Assembly (NCBI GenBank): GCA_018821785.1
Contig: JAHJLI010000198.1
Span: 1 to 50,015, forward strand
DNA: 50,015 nucleotides
Origin: Pseudomonadota bacterium
Lineage (GTDB): Bacteria; Desulfobacterota; Desulfobulbia; Desulfobulbales; Desulfocapsaceae
Direction: 5' to 3'
Shown here: piece after piece, positions 1-50,015 of the stretch
Layout: each line of letters begins with the position of its first letter
Position numbering within the stretch: position 1 is the first letter of the stretch
Position numbers and translations under genes: made by a program
The notes under the pieces: model-generated
Told to the model about the DNA's origin: nothing
Database searches by the model: none
Seen by the model: only the letters and a program-made list of their open reading frames with translations

Positions 1-216
1 AAATTCAAGGGTATTTTCTTCGGCTTTTTTCAGGTTGACCTTGAGTACCAGATGCATACCACCTTGGAGATCAAGCCCCAGTCGCAGTCCACCGGGGGAC
101 AGGTAGGTTTTCCACCAGTCCGGGGTGCCTGAGTAAAAAGAAGGTAGGACGGTACTGATGGAAAGGAGGATGATCGTTGCGAGGAAGGCAAATTTGACTT
201 TGAGTGTTGTATTCAT
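1..216 (-). CDS. secD: Protein translocase subunit SecD, N-terminal part (cut by window edge)
   Basis: SecD is an inner-membrane component of the SecDF complex, which uses the proton motive force to complete export of proteins driven through SecYEG by SecA. Only the first 72 residues are present. They show a membrane segment at about residues 8-25 and then the SecD signature GLRLGLDLQGGMHLVL, which begins the first periplasmic domain. The ATG at 216 is preceded by AGGAAA about seven bases upstream. The reading frame stays open to the window edge, so the protein continues outside. larB lies upstream on the same strand with a gap of about 260 bases; yajC, the usual neighbour, is not seen on this side. 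Confidence 0.9.
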   Translation of the reverse strand, partial: MNTTLKVKFAFLATIILLSISTVLPSFYSGTPDWWKTYLSPGGLRLGLDLQGGMHLVLKVNLKKAEENTLEF

Positions 217-373
217 TGAACTTTCCTGAAGTTTTCTGGATGAGAAAGCAAAAAGTAGGTGTTGGTCTAAGAGCGATTACCGCCAAACTTTGCGATTATA
301 ACGCAAAGCCTGAATCTTGCAAGGCTTGGCACAAGATATTAGTCCGTTAGAAAAATTATTTGTGCGTTTTTTG

Positions 374-413
374 AAATGAATTATTCGTGAAGGAGCGTGT
401 TCCCCGTAAGGGG
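374..413 (-). repeat. Diverged copy (R1) of the intergenic palindromic repeat
   Basis: Between secD and larB. Read on the minus strand it has the parts seen in copies R2-R6: a small GC hairpin (CCCC-ttac-GGGG, 402-413), a short spacer, then CCTTCACGAATAATTCATT. The second arm of the long inverted repeat is not recognisable, so this is a partial or decayed copy. Confidence 0.45.
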
Positions 414-478
414 TTTTATAAAGAATCACGTTTATCTTGTGCAGGACAACCCCGTGGATTCTTGTATCGTTTCATGGC

Positions 479-1240
479 TCAGGGTCGAAAGTTGCGGTTG
501 ATCGCCTCGGCCATACATGCTGCGCCAAAGCCGTTATCAATATTGACAACGGCAACTCCGGGAGCGCAACTGTTCAACATACCGAGAAGAGCTGCAATGC
601 CACCAAAGCTTGCGCCATAGCCGACAGAAGTGGGAACGGCAATCACCGGGCAACTGACCAATCCTCCGACTACGCTTGGCAGTGCGCCTTCCATTCCGGC
701 AACAACAATGATGACCGTTGCCTGGCGAAGTATATCCTGTCTGCCAAGAAGGCGGTGGAGGCCTGCGACTCCGGCATCATAAAGTTTTTGCACGGGATGT
801 CCCAAGGTTTCAAGCGTCAGCGTGGCTTCTTCAGCAACTGGGATGTCGGATGTGCCCGCAGAAATTATAAGAGTCTGCCCTCTATATTTGGTTGTGTCTG
901 TAGGAGTCGGGTTACATATGAGCATCCTCGCGTCCTCAGCATAGCGAAACTGTGGTAGCTTTGATATTATTTTACTTGCTTTTTCAGGATCAACCCTTGT
1001 TGCCAGAACGGGTCCACCTTGTTTCAGCATGGCTTCTGCAATGGTTGCGATCTGCTCCGCAGTTTTCGATGCCCCATAGATAACTTCGGGAATCCCTGTA
1101 CGAATGAGCCGTTGATGGTCGAGACAGGCGTCTGGAATAAATTCGGACGGAAATGTACCGAGCTTTGCAAATGCCTTTTCAATAGAGGTTGCTCCGCTTT
1201 GTACGTCTTGCAGAAGAGCGAGGAGACTGTTGGGATTCAT
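479..1240 (-). CDS. larB: LarB, nickel-pincer cofactor biosynthesis (NaAD carboxylase/hydrolase)
   Basis: LarB carboxylates and hydrolyses nicotinic acid adenine dinucleotide, the first step in making the nickel-pincer nucleotide cofactor of lactate racemase and related enzymes. The C-terminal half has the AIR-carboxylase-like (PurE-type) fold signature: RGQTLIISAGTSDIPVAEEA, VAGMEGALPSVVGGL and IAVPTSVGYGASFGGIAALL. The ATG at 1240 gives 253 residues and starts at MNPNSLLALLQ, which fits the family. A longer TTG start at 1279 is open but has no ribosome site. LarC and LarE are not nearby, so the rest of the pathway must be elsewhere. Confidence 0.9.
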   Translation of the reverse strand: MNPNSLLALLQDVQSGATSIEKAFAKLGTFPSEFIPDACLDHQRLIRTGIPEVIYGASKTAEQIATIAEAMLKQGGPVLATRVDPEKASKIISKLPQFRYAEDARMLICNPTPTDTTKYRGQTLIISAGTSDIPVAEEATLTLETLGHPVQKLYDAGVAGLHRLLGRQDILRQATVIIVVAGMEGALPSVVGGLVSCPVIAVPTSVGYGASFGGIAALLGMLNSCAPGVAVVNIDNGFGAACMAEAINRNFRP

Positions 1241-1336
1241 AGGTTGTGTCGAATGCGAAATTAATGATATTGGAAACAAACGGAGGCTGATTAAGTACTG
1301 GGAGGTGATCCTAGCATGTTCTCACCCAGAGGTAAA

Positions 1337-1358
1337 GGATGGTCGAGGGTGACCATCC
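1337..1358. other. Hairpin between larB and the NIL-ferredoxin gene
   Basis: A perfect 8-base-pair stem, GGATGGTC-gagggt-GACCATCC, lies in the divergent region about 100 bases before each neighbouring start. Neither side carries a convincing T tract, so it is not a clear terminator. It could be an operator or a leader structure; nothing in the sequence decides between these. Confidence 0.35.
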
Positions 1359-1488
1359 GAAAAGTTTCTTGCCATAACAAAGCCCGGAAAGTACATTCAT
1401 AAGTCCTTTATAAATGAATGCATCATCCGGCCGCTTGTTGAAACACAGGCCATGTGGTGCAAATATTCAACTGCAGCGAGGCAAGAAG

Positions 1489-1935
1489 ATGTACACTCAG
1501 ATATACATATTACGATTTCCCAAAGACACCAGTGACCAGCCGTTCATTTACCGGTTGGTCAAAGAGTACGATATTGAGTTTAATATCCTCAAAGCTGATA
1601 TTCTTCTTCAGCGTGAGGGTATCATGATAATAGAATTGAAAGGGAGCAGCAAAGCCAATGTGATTGCCGGACTCGATTACTTGAAGGGAATGGGAGTGAA
1701 AATAGAACGACTGGCGACCAGGATTCGCAGAGACGATAAAAACTGTTTTCAATGCGGAGCTTGCACCGGGGTTTGTTCATCGGGCGCGCTTTATATTGAG
1801 AGACCGGAAATGGCCGTAGTTTTTGATGCGGAAAAATGTACCGGATGTAGTCTATGTGTTCCTATCTGCCCAGTGCGGGCAATGGAAGTATCTCTCAATG
1901 ACAACTGGATACTTACCGAAGGTTTGTTGGTTTGA
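1489..1935 (+). CDS. NIL-domain dicluster ferredoxin (2[4Fe-4S])
   Basis: A 148-residue protein with an NIL domain (about residues 1-75, as in the C-terminus of MetN transporters) followed by two [4Fe-4S] sites: C86/C89/C92/C96 and C117/C120/C123/C127, the second ending in CP. The ATG at 1489 follows GAGGCAAGAAG; an upstream ATG at 1414 is open but lacks a ribosome site. Proteins of this layout (for example methanogen MA1822) act with a DUF39 protein in sulfide incorporation into homocysteine from aspartate semialdehyde in anaerobes. That role is plausible here, but no DUF39 gene is in the window, so a general electron-transfer role is not excluded. Confidence 0.85.
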   Translation: MYTQIYILRFPKDTSDQPFIYRLVKEYDIEFNILKADILLQREGIMIIELKGSSKANVIAGLDYLKGMGVKIERLATRIRRDDKNCFQCGACTGVCSSGALYIERPEMAVVFDAEKCTGCSLCVPICPVRAMEVSLNDNWILTEGLLV

Positions 1936-2004
1936 TGGTGGCAACCAGGAATTTTTCGGATTGCCTTCCGATTTAAAAAACCTTAGTTGTAAAAAACAAC
2001 ATCA

Positions 2005-2075
2005 GTACCTTAGAAATTCATTTCTTCTTTATTAAGAATGGTTTCGTGAAGGTACATATATCACCTTGTGGGGGG
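2005..2075 (-). repeat. Intergenic palindromic repeat, copy R2
   Basis: Lies between the convergent NIL-ferredoxin and bamD genes. On the minus strand it begins directly after the bamD stop codon TAG: CCCCCCACAAGG, then GTACCTTCACGAAACCATT (2055-2037), a loop of 14 bases, then the opposing arm AATGAATTTCTAAGGTAC (2022-2005). It is an imperfect inverted repeat with arms of about 18 bases. It could serve as a terminator-like structure for both genes. It matches R5 and R6 closely in order and sequence. Confidence 0.75.
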
Positions 2076-2900
2076 CTAGTCCGTTGATGTGTTTTCTGCG
2101 GCACCCTGACCGGAAAAGGGCCAAGCTTGTAATTTGAACTTTGGAAGCCAGGAGGTAAGTATCGATTTTGGCGGATCACCGGCTTCCAGGCGAGCCAGCA
2201 GTTCTTTAGCCTGGATAGTTATGGCCTTTTCAGGATACTTTGCGATCAAATATTTGAGGCGTACTTTGGCTTGATCGTATTTTTCCGCTCTGACGTAATA
2301 TTCAGCCACAAAAAACTCGTGATCGGCGAGAAATTCGCTGGCCGCCGCAATCCGTGCTTTAGCCTCATTAGTGTAAGGTGAATTGGGGTAGGATTTTAGC
2401 AATTGCTTGAAAAATTCAATGGACTTCGCTGCTCCGGAGGTGTCTCGGTCAACACGGTCAATCTGTTTGAAATTACTCATACCCTTCTGAAACAAGACAT
2501 AAGGAATGCTTTCGTTGGTAGGGTGGCGATTTGCAAACTCATCATACAATACCAGGGCTTCTTGATAGCGCTCCAGGTGGTAACTGCAGTCCGCAGCTTT
2601 CAGCTCCGCCAGCGGGGCTTCCGGACTGAAGGGGTAGCGATTGAGGATTTCTTGAAAGAATTCGATGGCGGTAAAATATTTTCCGACATTGTAGTCATCC
2701 ATCCCTTTTTCCAAGAGGTTTTTTGCCGGGAAATTAAGATCGGTTTTGGCCTCGGTTCCATCTTCGTCTATGGAGGTGAAACCGAAGGTCTTTTTGAAAT
2801 CAGCGCAACCGCCGAGGAAAACCAGAAGCACAAAGGCAAAGATGAATAAACCAAATTGAAGGCTGAATTTTCTGCGTATTGATTTCATCATCGGCGTCAT
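2076..2900 (-). CDS. bamD: Outer membrane assembly lipoprotein BamD
   Basis: BamD is an essential lipoprotein of the BAM complex that inserts beta-barrel proteins in the outer membrane. The N-terminus has a basic stretch, a hydrophobic core and the lipobox L29-G-G-C32, so C32 would be lipidated. Residues of about 55-240 contain tetratricopeptide-like repeats typical of BamD/YfiO, such as FFQEILNRYPFSPEAPLAEL and FFKQLLKSYPNSPYTNEAKA. Length is 274 residues, usual for the family with a short C-terminal extension. The gene starts eight bases after the trxB stop on the same strand. Neither the ATG at 2900 nor the one at 2891 has a strong ribosome site, so coupling to trxB is likely. The stop TAG touches repeat R2. 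Confidence 0.9.
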   Translation of the reverse strand: MTPMMKSIRRKFSLQFGLFIFAFVLLVFLGGCADFKKTFGFTSIDEDGTEAKTDLNFPAKNLLEKGMDDYNVGKYFTAIEFFQEILNRYPFSPEAPLAELKAADCSYHLERYQEALVLYDEFANRHPTNESIPYVLFQKGMSNFKQIDRVDRDTSGAAKSIEFFKQLLKSYPNSPYTNEAKARIAAASEFLADHEFFVAEYYVRAEKYDQAKVRLKYLIAKYPEKAITIQAKELLARLEAGDPPKSILTSWLPKFKLQAWPFSGQGAAENTSTD

Positions 2901-2907
2901 TTGCGAG

Positions 2908-3837
2908 CTATTTTAAACTTTGAAGGTATTTTTCTGCAGCGAGGACGGCAACAGCTCCCTCGCCGGCAGCGTTAACAATTTGGCGAACGTCTTTGCTACA
3001 GATATCACCGGCAGCCATGACGCCGGGAATGGTTGTCCGGGATTCGATATCAGTGGGGATAAAGCCCCATTTGTCGGCTTTGAGCAGTTGAAGCGGCAGT
3101 CCAGCATTGTTGGGAGTGACGCCAATGAGCACGAAAACGCCTTGAACATCCAGCGTCGAAGATGTTCCGTCATTGTCTATGAGATGCAGCCGCTCAACAC
3201 CCGTTTGCCCTTCGATGGAGGTGACTTGTTTGTTCCACAGAAAATCGATTTTGCTATTTGCAAAAGCAATTTCCTCGATAATTTTTGTCGCCCGAAGACT
3301 ATCACGACGGTGAATTACCGTCACCTTGCTTGCAAACTTAGTCAAATATTCGGCTTCCTGGATGGCTGTATTGCCACCGCCGACCACAGCCACGTGCATT
3401 TTTCGGTAGAACGGAGCATCGCAGGTGCCGCAATATGACACGCCTTTACCACGCAGCTCCTTTTCACCCGGCACATTCAAGGAGTTGGCACTCGCCCCGG
3501 TACATATTATTAGAGAATCACAGGTGACAACGCCGCCTTCCTCTAGATGGAGGACCTTCTGTTTTATATTGTCCAGGTCGACTTTGGTAACGCAGGCCAA
3601 TTCAGTGTTCAGGTCGAATCGTTTTGCGTGTTGTGTCATCCTTTCAATTAGTTCGAAACCGGTCAAGCCTTCGGGGAAGCCAGGGTAGTTATCAACCCAG
3701 TCGGTGAGCAAAACCTGCCCTCCAGGTGCTCCTTTTTCTATCATCACATGATCGAGTCGGGCGCGAGCGGCGTAGAGACCTGCCGATAAACCTGCCGGGC
3801 CACCGCCGAGAATAACGAGTTCGTAGTGATCTTTCAT
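2908..3837 (-). CDS. trxB: Thioredoxin reductase
   Basis: FAD/NADPH-dependent thioredoxin reductase of 309 residues. An FAD-binding GGGPAGLSAG lies at residues 11-20, the redox-active pair is C136-G-T-C139, and a NADPH-binding VVGGGNTA follows soon after; the C-terminal AAGD motif closes the FAD site. It keeps thioredoxin reduced in the cytoplasm. The gene lies 91 bases downstream of trxA on the same strand and just upstream of bamD, so its substrate is encoded next to it. Nothing indicates a ferredoxin-dependent variant. Confidence 0.95.
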   Translation of the reverse strand: MKDHYELVILGGGPAGLSAGLYAARARLDHVMIEKGAPGGQVLLTDWVDNYPGFPEGLTGFELIERMTQHAKRFDLNTELACVTKVDLDNIKQKVLHLEEGGVVTCDSLIICTGASANSLNVPGEKELRGKGVSYCGTCDAPFYRKMHVAVVGGGNTAIQEAEYLTKFASKVTVIHRRDSLRATKIIEEIAFANSKIDFLWNKQVTSIEGQTGVERLHLIDNDGTSSTLDVQGVFVLIGVTPNNAGLPLQLLKADKWGFIPTDIESRTTIPGVMAAGDICSKDVRQIVNAAGEGAVAVLAAEKYLQSLK

Positions 3838-3928
3838 TATGCTTTGGGGGATTCCTTTTGTATCAAAAAGGCTGCCGCGCCGTAAGGGCCGGAAACACCG
3901 TTAGCGTAAGGGCAGTCTGAGGATTTCA

Positions 3929-4255
3929 CTATTTTGCCTTGTTAATGAGTGCGACCAGCTGAGATTTTCCAACTGAGCCGGTAATTTGGTCGACAACCTG
4001 GCCATCTTTGAAGAGTATCAGGGTCGGTATAGCGCGGATGCCGAATTTGCCAGGGGTTGCAGGATTGTCGTCTACATTCATTTTGGCAATAGTGATCTTC
4101 CCCTCATACTCGGTAGCAAGATCTTCAATAACCGGGCCGATTGCTTTACACGGTCCGCACCATGGAGCCCAAAAATCAACCAACGTGGGGAGCGCTGAAC
4201 TTACTACTTTATCAAACTCCGCATCGTTTAATTGCAGAACTTTATCATTAGCCAT
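3929..4255 (-). CDS. trxA: Thioredoxin
   Basis: A 108-residue thioredoxin with the active site W32-C33-G-P-C36 and the cis-proline motif IPTL near residue 76. The ATG at 4255 is chosen because AAAGGAGA lies seven bases upstream and because the protein then has standard length. The open frame extends 60 codons further upstream, but that part does not resemble any thioredoxin. It supplies reducing equivalents to ribonucleotide reductase, sulfur-assimilation or repair enzymes. It is the first gene of the set trxA-trxB-bamD. Confidence 0.95.
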   Translation of the reverse strand: MANDKVLQLNDAEFDKVVSSALPTLVDFWAPWCGPCKAIGPVIEDLATEYEGKITIAKMNVDDNPATPGKFGIRAIPTLILFKDGQVVDQITGSVGKSQLVALINKAK

Positions 4256-4463
4256 AATTATCTCCTTTGAATATGAACTGGGTGTAGATTTAGATTTAAG
4301 GCAAGGATGGCCAGTATCCCGCACACAACAACCATCATTCAACTTTACTTGCTGCTCTAATGACTGACAAGCACAAAAAGGAGTTCGGATGAACGACAAT
4401 TCTTTGTTTATAACGCGATTTTTTACAATGCGCATAATATTTAAGAAATCAAGGGGAGGGTGT

Positions 4464-4493
4464 TTGACATAAAAACATCCGTCATGCTATAGT
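4464..4493 (+). promoter_or_regulatory. Sigma-70-type promoter for hemL
   Basis: TTGACA at 4464-4469 and TATAGT at 4488-4493 with an 18-base spacer, about 85 bases before the hemL ATG. The 323-base region 4256-4578 separates divergent trxA and hemL. Apart from this promoter I see no gene in it. It is AT-rich on the trxA side, where a trxA promoter must lie, but no good match stood out. Confidence 0.7.
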
Positions 4494-4578
4494 TCGTCGC
4501 CAAGTTGCAAAGAACATCCCGCCAATAAGATTGAATATTCGGTCTACAGGCAAGACCTTTATACGAAAGGAGTTATAA

Positions 4579-5871
4579 ATGGATTTTTCTGCTTCCAGCA
4601 AACTATTTGAGCTGGCAAAAAAAATTATTCCCGGTGGTGTGAACAGCCCGGTCAGGGCGTGCCGTTCGGTAGGATGCGATCCGGTTTTTATTGCCAGGGC
4701 GTCCGGGTCAACTCTCTGGGATGCTGATGGAAACGAATATGTCGATTTCGTCAGTTCCTGGGGACCGATGATTGTTGGCCACGCACACCCTGAAATTGTA
4801 GCTGCTGTGAGCTTAGCGGCAGCTTCAGGTACGAGTTTTGGGGCACCGACTCCGAAAGAAATTGATCTTGCTTCGATGGTGGTGGAAGCTCTACCCTCGA
4901 TTGAGAAGGTCCGTTTTGTTAATTCCGGCACCGAAGCGACCATGAGTGCGGTGAGGCTTGCTAGGGGGTATACCGGAAGGAAAGTAGTAATCAAATTTGA
5001 TGGTTGTTATCATGGCCATGCCGACTCATTTCTGGTCAAGGCCGGTTCGGGGGTACTCACACTTGGTATCCCAGGTAGTCCTGGAGTGCCTGAAGATATA
5101 GTAAAACATACGGTTTCAATTCCTTACAATGATGTATCGGTTATGGAGAGGACCTTGCGGGACAAAGTGCTCGATATTGCCTGTGTAATTGTCGAACCAA
5201 TTGCTGGGAATATGGGTTGTGTTCCACCGCAACCAGGTTTTCTTGAAAAACTTAGAGAACTTACCAGTGAACTCGGTATCGTCCTGATTTTCGACGAGGT
5301 AATAACAGGTTTTCGCCTTGGTTATGGCGGAGCCCAGCACTATTATAATATCCTTCCTGATTTGACGTGCCTCGGAAAAATAATTGGCGGTGGATTACCG
5401 GTTGGTGCCTATGGAGGCAAAGCTGAAATAATGAATTTAGTGGCTCCGGATGGCCCCGTTTATCAGGCTGGGACCTTGTCTGGCAATCCGCTGGCCATGG
5501 CGGCGGGAATTGCTACACTGAAGATTTTGCAAAAACCTGGTTTTTATGAACAGCTGAATGCCAAAGCCGATCGTTTCGCCGATGAACTTAGGGGAGTTGC
5601 AAAAAGAACGGGAATGGATGTTCGCCTGAATCGTGTAGAAAGCATGATGACTAGTTTTTTCACAAAAGAACCGGTGACTCATTTCGAGTCGGCAATGCAC
5701 GCCGATACCAAAAGGTATGCCCAGCATTATAGGCAGATGTTGAATGGAGGGATATATCTTGCGCCATCGCAATTTGAAGTCGCATTTATTTCTGCGGCAC
5801 AAAGTGATGATGATCTTGAAAAAACTTTAAAAATGACTGAATGGTCATTCAAAAAGTTGCTCGAAAAGTGA
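4579..5871 (+). CDS. hemL: Glutamate-1-semialdehyde 2,1-aminomutase
   Basis: A PLP-dependent class III aminotransferase of 430 residues that converts glutamate-1-semialdehyde to 5-aminolevulinate, the committed step to tetrapyrroles (haem, sirohaem, cobamides). Family motifs include [11 protein letters not shown] near the N-terminus, [25 protein letters not shown], and the PLP lysine K267 in [24 protein letters not shown] precedes the ATG by six bases. It is followed after about 90 bases by the ATP synthase membrane genes on the same strand and may be co-transcribed with them. Confidence 0.96.
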
Positions 5872-5957
5872 AATTTTATTGACTTTGACATGGAGTCATG
5901 ATACCAAACTCGGTTATATTATGGCAAATTGTTGTAATCAAAAAGCAGGTGGACAAA

Positions 5958-6209
5958 ATGTCGGGTGTAAAAAAAGAATTTGTTCAACTGTTGGCAAATT
6001 ATGGTCATGTTGGTTTCACCTTTGTCGCCTCAATAGTTATTGGCTTAGGCGGGGGGATCTATCTTGATCAAAAGGTCTTTGATGATCGAACCTCCCCATG
6101 GTTTACGTTTATAGGATTGGCATTCGGCATTGCTGCCGGTTATAAGACTCTGCTTGAAATCCTCTGGCGGAACAAAGAGAAACAAGAAAAGCCAAAACGA
6201 GAGGACTAG
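5958..6209 (+). CDS. atpZ: AtpZ/AtpI-family ATP synthase accessory membrane protein
   Basis: A protein of 83 residues with two membrane segments (about residues 15-35 and 48-66) joined by GGGIYLDQKV, followed by a basic tail. This is the layout of the AtpZ/F0F1-ATPase subunit family encoded at the front of many atp operons, thought to help with c-ring assembly or Mg2+ supply. The ATG at 5958 is chosen because AGGTGG precedes it; an ATG at 5898 is open but less well placed. It ends eight bases before atpI. Confidence 0.8.
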   Translation: MSGVKKEFVQLLANYGHVGFTFVASIVIGLGGGIYLDQKVFDDRTSPWFTFIGLAFGIAAGYKTLLEILWRNKEKQEKPKRED

Positions 6210-6217
6210 AGGGCTGA

Positions 6218-6640
6218 GTGGCTGAAGATTTGTTGACGCTGCAGAAAATGCAGGTTATAAGCTGGTCTTGTTTGGCGGTGTTGACTGTTGGGGCGGCAGT
6301 TATAGTGTCGTTCGAGTTTGCTTGGGCGGTGCTGGTGGGAGGGCTTATTTCTATCGGTAGTTTTTGGGTATCGAGCTCAGAGGTGATGAGAGTTATTCAT
6401 TCAGTTGTCTCGTTATCTACCCTTGAAGATCGCCAAGCGCAAGCTCGGCAGGGACATAAGGGATACCTGGTGAAATTCTGGGGTCGACTTGCAATTATAG
6501 GTGTTGTTCTACTGGTTATTATTAAGAGCCAGGTGGTCAATATCTTTGGCTTGATTTTGGGTTTGTCAACGGTAGTGTTAGCGATCACTTTCATCTCTTT
6601 GAACGTGGCTCGACACTACTTCTTCAGAGGGAGGAGGTAA
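6218..6640 (+). CDS. atpI: ATP synthase subunit I (AtpI)
   Basis: A 140-residue membrane protein with four predicted helices in two hairpins (about 12-33, 36-52, 84-104 and 107-130). This is the usual shape of AtpI, a chaperone-like factor for assembly of the c ring. The start is GTG at 6218, eight bases after the atpZ stop, with GAGGG a few bases upstream. The gene ends eight bases before atpB. Primary sequence in this family is poorly conserved, so the call rests on topology and position. Confidence 0.8.
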   Translation: MAEDLLTLQKMQVISWSCLAVLTVGAAVIVSFEFAWAVLVGGLISIGSFWVSSSEVMRVIHSVVSLSTLEDRQAQARQGHKGYLVKFWGRLAIIGVVLLVIIKSQVVNIFGLILGLSTVVLAITFISLNVARHYFFRGRR

Positions 6641-6648
6641 AAGGAGTT

Positions 6649-7371
6649 ATGGAACATCCGATACTATTTATTTCAATTATCCTTGAAAAATTGGGACTGC
6701 CAGTTCCGCATGGACTTGTTGGGCATACGTTTCTGGAACAACTGTGTGCGCCCTACATGACATACACTTGGTTGGTAATGGCCTTTCTCTTTTTGGTGTC
6801 TAAACTTACTCTTGGCAATCTGGAAATGGTCCCCGGTAAAGGGCAGAATTTCTGGGAGTTGGTCATCGGTGGAATGGACGATTTCTTTGCCGATAATATG
6901 GGCAGGGAAATGGCCGACAAATTCTTCCCAATGATCGCAACTTTTGCATTGTATATTGCTGTTGGCAATCTCATTGGGCTTATTCCCGGTTTTATGTCAC
7001 CAACCTCCAGCCTCAATACTACTCTCGCACTGACTCTTATTGTTTGGATATCGCATCATATAATTGGTTTCAAAGAGCACGGCCTGAATTACTATAAACA
7101 TTTTATAGGACCGGTATGGTGGCTGATTCCCTTGCTTTTGCCCATCGAATTGATAAGTAATCTTGCCCGTCTCCTCTCCCTGTCCATACGTCTTTTTGGA
7201 AACATCATGGCCAAAGAAACGCTCTTGGCTATTCTGTTCATGCTTGCGGGGAGTTTTTTTGCACCGTTGCCGATAATGATACTTGGCGTTCTCGTATCCG
7301 TTGTTCAGGCCATGGTTTTTGTGCTGTTGACTGTTGTCTACTTTTCACAAGCTCAAGCACACGCCCATTAA
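6649..7371 (+). CDS. atpB: ATP synthase F0 subunit a
   Basis: The 240-residue stator subunit that forms the two proton half-channels against the c ring. The essential arginine lies in LSLSIRLFGNIMAKE, and the last helices end in VQAMVFVLLTVVYFSQA, as is typical. The ATG follows AGGAG at close spacing. The gene is followed by about 100 bases containing repeat R3 before atpE. Confidence 0.96.
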   Translation: MEHPILFISIILEKLGLPVPHGLVGHTFLEQLCAPYMTYTWLVMAFLFLVSKLTLGNLEMVPGKGQNFWELVIGGMDDFFADNMGREMADKFFPMIATFALYIAVGNLIGLIPGFMSPTSSLNTTLALTLIVWISHHIIGFKEHGLNYYKHFIGPVWWLIPLLLPIELISNLARLLSLSIRLFGNIMAKETLLAILFMLAGSFFAPLPIMILGVLVSVVQAMVFVLLTVVYFSQAQAHAH

Positions 7372-7418
7372 TGAAATATCTAATTTCGTGAATGTACTTA
7401 TCCTCCCTTGTGGGCGGG
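7372..7418 (-). repeat. Intergenic palindromic repeat, copy R3, inside the atp operon
   Basis: Read on the minus strand: CCCGCCCACAAGGGAGG, TAAGTACATTCACGAAATTAG, then TTTCATT touching the atpB stop. The GC part (7401-7418) folds as a hairpin in either direction, and CACAAGGGAGGATAAGTAC is shared exactly with copy R5. It occupies about half of the 101 bases between atpB and atpE, so it will be present in the operon mRNA just before the ribosome site of the c-subunit gene. Confidence 0.65.
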
Positions 7419-7472
7419 TAGAAATAATATAGAAGAAGGCCAAAACCCTAAAAAAAATTTAAAGGAGAAAAA

Positions 7473-7724
7473 ATGGAAGGAAATATCATGTACGCTCTCG
7501 TTTGTATTGGTGCCGCCCTCTCAATCGGTCTTGCTGGCCTAGGAGCTGGTATCGGTATCGGTTCTGTAGGTAACGGCGCATGTCAGGGCCTTGCTAGGAA
7601 TCCTGAAGTCCAGCCGAAATTGATGGTTTTTATGATTCTTGGTATGGCGCTTGCGGAATCAGTTGCCATCTATGGCCTGGTTATTTCTCTTATTCTTCTT
7701 TATGCAAATCCGCTGGTGAAATAG
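7473..7724 (+). CDS. atpE: ATP synthase F0 subunit c
   Basis: An 83-residue double-helix proteolipid forming the rotor ring. The glycine-rich first helix contains AGLGAGIGIG (21-30), the loop has ARNPE, and the ion-binding carboxylate is E62 in ALAESVAIYGLV. Aligned with the Na+-type c subunit of Ilyobacter tartaricus (Q32, E65, S66, T67, Y70), the Gln position is I29 and the Thr position is V64, while Ser and Tyr are kept. Loss of the Gln ligand predicts H+ coupling. AAAGGAG precedes the ATG. It is the last gene of this operon and is followed by a strong terminator. Confidence 0.96.
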   Translation: MEGNIMYALVCIGAALSIGLAGLGAGIGIGSVGNGACQGLARNPEVQPKLMVFMILGMALAESVAIYGLVISLILLYANPLVK

Positions 7725-7761
7725 TAGAAGAGAAAGCATAACGGTCGTTCGTCGATCGGAT

Positions 7762-7800
7762 AAAAGGGCCGCAGAGTATTCTGCGGCCCTTTTCCTTTTT
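7762..7800 (+). terminator. Rho-independent terminator after atpE
   Basis: A perfect 14-base-pair stem AAAAGGGCCGCAGA / TCTGCGGCCCTTTT (7762-7775 and 7780-7793) with a four-base loop and a following CCTTTTT. It closes the hemL/atpZIBE unit. The A run at the 5' side could also allow it to work from the other strand, though no gene faces it. Confidence 0.92.
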
Positions 7801-7827
7801 CAAAATCTGATTTTCTGGGGGTTTGTT

Positions 7828-8568
7828 ATGGGTCAGGAAATAGATGCCAATATTCTCATTCATCCACGGAAAGGCAAAAAAGAAAAAAATCTCCCTGAAA
7901 ATGGGATATTGCTGGTAAATCCCTCCGAGGCATCTCTGTGTCATCAGCAATTAAAGCGAAGCGGGGGAGAATCCAGGCATCTTTTTAATTCTGACCTGAC
8001 CGTTGCTGCTAGTCACTCTTTCTTTTCTTCCGGTCCGGCGATCGGAGCACCAATGGCCGCAATGAGTATGGAAAAACTCATTTCCTTGGGCGCGAAAAAA
8101 ATTATCCTTTTTGGCTGGTGTGGTGCTCTTTCCAGGACTTTGAAAGTTGGTGACATCCTCCTGCCTCATGAGGCAAAATCCGGCGAAGGAACCTCAAGAT
8201 ATTATCCACTTCCGACACCAGCGGCACCGTCTACGATATTTCGTTCACACATTGAAAAGTCGTTCTGTGACAATGACATGATCGTGCATTCAGGCTGTGT
8301 CTGGTCAACTGATGCGGTATACCGGGAGGACCGCGGGATGCTCCAAGAATTGAACAGCAGGGATGGGGTTTCCGCCGTCGATATGGAGTTTTCAGCGCTC
8401 TGCTCTGTGGCATGTTTTCGCAATATTGAGTTCGCTGCTGTTTTGATTGTCTCGGATGAACTGTGGGGTACAGCATGGAAACCAGGGTTTTCCTCAGATA
8501 TTTTTGTTGAAAGCAAGAGCAAGGCACTGGAAATAGTGCTGGCCTGCATTGATAGTCTCGGAGAATAG
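7828..8568 (+). CDS. Nucleoside phosphorylase (PNP/UDP family)
   Basis: A 246-residue member of the purine-nucleoside/uridine phosphorylase superfamily, which cleaves a nucleoside with phosphate to a base and a pentose 1-phosphate. Visible motifs are SGPAIGAPMAAMSMEKL (phosphate and base site), KKIILFGWCGAL, and the ribose-binding VDMEFSAL near residue 190, followed by VSDE. The protein is more like the uridine-phosphorylase-type branch than PNP proper, but the substrate cannot be fixed from sequence. GGGGGT precedes the ATG. It ends two bases before rimO and is probably co-transcribed with it. Confidence 0.85.
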   Translation: MGQEIDANILIHPRKGKKEKNLPENGILLVNPSEASLCHQQLKRSGGESRHLFNSDLTVAASHSFFSSGPAIGAPMAAMSMEKLISLGAKKIILFGWCGALSRTLKVGDILLPHEAKSGEGTSRYYPLPTPAAPSTIFRSHIEKSFCDNDMIVHSGCVWSTDAVYREDRGMLQELNSRDGVSAVDMEFSALCSVACFRNIEFAAVLIVSDELWGTAWKPGFSSDIFVESKSKALEIVLACIDSLGE

Positions 8569-8570
8569 GT

Positions 8571-9905
8571 ATGGCATTTTTTCATTTGGTCAGTCTTGGT
8601 TGCGCCAAGAATCTTGTCGATTCAGAAGTTATCCTCGGTTCTATGACAACTGACGGTTGGCGGTTTGCTGATGATCCTGAAGAAGCTGATGTGTTGATTA
8701 TAAATACCTGCGGCTTTATTCAGGCAGCAGTGGAAGAAGCGATTAGTGAAATATTTGAACTAGTGAAAATAAAAGAACGCTTTCCGGTAAAGCGTTTGGT
8801 GGTCGTTGGCTGTCTTGTGCAGCGTTACAAGGAAAAGCTGCTTGAGGACCTTCCTGAAGTTGATCTTTTTATTGGAACAGAAGGGGCAGGGGAAATTGCT
8901 ACACTTATTGAGAGGATGAATAAAGGGGAGCTCGAACAACGCCTGGTTCTGCCCAATCTTTACTTAATGACCAATGAAACGCCTCGGGTGATTTCGACGC
9001 CGCCTTTTCGAGCTTGGCTGAAAATTACAGAGGGTTGCAATAACCGCTGTTCATATTGCATGATTCCAATGATCAGGGGTGGACTGCGCAGCAGATCCAT
9101 TGATGACCTGGTGCATGAAGCTAAAAAACTCGAAAGTTTTGGAGTGAAAGAGCTTTCTTTAATCGCCCAGGACAGCACCGCTTACGGGCGAGATCTCGAT
9201 GATAAGACAAATCTTGAAAAGCTTGTTCAGCAGCTTCTCGAACATACCACCATTCCCTGGTTGCGACTTTTATATCTTTATCCCACAGGGGTGACCGACG
9301 ATCTGCTTACCTTAATGGCCACGAATGAAAGAGTCGTCCCCTATTTGGATATTCCGATGCAACATGTTAATGATACTATTTTGCAGGCAATGAATCGGAG
9401 ATACACCAGAGAGCACCTCTTCAAGATCGTTGAAAGAATTCGTTCTCGAATCCCGAACATCGCGATTCGCACCACGTTTCTTGTGGGTTTTCCGGGGGAA
9501 AGTGAGAAAGCTTTTATGGAGATTGTAGATTTCTTGCAAAAAAGCCGTATTGATCATGTTGGGGTTTTTTCCTATTCAAATGAAGAAGGCTCACCTTCGG
9601 AAAAACTTATAAAGCAAGTGTCGGAAAAGGTGAAAAGAAAGAGGGTGGAATACCTTTTGGCTGTTCAGGCAGAGCTTTCGGCCGAAATCCAAAAAAAGTA
9701 TATTGGTAGGATTGAACAGGTTTTAGTGGAAGGTCTGAGCAGTGAAACTGATCTTCTTTTGCAGGGAAGAACAAGATATCAGGCACCGGAGGTTGATGGC
9801 TGTGTCTTGATAAACGATGGAATAGCTAGTCCCGGAGATCTTGTGTCTGTCGCCATTACCGACGCCCAAGTATACGACTTAGTCGGGGGAATTGCAGTGG
9901 GGTAG
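8571..9905 (+). CDS. rimO: Ribosomal protein S12 methylthiotransferase RimO
   Basis: A radical SAM enzyme of 444 residues that adds a methylthio group to an aspartate of ribosomal protein S12. The N-terminal MTTase domain has three cluster cysteines (C11 in LGCAKN, one in INTCGF, one in VVGCLVQRY). The radical SAM cluster is CNNRCSYC at about residues 156-163, and a C-terminal TRAM domain follows (about 380-444). The motif IPMIRGGLRSR distinguishes RimO from MiaB. It directly follows the phosphorylase gene. Confidence 0.95.
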   Translation: MAFFHLVSLGCAKNLVDSEVILGSMTTDGWRFADDPEEADVLIINTCGFIQAAVEEAISEIFELVKIKERFPVKRLVVVGCLVQRYKEKLLEDLPEVDLFIGTEGAGEIATLIERMNKGELEQRLVLPNLYLMTNETPRVISTPPFRAWLKITEGCNNRCSYCMIPMIRGGLRSRSIDDLVHEAKKLESFGVKELSLIAQDSTAYGRDLDDKTNLEKLVQQLLEHTTIPWLRLLYLYPTGVTDDLLTLMATNERVVPYLDIPMQHVNDTILQAMNRRYTREHLFKIVERIRSRIPNIAIRTTFLVGFPGESEKAFMEIVDFLQKSRIDHVGVFSYSNEEGSPSEKLIKQVSEKVKRKRVEYLLAVQAELSAEIQKKYIGRIEQVLVEGLSSETDLLLQGRTRYQAPEVDGCVLINDGIASPGDLVSVAITDAQVYDLVGGIAVG

Positions 9906-9932
9906 CGATTGGCCGTTTTTTCGTCTAAAAGA

Positions 9933-9970
9933 AGCGCCCTCAATAGAAAGTTGTTTCGAGGGCGCTCTTT
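9933..9970. terminator. Terminator shared by rimO and the HU/IHF gene
   Basis: The stem AGCGCCCTC / GAGGGCGCT (9933-9941 and 9958-9966) has a 16-base loop. It is followed by CTTT on the plus strand and by TTCTTTT on the minus strand. It lies between convergent genes, so it may work in both directions. Confidence 0.7.
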
Positions 9971-9993
9971 GTATGAGAATTGCCTTGAAAAGT

Positions 9994-10275
9994 CTATTTA
10001 CTGGTATTGACTTTTTCTCGCAGTTCTTTTCCGACTTTAAAAAAAGGAAGCTTTTTTGGTTTCACTTCAATCTTCCTTCCGGTTTTTGGGTTTCTCCCCT
10101 CGTATGAACCGTACTCTTTGATTACAAAGCTCCCAAAACCTCGTATTTCAATGCTTTCCCCCTTGGCCAGCGCTTCAGTCATTGTTTCAATTACGGTATT
10201 AGTGATCGCCGCAGCCTCTCGATGAGGAATATTGATATCCTGTGCCAACGCCTCGATGAGTTCTGATTTGTTCAT
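9994..10275 (-). CDS. HU/IHF-family DNA-binding protein
   Basis: A 93-residue nucleoid protein with the whole family fold: an N-terminal helical dimer part, GFGSF at residues 47-51, and the DNA-inserting arm GRNPKTGRKIEVKPKKLPFF with its proline. It starts MNKSELIEALAQ and resembles IHF-beta-like proteins of Desulfobacterota. Whether it forms heterodimers cannot be told. AGGAG lies eight bases before the ATG. The 229-base AT-rich region upstream separates it from rluB and shows no further gene. A second HU gene is at 47199. Confidence 0.9.
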   Translation of the reverse strand: MNKSELIEALAQDINIPHREAAAITNTVIETMTEALAKGESIEIRGFGSFVIKEYGSYEGRNPKTGRKIEVKPKKLPFFKVGKELREKVNTSK

Positions 10276-10504
10276 TCTTAACTCCTGTCTTTGGAAATCA
10301 AATTGGGATGCATTGTCAAAAAAATACAGTTAGATACTTACGTTGTGCTAAAACGAAATGAATCTCGGGCAATGTGAATGCAGTAATATTGATAAAATTA
10401 ATATAAATATCAGCAAGTTGAGTGTGGTTGGATGGGGAGTACTAAAGAGGTCCCCTCTAACTACTTAGATTTAATCAGCTAATCCTGGATTTGTAAAGAG
10501 AATT

Positions 10505-11221
10505 CTATAAAAATATTTTTTTTAAATCTGCAGGTTTAAGTTGTCTGTAACAACCGATGGGCAGGTTACCCAAAACAAGCTTGCCGTAGGCAATCCGTTT
10601 GAGGTTTAAAACCGGATGCCCTATGAGGCCGAACATTTTTTTTATCTGCCGTTTTCTTCCTTCGTGAATGGTAATTTTCACCAAACAGTTCTGACTTTTT
10701 GAAGCAAGAACCGTAATCGTCGCGGGGGAGGTGATTTTATCTTCCAGTTTAATACCATTCTCAAGAAGAGTGATTTTCTCTTTACTGGGTAATCCTTTAA
10801 TAAGTGCCTCGTAGGTTTTGTTGGTTTCGTTGCTTGGGTGCTGTATTCTTTGGGCGAGTTGGCCGTCATTGGTCAAAATGAGGGCACCTTCGGTATCTAG
10901 ATCGAGACGGCCAACTGGGAAAAGACGGGCTCCCCTCTCTTTAATGAGAGAAGTGACTATCGGCCTGCCCTGCGGATCGGACAGAGTGGTGACGTAGCCC
11001 TTTGGTTTATTGAGAAGATAATAGACAAGTTTTTCTTTGGTTTCGAGGTGTTTGCCGGCAAAGCTTACCTGGTTCATTCCAGGAGTGATGCTTACTCCCA
11101 TTTCCGTAACAACCTTTCCATCCACACTGATTAAACCTTCGGCAATCATCTCCTCGGCTTTTCGGCGGGAGGCGATCCCACATTGGGCAAGATACTTCTG
11201 TAAACGAACTGTTGCACTCAT
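10505..11221 (-). CDS. rluB: rRNA pseudouridine synthase, RsuA/RluB/RluE family
   Basis: A 238-residue enzyme that isomerises a uridine in rRNA. An S4 RNA-binding domain occupies about residues 5-55 (RLQKYLAQCGIASRRKAEEM), followed by the catalytic domain with the aspartate in GRLDLDTEGALILTND and the closing motif HEGRKRQIKKMF. The ATG at 11221 overlaps the ubiD stop as ATGA, which decides the start over a GTG six bases earlier. RluB (23S U2605 class) is the closest match by length and motifs, but RsuA and RluE have similar signatures. Confidence 0.88.
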   Translation of the reverse strand: MSATVRLQKYLAQCGIASRRKAEEMIAEGLISVDGKVVTEMGVSITPGMNQVSFAGKHLETKEKLVYYLLNKPKGYVTTLSDPQGRPIVTSLIKERGARLFPVGRLDLDTEGALILTNDGQLAQRIQHPSNETNKTYEALIKGLPSKEKITLLENGIKLEDKITSPATITVLASKSQNCLVKITIHEGRKRQIKKMFGLIGHPVLNLKRIAYGKLVLGNLPIGCYRQLKPADLKKIFL

Positions 11222-12996
11222 CGCCACTCTGCCGGGATGATTTTGGTAAATTGACGATCGACCTTTGCCTTTGTCACTGGGTCGACTTCAAGGATACTTG
11301 TATACCAAGGCTTCATTCGACAGTCTATGACCAATGGAGGGTGGAGGCCGACGTGAAACCTGTGAACAGAGGTTGAGCGGGCATGGATATCTGCGGCCGG
11401 TTCAAACCGTGTGAAAATGGTCCAGAGAAAATCTTGCACAGAGGAGGTGGCTGCAACGCTATCATCCACTAACATGATGACAGGCCATTCATGCAGAGCG
11501 GCAAATTCAGAGATTTCCTTTGCTAAAGCAGGATTTTCTTTGTAGGGAACGCCCTCAACCACGAGGGTGCCCGGTAGAAAAACCCTTGGTTTGCAGCAGG
11601 AATCAGGCAAGGAAGTGGTGAAATGGAGTGGCAACTCGCGCCTTTTTTCTTTGCCAAGTCCTAAGAGCATAGCTTTAGAACCTTTGTTGACAGAGGGGCC
11701 TGTGTAGTCAAGAGTGTCCTGTGAAACGTTGGCAAACACGAAGAGATCCTGTTGCCATTGAACTCTTTCAAGGACATGGATCCACAGGTGTGAAAAATTG
11801 GTGATATCGATGTCACCATCGGTAATGATTAAGAATTTAGTAAGGGAGAGTTGTCCTTCGCCAAGAATTCTTAAGCCGCAAGCAAAAGCTTCACGAGGGT
11901 ACCGATCGGAAACCTTGGCGGCTGCCAGGCAATGGAAGCCGGTTTCGCCGAAAGTTTTCAGCTCTTTGACACCTTTCATTACCAGAGGAAAGAGAGGTGA
12001 CAACAGGTCTTGGAGAAAATCACCAATGAAAAAGTCTTCCTGCCTGGGACGGCCTACGACTGTAGCTGGATAAATAGCATTGCTGCGATGATAAAGATGG
12101 CTGACCTGAAAGACAGGGTAGTCATGCTGCAGAGAGTCATAACCGTAATGATCACCGAACGGACCCTCGGGCTGTCGAAGATGCGGGGGGACTTGGCCCT
12201 TGATGGCAAATTCGACATTGGCCACAAGTTTGTGTCCTCCGAGAGGATCTCTTGTCATATGCAGTTTGTCACCAATGAGAAGGGAGGTGAGCATGAGTTC
12301 AGGCAGATCTTCAGGAAGCGGGGCGATGGCGGCAAGCATCAGGGCCGGTGGGCCGCCTATGAAAAGAGTCACCGGCAAGGGTTTGTTTTGTTTTTCCGCC
12401 TCATAATAATGGTATCCGCCGCCCTTATGGATCTGCCAGTGAATGCCTGTGGTGGTATCATCGTGTCGATGAATTCTATACATACCGAGGTTGTGTCCTT
12501 TTCCTCCAGGATGCTCAGTATATACCAACGGCAGAGTAACAAAAGGCCCACCGTCACTGTGCCAGGAGGTGAGCATCGGCAAAGAACTGAGTTGTGGCGG
12601 GTTTTGACAATTGTCGAGAATCGGGCCACTGCCGACATTTTTTAAACCGATTTTCAGTCCGTCAAAAAAAAGCTGTTTACTTTTCCAGAGTTGGGAAATG
12701 GAAAGAGGCATGATGGATTCAGCAAGCCGAACAAGGTCGCGGACGAATTGCTGTGGCTTATTACCAAAAGCAAGTTCCAGCCTTTTGGAGGTCCCAAAAA
12801 GATTGGTGGTCACAGGGAAATTTGAACCTTTGACTTTAGTGAAGAGCAGTGCCGGTCCACCTCGGGCGATGACGCGCCGATGAATCTCGGCGATTTCGAG
12901 ATAAGGATCGACTTCTTCTTCAATGAGCAGAAGTTGCTTCTCTCTCTTGAGTAATTCTAAATAGCTAGGCAAATCGCGCAATTTATCAATAGCCAC
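11218..12996 (-). CDS. ubiD: UbiD-family prenylated-FMN decarboxylase
   Basis: A 592-residue member of the UbiD family, which decarboxylates aromatic or unsaturated acids using prenylated FMN made by UbiX. Family hallmarks are HWQIHKGGG (the UbiD motif region for metal and prFMN binding) and the acidic RQPEGPFGDHYGY carrying the catalytic Glu. Likely substrates in an anaerobe are quinone precursors (futalosine-route menaquinone), but other acids are possible. The start is GTG at 12996, with AAGGAG seven bases upstream lying across the end of the previous gene. No ubiX is in the window. It overlaps rluB by four bases. Confidence 0.88.
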   Translation of the reverse strand: MAIDKLRDLPSYLELLKREKQLLLIEEEVDPYLEIAEIHRRVIARGGPALLFTKVKGSNFPVTTNLFGTSKRLELAFGNKPQQFVRDLVRLAESIMPLSISQLWKSKQLFFDGLKIGLKNVGSGPILDNCQNPPQLSSLPMLTSWHSDGGPFVTLPLVYTEHPGGKGHNLGMYRIHRHDDTTTGIHWQIHKGGGYHYYEAEKQNKPLPVTLFIGGPPALMLAAIAPLPEDLPELMLTSLLIGDKLHMTRDPLGGHKLVANVEFAIKGQVPPHLRQPEGPFGDHYGYDSLQHDYPVFQVSHLYHRSNAIYPATVVGRPRQEDFFIGDFLQDLLSPLFPLVMKGVKELKTFGETGFHCLAAAKVSDRYPREAFACGLRILGEGQLSLTKFLIITDGDIDITNFSHLWIHVLERVQWQQDLFVFANVSQDTLDYTGPSVNKGSKAMLLGLGKEKRRELPLHFTTSLPDSCCKPRVFLPGTLVVEGVPYKENPALAKEISEFAALHEWPVIMLVDDSVAATSSVQDFLWTIFTRFEPAADIHARSTSVHRFHVGLHPPLVIDCRMKPWYTSILEVDPVTKAKVDRQFTKIIPAEWR

Positions 12997-12999
12997 GCA

Positions 13000-13242
13000 T
13001 TACTCCTTGTGGTGGTGATCGGGGTCGAGAAGAAAAAGCTTATGGTATTCATTTTTACTGAGATGCTTTTTCAGCAGTTCGAAAAAGGCATCAACGAACT
13101 GAATAATTTCACCACTTGAAAGCCTTTTTGCAAAAAGCTCGGCGAATTCAGGTCGGCCACTGAGTTGCAGAAAGGTAGCCAGAGACTGGCGATCAAGTTC
13201 CTCTGTTAAGCCAAAGCACATTTTATCGGGTTCAAGGTTCAT
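13000..13242 (-). CDS. Small conserved-type protein with a His-rich C-terminus
   Basis: I do not recognise a named family with confidence. The 80-residue product is helical and acidic, with no signal peptide or membrane segment, and ends in DPDHHHKE, which could bind a metal. The ATG at 13242 is eight bases past the yjbQ stop; the longer open frame upstream overlaps yjbQ and is not credible. The gene stops three bases before the ubiD start and its end carries the ubiD ribosome site, so expression is probably coupled. The tight spacing argues for a real gene. Confidence 0.65.
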   Translation of the reverse strand: MNLEPDKMCFGLTEELDRQSLATFLQLSGRPEFAELFAKRLSSGEIIQFVDAFFELLKKHLSKNEYHKLFLLDPDHHHKE

Positions 13243-13249
13243 GGGTATC

Positions 13250-13684
13250 TCAAGAAACCAGGGTATTGGCAAAGGGCTGCTGGGGATCGGCAATAATTTT
13301 CCAGCGAATAGATCGAGTTCTGGGGCCGTCAAATTCACAAAAAAAGACTTTCTGCCAGGTTCCAAGCTGGAGTTTACCGTTTTCAATGAAAATGGTGAGG
13401 CTGCTGCCGGTCAGCATGGTCATAATGTGGGATGGCGAATTGCCCTCTCGATGCTTGTAACCAAGATTACGGGGAACCATGTGCGCCAAACCTTGTAATA
13501 TGTCGAGGCAAACGTCAGGGTCGGCACCCTCATTGATAATGAGTCCGGCAGTGGTATGGGGGTTGAAAAGATGGATAAGTCCCGAGGAAATGGTTTGATT
13601 TTGCAGGATTTTATCAATTTCGCTAGTGATGTTTACGAGTTCCATGTTTGAAATCGTGGATATTTTCAGTTGGCCATTAGGCAT
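13250..13684 (-). CDS. yjbQ: YjbQ/UPF0047 family protein (secondary thiamine-phosphate synthase type)
   Basis: A 144-residue protein with the UPF0047 signature: HTTAGLIINEGADPDVCLDI, HREGNSPSHIMTMLTGSS and the closing GTWQKVFFCEFDGPRTR. Members form small trimeric barrels with a metal-binding His cluster; weak thiamine-phosphate synthase activity is reported for the E. coli protein, but the true role is unclear. AAAGGAGG precedes the ATG by six bases, a strong start. It is the first gene of the four-gene run yjbQ-small ORF-ubiD-rluB. Confidence 0.9.
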   Translation of the reverse strand: MPNGQLKISTISNMELVNITSEIDKILQNQTISSGLIHLFNPHTTAGLIINEGADPDVCLDILQGLAHMVPRNLGYKHREGNSPSHIMTMLTGSSLTIFIENGKLQLGTWQKVFFCEFDGPRTRSIRWKIIADPQQPFANTLVS

Positions 13685-14022
13685 AATCCCTCCTTTGCTT
13701 CCTTTAATGCATGGGGAATGAACGTACCATCCCGGTTGGTGTGAGGTACAGATGGTGACCTGTTTTTATTGTACGATGCTGGAAAGGGGCTGGTACGTCA
13801 TCTTGTAGTTTTGCGCCTAGTATAGGTTCTTTTAGAGTTTCAGTCAATCTTTGCCCTGCATCATCAGCTACATAATATGCTGGAGGTGTCAAGTTTATAT
13901 TTCAAGAAAAGATTGCAAAAAGCCGGGGCTTATCAAATTAATTGGCATACTTTAAACAGAGTGACTTTCCGGGGTCGGAAGTATATGATATCCTGCCATT
14001 CATTAACCATGGGTGGTGGTTC
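13685..14022. other. Non-coding stretch between divergent yjbQ and glgA
   Basis: No convincing gene in about 340 bases. A 62-codon frame starting with TTG on the minus strand (13892-13704) has no ribosome site and no recognisable product. The end near yjbQ (13711-13760) has GTAC-rich short inverted sequences faintly similar to the palindromic repeats described here, too weak to call. Confidence 0.5.
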
Positions 14023-14050
14023 TTGACATGTTCTGTAATACGAATACAAT
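14023..14050 (+). promoter_or_regulatory. Sigma-70-type promoter for glgA
   Basis: TTGACA at 14023-14028 and TACAAT at 14045-14050 with a 16-base spacer, about 95 bases before the glgA ATG. Confidence 0.65.
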
Positions 14051-14146
14051 ACTAGTTTGGCATGTACACAAATTCGCCGCTCGTAAAGAGAGTTTTGGTC
14101 TTGGTGATGGGCGAGACTCTGAAGTGTTGCAAAGGAAAGAGAGCAA

Positions 14147-15778
14147 ATGATGTTGGGCCAAGATGAGCAGATTAAAAAAATCTGGATGCTTAGTCGGGAG
14201 TATGGGCAGCTCGCAGGTGCGGGGGGGGTCAAGGATGTCGTCTGTCAACTGGCCGAAGCGCTTGCCCGAAGATCAGCTAGGTCGCTTCATGTGGTGCTGC
14301 CACTTTATGGTTTTGTCAATGCCCGGGAACAGGGATTCAAGCCTTTATTAGACCCATTTTGTCCGGACCGTATCCTTCGATTGCAGATTGATATGCACCT
14401 GCCGGACAAACGAATACTCGAAGAGGTTTATTATTTTTATAAAAAAATCAACGAGGTAAATCTCTATCTCGTTGACGCCGATCGTTATCGACAAAAATCA
14501 GATGTTTACACCTATAGTGAAAAGGATGAGAATCTCGTTCCCTGGCAGAAAAAATCCATGGGGCATCACGACTTTTTCGCAATGAACCTGCTGCTGCAGA
14601 AGGCAGCTCTTGAGCTTATGATTGTTCTTGGGGAAAAGCCCGATGTCATTCACTGTCATGATGGCCATACGGCGGTTTTGCCGGCGCTTATTCGTGAGAA
14701 TGCAGGGTATCGCAATTATTTTCGGGAAACGGGTTGTGTCGTTACCATCCATAATGCGGGATATGGCTATCATCAGGAAGTGATTGATATTCCATATGCC
14801 GCTTCAATTACAGCACTGCCAAAGCATGTAATCGACGCCAATATGCTCGATCTGAAATTTGATCCTTTTCTTGTGGCCGGCCATTATGCGATACTGAACA
14901 CAGTCAGTGAAAATTATGCGAGAGAGTTGCGGGAGACCGACAGTGATAGCCTGACGGGATGGCTGGGCCATGAACTGCTCAGGCGCAATGTCATCCTAGA
15001 AGGAGTGACCAACGGTATTGATCCTGAGTTTTTTTGTTCCGAAGCAATAGCCGGGGACAATCCACAACTGCTCTTTTATCCGGGAAAGGAGGATGATAAT
15101 CTGGCCGGGAAAAAGCGCTGTAAGGAAATGCTTCTGAGTCTTCTCCAACATGGGACCATGTATGATGGGGTAAGGTGTTTTGGTAGGCTCGAAAAGAATG
15201 TCCATCATCCCCTGTTAACTTTTATTGGGCGCCTGAGTGAGCAAAAAGGTATCGATATTTTCATGACGGTACTTGACGAACTGCTGCAGCGTCATTCTGA
15301 GGTTCAGGTGCTGATCTTTGGCACCGGGACGAGCGAGATTAATTCCAGTCTAATCAGCCTGACAGAGCGGGAAGAGTTTTATGGCCGTGTGTGTTTTTTG
15401 CAGGGATTCAGCACAGAAATGGCTAATAAGGTGTATGCAGCCGGAGATTTTTTCGTCATACCATCTCGATATGAACCATGTGGCTTAACTGATTTTATTG
15501 CCCAGTTATTTGGCAATATCCCAATAGTACATCATGTTGGTGGCTTGGTGAAGGTGGTCGATGGAGTCACCGGGATTGCCTATGAGGGAAATTCTCGGCA
15601 CGACTTGCTGAAAGCCCTGGAAAGAGCTCTGGTGTTGTATCGGAATGAAAAATTAATTCGGAAAATGCAGCTGCAGGCGGTTAAGGTAATTGAACAGAAT
15701 TACACATGGTCAAAAGTCATGCATAAATACCTTGAGCTTTACTCTAAAGCCAGAAAACTGCAATTATGCCCGGAGTAA
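14147..15778 (+). CDS. glgA: Glycogen/starch synthase-like glycosyltransferase (GT5), divergent
   Basis: A 543-residue GT-B glycosyltransferase. GT5 members transfer glucose from ADP- or UDP-glucose to the growing alpha-1,4-glucan. The C-terminal donor-binding region is typical (TFIGRLSEQKGIDIF, and SRYEPCGLTDFIAQLFG with the conserved Glu), as is HCHDGHTAVLPAL in the first domain. The N-terminal loop, usually K-T-G-G-L-G/A-D-V, reads GAGGVKDV here (residues 24-31), so the sugar-nucleotide-contacting lysine is missing at that position. AGGAAAGAGAG precedes the ATG. Its neighbours gap and the dikinase-like gene suggest a carbon-storage or glycolytic context. Donor specificity is uncertain. Confidence 0.85.
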   Translation: MMLGQDEQIKKIWMLSREYGQLAGAGGVKDVVCQLAEALARRSARSLHVVLPLYGFVNAREQGFKPLLDPFCPDRILRLQIDMHLPDKRILEEVYYFYKKINEVNLYLVDADRYRQKSDVYTYSEKDENLVPWQKKSMGHHDFFAMNLLLQKAALELMIVLGEKPDVIHCHDGHTAVLPALIRENAGYRNYFRETGCVVTIHNAGYGYHQEVIDIPYAASITALPKHVIDANMLDLKFDPFLVAGHYAILNTVSENYARELRETDSDSLTGWLGHELLRRNVILEGVTNGIDPEFFCSEAIAGDNPQLLFYPGKEDDNLAGKKRCKEMLLSLLQHGTMYDGVRCFGRLEKNVHHPLLTFIGRLSEQKGIDIFMTVLDELLQRHSEVQVLIFGTGTSEINSSLISLTEREEFYGRVCFLQGFSTEMANKVYAAGDFFVIPSRYEPCGLTDFIAQLFGNIPIVHHVGGLVKVVDGVTGIAYEGNSRHDLLKALERALVLYRNEKLIRKMQLQAVKVIEQNYTWSKVMHKYLELYSKARKLQLCPE

Positions 15779-15802
15779 GAAATACTTGTGGCGAAGGTTT
15801 TT

Positions 15803-15833
15803 TGGTGAAGGGACCTTCACCCCGCAAGGGGGG
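15803..15833 (-). repeat. Diverged copy (R4) of the intergenic palindromic repeat
   Basis: Between glgA and gap. On the minus strand: CCCCCC-ttgc-GGGG followed by TCCCTTCACCAAA, the same order as R1. GGTGAAG-ggac-CTTCACC forms a further perfect stem beside the GC hairpin. It might help end the glgA transcript although no long T run follows. Confidence 0.45.
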
Positions 15834-15966
15834 ATTTACAGATTTCAAGTTATTGTTGGAAGAGGGATGAAAGTGTCGTCGGTTATGTGGCTTCAATGCA
15901 TCATTGCTGAAATAAGGCCGATTATCATGACTGACTTTGAATCCGGAAAATTTACAGGAGAGGAAT

Positions 15967-16971
15967 ATGACGGTAAAAATTGGTATTAATGGTTTCGGTC
16001 GAATTGGCAGGAATATCTTCAGAGCTATCGACAAAGATGCAACTTTTGCCGATGTGCAGGTGGTGGCTATAAATGATTTGACCGATAATGCGACTCTTGC
16101 TCATCTTTTGAAATATGATTCGGTTATGGGTGTATATGATAAAGATGTGCAAAGCAACGATAACGGTATTGTTGTTGATGGACGACTGGTTACCGTGTCA
16201 AACCACCGCAATCCATCGGAAATCCCTTGGGGAGCATTAGGTGTCGAGTATGTGGCCGAGTGTACAGGCAAATTCGTCGATGCGGAATCAGCCCAGGCAC
16301 ATATTGATGCCGGCGCAGCCAAGGTGGTCATTTCCGCTCCTGCCAAGGGCAATGTGAAAACCTTTGTCATGGGAGTAAATGAAGATGAATACGATCCCAT
16401 GGTTCATCATGTTGTGTCCAACGCATCGTGCACTACCAACTGTCTTGCGCCCTTTGCCAAAGTTATTCTCGATAAGTTCGGGATCAAACGCGGCCTGATG
16501 ACTACCGTGCATGCCTATACCGGCGATCAGAGGTTGCTTGATTTTCCCCATTCCGACCCCCGTCGAGCTCGTGCAGCCGCATTATCAATGATTCCAACGA
16601 AGACCGGCGCGGCTGCGGCAGTATCTCTTGTTATTCCTGAATTAAAAGGCAAATTTGATGGTCTGGCGGTGCGGGTGCCTACACCGACGGTATCTCTGGT
16701 CGATGCTGTCATGGAAGTGGAGAGGGAGACAACAGTTGAGGAAGTCAATCAGGCCTTGAAGGAGGCAGCGAACAGATATCTTGGGTATACCGAATTGCCA
16801 CTCGTTTCCATCGACTTCCAGGGCAATGCCCACTCTTCAATCATTGATGCCCAGTGTACCAAGGTGATTGGCACCTCCGTCAAGGTCATGAGTTGGTATG
16901 ACAATGAATGGGGGTATTCCAATAGAATGCTGGATCTTATTCTCCATATGGAGGCGAATAAAGCGATTTGA
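15967..16971 (+). CDS. gap: Glyceraldehyde-3-phosphate dehydrogenase, type I
   Basis: A 334-residue NAD-dependent GAPDH. It starts MTVKIGINGFGRIGRN (Rossmann fold), has INDLTDN for NAD binding, the catalytic Cys in NASCTTNCLAP, and ends with SWYDNEWGYSNRM. It converts glyceraldehyde 3-phosphate, NAD+ and Pi to 1,3-bisphosphoglycerate. The ATG at 15967 is chosen because ACAGGAGAGG lies just upstream; the frame is open ten codons earlier without support. pgk and tpi are not adjacent. Confidence 0.97.
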   Translation: MTVKIGINGFGRIGRNIFRAIDKDATFADVQVVAINDLTDNATLAHLLKYDSVMGVYDKDVQSNDNGIVVDGRLVTVSNHRNPSEIPWGALGVEYVAECTGKFVDAESAQAHIDAGAAKVVISAPAKGNVKTFVMGVNEDEYDPMVHHVVSNASCTTNCLAPFAKVILDKFGIKRGLMTTVHAYTGDQRLLDFPHSDPRRARAAALSMIPTKTGAAAAVSLVIPELKGKFDGLAVRVPTPTVSLVDAVMEVERETTVEEVNQALKEAANRYLGYTELPLVSIDFQGNAHSSIIDAQCTKVIGTSVKVMSWYDNEWGYSNRMLDLILHMEANKAI

Positions 16972-16998
16972 CCTCCTGCTTCCGACATAATCCCTGCT

Positions 16999-17037
16999 AA
17001 GCGCCTTTGAAGATTTGTCTTTAAAGGCGCTTTTTTA
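16999..17037 (+). terminator. Rho-independent terminator after gap
   Basis: The stem AAGCGCCTTT / AAAGGCGCTT (16999-17008 and 17023-17032) with a 14-base loop is followed by TTTTTAT. It separates gap from the next gene, which must have its own promoter in 17040-17231. Confidence 0.9.
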
Positions 17038-17231
17038 TCTCTTGCCACAGCATGACTTTGTTCATTATACTCGAACGAGCATGCTGGTGTGAGTTTAGGT
17101 GCTGTTAAGAAATAACTCATACTTTTCATCAGTTTCTTTACGGCCCCTTATGCCGTGGAGCATATTGAATTGTATGATTTAATTTTGAACGACGGCTTAG
17201 TGCCTGCCAAAAGTAATTTAAATATGCAGAT

Positions 17232-20200
17232 ATGAAAGAAACAGCCAACGATTTAGTGATTGAATCGGATGCCCTAAAAGCAAATCTGATCGAAACTGCC
17301 GGAAGTGTAATAATAAACAAAGATCTGCAGGTGCTGCTGGTTGTGGTAGAACAGTTCAGCGGATTGCACACAACCCTTGAAAAGCTGCTTTTTGAAGTTT
17401 GCCACCCATTTCGAAATTGGAAGATGATCTTGCCGCAACTACGCAGTTTTGCGCTGAAAAACATCAACCATTACCGAACGCACACACTTGGACCACAAGC
17501 ATTTGGTCTTTTTGCGAAGCTTTTTTTTGAGGCTATGCAGGACACTACCCGCGATGTCACACTCCTTTCCCAGGTTGTCGGGGCGCAGATGGTCTGGCTT
17601 GATAAAATGGTCAGCCAGTTCACCAACGACGATCTGCATCGCTACGGGGCGGAACTGAATACCATTTTTGAGCGATTCGCCGAGTTTGAACGAAGCGACA
17701 AAAGGATAATGATGCAGATAGTCCAGGGTCAGCATCCATTTGCAAAAATAGCTAAGCAACTCCTCGTAATCGCTGATAAAGGCAGGGTTGATTTTGACTT
17801 CTTTCCCTTGGCCCGACTGGTCCGGGCCATTCTTGAGAGATGCTACCATTACTGGCTCAAGGAAGATGATCCGCTGACCTGGTTCCTTGACCGCTGCAGT
17901 ATTCCGGTGGCTGACTTTCACTCATCCAACCTTTTTCAGGCAATTTCGCACGTGACGATGGAACAACATCTGGCAGCGGTTATGGCATTTGATCTGAAAA
18001 AAGAGCCTTTATTCGCCCTGCAGGCTATGCTCGAGTATCCGGAACACATTGATATCGTCAAGTACTATAGGGCAATGCCGAACAATCTGGTGGCCGCGGA
18101 AACGGTCTTTCGAGAGATTGCACAACAGGGGATGAGTCATCTCCACCATTTTAGTGAAAATAGAAAGCTGCTATTTTTATTTAAGATCATGGATACAGAT
18201 GGGCTGTACCTCATCCATGAAGAGACCCTGCGGGAAATTAATCGCAGCCTCGTGCAGCTGATTAGACAACAGAGTTTTGAAGAGATTGAGGAATTTCTCT
18301 TGACCGCTTTTAAGCTGCTGAAAGCCAATGTGCGGAAATTTCCGCACACCTCAATGCAGTGTATCCAGGTGCTCGGCGGGGAGGTGTTTGACCGCGGCAA
18401 TAGCCGCATGGTTGAAGCTTTCCTCTGGGGTGTGGTACGCTTTGGTTTCCAACACGCAAGCGTTGTCGGTGTCGACGAAAACTGGCAACCCCTCGCCAAT
18501 CCCGCGCATCTGGCCAATATTCGGGTCTGGCTCTATCTGATAATGCGGGAACCAAAGTGGTGTTCGACGCTGTTTTCGGCCCTTATCATTCATCTTAAAC
18601 TTTCCGGCACCTGTGTTAAGGATACCGATCTGTTTCAACGGGACATCACCCAGCTTCTCAATCATCCGATTGAACCTATTTACAACCTGTCGAAACAGTT
18701 CACCAAACTCATGCCGGTCTTTTTCAATGAAATTGGTTCGGAAGGAGAATTGCGGGATGTATCGACCGAACTTGACGAAATCCACAAGCGCAAGGATGTG
18801 CTGATTCATTTCCTCCGTAAACAGGGACATGTTGAGAGTTCCAATCTCATTGTCGATTTTGTTCAGGCAATTTTCCTTTTTTGGAAGACCGGCGATAAGA
18901 CCCTGCTGATTCCCTATATCCCGGAAGAGGTCTACAGTCAGGTTGCAATAAGCGGCGAGTATGTCGATGATCTTATGGTTCTCAGTGTCAGGTTCTGGCC
19001 GGCCATGGGCATCAACAGGGTGCGGGATATTTTAGGGAAGGACAATGAGTCTATCAGCACCTTCCTTGCCGGCCAGACCGACCTGCAGCCCCAGGAGGTT
19101 CGTCGATTTGAGCTGATGGTGAGGATGTATAAGCTGCTTCACAAAAAATATAAATTAGGTTTTCAACAGCTGCGGTCGGAGATTCTCAAGGCAGTCAATG
19201 ACGGCTTTCCCGAGATGGAGCGGTTGCTCGCAGATATCGACCATGCCGATACCGAGAAGTGTTTAGAAGCTCTTTTGACGGCTCTTGAAAGCCTGAAAAA
19301 AATAATACTTTCCAAGGAGACTTTCGAGGCCCAGGAGGATATCTATTATAAGCGGCATATCGCCGCAGACATCCCGTCGGTGTATGGAAGATACAAAGAG
19401 CGGAAATTCGATGCCCTCAGTCTTACCTTCCGCTTGGAAAATCTTGCCAACCTGTATCTGGAAAAGCTGCCGGAAACGGTAAACCTGTCTATTATCACCC
19501 AGGCCACCTTCTATAATATAGTAAGGTGCATAAAGCTCTTTCTCCGGGCTCTGGCGATTGACGGCATAACTTCACGTCGGCTTTCCACCTATCTCTCGCT
19601 GCTGGAAACATCGCTGAAGGTTCGTCGCTTTTCTTATACTCAGTATCTCGATATTTTCAGGGGTATGTCGGAAGGGGTCAAAGATATCATCTATGCTTTT
19701 TATACCAATATCCATCAGAATAATTTGTCGATAATCATTCCCCAGATGGGCAGGGAAAATCTTCTTGAGAAGTTCGCAAATTTCTTCGATGAATCGGAGG
19801 TGGGAACGACAGTACAAAGGTTGTCCGAGGTGTTTTTCAGGGAACTGATATCTTCTACCTTCGGCCTGCAGCATCTTGATAATTTCATTCTCCGAATCCT
19901 CCAGACCCTTGAAAACCAGAAGGATCTGCTTGACCAGGAGAGGCTTGACCTGCTTATGACCTATAACCCCGAGGGGGTACTGTCATTGTTGCATAAGCCG
20001 AATCCCTACACCAATAACCTTATCCACCTTGGAAATAAAGGATTCAATCTCGCCACACTCATTGGTGACGGAAAACCGGTGCCTCCGGCCTTTGTGCTCA
20101 CAACGGAAATTTTCCGCTGTCGGGAGATTGTCTTTGGCTATGCCAAGACGAGGGATGAGTTTATGGAACGCGTTCGTCAGGCTCTGACCGAGATCGAGCA

Positions 20201-21509
20201 GATTGCGGGAAAAATGTTTGGGTCACCTGAAAGGCCGCTGCTTTTATCGGTACGTAGCGGGGGGGCTATTTCCATGCCGGGAATGATGGCCACTATCCAT
20301 AATGTTGGTTTGAATGAAGACCTTATCGCCGAGCTCATTGCCAACCACGGCAACGAGTACCTGGCCTGGGACAATTACCGACGTTTTTTACAATCCTGGG
20401 CGATGATATCCGGGGTCGGCAGAGAGGATTTTCAGGTTCTCATGAATAAGGCCAAGGCCAAATATAATGTGAGCTTAAAGAGGGACTTTTCACCGGAACA
20501 GATGCAGGAACTGGCACTTTCCTATCAGCGACTCATCCGCGAGCGGGGTCTAGTAATACCTGATGACCCCTGGCTCCAATTGGTCAATGCCATTCAGCTG
20601 GTGTTGGATTCCTGGGAAACCCAGAAGGCGGTAGAGTATCGAAAGATTATGGACGTTTCGGATTCATGGGGAACGGCAGTCATTGTCCAGGCCATGGTGT
20701 TCGGCAACAAGAGCGGGGCTGCTGGCTCAGGGGTGGTTTTTACTGCACATCCGTATCGCAAGGTACAGCGAGTCGCCTTGTGGGGTGATTATGCCTATGG
20801 CGATCAAGGCGAGGACATAGTTTCCGGATTGGTGTCGAGCCATGCCATTTCAGTTGAACAGGCAAAGCTTGATGGTCGGCACGAGAGTGAAACCCTTGAG
20901 TCGCGTTTCCCCAATATTTACCAGAAGCTCCTGCATATTTCCCGCGAGCTTGTTTACGAAAAACGATGGAACCCGCAGGAAATCGAGTTTACTTTCGAGG
21001 GTCCTGAACCTGATGAACTCTATCTCCTGCAGACCAGGGATATGATAACAATCAAGAAGAAGGAACACCTGAACGTTTTTGTTGAGAGTCCGGCCCTCGA
21101 GTCCGCCTATCTTGGCAAGGGGGTGGGAGTCTCCGGCTCGGCACTTTCAGGTCGGGCCGTCTTCACTGAAGAAAATATCCGTAAACTGCGACAGACTGAC
21201 CCGGCGACACCCCTCGTCCTCATTCGTCAGGATACAGTTCCTGAAGACATCAAAGTGGTGAGCCAATCTGATGGGCTACTTACCTCCAGGGGTGGACAAA
21301 CCTCACACGCCTCAGTTGTTGCTGTGCGTCTGGAAAAGACCTGCGTTGTCGGCTGTCGGAGTTTGAAGGTGTATGAGGCAGAGCAGTATTGCGAAATTGC
21401 CGGGGTCAAAATTGGTTTTGGCGATCCCATCTCAATCGATGGTCGCAATGGGCAGGTACTGAATGGGGTGCACCCCATAATTGAAGAGTATCATATATTG
21501 CCGATATAA
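17232..21509 (+). CDS. Large dikinase-like protein: PPDK ATP-grasp and phosphohistidine domains, no PEP/pyruvate barrel
   Basis: A 1425-residue protein. Residues 1 to about 925 are predicted mostly helical and match nothing I recognise; no signal peptide or clear membrane segment is seen. From about residue 933 (HLGNKGFNLATL, PVPPAFVLTTE) the PPDK-type nucleotide-binding domain begins, with SVRSGGAISMPGMM near 1007 and ELYLLQTRD near 1260. The swivelling domain follows, with catalytic His1359 in TSRGGQTSHASVV and then VVGCRSL. The protein ends about 65 residues later, where normal PPDK has a barrel of some 360 residues for PEP/pyruvate. It could therefore make phosphohistidine from ATP but lacks the usual acceptor site. 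It sits downstream of glgA and gap. No strong ribosome site precedes the ATG. Confidence 0.85.
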   Translation: MKETANDLVIESDALKANLIETAGSVIINKDLQVLLVVVEQFSGLHTTLEKLLFEVCHPFRNWKMILPQLRSFALKNINHYRTHTLGPQAFGLFAKLFFEAMQDTTRDVTLLSQVVGAQMVWLDKMVSQFTNDDLHRYGAELNTIFERFAEFERSDKRIMMQIVQGQHPFAKIAKQLLVIADKGRVDFDFFPLARLVRAILERCYHYWLKEDDPLTWFLDRCSIPVADFHSSNLFQAISHVTMEQHLAAVMAFDLKKEPLFALQAMLEYPEHIDIVKYYRAMPNNLVAAETVFREIAQQGMSHLHHFSENRKLLFLFKIMDTDGLYLIHEETLREINRSLVQLIRQQSFEEIEEFLLTAFKLLKANVRKFPHTSMQCIQVLGGEVFDRGNSRMVEAFLWGVVRFGFQHASVVGVDENWQPLANPAHLANIRVWLYLIMREPKWCSTLFSALIIHLKLSGTCVKDTDLFQRDITQLLNHPIEPIYNLSKQFTKLMPVFFNEIGSEGELRDVSTELDEIHKRKDVLIHFLRKQGHVESSNLIVDFVQAIFLFWKTGDKTLLIPYIPEEVYSQVAISGEYVDDLMVLSVRFWPAMGINRVRDILGKDNESISTFLAGQTDLQPQEVRRFELMVRMYKLLHKKYKLGFQQLRSEILKAVNDGFPEMERLLADIDHADTEKCLEALLTALESLKKIILSKETFEAQEDIYYKRHIAADIPSVYGRYKERKFDALSLTFRLENLANLYLEKLPETVNLSIITQATFYNIVRCIKLFLRALAIDGITSRRLSTYLSLLETSLKVRRFSYTQYLDIFRGMSEGVKDIIYAFYTNIHQNNLSIIIPQMGRENLLEKFANFFDESEVGTTVQRLSEVFFRELISSTFGLQHLDNFILRILQTLENQKDLLDQERLDLLMTYNPEGVLSLLHKPNPYTNNLIHLGNKGFNLATLIGDGKPVPPAFVLTTEIFRCREIVFGYAKTRDEFMERVRQALTEIEQIAGKMFGSPERPLLLSVRSGGAISMPGMMATIHNVGLNEDLIAELIANHGNEYLAWDNYRRFLQSWAMISGVGREDFQVLMNKAKAKYNVSLKRDFSPEQMQELALSYQRLIRERGLVIPDDPWLQLVNAIQLVLDSWETQKAVEYRKIMDVSDSWGTAVIVQAMVFGNKSGAAGSGVVFTAHPYRKVQRVALWGDYAYGDQGEDIVSGLVSSHAISVEQAKLDGRHESETLESRFPNIYQKLLHISRELVYEKRWNPQEIEFTFEGPEPDELYLLQTRDMITIKKKEHLNVFVESPALESAYLGKGVGVSGSALSGRAVFTEENIRKLRQTDPATPLVLIRQDTVPEDIKVVSQSDGLLTSRGGQTSHASVVAVRLEKTCVVGCRSLKVYEAEQYCEIAGVKIGFGDPISIDGRNGQVLNGVHPIIEEYHILPI

Positions 21510-21609
21510 AATCTGGCGGAACAACGATTCTTGTGGGCGAAAAAAAACGGAACTGTACAATAGTGGGAGCCACATAGGCTTGCTATCATTTTGATAACAG
21601 AAGGGACTA

Positions 21610-21681
21610 CCCCCTCACAAGGGAGGATAAGTACCTTCGCGGAATGCATTGTTAAAAACAAAAAACGAATTCCTGATGTAC
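21610..21681 (+). repeat. Intergenic palindromic repeat, copy R5
   Basis: Between the dikinase-like gene and the small Cys-rich gene. CCCCCTCACAAGGGAGG (hairpin) is followed by TAAGTACCTTCGCGGAATGC, a loop of A and C, and the partly matching arm ACGAATTCCTGATGTAC. The order and spacing are those of R2 and R6; the second arm has drifted. Confidence 0.7.
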
Positions 21682-21743
21682 TAATCGGAAGTTTGGTCAT
21701 TTATTGCAGTAAACTCATTATGTTGTCGGCTTGGGGAGGGGGG

Positions 21744-21971
21744 ATGTCTCAGAAGAAAAAATACAGAAAAGGCCCGAAACTTTTTTCATTGGCCAGAAAA
21801 AAGGCGCTTATGCTCGGGGTTCCCCAAGAAAAGGGGGTGAAACTTGCTGAACTTATCTGTCGGATTCAAGAGCAAGAAGGCAATCCTTCATGCTTTCAGC
21901 AGCGGGAAAGCTGTTCGCAAACTGCTTGCTGCTGGCAGGCGTCTTGTCGTGTCTTGATGACAGAGGAATGA
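21744..21971 (+). CDS. Small SAP-like, Cys-rich protein
   Basis: A 75-residue basic protein. The first part (LARKKALMLGVPQEKGVKLA) resembles a SAP or Rho-N-like helix-turn-helix motif, and the second is cysteine-rich (CFQQ, SCSQTACCWQASC). Small proteins with a SAP-like segment followed by GN-x-x-CF and clustered cysteines are common in Desulfobacterota and Geobacter-like bacteria, function unknown. The cysteines suggest a zinc or iron-sulfur site. The ATG at 21744 follows GGGGAGGGGGG closely; the longer frame upstream runs through repeat R5 and is unlikely to be translated. Confidence 0.6.
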   Translation: MSQKKKYRKGPKLFSLARKKALMLGVPQEKGVKLAELICRIQEQEGNPSCFQQRESCSQTACCWQASCRVLMTEE

Positions 21972-21988
21972 ACAATAGCAAGTGCCAG

Positions 21989-22201
21989 CTATTGTCTGCT
22001 ACTCTTGACTCCAAGTTTTTTAAGGATGATTCCCATGGGACAGAACTTGGTGAATCCAAACTGTAAAAGATTCAAGCCGACAAAAGCAGTGAAAAAAAGC
22101 CAATATGTGCTCTGAAAAAAAGGACTGGCCTCAGCCCCTAAAGAGAGACTGAGAAGAATGAAAAATCCAGCGATAACGTGTATCCAGTCGGTAATTATCA
22201 T
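21989..22201 (-). CDS. DUF2892 (YgaP-type) small membrane protein
   Basis: A 70-residue protein with two membrane helices (about residues 6-24 and 30-50), then FTKFCPMGIILKKLG, the typical end of the DUF2892 family with its conserved Cys-Pro. In E. coli the same domain is fused to a rhodanese in YgaP, whose gene is next to the ArsR-type regulator YgaV. Here it lies downstream of an ArsR gene on the same strand, separated by repeat R6. GAGGA precedes the ATG. A role in sulfane-sulfur handling is inferred from these links. Confidence 0.75.
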   Translation of the reverse strand: MIITDWIHVIAGFFILLSLSLGAEASPFFQSTYWLFFTAFVGLNLLQFGFTKFCPMGIILKKLGVKSSRQ

Positions 22202-22237
22202 GGCGTGTTTTCCTCAATGTTGATTTGTTTCTATTGA

Positions 22238-22308
22238 CCACCCCCCATAAGGTGGGTAAGTACCTTCGAAATTCATTCTAAAAAACAAGAAATGAATTTC
22301 GAAGGTAC
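22238..22308 (+). repeat. Intergenic palindromic repeat, copy R6 (best-preserved)
   Basis: CCACCCCCCATAAGGTGGG hairpin (22238-22256), then a perfect 18-base inverted repeat GTACCTTCGAAATTCATT (22260-22277) / AATGAATTTCGAAGGTAC (22291-22308) around a 13-base A-rich loop. The last base pairs overlap the TAG stop of the minus-strand arsR gene. It lies between arsR and the DUF2892 gene and would form a strong hairpin in a joint transcript. Confidence 0.85.
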
Positions 22309-22595
22309 TAAAAATTCGGACAAAAAAGAAAATGCATTTTCTGAATAAGTTCGAGAATGCGTTTGTCAGTGATTTTATTATAGATAAAATTTGCATCTTT
22401 ACGGTAATCGATTATCCCTTGACCACGCAAAATATTCAAATGCTGTGAAACATTTGCATTGGTGGTCTTTACCTGTTCTCTGAGTTCGCCGACCGAAAGC
22501 TCCTTGTCCTGTAAAAGACAGAGAATTTTTAGACGAATAGGGTGGGACATTGATTTGAGCATTTTAGCCATTGCATCAATTTGCTCGTCTTGCAT
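22308..22595 (-). CDS. ArsR-family regulator, BigR/SqrR/YgaV-like persulfide sensor type
   Basis: A 95-residue winged-helix repressor: SHPIRLKILCLL, then the recognition helix region TTNANVSQHLNILRGQGII. It has exactly two cysteines, C26 (helix 2) and C92 (C-terminal helix, in FLFCP). They are 66 residues apart, the same separation as C42/C108 of BigR and C41/C107 of SqrR, which sense persulfides by forming a sulfur bridge. No CxC metal site of ArsR/SmtB type is seen. The downstream DUF2892 gene fits this call. AAGGGGG precedes the ATG. Its stop codon lies at the edge of repeat R6. Confidence 0.8.
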   Translation of the reverse strand: MQDEQIDAMAKMLKSMSHPIRLKILCLLQDKELSVGELREQVKTTNANVSQHLNILRGQGIIDYRKDANFIYNKITDKRILELIQKMHFLFCPNF

Positions 22596-22626
22596 TTTAT
22601 CCCCCTTGGAAAGTATTTCACTTTTT

Positions 22627-22654
22627 AATGTAATAGTTGCATTGGTTTTGTAAA
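22627..22654 (-). promoter_or_regulatory. Candidate arsR promoter with overlapping dyad operator
   Basis: On the minus strand, TTTACA (22654-22649), a 16-base spacer and TACATT (22632-22627) lie about 32 bases before the arsR start. A 17-base imperfect dyad AATGCAACTATTACATT (22643-22627, 6 of 8 half-site positions paired) overlaps the -10 box, as expected for an autoregulated ArsR gene. It is an inference from position and symmetry only. Confidence 0.4.
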
Positions 22655-23029
22655 GAGCCTTTTTCAGTATTTGTGATTTTTAAGAAGATTCTTTGGGAAT
22701 GGTCGGTTGGGACTAACCATACTTTCTAAGAGAGCAAGTTTGCAACACGAATTTGTTATTCGATCAAGGCGAAATCGTGGGAGGCTTCTCCGAAAAGAAG
22801 CATTGCTCCGGACAGTTGGGGCATGCCCAGGATCAGTGGAAAGAAGAAATTATCATGTGTCCGATTGAGACCGGTTGATTATGGTGGGCTTTGTCGTCTG
22901 ACAAATCCTAAAGAAGGTCAAATTACATTTTTTAAACGATTGCAAGGATAAACTTGAATCTGGAAAGAGAAAAGGGTTAATTGATATCGATTTTTCTTTT
23001 TAAAAAGACTTATCAGGAGGAGGAATAAA
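22655..23029. other. Non-coding stretch between divergent arsR and the isochorismatase gene
   Basis: About 375 bases without a credible gene. A plus-strand frame ending at 22878 encodes about 45 residues with no usable start, and I do not recognise it. GGAGGAGG just before 23030 is the ribosome site of the next gene. No clear promoter was found. Confidence 0.5.
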
Positions 23030-23599
23030 ATGATAAATTCTTTGCTGAGTCCGGCTCATGTTTGTTTGCACATAGTAGATGTGCAGGAAAATCTGATGGC
23101 TAAGATTCATGATGTCGACAGGGTTGTGTCGACTATTGGACTGATGATTCGTTGCGCAAAAATATTCAAGCTCCCGATTGTTGCAAATACCCAGTATGTT
23201 AAAGGATTGGGACCCTATGTTACAAGCCTGGAAGAGCTTGTTGCTGATATCCAGCATTTTGATAAGGTAGAGTTCAATGCGCTTGCGAACAAGGCGACCG
23301 AGGTCTTTTATAACGAGCTTTCCAAAACTGTGACCACAACAGTTTTGGTTGGTGTGGAAACACATATATGCATTTACCAAACTGCCATGGGATTGCTGGA
23401 GCGAGACCAAAAAGTGTGGATTGTTGCAGATGGGGTATCATCTAGAAAAGCGAATGATCATCAGGCTGGACTCAACCGATTGCAGAACGCAGGGGCGATA
23501 ATCGGACCGGCTGAGATGCTCATATATGAACTGCTTGGCAAGGCAGGGACAACTGAGTTTAAGCAGGTCTTGCCGTTGATCATTAGCCGTGGCGATTAG
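23030..23599 (+). CDS. Isochorismatase-like cysteine hydrolase
   Basis: A 189-residue member of the isochorismatase superfamily, which hydrolyses amides or similar bonds. The expected catalytic triad is present: D17 in HIVDVQENL, K79 in FDKVEFNA, and C114 in GVETHICIYQTA, followed by the GLERD-type helix. The substrate is not evident; the group includes nicotinamidase, YcaC-type and other hydrolases, and short members of this kind (YcaC-like) are the best comparison. AGGAGGAAT precedes the ATG by a few bases. It stands alone between the arsR unit and alaS. Confidence 0.85.
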   Translation: MINSLLSPAHVCLHIVDVQENLMAKIHDVDRVVSTIGLMIRCAKIFKLPIVANTQYVKGLGPYVTSLEELVADIQHFDKVEFNALANKATEVFYNELSKTVTTTVLVGVETHICIYQTAMGLLERDQKVWIVADGVSSRKANDHQAGLNRLQNAGAIIGPAEMLIYELLGKAGTTEFKQVLPLIISRGD

Positions 23600-23614
23600 T
23601 GGTCGCTAACAAAT

Positions 23615-23646
23615 ATGGGCCATTATTTCTTTTTATAACGGCCCAT
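23615..23646. other. Strong hairpin after the isochorismatase gene
   Basis: ATGGGCCATTAT / ATAACGGCCCAT, 12 pairs with one mismatch, loop TTCTTTTT. No T run follows on the plus strand, so a classical terminator is doubtful, but its place 16 bases after the stop suggests an mRNA 3' end or stabilising stem. Confidence 0.4.
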
Positions 23647-23755
23647 TATGCTGTTATTGGCATTTTTGCAGGAATCTTGTAAACGATAAGACATCTGCCG
23701 AAGCGGGATACGCGCAGATGAAATCATTAAATATAAACGATGTTATTCGGAAACT

Positions 23756-26407
23756 ATGAAAGGCAATGAAATAAGAAGCAGGTTTTTGAACTACTTCAAG
23801 GAAAATGGCCACACTGTCGTGGACAGTTCTTCACTTGTCCCCAAGGATGATCCAACTCTCCTTTTCACCAATGCCGGAATGGTACAGTTCAAAATGGTAT
23901 TTATGGGAGAAGATAAACGGGATTATGTGAAGGCGGTAACCAGTCAGCGTTGCGTTCGCGCCGGCGGCAAACATAACGACCTTGAAAATGTCGGATATAC
24001 TGCTCGACACCACACTTTTTTTGAAATGCTCGGCAATTTTTCTTTCGGCGATTATTTCAAAGAGGATGCTATTCGTTTTGCCTGGAGTTTTCTTACCGTC
24101 GAGTTAGGAATTCCGGCTGGTAAACTTTGGGTGTCAATCTTTGAGGATGACGATGAGGCCTACGCACTTTGGGATAAGGTCGAAAATCTCCCGAAAGGGC
24201 GCATCGTCAGGATGGGAGAAAAAGATAATTTCTGGGCAATGGGTGATACCGGACCATGCGGTCCTTGTTCCGAAATTCATATCGACCAAGGCGATTCTGC
24301 CGGCTGTGGTCGACCGGATTGCGCACTGGGGTGCGACTGTGACCGGTTCCTTGAGTTGTGGAATTTGGTATTTATGCAATTCAACCGTTCAGCGAACGGA
24401 GAGATGACCAGGCTTCCGAAGCCGAGTATTGATACAGGGATGGGACTTGAGAGAGTAGCGGCAGTTTTACAGGGAAAGTTCAATAATTATGATTCTGATC
24501 TCTTTACTCCAATCATTGCGAAAATAGAGTCTCTATCGAAGAAAAGCTATGGGAAAAACAACCAGGACGATACCGCAATGCGGGTTATTGCCGACCACGC
24601 CAGAGCGACATCTTTTCTCGTTGCAGACGGTGTTCTGCCAAGCAATGAAGGGGCAGGGTATGTTCTCAGGCGGATAATACGAAGGGCAGTACGTTATGGC
24701 AAACACCTCGGTTTACAAAAACCTTTTATGGAAGAGGTCTGCAATGCCGTAGTGGGCGAAATGGCCTCCGCCTATCCGCACATCAAAGCTGCTCTCTCGC
24801 TCCTGGCTCAGGTAGTGACCAAGGAAGAGGAGCGCTTTCGCGAGACTCTCGAAAACGGCCTGACATTGCTCGACGAAGAGATCTCTCGGATGACTAGGGA
24901 AAACTTGCAACGTATACCGGGTTCTTTTATTTTTAAACTCTATGACACTTTCGGCTTTCCTTTTGATATTGTAAGGGATATCGCTCTTGAAAGAGGTTAT
25001 GGCTTTGATGAGCCCGGTTTTCTTCTGGAGATGGAAAATCAGCGTCAGAAATCGCGCTCATCCCGGAAAGATGAAGGTGTAAAACTTCTTGATGAAGGTG
25101 TGAAAAATCTCGCCGCAGTTGGTAAAAAGACCCAGTTTGCCGGCTATCATGATCTTTCCGCCTCCGCAAGGGTAGAAGGTTTGCTCGATGATGAGGGAAG
25201 GAGCGTGAAAAAACTGGCTGTCGGTCAGAAAGGGCGGCTCTATGTGGAATCGACACCCTTCTATGCAGAATCTGGTGGCCAGGTAGGTGACTGCGGTGTG
25301 GTTTCCTGGCAGGGAGGTCAAGCCAAAGTGATGGCTACATCGGTTGCTTCAGGAAAAATCGTTCTTCATGAAATCGAAGTCACAGAAGGAGTTCTGGTTG
25401 AAGCAACAGAGGTGGCTTTAGTTGTCGACAAAGACAGGCGTCGGGCCATTGCAACACACCATTCCGCAACACATATGTTGCATGCGGCTCTCAGAAATCT
25501 CCTCGGTGACCATGTGAAGCAGGCTGGTTCGATGGTTGGTCCTGATCGTCTGCGTTTTGATTTCACACATTTTTCACCACTGACTCAGGAGCAGATCGAG
25601 CGGATTGAACTTCTGGTGAACGCGCAAATATGGCTCAATGTTCCAGTGACAACCCGAATATTGCAACGGGATGAAGCTATGAAGGAAGGAGCCATGGCGC
25701 TTTTTGGGGAAAAATATGAAGAGAATGTCCGGGTAGTAGCAATGGCAGCTTTCAGCAAGGAGCTCTGTGGTGGTACGCATGTTGATGCATCTGGAGAGAT
25801 TGGGGTGTGTAAAATCCTTTCGGAGAGTGGAATTGCATCAGGGGTCAGAAGAATTGAGGCTTTAGCTGGGCCGGCCGCCTTTGCTTATATTCAAGGATTG
25901 AGCCGGAGAGAGCGGCAAATAGCCGGGCTTCTGAATGCCGGCCATACCGGTGAAATAGTCACAAAGGTTGAAACCTTGTTGACTCACGCTAAAACCCTAG
26001 AGAAGCAGATTGCGGATTTGTCTCGACAATTGGCGAGTTCTGACCTGGAAGGGATGTTGCAGAACTTTGTGTCTATTGAAGGAGTTAAGGTTATATCATC
26101 TGAAATACAACTCGATAGCCAGAAAACTCTACGAGAGGTTGGTGATCGTCTGCGGGATAATCTTCAATCCGGTGTCATCGTACTCGGTGGCAGCATCAAT
26201 GGCAAAGCCGCCCTTTTGGCAGTAGTAACATCCGATCTGACAACCAGGATTAAAGCCGGTGATATCATAAATAAAGTCGCTTTACAGGTAGGTGGAAAAG
26301 GAGGTGGGAGGGCTGATATGGCTCAAGCTGGTGGACCGATGGTAGACAAGTTGGGCGAGGCTATTAATTCAGTGCCGGGTGTAGTAAGTAAACTCCTGCG
26401 GGAATAG
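23756..26407 (+). CDS. alaS: Alanyl-tRNA synthetase
   Basis: An 883-residue class II synthetase, close to the usual 875. The N-terminal catalytic part has RSRFLNYFKENGH and TNAGMVQFK, the tRNA-recognition domain follows, and the editing domain carries the zinc ligands HHSATHMLH (HxxxH) and CGGTHV. The C-terminal DHHA1-type domain contains GGKGGGRADMAQAGG, which closes the protein. It charges tRNA-Ala and edits Ser and Gly errors. The ribosome site is weak. An upstream hairpin (23692-23720, CATCTGC / GCAGATG) lies about 35 bases before the start. Confidence 0.97.
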   Translation: MKGNEIRSRFLNYFKENGHTVVDSSSLVPKDDPTLLFTNAGMVQFKMVFMGEDKRDYVKAVTSQRCVRAGGKHNDLENVGYTARHHTFFEMLGNFSFGDYFKEDAIRFAWSFLTVELGIPAGKLWVSIFEDDDEAYALWDKVENLPKGRIVRMGEKDNFWAMGDTGPCGPCSEIHIDQGDSAGCGRPDCALGCDCDRFLELWNLVFMQFNRSANGEMTRLPKPSIDTGMGLERVAAVLQGKFNNYDSDLFTPIIAKIESLSKKSYGKNNQDDTAMRVIADHARATSFLVADGVLPSNEGAGYVLRRIIRRAVRYGKHLGLQKPFMEEVCNAVVGEMASAYPHIKAALSLLAQVVTKEEERFRETLENGLTLLDEEISRMTRENLQRIPGSFIFKLYDTFGFPFDIVRDIALERGYGFDEPGFLLEMENQRQKSRSSRKDEGVKLLDEGVKNLAAVGKKTQFAGYHDLSASARVEGLLDDEGRSVKKLAVGQKGRLYVESTPFYAESGGQVGDCGVVSWQGGQAKVMATSVASGKIVLHEIEVTEGVLVEATEVALVVDKDRRRAIATHHSATHMLHAALRNLLGDHVKQAGSMVGPDRLRFDFTHFSPLTQEQIERIELLVNAQIWLNVPVTTRILQRDEAMKEGAMALFGEKYEENVRVVAMAAFSKELCGGTHVDASGEIGVCKILSESGIASGVRRIEALAGPAAFAYIQGLSRRERQIAGLLNAGHTGEIVTKVETLLTHAKTLEKQIADLSRQLASSDLEGMLQNFVSIEGVKVISSEIQLDSQKTLREVGDRLRDNLQSGVIVLGGSINGKAALLAVVTSDLTTRIKAGDIINKVALQVGGKGGGRADMAQAGGPMVDKLGEAINSVPGVVSKLLRE

Positions 26408-26509
26408 TGGCGTAAACATCCGGAGATGGGCCTGGTTGAGCAAATTGAAAGCCTTTTTAAACAGCACTGCTGCTTTTCCAGGACTGGCAAGATGGTACAC
26501 ATAAATTAG

Positions 26510-26539
26510 TTGACAGAGCAATATATTTACAGTAAGAAT
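26510..26539 (+). promoter_or_regulatory. Candidate promoter for the F1 operon (atpF'FHAGDC)
   Basis: TTGACA at 26510-26515 and AAGAAT at 26534-26539, spacer 18. The -35 box is perfect and the -10 box only fair (4 of 6). It lies about 145 bases before the atpF' start, in the 278-base gap after alaS, which otherwise appears empty. Confidence 0.4.
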
Positions 26540-26685
26540 TTTTTGCTGTTGTGAATGGTGGTTCAGTTTTAATTTGTTCAGTTTTAGTCGTTATTTTGTA
26601 GATATATCATATGCGGTCATCATTCATTGCGTAAATGAATGTTTCGTTTTTTTCGTTTTATTTTAGTCGAGTAGGAGCTACTAAC

Positions 26686-27111
26686 ATGATTACGATGGAT
26701 ATTACTTTGTTTATTCAGATTGTTAACATGGTTGTGCTCATGTTTCTCCTTAATGGAGTTCTTTACAAACCCATAAGGAACATTCTCAAGGAGAGATCTG
26801 AAAAAATGCGAGGCATGGAGGAAAACATTAGTAAGTTTGAGAAAAATGCCAAGCTGCGACAGGATGAGGTAGATGCAAAAATGGCGAAAGCGTCAGGCAA
26901 GGCAAAAGCTGCTTTAGACTCCGCCCGCGCCGAAGCACAGGCTGTAGGCGATGCCAAGCTAGCCGCAATCAGAGCTGAAGCCGATGCAGTCAAGGAGACG
27001 AAACTTGCTGAGCTCCGAGCTCAAATCGAGAGCGCCAGAACGAGTTTGCGATCCAATTTAGATGGATTTGCAGCCGATATGGCGAGTAAAATTCTGGGGA
27101 GGAGTCTCTAA
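26686..27111 (+). CDS. atpF': ATP synthase F0 subunit b' (first of two b-type genes)
   Basis: A 141-residue protein with one N-terminal helix in the membrane (about residues 5-27, containing FIQIVNMVVLMFLLNGVLYKPI) and a long Ala/Lys/Glu-rich coiled coil. It forms the peripheral stalk with subunit b. The ATG at 26686 follows TAGGAG; an ATG 17 codons upstream is open but lacks a ribosome site. Two different b-type genes in a row indicate a b/b' heterodimer stalk. Confidence 0.88.
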   Translation: MITMDITLFIQIVNMVVLMFLLNGVLYKPIRNILKERSEKMRGMEENISKFEKNAKLRQDEVDAKMAKASGKAKAALDSARAEAQAVGDAKLAAIRAEADAVKETKLAELRAQIESARTSLRSNLDGFAADMASKILGRSL

Positions 27112-27113
27112 AC

Positions 27114-27770
27114 ATGAACGGAGTCAAGCACATTGCCAAGTTTATTAGTCTGCTTGCTTTAGCCCTTTTGTTCGCCATGTCAAGTGGCTCAGTATTTGCC
27201 GCTGATACCGGTCATGCTACCGCTACTGACCAGGCAGTAGCAGCTGATGGTGGACACGGAGCAAGTAAAGTTTCTAAGAGCTTATCGGCGGAAAAGGTTA
27301 AAGATCTTGGTTGGAGGATCGTTAACTTTATTGCGCTTATGATAATTTTGGTGAAATTTGGCGCGAAACCAATAGGCGCCGGTCTTGCCGCGCGCCAGAA
27401 GAAAATTAAAGATGAAATCGAAGATTTGCAACAGAAACGAGCTGACGCTGAAAAGTCCTATAATGACTTTCAAGCCAAGCTTGCATCGGTTGAATCTGAA
27501 ATCGATAAAATAGTCGATAGAGCTATTGCCCAGGCTGAGATCGAAAAAGTCAAAATAATAGAGAAAGCCGAGCAAGCTGCACATGATATTAAACGCTCAG
27601 CTGAAATGGCTATTCAAAATGAACTCACAGAGGCGCGCCGAACCTTGAAAAATGAGGTTGCTGACCAGGCAGCAGTAATGGCCGAAAAACTCATTGTAAA
27701 CAATCTCACTGCGGACGATCAAGTGAAGATCATTGATAATTATTTAGCTAAAGTGGGGGCAGTACAGTGA
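27114..27770 (+). CDS. atpF: ATP synthase F0 subunit b, with N-terminal signal-like segment
   Basis: A 218-residue protein, longer than the usual 160. A Sec-type signal (FISLLALALLFAMSSGSVFA, cleavage after Ala about residue 29) precedes a short spacer, the true membrane helix (about 66-84, IVNFIALMIILVKFG), then the coiled-coil stalk. A cleavable signal on b is a known feature of this gene in Desulfobacterota. The start is two bases after the atpF' stop, and its stop overlaps the atpH start as GTGA. Confidence 0.9.
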   Translation: MNGVKHIAKFISLLALALLFAMSSGSVFAADTGHATATDQAVAADGGHGASKVSKSLSAEKVKDLGWRIVNFIALMIILVKFGAKPIGAGLAARQKKIKDEIEDLQQKRADAEKSYNDFQAKLASVESEIDKIVDRAIAQAEIEKVKIIEKAEQAAHDIKRSAEMAIQNELTEARRTLKNEVADQAAVMAEKLIVNNLTADDQVKIIDNYLAKVGAVQ

Positions 27771-28312
27771 AACAGACAATCCTCGCACGACGTTACGCCA
27801 AGGCAATTTTCTCCATAGGCCAAGAGCATGCTACATACGATCAGTACAATGAAGTCCTTCAAGGATTAGCTGCTTTGTATGCTTCCCATCCTGAAGTTGC
27901 CGATGCCGTCACCAATCCGCTGTATCCCCTTGATGTCAAGGAGAAAGTGATGCAGGGAATAGTCGCCTCGATGAGTGTGGATGTAGTCATTGGCAACTTC
28001 TTGAATCTTTTGGTTCAAAAGAAACGCGCTGAATTACTTCCTGAAATCGCAGAAGCATATCGGTCTATGGTTGACGAAGCGAAGAACATCAGTCATGGCA
28101 ATGTTGTTTCAGCGGTTGAACTCAGTGACGATTTAAAAGCAAATGTTCAAAAGGTTTTAGAAAAGTTAACAGGCAAGAAGGTTGAACTCACAACCAGTGT
28201 TGATCCTTCTATCATTGGCGGGATTATTGCCAAAGTCGGGGATTTGGTCTTGGACGGGAGCATAAAGACACAACTTGCAGGTTTAAAAGATTCCATTAAG
28301 GGGAGAGAATAG
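27767..28312 (+). CDS. atpH: ATP synthase F1 subunit delta
   Basis: A 181-residue peripheral-stalk subunit that links the F1 head to the b stalk. It begins LARRYAKAIFSIGQEH, with the six-helix N-terminal domain, and ends with the conserved DPSIIGGIIAKVGDLVLDGSI. The GTG at 27767 overlaps the atpF stop (GTGA), which decides the start. It ends directly before atpA. Confidence 0.95.
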   Translation: MKQTILARRYAKAIFSIGQEHATYDQYNEVLQGLAALYASHPEVADAVTNPLYPLDVKEKVMQGIVASMSVDVVIGNFLNLLVQKKRAELLPEIAEAYRSMVDEAKNISHGNVVSAVELSDDLKANVQKVLEKLTGKKVELTTSVDPSIIGGIIAKVGDLVLDGSIKTQLAGLKDSIKGRE

Positions 28313-29836
28313 ATGCAGATCAAAGCCGCAGAAATTAGTCAGATTATTAAAGATCAGATTGGGGCGTATGAGACCAGTATAGATCTTAACGAGACCGGTA
28401 CCGTAATCTCAGTAGGCGATGGTATCGCCCGTGTCTATGGCGTGCAGAACTGTATGGCCATGGAGCTTTTGGAGTTCCCTGGTGGGATCATGGGTCTTGC
28501 GCTGAACCTGGAGGCCGACAATGTTGGTTGCGCTGTTCTGGGCAATGTTTCCGGTATTAAAGAAGGAGACATCGTCAAGAGAACCGGGAAAATTGCCGAG
28601 GTTCCTGTTGGACCTGCCATGGAAGGTCGAGTTGTTGATGGTATTGGTGTGCCGATCGATGGTCTTGGCCCGATCAAATCCGAACTATCCTCAAAGATTG
28701 AGGTTCTTGCTCCTGGTGTTATTTCAAGGAAGGGTGTGCACGAGCCCTGCTATACCGGATCGAAAGCAGTTGATGCCATGACCCCTGTCGGTCGAGGACA
28801 GCGTGAACTGGTTATCGGCGACCGTCAAATAGGAAAAACAGCCCTTTGTGTTGATGCTATTATTGCACAGAAAAATACTGATATTCACTGCATTTACGTT
28901 GCGGTCGGGCAAAAGAAATCCACTGTTGCTCTGGTTGTCGAGGCACTGAAAAAACATGGGGCTATGGCGTATACCACAGTCGTTTCCGCATGTGCTTCAG
29001 ACCCCGCGCCAATGCAGTATATTGCCCCTTTTGCCGGATGCGCTATGGGTGAATATTTTAGAGATAACGGCCAACACGCACTGATCATTTATGATGACCT
29101 TTCAAAACAAGCCGTTGCGTATCGCGAACTCTCTCTCTTGCTCCGTCGTCCGCCAGGACGTGAAGCATATCCTGGTGACATTTTCTTTAACCACTCACGG
29201 TTACTTGAGAGATCTGCCAAGGTAAACGATGAACTTGGGGCAGGCTCACTCACCGCATTACCGATTATTGAAACTCAGGCCGGCGACGTTTCAGCATTTA
29301 TTCCCACAAACGTTATTTCAATCACCGACGGGCAGGTTTATCTTGAGCCGAACCTCTTTTTCTCCGGTGTTCGCCCTGCAATTAACGTAGGTCTTTCGGT
29401 TTCTCGCGTTGGTGGTGCAGCGCAAGTTAAAGCCATGAAACAGGTAGCAGGAACTCTTCGTCTTGATCTAGCACAGTATCGTGAGCTTGCGGCCTTCGCA
29501 GCATTCGGTTCCGATCTTGATGCAGGAACTCAGGCGAAACTGACACGTGGGGAACGGCTTGTTGAGATCTTGAAACAGCCTCAATATCAACCACTGCCGA
29601 TGGAAAAACAAGTGGTGATAATCTACGCTGGTTCAAATGGCTATCTCGACAAACTGCCAGTTGCTACCCTGGCCGACTATGAGACTGAACTCTATAGTTA
29701 TATCGAGTCCAACGAGCCGACCATTTTCACTGATCTTGACAAGGAGAAAATGTTCACTGATGCCATTAAAGAGAAACTCAACCAGGTGTTGACAAGCTTT
29801 GGTAATACTTTCAAGGCGTCAAAAGGTCTTAACTAA
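28313..29836 (+). CDS. atpA: ATP synthase F1 subunit alpha
   Basis: The 507-residue regulatory/non-catalytic head subunit. The P-loop [10 protein letters not shown] lies near residues 169-178, and [18 protein letters not shown] is the alpha signature. It is adjacent to atpH with no gap, and atpG follows after 18 bases. All residues needed for a standard alpha subunit appear present. Confidence 0.97.
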
Positions 29837-29854
29837 TCACATATAGGTCAAGAT

Positions 29855-32196
<2,342 letters not shown>

Positions 32197-32217
32197 TCTG
32201 CTTAAGGGGAAAGTTCG

Positions 32218-32631
32218 ATGGGACAACAGATAAGACTTGAAGTCGTAACTCCTGCTGGTGCGAAGGTTAACGAAGATGTAGATATCGTTAATGCACCTGG
32301 ATTTGGTGGAGACTTCGGTGTGCTCGCAAATCACGCACCCTTTCTGTCGACAATCAAAATTGGTACTCTTACCTATGAGAGCGGCAATAAAAGAGAAAGC
32401 CTCATGATAAGCGGAGGTTTCTGCGAAGTCTCAAATAATAAGATCACCTTCCTCGTCGAGAGTGCTGAAAAGGGTAGTGAAATTGATGTTGACAGAGCGC
32501 TCAAAGCAAAAGAAAGAGCGGAAAAACGTTTAGCACAAGCTGCTCAACAAGCAGAGAACTTCAATCGAAAAAGGGCAGAGGCAGCCTTGCAGCGAGCTCT
32601 TGCTCGAATGAAAGTGTCAAATATGCGATAA
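32218..32631 (+). CDS. atpC: ATP synthase F1 subunit epsilon
   Basis: The 137-residue rotor subunit with an N-terminal beta sandwich ([32 protein letters not shown]) and a C-terminal helical hairpin ([16 protein letters not shown]) that regulates ATP hydrolysis. AAGGGG lies eight bases before the ATG. It is the last gene of the F1 operon and is followed by two hairpins. Confidence 0.95.
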
Positions 32632-32641
32632 TTAACCATCA

Positions 32642-32676
32642 AAAGTCTCGTCCTCTTCCCAAGAGGGTGAGACTTT
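32642..32676 (+). other. Hairpin directly after atpC
   Basis: A nested stem AAAGTCTC-gt-CCTCTT-ccc-AAGAGG-gt-GAGACTTT, eight plus six pairs with a small internal loop, 11 bases after the atpC stop. No T run follows, so it probably protects the mRNA 3' end upstream of the true terminator. Confidence 0.55.
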
Positions 32677-32686
32677 AGCAACAACA

Positions 32687-32728
32687 AAAAAAGGGGCGAC
32701 TCTCTTTCATGAGAGTCGCCCCTTTTTT
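32687..32728. terminator. Bidirectional terminator between atpC and the amidase gene
   Basis: An 18-base-pair perfect stem from AAAAAAGGGGCGACTCTC (32687-32704) and its complement (32711-32728) around a six-base loop. The T6 end is present on both strands. It serves the F1 operon from one side and the amidase gene from the other. Confidence 0.95.
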
Positions 32729-34533
32729 CATAACTGAGCAGTTGTATTATTTATATATGTACGAATGCCTTCACCGATCTCTTTTGTAAGCATTTCAAGA
32801 AAGGCGTGATTCTTAAGATTATCTACGTCCTTTTCATTGCTTAGAAATGCCAACTCAATAAGTATGGCCGGCATTTGAGCACCTATTAGGACATAAAAGG
32901 GGGCCTGTTTCACGCCAAGATTTTTAATATCAGCAAAACCGCGTTTGTCGGCCTCAGTGAGAATAGTGTTGTGAACCTGTTGTGCCAATCGGGAGGACTC
33001 ATCTATCTTCGAATTCTTCATAATATCCGAAAGAATATCCTGAAGTTCACTCATCTGATGAGTGGATGTTGCGTTTTCTCTGGCAGCAACACGCATAGCC
33101 TCAGCATTAGTCGTGAGATTAAGGTAGTAGGTTTCAAGGCCCCTCACTTTAGTGGATGTATGAGCGTTGAGGTGGAGAGAGATAAAAAGATCTGCATTAT
33201 TGGTGTTGGCGATCGCAGTCCGCTCTTCCAGAGAAATAAAGGTGTCATCTTTTCTGGTGAGAACAACCTCGCAACCAAGTTCTTTTTTGAGTACCGGGGC
33301 AAGTCTTTTAGCAACATCAAGGACGATATCCTTTTCTTTCAAGCCAAATGCCATGGCACCTGGGTCTTTGCCTCCGTGCCCTGGATCGAGCACTATTTTT
33401 TTAACTCCAAGACCTAACTGTTGAGCAAGAGAAAGAGGTTTAACTTCAGGAACTGCTTCGATTTTGGCTGGTTCTGAAGAAGGCTTAACAGTAACTGCAA
33501 CTTTTTTGTTGTCTCGTAACACGACAACATTGTTCTGAGATTCGACTTCTAATTGATTCTCAGGTTTTTTATCCGTTCGGGCCGTGCTAATGGGTGTAGG
33601 GGTTTCCTTGGCAAATTTTTCTCCTCTTACATCAATGACGACACGAAATGGGTCAGGGAGACTGTAAATTTTATAACTGCCGATCGATTCGATATCAAGA
33701 ACCACCCGAACAGTATCAGGAGAAAATTGGCCAGTACGAATTCGTTTTAAAAGGCCGTCTTCGATGGGTACCGGTGAACGATATTGAGGTTCAATATAGC
33801 TTTTTTTGAAGTCAATATAGAGTCTTCGCGGTATGTTTTCTGTTTCTTCCAGAAGAATTTCTTTATAGTTTACTGGTCCAGAGGCCATTATAACAACACG
33901 GGTGTAATTGTTTGAGGACCAGTATTTGACAGGTAGAACATAATTTAATTTATTGTCTCGCGAGGATGATATCATGATTTTTGGAAGGGCAATATCATGC
34001 TCAAGAGAAAGAACTTTGAGGAGGTTTTCAGCATCTGGATGCATATCGCCATTTGGATAGTTGGTAACAATCTCACTCAGATAATATGCTGATTGTTGAG
34101 GATTATTTTTCTTGTCGAGGTAGAGTTGGCCGAGAGCCCATAAGGAATCATCTGCCAGTCGATGTTGCGGGAAAAGTTTAGTCACTTCTTTGAAGTAAGT
34201 GATTGATTCATCAAGGTCTAGGCCGTTTTGGAATCTCTCGTGCATTTCCCCGTATATTCGGCCAAGAATAAACAGGCAGGATGGGGCAACTTCCGATCTG
34301 GGGTTGGAGAGATAGATTCTGCGAAAATTTCTGGTTCCTTTCAACCAGTTGTCACGAGATGATGAAAGTTTAGCGTTGTTCTGAAGCTGATTGTAGTAGA
34401 ATTTTGCTTCGTCGTACAGTCGGCCTACTGGAAGTGGTTTGTCGCGGTCCTCGTCTACTGCCTGGCTATTTGCTGAAACACACAGCAGGGTTACTAATAA
34501 TAAAAGTGAAATAGAGATGACTGAGCGAATCAT
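32728..34533 (-). CDS. N-acetylmuramoyl-L-alanine amidase (AmiC-like) with TPR-type and AMIN domains
   Basis: A 601-residue periplasmic enzyme that cuts the amide bond between MurNAc and the peptide stem, needed for daughter-cell separation. A signal peptide occupies about residues 1-26 (cleavage after SQA). A tetratricopeptide-like region follows (about 30-170), then an AMIN targeting domain (about 200-300), a Pro/Lys-rich linker, and Amidase_3 from about 380. The zinc ligands lie in DPGHGGKDPGA, SLHLNAH and the Glu in ILIELAFLSN. It lies 271 bases downstream of mutS; that gap holds nothing clear. The TPR part is an addition to the usual AmiC layout. Confidence 0.92.
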   Translation of the reverse strand: MIRSVISISLLLLVTLLCVSANSQAVDEDRDKPLPVGRLYDEAKFYYNQLQNNAKLSSSRDNWLKGTRNFRRIYLSNPRSEVAPSCLFILGRIYGEMHERFQNGLDLDESITYFKEVTKLFPQHRLADDSLWALGQLYLDKKNNPQQSAYYLSEIVTNYPNGDMHPDAENLLKVLSLEHDIALPKIMISSSRDNKLNYVLPVKYWSSNNYTRVVIMASGPVNYKEILLEETENIPRRLYIDFKKSYIEPQYRSPVPIEDGLLKRIRTGQFSPDTVRVVLDIESIGSYKIYSLPDPFRVVIDVRGEKFAKETPTPISTARTDKKPENQLEVESQNNVVVLRDNKKVAVTVKPSSEPAKIEAVPEVKPLSLAQQLGLGVKKIVLDPGHGGKDPGAMAFGLKEKDIVLDVAKRLAPVLKKELGCEVVLTRKDDTFISLEERTAIANTNNADLFISLHLNAHTSTKVRGLETYYLNLTTNAEAMRVAARENATSTHQMSELQDILSDIMKNSKIDESSRLAQQVHNTILTEADKRGFADIKNLGVKQAPFYVLIGAQMPAILIELAFLSNEKDVDNLKNHAFLEMLTKEIGEGIRTYINNTTAQL

Positions 34534-34804
34534 TGTATTATAAATTCATGCTCCTGATAAGAAATGATAAGCCATTAATAGAAGAAATGACAAAATTAAT
34601 TGATAGCAAACGGCATTATACAGGAAATATAGGGACATGGCAAAACAAATAGGGCAATAAAACCAGGTAGCTCAGGGCGAACGTGAAGACAGCAAATAAT
34701 GTTGATAAGAAATTGTGCATTTCCAGATGTGGGCAAAAAGAAGATGTGGTCGGTTGTTCTTCGCTTTGCTTGTTGAAAGAGTACCAATAATTGATACAAA
34801 TATC

Positions 34805-37465
34805 TTAAATATTTAACATATTTTTCAAGGAATAGAGGCAGGTGAGGGCATCTAAAGGCGAACATTCATCGAGGTTGATCTTTTCAAGATATTCTCTGAC
34901 TGGATCTACTGGTGGGGAAAAAAGAGAAAGTTGGTCAGGGCATTTTCTGCTATTTTTATCTTTTTTCAATGGTCGCGAGTTAATAGAGGATTGTTGAAAG
35001 TTTCCAAGTTCGATGTCTTTAAGGATCTCTTTGGCTCTTTTGACAACGCTATCGGGAACACCCGCAAGACCTGCGACCTGAATACCATAGCTTCTGCTTG
35101 TTCCGCCTTTGACCAGCTTGTGAAGAAAAATGATATTTCCCTGCCATTCACGAACGGCAATAGAATAATTTTGAACTCGATTTTTGGTTTTCGCCAACTC
35201 AGTGAGTTCGTGATAGTGGGTGGCAAAGAGGGTTTTGACACCTTTTTGGTTTTTTTCAACAAGATTCTCAGCCACTGCCCATGCTATAGAAAGACCATCA
35301 AAGGTTGAGGTGCCTCGACCGATTTCGTCGAGAATGACCAGACTCCTGTCTGTTGCATTGTTCAAGATGTTGGCTGTTTCGCTCATTTCGACCATAAAAG
35401 TCGATTGGCCAAGACGAAGATTATCCATTGCGCCGACACGTGTGAAAATCCGATCGACAATTCCGATACCGGCACTTTCAGCCGGGACATAGCAACCCAT
35501 CTGAGCCATGAGAACGATCAGAGCTGTTTGTCGAAGGACTGTCGATTTTCCAGCCATATTTGGTCCGGTGATAATAAGCATCTCTTCTGTTTTCTGGTCG
35601 AGATGGACATCGTTTGGGACAAATTTACCAGACGGCAGGGTCCTTTCAATAACCGGATGACGCCCTTCAATAATGTGAATATCATCACCATCATGAACTT
35701 CCGGGCGACGATAGTTATGCTTATAAGCAACCTCGGCGCTGGTGGAAAGAAAATCGAGCTGGGCGAGAAAGCGGGCAGTTTTCTGAATACGGCTTGAATT
35801 TTCTGAAAGCCGTAAACGAATAGCAACAAAAAGTTCATATTCCAGCTCAATACGTCGATCATCTGCACCAAGAACTCGGTCTTCAAAATCTTTCAGTTCC
35901 GGCGTAATAAAGCGCTCAGCATTTACCAGAGTTTGTTTGCGAATATAGTGGTCCGGTACTTTGGCTTCATGGGTTTTACTTACCTCGATGAAGTAACCAA
36001 AAACTTTATTGTAGCCAATTTTTAGTTTAGCGATACCGGTGGTTTCCCTTTCTCTGTTTTCTAGGTCGAGAATGAGTTTTTTTTGATCTCGCAGAATCAA
36101 TACTATCTGATCCAATTCTTCATTGTAGCCTTGCTTGATCAGATAGCCTTCTCGTATGCTTACAGGAGCTTCTGTATTTATCGCCGTTTCGAGCAGCGCG
36201 TGTAAATCGGTTAAACAGTCAAACTCCTTTCGTATAGTGATGAGCCTCGTGGTATCGCATTTATTCAGGAGGCTAAGGATTGAAGGAAGGCAGGCCAGGG
36301 AATTTTTCATTGCCAGCATATCACGACCGTTGCCGGAACCGAGAATCATTCTGCTGTTAAGTCGTTCGAGGTCGTAGACGCTGTTGAGGAGAGTTCGCAA
36401 TTCCTTCCGCAACGAACTGTTCTTGAAAAAACAAGTAACGGCGTCAAGTCGATCAACAATACGGTTGATTTGTTGTAGAGGGGAAAGCAGATTATGTTTC
36501 AGTAATCTGGCACCCATTGGGGTGCAGGTATGATCAAGAACAGAAAGCAAAGAGCCTTGCCGCTGTCCACCAACAATTGTTTGGGTAAGTTCGAGGTTAC
36601 GACGCGATGAGTCGTCGATATGCAAGATGGAATCAATATCGAGGGGTGCAAGTTTCTCAATATGGTGGATTGCAGACTTTTGCGTTTCGCGGATGTATTC
36701 AAGCAGGGCACCGGCGGCGAGTATGCCTGAAGTGAAATGTCCGCAGCCAAAACCATCAAGAGTGAGCACCTGGAAGTGGGTATGAAGCAGGTTAAGGGAG
36801 GCTTCGATTTGATAGATCTCACTCTTTCTCTCAGTAATGCATATGTCTGGGAGTATGCTACCTAATTGTTGAAGAAAAGGAGAGAGACTCATCAATTCAC
36901 TTGAAGATACAAGCAATTCAGAGGGAGTCAGTCGGGTTAGCTGGTCAAAGATACTCTCTGCATTTTCTTGTTTTTCGGAAAACTCACCAACTATAAATTC
37001 GCCAGTACTGACATCAAGAAAACTGATGCCGAACAATGGGTTGTTCCCAAACGCATTACCAACAAGGGAACAGATATAATTATTGCTTTTGCCATCAAGC
37101 AGCTGATCATCTGTTATAACCCCCGGAGATATTATTCTCACAACTTCTCTTTTTACAATGCCTTTAGCTTCTGCCGGGTTTTCAGTTTGTTCGCATATTG
37201 CGACACGCTGACCAGCATGAATCAGTTTGGCAAGATAGGTCTGCGCAGCATGATAAGGGATACCGCACATGGGCACTTGGACCTGATCACTTTTCTTATT
37301 CCTTGAGGTAAGTGTAATACCAAGAATTCTCGAGGCAGTAATGGCATCATCAAAAAACATTTCGTAAAAATCCCCCATCCTGTAAAAAAGAATGGCATTT
37401 TCATGCTGCTCTTTGATTTCGAGATACTGTTGCAACATTGGGGTGATTTTGGTTATGGCATCCAT
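34805..37465 (-). CDS. mutS: DNA mismatch repair protein MutS
   Basis: An 886-residue MutS1. The mismatch-sensing domain has the Phe-x-Glu motif in FYRMGDFYEMF, the Walker A motif is GPNMAGKST near residue 634, and DEIGRGTSTFDG is the Walker B/signature. The C-terminal part has the usual helix-turn-helix (HYHELTELA) and ends with a short dimerisation-like tail. It recognises mispairs and recruits MutL; mutL is not here. The gene starts eight bases after the HIT gene, with no strong ribosome site of its own. Confidence 0.96.
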   Translation of the reverse strand: MDAITKITPMLQQYLEIKEQHENAILFYRMGDFYEMFFDDAITASRILGITLTSRNKKSDQVQVPMCGIPYHAAQTYLAKLIHAGQRVAICEQTENPAEAKGIVKREVVRIISPGVITDDQLLDGKSNNYICSLVGNAFGNNPLFGISFLDVSTGEFIVGEFSEKQENAESIFDQLTRLTPSELLVSSSELMSLSPFLQQLGSILPDICITERKSEIYQIEASLNLLHTHFQVLTLDGFGCGHFTSGILAAGALLEYIRETQKSAIHHIEKLAPLDIDSILHIDDSSRRNLELTQTIVGGQRQGSLLSVLDHTCTPMGARLLKHNLLSPLQQINRIVDRLDAVTCFFKNSSLRKELRTLLNSVYDLERLNSRMILGSGNGRDMLAMKNSLACLPSILSLLNKCDTTRLITIRKEFDCLTDLHALLETAINTEAPVSIREGYLIKQGYNEELDQIVLILRDQKKLILDLENRERETTGIAKLKIGYNKVFGYFIEVSKTHEAKVPDHYIRKQTLVNAERFITPELKDFEDRVLGADDRRIELEYELFVAIRLRLSENSSRIQKTARFLAQLDFLSTSAEVAYKHNYRRPEVHDGDDIHIIEGRHPVIERTLPSGKFVPNDVHLDQKTEEMLIITGPNMAGKSTVLRQTALIVLMAQMGCYVPAESAGIGIVDRIFTRVGAMDNLRLGQSTFMVEMSETANILNNATDRSLVILDEIGRGTSTFDGLSIAWAVAENLVEKNQKGVKTLFATHYHELTELAKTKNRVQNYSIAVREWQGNIIFLHKLVKGGTSRSYGIQVAGLAGVPDSVVKRAKEILKDIELGNFQQSSINSRPLKKDKNSRKCPDQLSLFSPPVDPVREYLEKINLDECSPLDALTCLYSLKNMLNI

Positions 37466-37473
37466 AATAAAGT

Positions 37474-37968
37474 CTATTCTTTAAGAGAAAGAAAGTCGGG
37501 GGAGAGTCGGTCGAAGGTCACTTCTATATGTTCGGCAATAGTACGAGTGTCTGCGAGCACAGTGATGAAGTTGTGATCACCATTCCAGCGTGGAACAATA
37601 TGGAAATGGAGGTGGTCGGCGATACCGGCTCCGGCAATCTGTCCAATATTGCAGCCAATATTGAAGCCGTCGGGGGTAAGATGTTTGTCTAAAAGAGTCG
37701 TTGCCTTTTTGACCATTTCCATCACTGCATCGCTTTCTTGCTGTGATAAATCGGTTATATTGGGAACATGGCGTGTCGGTGCAACAAGAAGGTGGCCATT
37801 GCTGTAGGGGTAGCGATTGAGAAGGACAATAACCAGGGCGCCACGATATAAAAGGAGTTGGTTCTTATCGGCAAAATCATGGCCTCCAGGTTCAAAAATG
37901 CATCCGGTTGTTTTGGGGGCATTGCCGAGAACATGTTCAATGCGCCAAGGGGTCCAGAGGGTTTTCAT
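37474..37968 (-). CDS. HIT-family hydrolase/phosphorylase
   Basis: A 164-residue histidine-triad protein. The triad is HLHFHIVPRW near residue 130, the N-terminus has LWTPWRIEHV, and LLNRYPYSNGHLLVAPTRHV is the family's nucleotide-binding strand-turn. The W-x-P-W-R start resembles bacterial Ap4A-phosphorylase-like HIT proteins, so a dinucleoside-polyphosphate or nucleotidyl substrate is likely. Its ATG overlaps the stop of the phosphoesterase gene (ATGA), and it is followed by mutS after eight bases. Confidence 0.9.
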   Translation of the reverse strand: MKTLWTPWRIEHVLGNAPKTTGCIFEPGGHDFADKNQLLLYRGALVIVLLNRYPYSNGHLLVAPTRHVPNITDLSQQESDAVMEMVKKATTLLDKHLTPDGFNIGCNIGQIAGAGIADHLHFHIVPRWNGDHNFITVLADTRTIAEHIEVTFDRLSPDFLSLKE

Positions 37969-38462
37969 GGCAAAGGAGAAAGGGTGTGAATAGAAGATTG
38001 GATGCCGGTATCAAGAAGATGAAGGATGGCGTACGTTCCGGTAAACCCATGTTTGCCTGTACCTTGGAAACTGCCAGGATTGACGAGAAGGGTGTTGCCA
38101 ATTCTGCGGCAGGCCGGAAGGTGGGTATGTCCATAAATAATGCAGTCGGCCGTCGGGAAGCGAATGAGCATTCGATCTTCAATATTGTGTCTTGGGCCAG
38201 CTCCATGGGTGATGCCGATTGAAAAACCGGCGATGATGATAAGTTTGTCTTCAGGCAATACCTGTCTGGTTGACCAGCTGCACATGTTGCCGCTGACAGC
38301 GTGGATATCTTTACCTGAAAAGGCCGAAAGAATAGAAACATCGGTGAGATCCCCTGCATGAATTATCGCGTCGCATCGATTAAAGGCAGTGGCGCATTGA
38401 CGAACAAAGCTATCAGTGATCGAGGACATGTGGGTGTCAGAAAGAATTCCAACGAGTTTCAT
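37965..38462 (-). CDS. YfcE/MJ0936-type metallophosphoesterase
   Basis: A 165-residue calcineurin-like phosphodiesterase with two-metal site motifs: D8-x-H10 in LSDTHM, GD in HAGDLTD, GN in SGNMCSW, H in THGAG and the final GHTHLPA. The GN motif reads GNMC where GNCD is common, so the usual Asp is not kept. AAGGAG lies eight bases before the ATG. It is the first gene of phosphoesterase-HIT-mutS-amidase. The substrate is not predictable. Confidence 0.88.
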   Translation of the reverse strand: MKLVGILSDTHMSSITDSFVRQCATAFNRCDAIIHAGDLTDVSILSAFSGKDIHAVSGNMCSWSTRQVLPEDKLIIIAGFSIGITHGAGPRHNIEDRMLIRFPTADCIIYGHTHLPACRRIGNTLLVNPGSFQGTGKHGFTGTYAILHLLDTGIQSSIHTLSPLP

Positions 38463-38618
38463 TTCGCATTCTCCTTATGCTGAATGACATATTATAACCG
38501 GACCATGTGTCGGCGCATTGAAAAAGAACAAGGTCGACGAAATTGACTCAATGATATCATGAATGTCAGCTGAAAGGAAAAGAGTCGGTTGGCTTTAGGG
38601 AAAAATCAGCTTTTGCGC
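38463..38618. other. Region between divergent phosphoesterase and efp genes
   Basis: The full gap runs 38463-38786 (324 bases). This half shows no gene or clear promoter for the minus strand. The other half holds the efp promoter and a leader of about 130 bases with short complementary stretches (CATCC / GGATG), no recognised RNA. Confidence 0.45.
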
Positions 38619-38648
38619 TTGCAGAATTGAGCAGAAGACAGGTATAGT
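38619..38648 (+). promoter_or_regulatory. Sigma-70-type promoter for efp
   Basis: TTGCAG at 38619-38624 and TATAGT at 38643-38648, spacer 18. It would give a 5' leader of about 130 bases before the efp ATG at 38787. Confidence 0.55.
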
Positions 38649-38786
38649 ATGGGGTTTTTTAACACTTCCAACATGTAAAGCCCATCCAGTTAACTCGGAT
38701 TCCTTGTCTGCCGGGTGGTTGGATGTGGCCAAAGGTTAGATTTTGCCGCTTTTGCGGTTCAGATTAAGAAGATATGGAGAAGTACG

Positions 38787-39350
38787 ATGCTCAGTGCCTC
38801 TGATTTACGCAAAGGTCTCAAAGTACAGATAGATGGAAACCCTTATATCGTCACCGATTTTGAATTTTCAAAACCCGGCAAGGGACAAGCTCTCTATCGA
38901 TGTAAAATGAGAAATATGATTTCCGGAAATCAGCTTGTTAAAACCTACCGTTCAAACGACAAGTTTGAGAAGGCTGAACTCGACGAAAGAAAGATGCAGT
39001 TTCTCTATAGTCAAGGCGAAGAGTACCACTTTATGGATACCGACAATTATGAACAACTCAGTCTGACGAAGGAGCAGATGGCAGACAACATCAACTTCCT
39101 TATTGAGAATATGGATGTTGAGGTGCTCTTTTTTGACGGCAAGCCAATTGATATCACTATTCCAACCTTTGTCAATCTGGAGGTTACCAGAGCTGACCCC
39201 TGGGCGAAGGGTGACACATCGGGAAATGACACGAAGCCGGTTACTGTCCAGACGGGATATGAATTGCAAGTGCCGCCCTTTGTCGAGGAAGGTGACAAAA
39301 TTCAGATTGATACTCGAACCGGGCAGTATGTAACCCGGGTAAAAGAGTAA
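38787..39350 (+). CDS. efp: Elongation factor P
   Basis: A 187-residue EF-P, which helps ribosomes form Pro-Pro bonds. The domain I loop carries K32 in SKPGKGQA, the type of site modified by beta-lysylation through EpmA, whose gene follows directly. Domain III ends GDKIQIDTRTGQYVTRV. The ATG at 38787 follows TATGGAG; an ATG 24 codons upstream is open, but the extra residues are foreign to EF-P. Confidence 0.97.
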   Translation: MLSASDLRKGLKVQIDGNPYIVTDFEFSKPGKGQALYRCKMRNMISGNQLVKTYRSNDKFEKAELDERKMQFLYSQGEEYHFMDTDNYEQLSLTKEQMADNINFLIENMDVEVLFFDGKPIDITIPTFVNLEVTRADPWAKGDTSGNDTKPVTVQTGYELQVPPFVEEGDKIQIDTRTGQYVTRVKE

Positions 39351-39355
39351 AATCG

Positions 39356-40279
39356 ATGTTGAGCTTAGAGGGGCTGCACAAACGTGCAGCCTTTTTTCGT
39401 TACATCAGATCGTTCTTTCATAGTCTCGAGTTTCTTGAAGTCGACACTCCCCTGCGCCAGCCTGTCTATATTCCGGAAAGCAATATAGTCCCAATCTCAT
39501 GTGAGGGACAATATCTCCAAAGCTCTCCGGAATTAAGCATGAAAAGGCTCCTTGCCAGTGGCTGTAATAGAATTTTTCAGCTCAGTCACTGCTTTCGCAA
39601 AGGCGAGCTCGGCAGGCTTCATCTTGAAGAGTTCCAGCTGCTTGAATGGTACAGAACTGGGTGCGATTACAATCAGTTGATGACTGATTGTGAGGCTTTC
39701 TTGCGATTTCTCCAAGAAGCAATGAGGAATTATGCAACTTCCTGTGGAGACTTGAACTTTACAGAGCTTTTTCCCGGCGTCGACTTGTCTGCTCAGTGGC
39801 AGAGACTGACGGTTGCAGACGCCTTCGCCCAATATAGCCCCATACCTCTGGCAAGAGCCCTCGAGGCTGGGAGTTTCGATGCAATTTTGACAGAATATGT
39901 CGAACCTTGTCTCGGCATAGAGGTGCCAGTGTTCCTTTATGCCTACCCGCATCAGCTTGCTTCTCTGGCGCGAAAAAGCCCTTCCAATCCGACCATAGCA
40001 GAACGTTTCGAGCTGTATATAAAAGGCATCGAACTGGCGAATGGTTTTTCCGAACTCACTGACGAACACGAGCAGCGGCACAGGTTCCAGAAAGAAATTG
40101 CCGCCATCCATGCCAATTACGGTCGTGAGGTTGTCATGCCGGAGCGGTTTCTCCAGGACCTGAGAAATTTGGAGGCTGCGGCGGGCATTGCCCTGGGTGT
40201 TGATCGTCTTTTCATGCTTGCCCTAAACTGCAAAAACATAACCTCGTCTGTTACTTTTGCTCCGGAAGATTTTCTATAG
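39356..40279 (+). CDS. epmA: EF-P (R)-beta-lysine ligase EpmA
   Basis: A 307-residue paralogue of the lysyl-tRNA synthetase catalytic core that attaches (R)-beta-lysine to EF-P. Class II motifs: FRKGELGRLHLEEFQLLEWY (motif 2) and GIALGVDRLFML (motif 3). It lacks an anticodon-binding domain. The start at 39356 is five bases after the efp stop. The first codons (encoding EGLHKRAAFFR, which align with the family) also form a terminator-like hairpin. EpmB, which makes the beta-lysine, is not in the window. It does not look like a tRNA synthetase because of its length. Confidence 0.92.
   Translation: MLSLEGLHKRAAFFRYIRSFFHSLEFLEVDTPLRQPVYIPESNIVPISCEGQYLQSSPELSMKRLLASGCNRIFQLSHCFRKGELGRLHLEEFQLLEWYRTGCDYNQLMTDCEAFLRFLQEAMRNYATSCGDLNFTELFPGVDLSAQWQRLTVADAFAQYSPIPLARALEAGSFDAILTEYVEPCLGIEVPVFLYAYPHQLASLARKSPSNPTIAERFELYIKGIELANGFSELTDEHEQRHRFQKEIAAIHANYGREVVMPERFLQDLRNLEAAAGIALGVDRLFMLALNCKNITSSVTFAPEDFL
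39372..39397 (+). terminator. Intrinsic-terminator-like hairpin inside the start of epmA
   Basis: A perfect stem GGCTGCAC (39372-39379) / GTGCAGCC (39384-39391), loop AAAC, followed at once by TTTTTT (39392-39397). It lies 22 bases past the efp stop and within codons 6-14 of epmA. By form it is a standard rho-independent terminator; being in a coding sequence, it could act as an attenuator lowering epmA mRNA relative to efp. Confidence 0.75.
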
Positions 40280-40362
40280 TTTTTGTATGACCTGCCCCGC
40301 TTTGCCCTGACGGCTGAAGAAGAGGTGTTGTAATGAAATGAAAAATAGATTTAAATATTTGA

Positions 40363-40390
40363 TTGTTCAACAGTAACTGAACGATTTTTT
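40363..40390 (+). terminator. Candidate terminator after epmA
   Basis: The stem TTGTTCA / TGAACGA (seven pairs, one G-T) has an eight-base loop and is followed by TTTTTT, about 85 bases after the epmA stop. The stem is AT-rich, so efficiency is uncertain. Confidence 0.45.
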
Positions 40391-40414
40391 CGGCCATGAG
40401 TCAATCGGCTTTCC

Positions 40415-40443
40415 TTGTATCGCTAATAAACTTCCAGCATAAT
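40415..40443 (+). promoter_or_regulatory. Weak candidate promoter for the exopolysaccharide module
   Basis: TTGTAT at 40415-40420 and CATAAT at 40438-40443, spacer 17, about 95 bases before the chain-length gene. The match is modest, and a sigma-54 site was looked for without success. Confidence 0.3.
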
Positions 40444-40536
40444 ATACTCTCATAATGGTGGAAGAATCACAGTCGAAAAAGTGAGTAATCAGAGCCGATT
40501 ATGTAATGGCTCCTCAACTCAAAAAAACACTTTCCC

Positions 40537-42159
40537 ATGGATTTCAAACAGCGTCAACTGGCAATCAAGTATATTGATCTTCTGTTCAGACGGAAAATCC
40601 TCATCGTTACTTTGTTCCTCTTGAGTTTGCCGATTGGCTTGGCAGGCTATCTTATAACGCCCAAGGTATATCAGGCGACGAGCCTGCTTAGCTACGAACA
40701 GCAGAAAATCAGCCCGAACAAGATGTCGCCGGATGTCGTTTCAAGGATCCGCGACATCGTTAGTACTCTTACCCAAATAGTTACCAGCAGGACGAACTTG
40801 GAAAAACTTATCGTCGATTTGAATCTTTATCCTGAGATGCGCAAGAATAGGCCGATGGAGGATGTTGTTGATGCAATGCGCCGGGAAATAAAAATAGACC
40901 CTTCCAAGCAAGGAGATATCTTTCAAATCACCTTTACCCACAGTCTTCCCGAGAAGGCGGTAAAAGTTACCAACGCCCTTGCCGCCAAATTCATTGAAGA
41001 GAATCTCAAGTACCGGGAAGAAAAGGCAACAGAGACCTCTTCTTACACCAGCGATGAACTGCTGATGGCCAAAGTGATAATGGATCGCAAAGAAAATGCG
41101 ATGCGTGATTTCAAGCTTCATCACTATAATGAAATGCCTGAGCAGCGTGACGCCAATGTCGGTCGGTTGATAGCTTTGCAAAAGCAATATCAGGACAAAC
41201 AGGCCAGTATTCAAGATCTTGCGAGAACCAGCGTCATGATTCAGGATCAGATATCTAACAGAAAAAAAGTGCTTGAAGCCCTTGTCGAGGCAAAAGTTGA
41301 ACCAGAAGAGCCGGGACGTTTCCCTGCCCAGGCACAACCTTTAAGTAGTGAGGTACGATTGGCTAGAGCCAAGCTTGTCCTTGAACAATTGCTGACTCGC
41401 TACACCGAGAAACATCCCGAAGTGAAAAGAACAAGGGAGATAATTGCCAAGCTCGAAAGCGATGTCGGCAAGGAAACACCTGCAGGCGATGCCGCTGGCA
41501 ATGATTTAAAGGGAGGAAGCTCGAGGGAAGATCGAAGTGGTCAAGAGACTGATCGGATAGAAGTTGATCCGGTAATTCTTCAGCTGGAGACTCAATTAAA
41601 GGGTATCTTAATAAATATTGAGACGATCAAGGCCGAAAAAGAGCAGGAGAAAAAGGTTATATCTCAATATGAAGAATGGTTGTCGGCAACACCCAACAGA
41701 GAAGCGGAATGGTCTGCCTTGACCAGGGAGTACGCCCAGCTGAAAAGGCACTACGACTATCTTGTTTCTCAAGATCTTGAAGCCAAGTCGATGCTCAATC
41801 TGGAAAAGAGACAAAAAGGAAGTCAGTTTAAAATTGAAGATCCTGCCAGACACCCGGAAAAACCAATTAAACCGAAGTTTGCAACGATCATGGGCATAGC
41901 TGTGGCGATTGGAGTAGGTGCCGGCCTGGGCTTGTCTTTGGTGCTTCATTTTTTTGACTCCACATTTCGTGATCCTGAGGCTCTGGAGCCCTCGCTTGGT
42001 ATCCCTTTGCTTACCACTGTTCCGCATATCGCAATATCGCCGGAAGAGAAACGAAAAAAGTGGTTACTGTTTTCCCAGGTCATCATTGTTTTAGCGATGA
42101 CCATTTCCGTTGCAGCCTTATTTGCGGTTGTCTGGCTCAGAGGTTACATCGTTCTATAG
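40537..42159 (+). CDS. Wzz/GumC-type polysaccharide chain-length determinant (XrtA-cluster type)
   Basis: A 540-residue polysaccharide co-polymerase. A membrane helix near residues 21-41 is followed by the Wzz domain (LITPKVYQATSLLSYE), then a long coiled coil (about 150-420). A PxxPxxP-type motif (PARHPEKPIKPKFA) precedes the second helix (about 447-468), and a further C-terminal helix lies at about 507-535. It controls the length of exported polysaccharide together with a BY-kinase. The extra helix and the next two genes suggest the exosortase-linked (XrtA/PEP-CTERM) set of such proteins. The start ATG has a weak ribosome site. Confidence 0.85.
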   Translation: MDFKQRQLAIKYIDLLFRRKILIVTLFLLSLPIGLAGYLITPKVYQATSLLSYEQQKISPNKMSPDVVSRIRDIVSTLTQIVTSRTNLEKLIVDLNLYPEMRKNRPMEDVVDAMRREIKIDPSKQGDIFQITFTHSLPEKAVKVTNALAAKFIEENLKYREEKATETSSYTSDELLMAKVIMDRKENAMRDFKLHHYNEMPEQRDANVGRLIALQKQYQDKQASIQDLARTSVMIQDQISNRKKVLEALVEAKVEPEEPGRFPAQAQPLSSEVRLARAKLVLEQLLTRYTEKHPEVKRTREIIAKLESDVGKETPAGDAAGNDLKGGSSREDRSGQETDRIEVDPVILQLETQLKGILINIETIKAEKEQEKKVISQYEEWLSATPNREAEWSALTREYAQLKRHYDYLVSQDLEAKSMLNLEKRQKGSQFKIEDPARHPEKPIKPKFATIMGIAVAIGVGAGLGLSLVLHFFDSTFRDPEALEPSLGIPLLTTVPHIAISPEEKRKKWLLFSQVIIVLAMTISVAALFAVVWLRGYIVL

Positions 42160-42278
42160 AAGCCGTTTGCGGAAATGATTTGGCCGTTTGCGCCCCTGGC
42201 ATACTGAAAAAGTGCAGTTTGCTGCAGTCAATGGCCAAGATTTAATTTTATTGCGGCTTCGTGCAATGATCACATACC

Positions 42279-43256
42279 ATGTACAGAAAACATTTTGGGC
42301 TGGTTCGAAAGCCATTTGAACTGACGCCCGATTATAAAATTCTCTTTCTTGGGGAAAGCCACAAAGAGGCCTTGGCGGTTCTGAAACATGGTGTTGTTTC
42401 AGATAAGGGTTTTCTGTTGTTTACCGGGGGAGTAGGGACTGGTAAAACTACACTTATCAATGTGCTTTCAAAAACCCTGGAAAATCCAGGATATATTTGC
42501 ATGATTTCAAATCCTACTCTGGGAATTGATGATTTTTTCTACTATTTTGCAGCTCAACTTGGGCTTCTTTTTGATGGCAATAAGGCAAAATTTCTCTTTC
42601 TCTTCTCAAAACTCTTAGAGGAATGTAAGAAATACAATAGAAAGGTTTTGCTCATTGTTGATGAGGCACATGCCCTGCCGACCGACCTGCTTGAAGAGAT
42701 GCGCCTGCTTGTCAACATGGCCGCGGAGGTGAAAAATGTGCTCAGCATCTTCCTTGTTGGGCAACCGGAACTCTTAAACCGACTTACTGAGGAACAGCTT
42801 TCTTCCCTTAGCCAACGTATCGCTGTTCGCTATCATCTTCATCAGCTTTCCAAAGCAGATTCTCTGCAATACGTGCTTTTCAGATTGAACAGAGCTGGGG
42901 CAAAAAACAATAAGCTTTTTTCAGACAGAGCGTTGGATCTGATTTACCAGGCAACATGCGGCAATCCAAGACAGATTAACATAATTTGTGACAATGCCCT
43001 CTTTGCGGCCTATTCGAGAGACAGGCTTGAGGTGGATGAAAAACTAATTCGCGAGTGTGTCGAAAAACTTTCTATTCCCGGTGATGAAAGCGCTTTTTTC
43101 CTTCCTCCGCCGAAAAATGGCCTATGGAGACATTGGGTTGTCTGGTGTGTCCTTGGTATTGTTGTCGTTGAAGGTGCAGTGATCGTCTATGCCCACCAGA
43201 AAGGGTGGTTGCAGCCGATTTTCCTGTATTTTAAAAGACTCTTAAGTGTGGGTTGA
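42279..43256 (+). CDS. ExeA/XrtA-associated AAA ATPase
   Basis: A 325-residue AAA protein. It begins MYRKHFGLVRKPFELTPD, the common start of the ExeA/GspA-like and XrtA-associated ATPase group. Walker A GGVGTGKT lies at residues 50-57, Walker B is VLLIVDEAHALP, and FLVGQPELLNRL and NPRQINIICDNAL are sensor motifs. A single membrane helix near residues 285-305 places the ATPase at the inner membrane. It is 119 bases downstream of the chain-length gene and ends just before the tyrosine kinase gene. Confidence 0.88.
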   Translation: MYRKHFGLVRKPFELTPDYKILFLGESHKEALAVLKHGVVSDKGFLLFTGGVGTGKTTLINVLSKTLENPGYICMISNPTLGIDDFFYYFAAQLGLLFDGNKAKFLFLFSKLLEECKKYNRKVLLIVDEAHALPTDLLEEMRLLVNMAAEVKNVLSIFLVGQPELLNRLTEEQLSSLSQRIAVRYHLHQLSKADSLQYVLFRLNRAGAKNNKLFSDRALDLIYQATCGNPRQINIICDNALFAAYSRDRLEVDEKLIRECVEKLSIPGDESAFFLPPPKNGLWRHWVVWCVLGIVVVEGAVIVYAHQKGWLQPIFLYFKRLLSVG

Positions 43257-43263
43257 CGTAGCA

Positions 43264-44142
43264 ATGGAAAAAATTTCGGAAACATCAGAGAAAGAGAGCC
43301 AATCGTTTGAACCAATTAAAAAACACAATCCACCTCGGGTGCCTGTGCCGATACAAAAGACTTTGGTCCCCGATCATCCTGAGAAAAACGCTGGTGAAGG
43401 AAATGGTTTAATGGTGGAGGGGGACTCGGGGAAATGGGATAACAGGTTGGTGCGGGCTGTGAATTTTTCCGGTGAGGTGGCAGAATCCTTTCGTGTTTTG
43501 CGCTCGAAGATATTGAGGCCTCAGGATGGCAGTAAGGCAGCGAAAACAATAATGGTTGCGTCTGTTCTGCCCAGGGAAGGAAAAAGCTTTGTGGCCGCGA
43601 ACCTGGGTGTAGCTCTTGCGCAATGCGTCGACCAATACTCTCTGTTGGTTGATTGTGACCTTCGGCTCCCTTCTTTGGCAGGGCTCTTTGGTATGTCTCA
43701 AAGACGTGGCCTGGTCGATTATCTTAAGAATAAAACAGATATTTCCACGCTCATTCGCAAAACATCAATGGAAAAACTTTCCATCCTTGCCAGTGGTGTC
43801 CCGCCGGCTAATCCCGCCGAACTGCTGGGTTCAACGCGGATGCACAAACTGATCGAGGAACTGTCCAGCCGCTATCCGGACCGATTCGTAATTTTTGACA
43901 GCCCTCCCCTTAGAGTGGCCTCCGAATCGATGATTCTTGCCCAGGTAGTCGATGGAGTGGTCCTGGTGGTACGACATGGGGTTTCAACTCGGGCACTTAT
44001 TGAACAAGCCATTGTCGACATCGGCAAGCAGAAAATTATCGGAGTGGTCTTCAATGGACATGAGAGCAATTTCATTACTTCAAGACTTATCAATAAAAGT
44101 TACGCATTTTATGGTGATTACTACCGAAAAAAGGCGCAATAG
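43264..44142 (+). CDS. Cytoplasmic BY-type tyrosine kinase (CpsD/CapB-like)
   Basis: A 292-residue P-loop kinase that autophosphorylates on tyrosine and works with the chain-length protein. Walker A is LPREGKSFVAANLG, Walker A' is LLVDCDLRLPSLAGLFG, and Walker B is FVIFDSPPLRVASES. The C-terminus is a tyrosine cluster, SYAFYGDYYRKKAQ, with four tyrosines in nine residues, as required for autophosphorylation. The ATG at 43264 is seven bases after the previous stop; a GTG at 43246 overlaps it. A Pro/Glu-rich linker fills the first 60 residues. Confidence 0.88.
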   Translation: MEKISETSEKESQSFEPIKKHNPPRVPVPIQKTLVPDHPEKNAGEGNGLMVEGDSGKWDNRLVRAVNFSGEVAESFRVLRSKILRPQDGSKAAKTIMVASVLPREGKSFVAANLGVALAQCVDQYSLLVDCDLRLPSLAGLFGMSQRRGLVDYLKNKTDISTLIRKTSMEKLSILASGVPPANPAELLGSTRMHKLIEELSSRYPDRFVIFDSPPLRVASESMILAQVVDGVVLVVRHGVSTRALIEQAIVDIGKQKIIGVVFNGHESNFITSRLINKSYAFYGDYYRKKAQ

Positions 44143-44179
44143 CCATAAATAATCTACTGATAGGCACCTCTTGATGCGG

Positions 44180-45973
44180 CTATTTTTTCTTTTTTAGTTG
44201 GAACTCCTTTCTATCGCCGACCTTTCGGTGGAAATTCCCTTCCAGAATACGGCGTTCTTTCTGTCGATCTGAGTGGCAGCGGGGGACGGTAATTGCTTGT
44301 TTGGTATCCGGTCGTAGCCCTGTCACATACATGGCAGTAGAAAGGGTGCCCGGAGTGGGGGTGAAATCCTGGAATTTTCTTGCCTTTAGTCCCAGTCTTT
44401 GTAGATCTTTGACTAATCTTTCGACCAACTCCGGAGTAGAGCCCGGGTGAGAGGTAATAATATAGGGGGTAAGCTCAATTTTTTTGCCAAGCTTTTTACC
44501 TATTTCCCGGCATTTTCTAACGAAATTTTGAAGAAGATCATGGGGTTCCTTGTGCATGAGGAAGAGTAGGGCATCATCACTGTGTTCCGGAGCAATTTTC
44601 AAGGCTCCCGGCGTATGCGATCGGAGTATGGTTTCAAGTAGGCGGGGGGTTAGCAGAAGAAGCTCCATCCTGAGTCCGGACGAGATAAAAAGGTGTTTAA
44701 CGCGCTCAATCCCGGAAACTTCCTTGAGCAGAGATAAGAACGATTCTTCGTTTATCTTGAGGTTGGGGCAGAGCTTCGGGAAAAGACAATCCCGTTTTTT
44801 GCATGATCCGATCGCGCAACTGGTTCCATAGAGATTTGCAGTTGGCCCGCCAAGATCGCTGATGGTTCCACCAAAATCTTTCATTCCGGCAATACGGTGG
44901 CATTCCGAGAGGATCGATTTCTCACCGCGTGAGATGATGGCCGGTCCCTGGTGTCTGGTGATGGCACAGAAGGAGCAATTCCCGGAACAGCCTCTGACAA
45001 TAGTTACCGAATCCCTGATCATTCGATAAGCGGGAATTTCCTGACTTATCGGATGAGGTCGGCGCGTGAAGGGCAGGTTGTAAAGGGCATCAAGTTCCTC
45101 TGGAGTCAATGGCGGAGGTGCAGGATGTTGTACTACCCAGTGAGATTGCTGACGTTGTAAAATTATCCTTGGTGAGCATCCCCTGGCATGCTGGTCAAGT
45201 TCTATCTCGGCTTCAAGGAATCGTTCTTGCTTGACACCAATATCTTCCCAGGAGGGAAGGAGGAGGATTTTTTTGCAGCTTTTTGCTTCGAAGTCGGGGA
45301 TAAAACTGGCCAGTTCCCGGTCGGTAAGTCTTTGACAAGTGCCGGCAATGTGAGAGATTGGCGCTTTAAGACGGCACTTTTCGGCAATTTCCAATACCGC
45401 TTTCTCGCCCATTCCATAGACGATAATATCCGCTTTGGCATCGGTCAGAAATGAAGAACGAAGTCCTTCCTGTTTGTAATCATAGTGGACAAATCTTCGA
45501 AGAGAAGCTTCGATCCCTCCGAGGACGATGGGAATTCCACGAAAAACTGAGCGCGCAAGGCTTGCATAGAGAAGACAGGCGCGATCGGGGCGTCGACGTT
45601 CCGTCTTGCTCTGCACCTCACCGCGCCATGGGTTGCCTCCGGGTGAGTAGGCGTCGGTGTCGCGTACCTTACCGTTACCGCTGTAGTTGGCGACAATAGA
45701 ATCAAGGTTGCCGGCGGTGATTCCACAAAAGAGTAACGGCACCGGAAACGCTGAAAAATCTGCTGAAGTATCAAAGTGAGGCTGGGCGAGAATGGCAACC
45801 CGATAGCCATGGCTGAGAAGCAGGCGTCCGATAAGAGCCACGCCGTAAGATGGATGATCGACGTAGGCATCTCCGGTGACTAGCAGGACGTCAAGCTCAG
45901 TCCAGCCTCTGGCGGCACACTCTGCCCATGAAATAGGTAAGGGTGATGAAAGGTTATAGTTGATCTTATTCAT
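44180..45973 (-). CDS. ygiQ: YgiQ-family (UPF0313) radical SAM protein
   Basis: A 597-residue protein: an N-terminal cobalamin-binding-like domain (WTELDVLLVTGDAYVDHPSY, VLGGIEASLRRFVHYDY), then the radical SAM core with CSGNCSFC near residue 330, and a lysine-rich end. The reaction is unknown. The ATG at 45973 matches the family start; the open frame reaches 64 codons upstream without similarity. It converges on the kinase gene with only 37 bases between them. AATAGCC / GGCTATT around that gap with a following T run could terminate the kinase transcript, though the loop is long. Confidence 0.88.
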   Translation of the reverse strand: MNKINYNLSSPLPISWAECAARGWTELDVLLVTGDAYVDHPSYGVALIGRLLLSHGYRVAILAQPHFDTSADFSAFPVPLLFCGITAGNLDSIVANYSGNGKVRDTDAYSPGGNPWRGEVQSKTERRRPDRACLLYASLARSVFRGIPIVLGGIEASLRRFVHYDYKQEGLRSSFLTDAKADIIVYGMGEKAVLEIAEKCRLKAPISHIAGTCQRLTDRELASFIPDFEAKSCKKILLLPSWEDIGVKQERFLEAEIELDQHARGCSPRIILQRQQSHWVVQHPAPPPLTPEELDALYNLPFTRRPHPISQEIPAYRMIRDSVTIVRGCSGNCSFCAITRHQGPAIISRGEKSILSECHRIAGMKDFGGTISDLGGPTANLYGTSCAIGSCKKRDCLFPKLCPNLKINEESFLSLLKEVSGIERVKHLFISSGLRMELLLLTPRLLETILRSHTPGALKIAPEHSDDALLFLMHKEPHDLLQNFVRKCREIGKKLGKKIELTPYIITSHPGSTPELVERLVKDLQRLGLKARKFQDFTPTPGTLSTAMYVTGLRPDTKQAITVPRCHSDRQKERRILEGNFHRKVGDRKEFQLKKKK

Positions 45974-46319
45974 GCAATGTCGAAGGATTTTGTTGAATAA
46001 ACCAAACAAATAAAAGGCGCAAGTCAGGCAACCAGATTTTGCGTCTGGTGGCCAAATGAGGAGCACGCTTTGAGGTGGAAACGCTGGATGGCAGTTAAGG
46101 CCAGATTTGGCAATATAATATTGACTAAACCAGGTTTTGGCAACGTGTTCGTCCTGCTCGACCAAAAGTTGAATGAGTGGTGTATCAAATCAAGCCAGGG
46201 AAATTGCAATTTTTCATAAATTATGGTTATCAAACAAGGAGACTGAATCGGAACTGAACCAAAAAAGAGAATTTGGCTCGGGCTTATTTTCAGATAGTTG
46301 CAGTCCAAGGGGTCCAAGA

Positions 46320-46985
46320 GTGTTACCTGGTAATAAAAAAATTCGAATATTACTTGCAGATGATCATGTCTTGATTCGCCATGGTATTAAGAATATCGTT
46401 AAAGGCAATGAAGCATTGCAGGTAGTGGGAGAGGCGAGCAGCGGCGAGGAACTCATGGCTTGTCTCGACAATTCAGACGTCGATCTCATTATTCTAGATA
46501 TCTCCATGCCGGGCATCGGGGGTATGGAAACCATAGGGATGGTTAAGAAAAAGTACCCTTGGATAAAGATACTGATGCTCACTATGTATAAGAATAAGCA
46601 ATACTTCTATAATGCTATGTCAGCAGGCGCTGATGGTTATCTGATGAAGGATGACTCTGATAATGAACTTCTGGTGGCAATTGAAAAGGTTTTGTCAGGT
46701 AAAAACTACATTTCACCTTTTATGGCTGAAGATTTTGCCAATGATGTCATCTCCATGCATCGTAATGGAAAAAAAAGTCCTTTTCAGGAACTAACCAGAC
46801 GGGAAAAAGAGGTTTTGCAACTCGTCGTTAAAGGTCTTACCAGCAAACAAATGGCTGAATATCTCAATCTGAGTCAGCGTACCGTTGACCATCATCGTTC
46901 GAATTTATTACGCAAATTCAAACGAAAAAACAGCGCGGAAATGGTGAATTATGCGGTTCGGAATGGTTTTGTCACCTCTGAATGA
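46320..46985 (+). CDS. NarL/FixJ-family response regulator
   Basis: A 221-residue two-component regulator: a receiver domain with acidic D14-D15, phospho-acceptor D60 in LIILDISMPG and the switch Lys in LMKDDSD, then a LuxR-type helix-turn-helix (LTRREKEVLQLVVKGLTSKQMAEYL). The GTG at 46320 is preceded by AAGGGG at eight bases and gives standard length. An ATG at 46173 would add 49 residues unlike the family. No histidine kinase is next to it, so it is an orphan here. It may regulate the nearby polysaccharide genes, but nothing shows that. Confidence 0.9.
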   Translation: MLPGNKKIRILLADDHVLIRHGIKNIVKGNEALQVVGEASSGEELMACLDNSDVDLIILDISMPGIGGMETIGMVKKKYPWIKILMLTMYKNKQYFYNAMSAGADGYLMKDDSDNELLVAIEKVLSGKNYISPFMAEDFANDVISMHRNGKKSPFQELTRREKEVLQLVVKGLTSKQMAEYLNLSQRTVDHHRSNLLRKFKRKNSAEMVNYAVRNGFVTSE

Positions 46986-47007
46986 CTTGGTTTGATGTAT
47001 TATCTCG

Positions 47008-47076
47008 TATTTATTAGGGACACTTCCCGTATATTGGTAAACAGAGATAAAATACGGGAAGTGTCCCCAATAAATA
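47008..47076. repeat. REP-like long hairpin with GGGACACTTCCC arms
   Basis: Inverted arms of 25 bases with one mismatch: TATTTATTaGGGACACTTCC-CGTAT at 47008-47032 and its complement at 47052-47076, around a 19-base loop. It sits 22 bases after the response-regulator stop. GGGACACTTCC arms recall REP sequences mobilised by RAYT (TnpA-REP) transposases; no such gene is in the window. It differs from the R1-R6 family. Confidence 0.8.
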
Positions 47077-47198
47077 TGGGTAAATATACCTAGAGAAAAA
47101 CGGGTATTTCCGACAATTGTTATTTTCGCTGGAGGGGCTAATAATACAGGATACTTTTGGGAAATTTCATTAACTATCAAGAAAAGGTCGGGGCGAAA

Positions 47199-47471
47199 AT
47201 GAACAAAGGAGAACTCGTTGCAACAATAGCAGAAGTCGGCGGGATAACAAAAGTTCAGGCAGAACATGCATTGAACAGAGTACTGATCAATATGGCTGGT
47301 GCTATGGAGAAAGGTGAGAGGGTAACTCTGTCCGGTTTTGGTTCTTTCAGGGTGGTGGAAAGAGCAGAGCAGAAGGGCAGAAACCCGCAGACCGGCAAAA
47401 GCATTATTATTCCCGCACACAATGTGGTGAAATTTAGACCGGCAAAAATGCTCTGGAATAAATTACAGTGA
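47199..47471 (+). CDS. HU-family DNA-binding protein
   Basis: A 90-residue nucleoid protein: MNKGELVATIAEVGGITKVQ, GFGSF at 46-50, and the DNA arm GRNPQTGKSIIIPAHNVVKF with the intercalating proline. It lacks the IHF-specific features of the copy at 9994 and is closer to HU. The ATG at 47199 is chosen for fit to the family; an ATG 14 codons upstream is open. It stands alone between the REP-like hairpin and lgt. Confidence 0.92.
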   Translation: MNKGELVATIAEVGGITKVQAEHALNRVLINMAGAMEKGERVTLSGFGSFRVVERAEQKGRNPQTGKSIIIPAHNVVKFRPAKMLWNKLQ

Positions 47472-47590
47472 GCAGCTTCTGTTTTCAGAGATTGTTGGAT
47501 GAGAGCTGTCATGCAATGATACGTGGATAGCTGGGCGCTTGTGTCGCTTTTTGGGGACGGGGCAACCAGCCATCATCGGCTTGGCGTCAT

Positions 47591-48406
47591 TCAATTGGGG
47601 TTGTGTTTAAGCGAATGCAATCGCAATTTCCATACAAGAAAGCCGCCGATTACCATAGCTACACTCAAAAACTGCCCCATCGTAAACAAGCCGAAGTAAT
47701 ACCCTAGCTGAGGGTCTGCTTCCCGGAAATTTTCAACAAATATTCGCATGCAGCCATAGCCTGCAAGAAAAAGTGCAAAGATACTGCCGTGTGGCCAGTA
47801 TCTGCTTTGCCGCCAAGGCATCTGGCGCACGGACCAGAGTAGCACAAAGAGCAGCAAGCCCTCAAGAAATGACTCGTAGAGTTGCGAGGGGTGTCTGGGT
47901 AATGGGCCACCATCTGGGAACACCATGCCTATTGGCAGACTGGTCACGCGGCCAAATAGCTCGCCGTTGATAAAGTTGCCAATCCTCCCAAATCCAATGC
48001 CGATAGGGATGGTTGCCGCGTAAAGATCGGCTGCCTGCCAGAAATCGATCTGCTTTTTACGACAAAATAGCCATCCCCCAATCAACACTGCAATACACGC
48101 CCCGTGAAAAGACATGCCGCCGCTCCAGGTAGCCGGGATCTCCATGGGATGGGCAAGATAATATGAAAAATTGTAGAACAGCACGTAGCCCAGTCGGCCT
48201 CCGACAACAACGGCGATAATAAGGACCATATTGAGGTTTTCAAACTCGTTGCCGAGTTGATGGAAATGAGATTCCCGTATCTGTTTTCGAACCAGATAAT
48301 AGGTGGCAAGAAAGCCGAGGACATACATCAGTCCGTACCAACGGATATGCAGAGGACCAAGGCTGAATATTATCGGGTCAATCTGGGGGAAAGTGAAAAA
48401 TGGCAT
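47591..48406 (-). CDS. lgt: Prolipoprotein diacylglyceryl transferase
   Basis: A 271-residue inner-membrane enzyme with seven predicted helices that transfers diacylglyceryl from phosphatidylglycerol to the lipobox Cys of prolipoproteins such as BamD. The signature GRIGNFINGELFGR and the motifs IRWYGLMYVLGF and HPSQLYESFLEG are present. The start ATG gives MPFFTFPQIDPI, typical. It is 136 bases downstream of mnmG on the same strand; that gap holds nothing recognised. Confidence 0.96.
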   Translation of the reverse strand: MPFFTFPQIDPIIFSLGPLHIRWYGLMYVLGFLATYYLVRKQIRESHFHQLGNEFENLNMVLIIAVVVGGRLGYVLFYNFSYYLAHPMEIPATWSGGMSFHGACIAVLIGGWLFCRKKQIDFWQAADLYAATIPIGIGFGRIGNFINGELFGRVTSLPIGMVFPDGGPLPRHPSQLYESFLEGLLLFVLLWSVRQMPWRQSRYWPHGSIFALFLAGYGCMRIFVENFREADPQLGYYFGLFTMGQFLSVAMVIGGFLVWKLRLHSLKHNPN

Positions 48407-48542
48407 ATTTTCCAGGGCCGGGTTGCTACGGTTGGTTATTGTGGTTCGTTTTCAAGTTGGCAGGCATCGAAAGGTGCATTTCATACACCATCTGTTTTTG
48501 TTGTGGTGAGCAAAACAGACCCTCCTACTCAAAGCGCCATCA

Positions 48543-50015
48543 TCAAGGCAAAACCGAATGAGCCAATTTTTTCAAGTGAACCTGCAGCACCGAAATCGCT
48601 GCCGGCGTAATTCCAGAAATTCGTGAAGCCTGGCCAAGTGAAACCGGCTGAATTCTGGTCAGTTTTTCTACTACCTCATTGGATAAGCCGGATAGTGAAC
48701 GATAATCAATTTCCTTGGGCAGGAGAACCGATTCCATCTTTTTGAAACGGGTCACCTGTTCGTCTTGTCGGTCAAGATATCCTTTGAATTTTACCTGTAG
48801 TTCAATTTCTTCCTTTACCCCGCTGTCAATAATCCCAGAAAGAATACGTTGCGAGTCGGCCTCAAGCGGTAGTGATGCAAACGATTCTATCGACAGTTCC
48901 GGTCGTCGCAACAGATCGGCAAGCGAACATTTTTGTTTGATGCTGCTGCTGTTAAGAGTGGTGAGAGCCTCATTTACCACCGGCACGGGCTTTATAAAGA
49001 TTGCCTCTAAGGCATCCTTGCCGGTTTGAATAGCTTGCTGTTTTATCAGAAATTGCTGGTAGATAGGTTCTTTGACAAGACCAATATCGAAACCAATTGC
49101 GGTCAGTCGGGTATCGGCATTGTCCTCGCGCAGAAGCAGCCGATATTCCGCCCGCGAGGTGAAGAGTCGATACGGTTCCTTGGTTCCGCAGGTCACCAGA
49201 TCGTCGATAAGCACACCGATATAGGCCTGGGAACGATCGAGGATCAGCGGTTCTAATTGACGACAAAAGCGAACCGCGTTAATGCCGGCGATCAGCCCTT
49301 GTGCTGCTGCTTCTTCATAGCCCGATGTACCGTTGATCTGGCCTGCCAGAAAGAGGCCTCGAACCTGCTTGGTCTCAAGAGAAGGGTGTAATCCCAAGGG
49401 GTCAATATAGTCATATTCAATTGCGTAGCCCGGTCTGATAATCTGCGCCTTTTCCAGGCCCTTGATCGAATGGATCATAGCTGTCTGGGTAGCGAGCGGC
49501 AGGCTGGTCGGCAGTCCGTTCGGGTACACCTCGACGGTGTCGAGTCCTTCCGGTTCGAGAAAAATCTGATGTCGGGTTTTTTCGGGAAAGCGCATGACCT
49601 TGTCTTCGACCGAAGGACAGTATCTCGCCCCAATCCCCTTTATTATTCCGGCGTACATCGGAGATTTGTCGATACCCGCCCGGATGATCGCGTGGGTATT
49701 TTCATTGGTGTAGGTAATGTGACATGGCAGCTGAGGCAGAGTGTAACCACCTTTCGAGGAATATGAAAAGTGTGCCGGAGGGTAGTCACTGTGTTGAATC
49801 TCAAGTTCAGAGTAGTCAATAGAATGAGCTGCAAGTCGTGGCACCGTTCCGGTTTTCATTCGCCCTACGGAAAAACCGTTTTCTTTGAACCAGGTTGAAA
49901 GTCGTTTCGCCGGCGCATCACCTAATCGCCCTGCCGGGAAATTTTTAAGCCCGATATGGACAAGGCCGTCGAGGAAGGTCCCAGTGGCAACTACCACCGC
50001 CTTGGTGCGGATTTC
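48543..50015 (-). CDS. mnmG: tRNA uridine-5-carboxymethylaminomethyl modification enzyme MnmG (GidA), C-terminal part
   Basis: With MnmE, this FAD enzyme builds the cmnm5 group on wobble U34 of several tRNAs. About 490 residues are present and the N-terminal FAD-binding part is off the window; the frame is open at the edge, so the GTG at 49997 is internal. Seen here are the second GidA signature ([17 protein letters not shown]), [27 protein letters not shown], and the C-terminal MnmE/tRNA-binding helical domain ending in [18 protein letters not shown]. Confidence 0.95.

Follow-up and report, generated by a model that had tools for sequence, protein, structure and literature searches.

The window, that is, the whole stretch of 50,015 nucleotides that was analysed, carries a gene for a barrel-less dikinase resembling pyruvate phosphate dikinase (PPDK), which we call DIK, together with a canonical GAPDH gene and a glgA-like gene (Table 1). 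The DIK open reading frame is uninterrupted throughout and ends with a TAA stop codon. Pfam detected PPDK_N (1.4e-28) and the PEP-utilizers mobile domain (8.4e-15) in the protein and gave no match to PF02896, the PEP/pyruvate barrel, while its closest solved relatives among PDB sequences are PPDKs, aligned across residues 930-1412. His1359 lies within the motif GGQTSHA. The first-pass annotation had described a PPDK-like C-terminal part with PPDK-type ATP and histidine machinery, no PEP/pyruvate barrel and a 925-residue N terminus without known relatives, and each of these descriptions holds: PF01326-type and mobile domains are present and PF02896 is absent, the active-site residues are essentially invariant among 148 aligned homologues, and searches of Pfam, NCBIfam and PDB sequences give nothing convincing for the N terminus.

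Table 1. Features at the DIK locus (feature, position in the window, strand, basis or remark)
DIK, barrel-less PPDK-like dikinase, 1425 aa plus stop	17232..21509	+	ORF, Pfam, PDB matches
N-terminal region of DIK, residues 1-925	17232..20006	+	conservation, profile and hhalign comparisons
PPDK-type ATP-grasp part of DIK (PDB match from residue 930; PPDK_N 975-1279)	20019..21068	+	
PEP-utilizers mobile (phosphohistidine swivel) domain, residues 1328-1407	21213..21452	+	Pfam
Codon of predicted phosphohistidine His1359	21306..21308	+	
gap, canonical GAPDH, upstream neighbour of DIK	15937..16971	+	homologous start probably internal ATG 15967
Hairpin followed by a T tail, resembling an intrinsic terminator, in the gap-DIK interval	16999..17032	+	fold z -5.6
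glgA-like gene, divergent	14147..15778	+	TIGR02095 260 bits, below cut-off 328

The missing barrel would, taken alone, also fit a broken or mis-assembled PPDK gene, and a frameshift near the gene end had been named at the outset as a finding that would overturn the initial description. However, among close relatives found through exact peptide patterns (the best 80 of 212 were taken), 77/80 share the C terminus of DIK with at most one additional residue, the other 3 leave their contig, and the same architecture recurs phylum-wide. In addition, 67 further homologues end no more than ~30 residues past the last matched position. Since the gene end is conserved among homologues, DIK is not a truncation artefact, which rules out the frameshift and makes a broken gene barely conceivable. 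A barrel hidden in the N terminus, the other anticipated objection, was not found by hhalign (best probability 2.5%) in a comparison whose controls reached 98.9% and 100%, and it is likewise ruled out.

The catalytic part of DIK is conserved residue by residue. His1359 is a histidine in all 146 homologues with a letter at that position (148 aligned), and K936, R1008, R1050/R1051, E1250, E1252, Q1267, R1269 and T1357-S1358-H1359 are kept in 146-148 of the 148, the exceptions being gaps plus a single Q at 1250. Based on our own alignments and on PPDK numbering, we equate these residues with those forming the ATP site and the phosphohistidine loop in PPDK, and their conservation suggests that DIK can probably load phosphate from ATP onto its own histidine. 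The ATP-grasp part is of the PPDK type rather than the PEP-synthase type (PDB E 3e-74 vs 7e-12), as is its NCBIfam profile match (TIGR01828, 358 bits where the cut-off is 843, vs 71 bits for PEP_synth), and in a tree the C-terminal parts of 16 DIK proteins form a separate clade beside PPDK with support of 0.996. Model names would label DIK a pyruvate phosphate dikinase. Interconversion of pyruvate and PEP by this protein is unlikely because the barrel is absent.

DIK might still act as one half of a split PPDK or PEP synthase that borrows the barrel of another protein, given that PF02896 occurs somewhere in 43/44 further DIK-positive genomes tested. We consider this highly improbable, since PF02896 has no match in the window's own genome, which is 94% complete and in which 14/14 controls were detected, or in a single-contig DIK-positive genome (G022), and every match listed elsewhere belongs to an open frame of 589-1058 aa rather than to a stand-alone barrel. 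The same domain occurs in 11/11 DIK-negative genomes and in 8/8 named relatives searched, and we rejected DIK as a replacement for PEP synthase or PPDK. No link to pyruvate kinase emerged either, which is present in 32/42 positives and 32/38 negatives.

Conservation extends into the N-terminal region. Residues 421-540 are the best-conserved stretch in all of DIK, the block at 660-840 roughly equals the catalytic part in conservation, and many charged residues of the N terminus are invariant across the phylum. In a Pfam search of the N termini of 54 members, only scattered matches appeared, the best of them 4.7e-4 in 2/54, and none was to a carbohydrate-binding domain; a profile built from the same 54 members gave 0 matches at E<=10 among PDB sequences, and all best NCBIfam stretches of DIK begin at residue 929 or beyond. 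The N terminus contains no repeats detectable by hhalign and has no match among plasmids at E 0.01. Its earlier description as helical is mildly favoured by a Gly+Pro content of 6.1-8.3%, compared to 12.4% in the C-terminal part. Conserved as it is, the region is a natural place for a candidate acceptor or partner site.

Gene neighbourhoods associate DIK with GAPDH. A gap gene lies close upstream in 36/62 of the Desulfobulbales loci able to show this, though the terminator-like hairpin between the two genes suggests that gap and DIK may be separate transcription units here. At distant loci, a second, long form of GAPDH lies <=308 bp downstream of DIK in 36/39 cases (29 on the same strand, 7 convergent), with pgk and tpiA coming next in 13-14 of them. 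The long GAPDH gene was near DIK at 0/80 Desulfobulbales loci, and in the window's genome it sits on a different contig. Some distant loci are also adjoined by genes that, on visual inspection of their sequences, are ptsN- and EIIA-like; the f31 and Desulfobulbales loci that were displayed had none.

The first-pass annotation had suggested a glucan such as glycogen as an acceptor worth testing. A divergent glgA two genes upstream of DIK would suit such a glucan dikinase, and protein clustering placed glgA at 37/80 Desulfobulbales loci. On the other hand, the same clustering found it at 1/39 distant loci (BLASTP 1e-12, a threshold that very divergent copies could escape). This contrast makes the adjacency look lineage-local, the stable partner is GAPDH, and the N terminus offers no carbohydrate-binding match, so that we regard a glucan or glycogen dikinase as very unlikely and the proposed acceptor as not borne out. 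The glycolytic link suggested alongside it proved stronger than was apparent from the sequence alone, both from gap upstream and from the near-strict co-occurrence described below.

Across 297 genomes of the host's phylum, the DIK N-terminal profile is found in 84 and the long-GAPDH profile in 85, with both together in 83. The 3 discordant genomes (G121, G013 and G086) are 76, 79 and 62% complete, respectively, and among 245 good genomes each gene occurs in 73 with 0 discordant. These counts include related genomes many times. Families with both states (f5, f13, f14, f36 and f52) show DIK and long GAPDH in agreement save for the incomplete G121 in f13, although f5 depends on a negative genome of 85% completeness. 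In a set of 80 genomes, the long-GAPDH profile gives 663-787 bits in 42/42 DIK-positives, <=187 bits in 37 of the 38 DIK-negatives and no match in the remaining 1; 8/8 named relatives searched also have the long form, one of these relatives in two pieces and one with an internal stop flagged. Altogether, DIK and long GAPDH are retained or missing together, almost strictly, across the phylum. Evolutionary distances of DIK and long GAPDH correlate with r 0.79 over 35 loci and 0.88 over 19, but since canonical GAPDH gives r 0.86 over the same 19 loci, this mirror-tree comparison is not discriminating. Canonical GAPDH is also present in 41/42 DIK-positives of the 80-genome set, and in one single-contig DIK-positive genome (G036) the long form is the sole GAPDH match at E<=1e-20. 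Besides the Desulfobulbales, the phylum with the pair also comprises cable bacteria (Candidatus Electrothrix, L067).

The long GAPDH is a divergent protein of ~400-440 aa with insertions. Like type I GAPDH, it matches TIGR01534 over its length and keeps the catalytic Cys and His; it differs in being longer and in scoring below the cut-off of 367 (337, 331 and 295 bits for three proteins). All 14 aligned long GAPDHs retain the catalytic Cys, His and phosphate-site Arg and Thr, and all 14 show G-R where the canonical GAPDH of the window has N-D. The long GAPDH looks NADP-type. Literature searches returned no paper on the DIK family or the long GAPDH among the matches listed.

PGK is present in 79/80 DIK-positive genomes tested (of 84 positives), the exception being a genome in 950 contigs. 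Since PGK is retained, DIK replaces no missing PGK step, and we rejected it as a PGK replacement. A link to sulfate reduction via AMP and PPi amounts to an enrichment and not a rule: aprA (E<=1e-100) was found in 60/84 DIK-positives compared to 60/213 negatives, where 3 of those 60 fall short of the curated cut-off.

We hypothesize, as the most likely reading and at roughly even odds, that DIK is a PPDK-derived His-phosphotransferase that forms one unit with long GAPDH at the glyceraldehyde-3-phosphate/1,3-bisphosphoglycerate/3-phosphoglycerate node. DIK, otherwise intact, would have gained a new N-terminal region of ~925 residues in exchange for its PEP/pyruvate barrel. The ATP-grasp part would phosphorylate His1359 from ATP, probably with Pi, releasing AMP (and PPi); the C-terminal swivel domain would carry the phosphate back to the N-terminal site, where it may meet a phosphorylated triose-level metabolite going to or from long GAPDH. 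The likeliest acceptor, though on balance rather doubtful, is 3-phosphoglycerate, which would be converted to 1,3-bisphosphoglycerate for long GAPDH by a route parallel to PGK, driven by ATP-to-AMP conversion and reversible with AMP and PPi. The complete version, in which the product of ATP-to-AMP phosphorylation via phosphohistidine is passed to an NADPH-type GAPDH and the N terminus is a new acceptor fold, is slightly more doubtful still. If it is true, these anaerobes gain a PGK bypass that is pulled, or that yields ATP from AMP and PPi, and that is absent from central-metabolism maps.

Alternatively, DIK may be a regulatory kinase, much as has been proposed for mycobacterial VadK and the enzymes encoded near it. 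It would autophosphorylate on His1359 and, with no metabolite acceptor, control long GAPDH (or else canonical GAPDH together with PGK) through binding or phosphorylation, and its N-terminal region would serve for sensing and docking. VadK (Rv1127c) is a PPDK-derived, barrel-less protein that autophosphorylates its histidine and co-immunoprecipitated with methylcitrate-cycle enzymes encoded close to vadK (PMC13400623). DIK resembles it in combining a PPDK-derived ATP-grasp and His domain without a barrel and in having a candidate partner encoded nearby, the neighbouring and co-occurring GAPDH gene; the retention of PGK, which leaves no metabolic step obviously missing, also suits this alternative. 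However, VadK is a ~50-kDa protein of two domains only, without the 925 further residues of DIK (PMC13400623), and in our judgement a large N terminus with invariant charged residues fits a catalytic site better than a docking surface. Control of GAPDH is a possibility that we hold to be somewhat unlikely, and it is a close rival of the metabolite-acceptor reading. Since the near-strict pairing names long GAPDH as the candidate partner, the question can be answered with two purified proteins. If the shared proposal of one unit with long GAPDH is true, an enzyme or switch in the lower glycolysis/gluconeogenesis of these bacteria has gone unrecognised.

Compared to PPDK (TIGR01828), DIK has the same type of ATP-grasp, the GG.TSHA loop and the same order of ATP-grasp followed by His domain, and it differs in its extra N terminus, its lack of a barrel, its separate clade and the shorter stretch that links the LQTRD motif to the His domain. 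Glucan, water dikinase is also barrel-less with a large N-terminal part, but there the His domain is followed by a C-terminal ATP domain, the opposite of the order in DIK. A 526-aa Methylocella tundrae plasmid protein (L208) is barrel-less and PPDK-like without the DIK N-terminal region, and in the tree of the C-terminal parts it places beside PPDK, outside the DIK clade; in a Rosetta-stone test, its DUF47-like neighbour was not homologous to the DIK N terminus.

Rifampin phosphotransferase, phenylphosphate synthase and HpeHI transfer phosphate from ATP via a histidine on a swivel domain to a non-pyruvate acceptor, and such enzymes are described as a large and little explored kind (PMC4844700, PMC12167813). 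DIK could accordingly be a small-molecule dikinase whose acceptor is unrelated to GAPDH, which we consider improbable given the near-strict co-occurrence with long GAPDH and the adjacency to gap or long GAPDH. In those enzymes, moreover, the acceptor domain is not N-terminal but separates the ATP-grasp domain from the His domain or is part of the subunit that bears the His, and the residue two positions before the His is Met (PMC4844700, PMC12167813). DIK has no substrate domain between its ATP-grasp and His domains, the segment being shorter than in PPDK, and it has Thr at that position. Swapping the acceptor domain is a known way for phosphohistidine dikinases to gain new acceptors, and here the swap adjoins core glycolytic genes.

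The first-pass annotation had described the dikinase as a PPDK-like protein that lacks the PEP/pyruvate barrel, and our searches confirmed this: only PPDK_N (residues 975-1279) and the PEP-utilizers mobile domain (1328-1407) scored above Pfam cut-offs, the barrel domain PF02896 was absent from the whole protein, and residues 930-1412 could be aligned with PPDK structures. Compared to full-length PPDKs of related genomes, the dikinase stops just past the His domain and has a shorter segment between the LQTRD motif and that domain. The N-terminus of about 925 residues was also without convincing matches, as proposed: across 54 members, residues 1-925 gave only scattered Pfam matches (best 4.7e-4, in 2 of 54), a 54-member N-terminal profile retrieved no PDB sequence at E ≤ 10, no NCBIfam best stretch fell within this region, and it had no match among plasmids. 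A barrel hidden in the N-terminus, which the annotation had named as an outcome that would overturn its description, was not detected by hhalign (positive controls, 98.9% and 100%).

The annotation had also named a frameshift near position 21509, which we reject because relatives share the same end. Among the best 80 of the 212 relatives found in species genomes, 77 extend to residue 1424-1425 and continue for no more than one further residue, while the other three run off their contigs. The groups named in the titles of these 80 are Desulfobulbaceae, Desulfocapsaceae, Desulfobacterales and delta-proteobacteria, or a genus or species is given; a few titles have just Proteobacteria, Pseudomonadota or bacterium. 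In a further 67 homologues, taken from the N-terminal profile search described next, the match to a whole-length family model extends to position 1404-1416 of 1416, with frames that end within about 30 residues. Since both sets share this C-terminal end, the barrel-less state is normal for the family. A profile of the N-terminus alone was positive in 84 of 297 genomes across the phylum, and ORF length was 1368-1590 aa in 80 of these 84, the remaining four being G009, G121, G143 and G073. In a tree, sixteen dikinase C-terminal parts formed a separate clade (support 0.996), and the adjoining clade (0.997) held 13 PPDKs and one barrel-less Methylocella protein. In the single-contig genome G073, the dikinase gene (L150) lies in two overlapping frames, while congeners tested have one frame; this may reflect either a sequencing error or recent decay. 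At another locus (L054:7980-8273), a partial copy of residues 10-88 immediately precedes a complete dikinase gene.

In an alignment of 148 dikinases, of which some break off where their contigs end, K936, R1008, R1050 and R1051 never vary; the same holds for E1252, Q1267 and R1269, one gap excepted; E1250 shows one gap and one Q; and T1357-S1358-H1359-A1360 is invariant in the 146 sequences with letters there. From the alignments and PPDK numbering, we take these residues to be the PPDK ATP site and phosphohistidine. Since they are intact, the dikinase likely carries out the half-reaction ATP (+Pi) + His -> His-P. Conservation of the N-terminus is uneven, with residues 421-540 being the most conserved stretch of the entire protein and residues 660-840 conserved about as well as the catalytic part; both blocks hold many charged and aromatic residues that never vary. 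By its sequence, the dikinase is a PPDK-type ATP/His engine whose pyruvate site has been replaced by a new conserved region.

The barrel could be supplied in trans by another protein. However, this is unlikely, since neither the window's own genome, G000 (94% complete), nor the single-contig relative G022 yielded a protein with PF02896, the domain of PEP synthase, PPDK and PTS enzyme I. G000 encodes further PPDK_N proteins, including an adjacent pair of 876-877 aa (L081 and L082, contig C294); in the L081 protein, matches to the PEP-synthase model go no further than residue 590, and the remaining 290 or so residues are unaccounted for. Two more (L083 and L084, contigs C186 and C46) comprise a 992-aa protein with a long unexplained N-terminal part and one cut by a contig edge, and we recognised no catalytic-His loop in either by eye. 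On a Methylocella tundrae plasmid (L208:2081-5549), a barrel-less PPDK-like gene overlaps by 8 bp the gene of a protein of 631 aa that has a DUF47/PhoU-like match in its C-terminal part, a candidate for another kinase-partner pair.

Features in and around the dikinase locus, and the long GAPDH gene of the same genome
Feature	Location	Strand	Remark
Divergent glgA	window 14147-15778		upstream of dikinase
Canonical gap	window 15937-16971		upstream of dikinase
Strong terminator-like hairpin	window 16999-17032		between gap and dikinase gene
Dikinase	window 17232-21509	+	1425 residues
Diverged 18-nt copy of repeat flank	window 21622-21639		629 bp upstream of repeat
Small Cys-rich protein	window 21744-21971	+	75 aa; downstream of dikinase; no Pfam match
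Perfect 19-nt inverted repeat	window 22259-22309		13-nt loop
Long GAPDH of G000	C308:35621-36847		

In the window, the hairpin separates gap from the dikinase gene, so a common transcript is not assured. Of the 80 Desulfobulbales loci, 62 have at least 1300 bp upstream, and among these gap lies within 700 bp upstream on the same strand in 36, further off in 11 and was not found in 15. Relatives of the small Cys-rich protein, with a conserved CCWQ-SC tail, lie directly downstream of the dikinase in at least 13 of the 80. The inverted repeat and its flank copy possibly form a small element, mobile or regulatory.

For 39 distant loci, picked from other orders of the phylum to spread over families, a divergent GAPDH of about 400-440 aa (long GAPDH) lies within 308 bp downstream of the dikinase in 36 (29 same strand, 7 convergent). 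At 13-14 of these loci, pgk or tpiA comes next, often with a secG-like gene (names read from sequences). None of the 80 Desulfobulbales loci has the long GAPDH near the dikinase; in the Desulfobulbales genomes examined it occupies a separate site, mostly with pgk, tpiA and secG.

The two genes nonetheless occur together. At E ≤ 1e-80, a long-GAPDH profile detected 85 of 297 genomes vs 84 with the dikinase, with 83 in common; the discordant genomes are G121, 76% complete, with the dikinase alone, and G013 (79%) and G086 (62%), with the long GAPDH alone. When the set is limited to the 245 genomes with completeness of 90% or more and contamination of 5% or less, 73 carry each gene and none is discordant. 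In a scored set of 80 genomes, all 42 dikinase-positives reach 663-787 bits, while for 37 of 38 negatives the score, from canonical GAPDHs, is no higher than 187, and one has no match. All eight named relatives searched carry the long GAPDH, one draft in two pieces and another with an internal stop flagged. Among cultured species, Desulfobulbus rhabdoformis, Desulfoprunum benzoelyticum and Desulfogranum japonicum have the dikinase gene, and the long GAPDH was found in D. benzoelyticum and D. japonicum. The association gives a Fisher p of about 2e-70 with relatives treated as independent; for that reason, agreement within five mixed-state families is more telling (f5, f13, f14, f36 and f52, save the incomplete G121 of f13; the negative genome of f5, G049, is just 85% complete). 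Gene-tree distances did not mark the long GAPDH out as a coevolving partner of the dikinase. In single-contig genome G036, the long form is the sole GAPDH match. Among dikinase-positive genomes, aprA is enriched without being obligatory (60 of 84 positives vs 60 of 213 negatives). G109 has two equal-scoring long-GAPDH copies and a doubled pgk; G074 has one whole copy and two fragments, perhaps pieces of a single gene interrupted where contigs end. The dikinase is thus in near-obligate association with a divergent GAPDH amid glycolytic genes, extending a single observation to a two-gene module.

Fourteen aligned long GAPDHs carry insertions and keep the catalytic Cys (SCTTT), His, and phosphate-binding Arg and Thr, with G-R at the N-D site of the window's canonical GAPDH; three members tested score below the type I GAPDH cut-off. 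From the usual roles of such residues, we infer NADP use.

We propose that the dikinase His-P would be spent at the GAPDH node. A small-molecule acceptor is preferred because the invariant residues of the N-terminus resemble those of an active site; 3-phosphoglycerate would be favoured because GAPDH consumes its acyl phosphate, which the dikinase would thereby supply. PGK was found in 79 of 80 dikinase-positive genomes tested, so the proposed route would run parallel to PGK and not replace it. In G041, G192 and G239, all dikinase-positive, the sole PGK found is divergent (439-485-aa frame; 254-267 bits vs about 460-547 in most others). The annotation had suggested a glucan or a glycolytic acceptor; glgA is present at 37 of 80 Desulfobulbales loci but at 1 of 39 distant loci, which makes the glycogen reading weak. 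The annotation's interpretation is upheld in part: its barrel-less PPDK-type machinery, unknown N-terminus and glycolytic gene link hold.

A close alternative is a regulatory use resembling that of mycobacterial VadK, which is reported to be barrel-less, autophosphorylating and able to bind enzymes encoded nearby (PMC13400623), although the invariant N-terminal residues favour a small-molecule acceptor. Such an acceptor would fit the chemistry of the dikinase family, in which swapped acceptors such as rifampin and phenolic compounds are reported (PMC4844700, PMC12167813).
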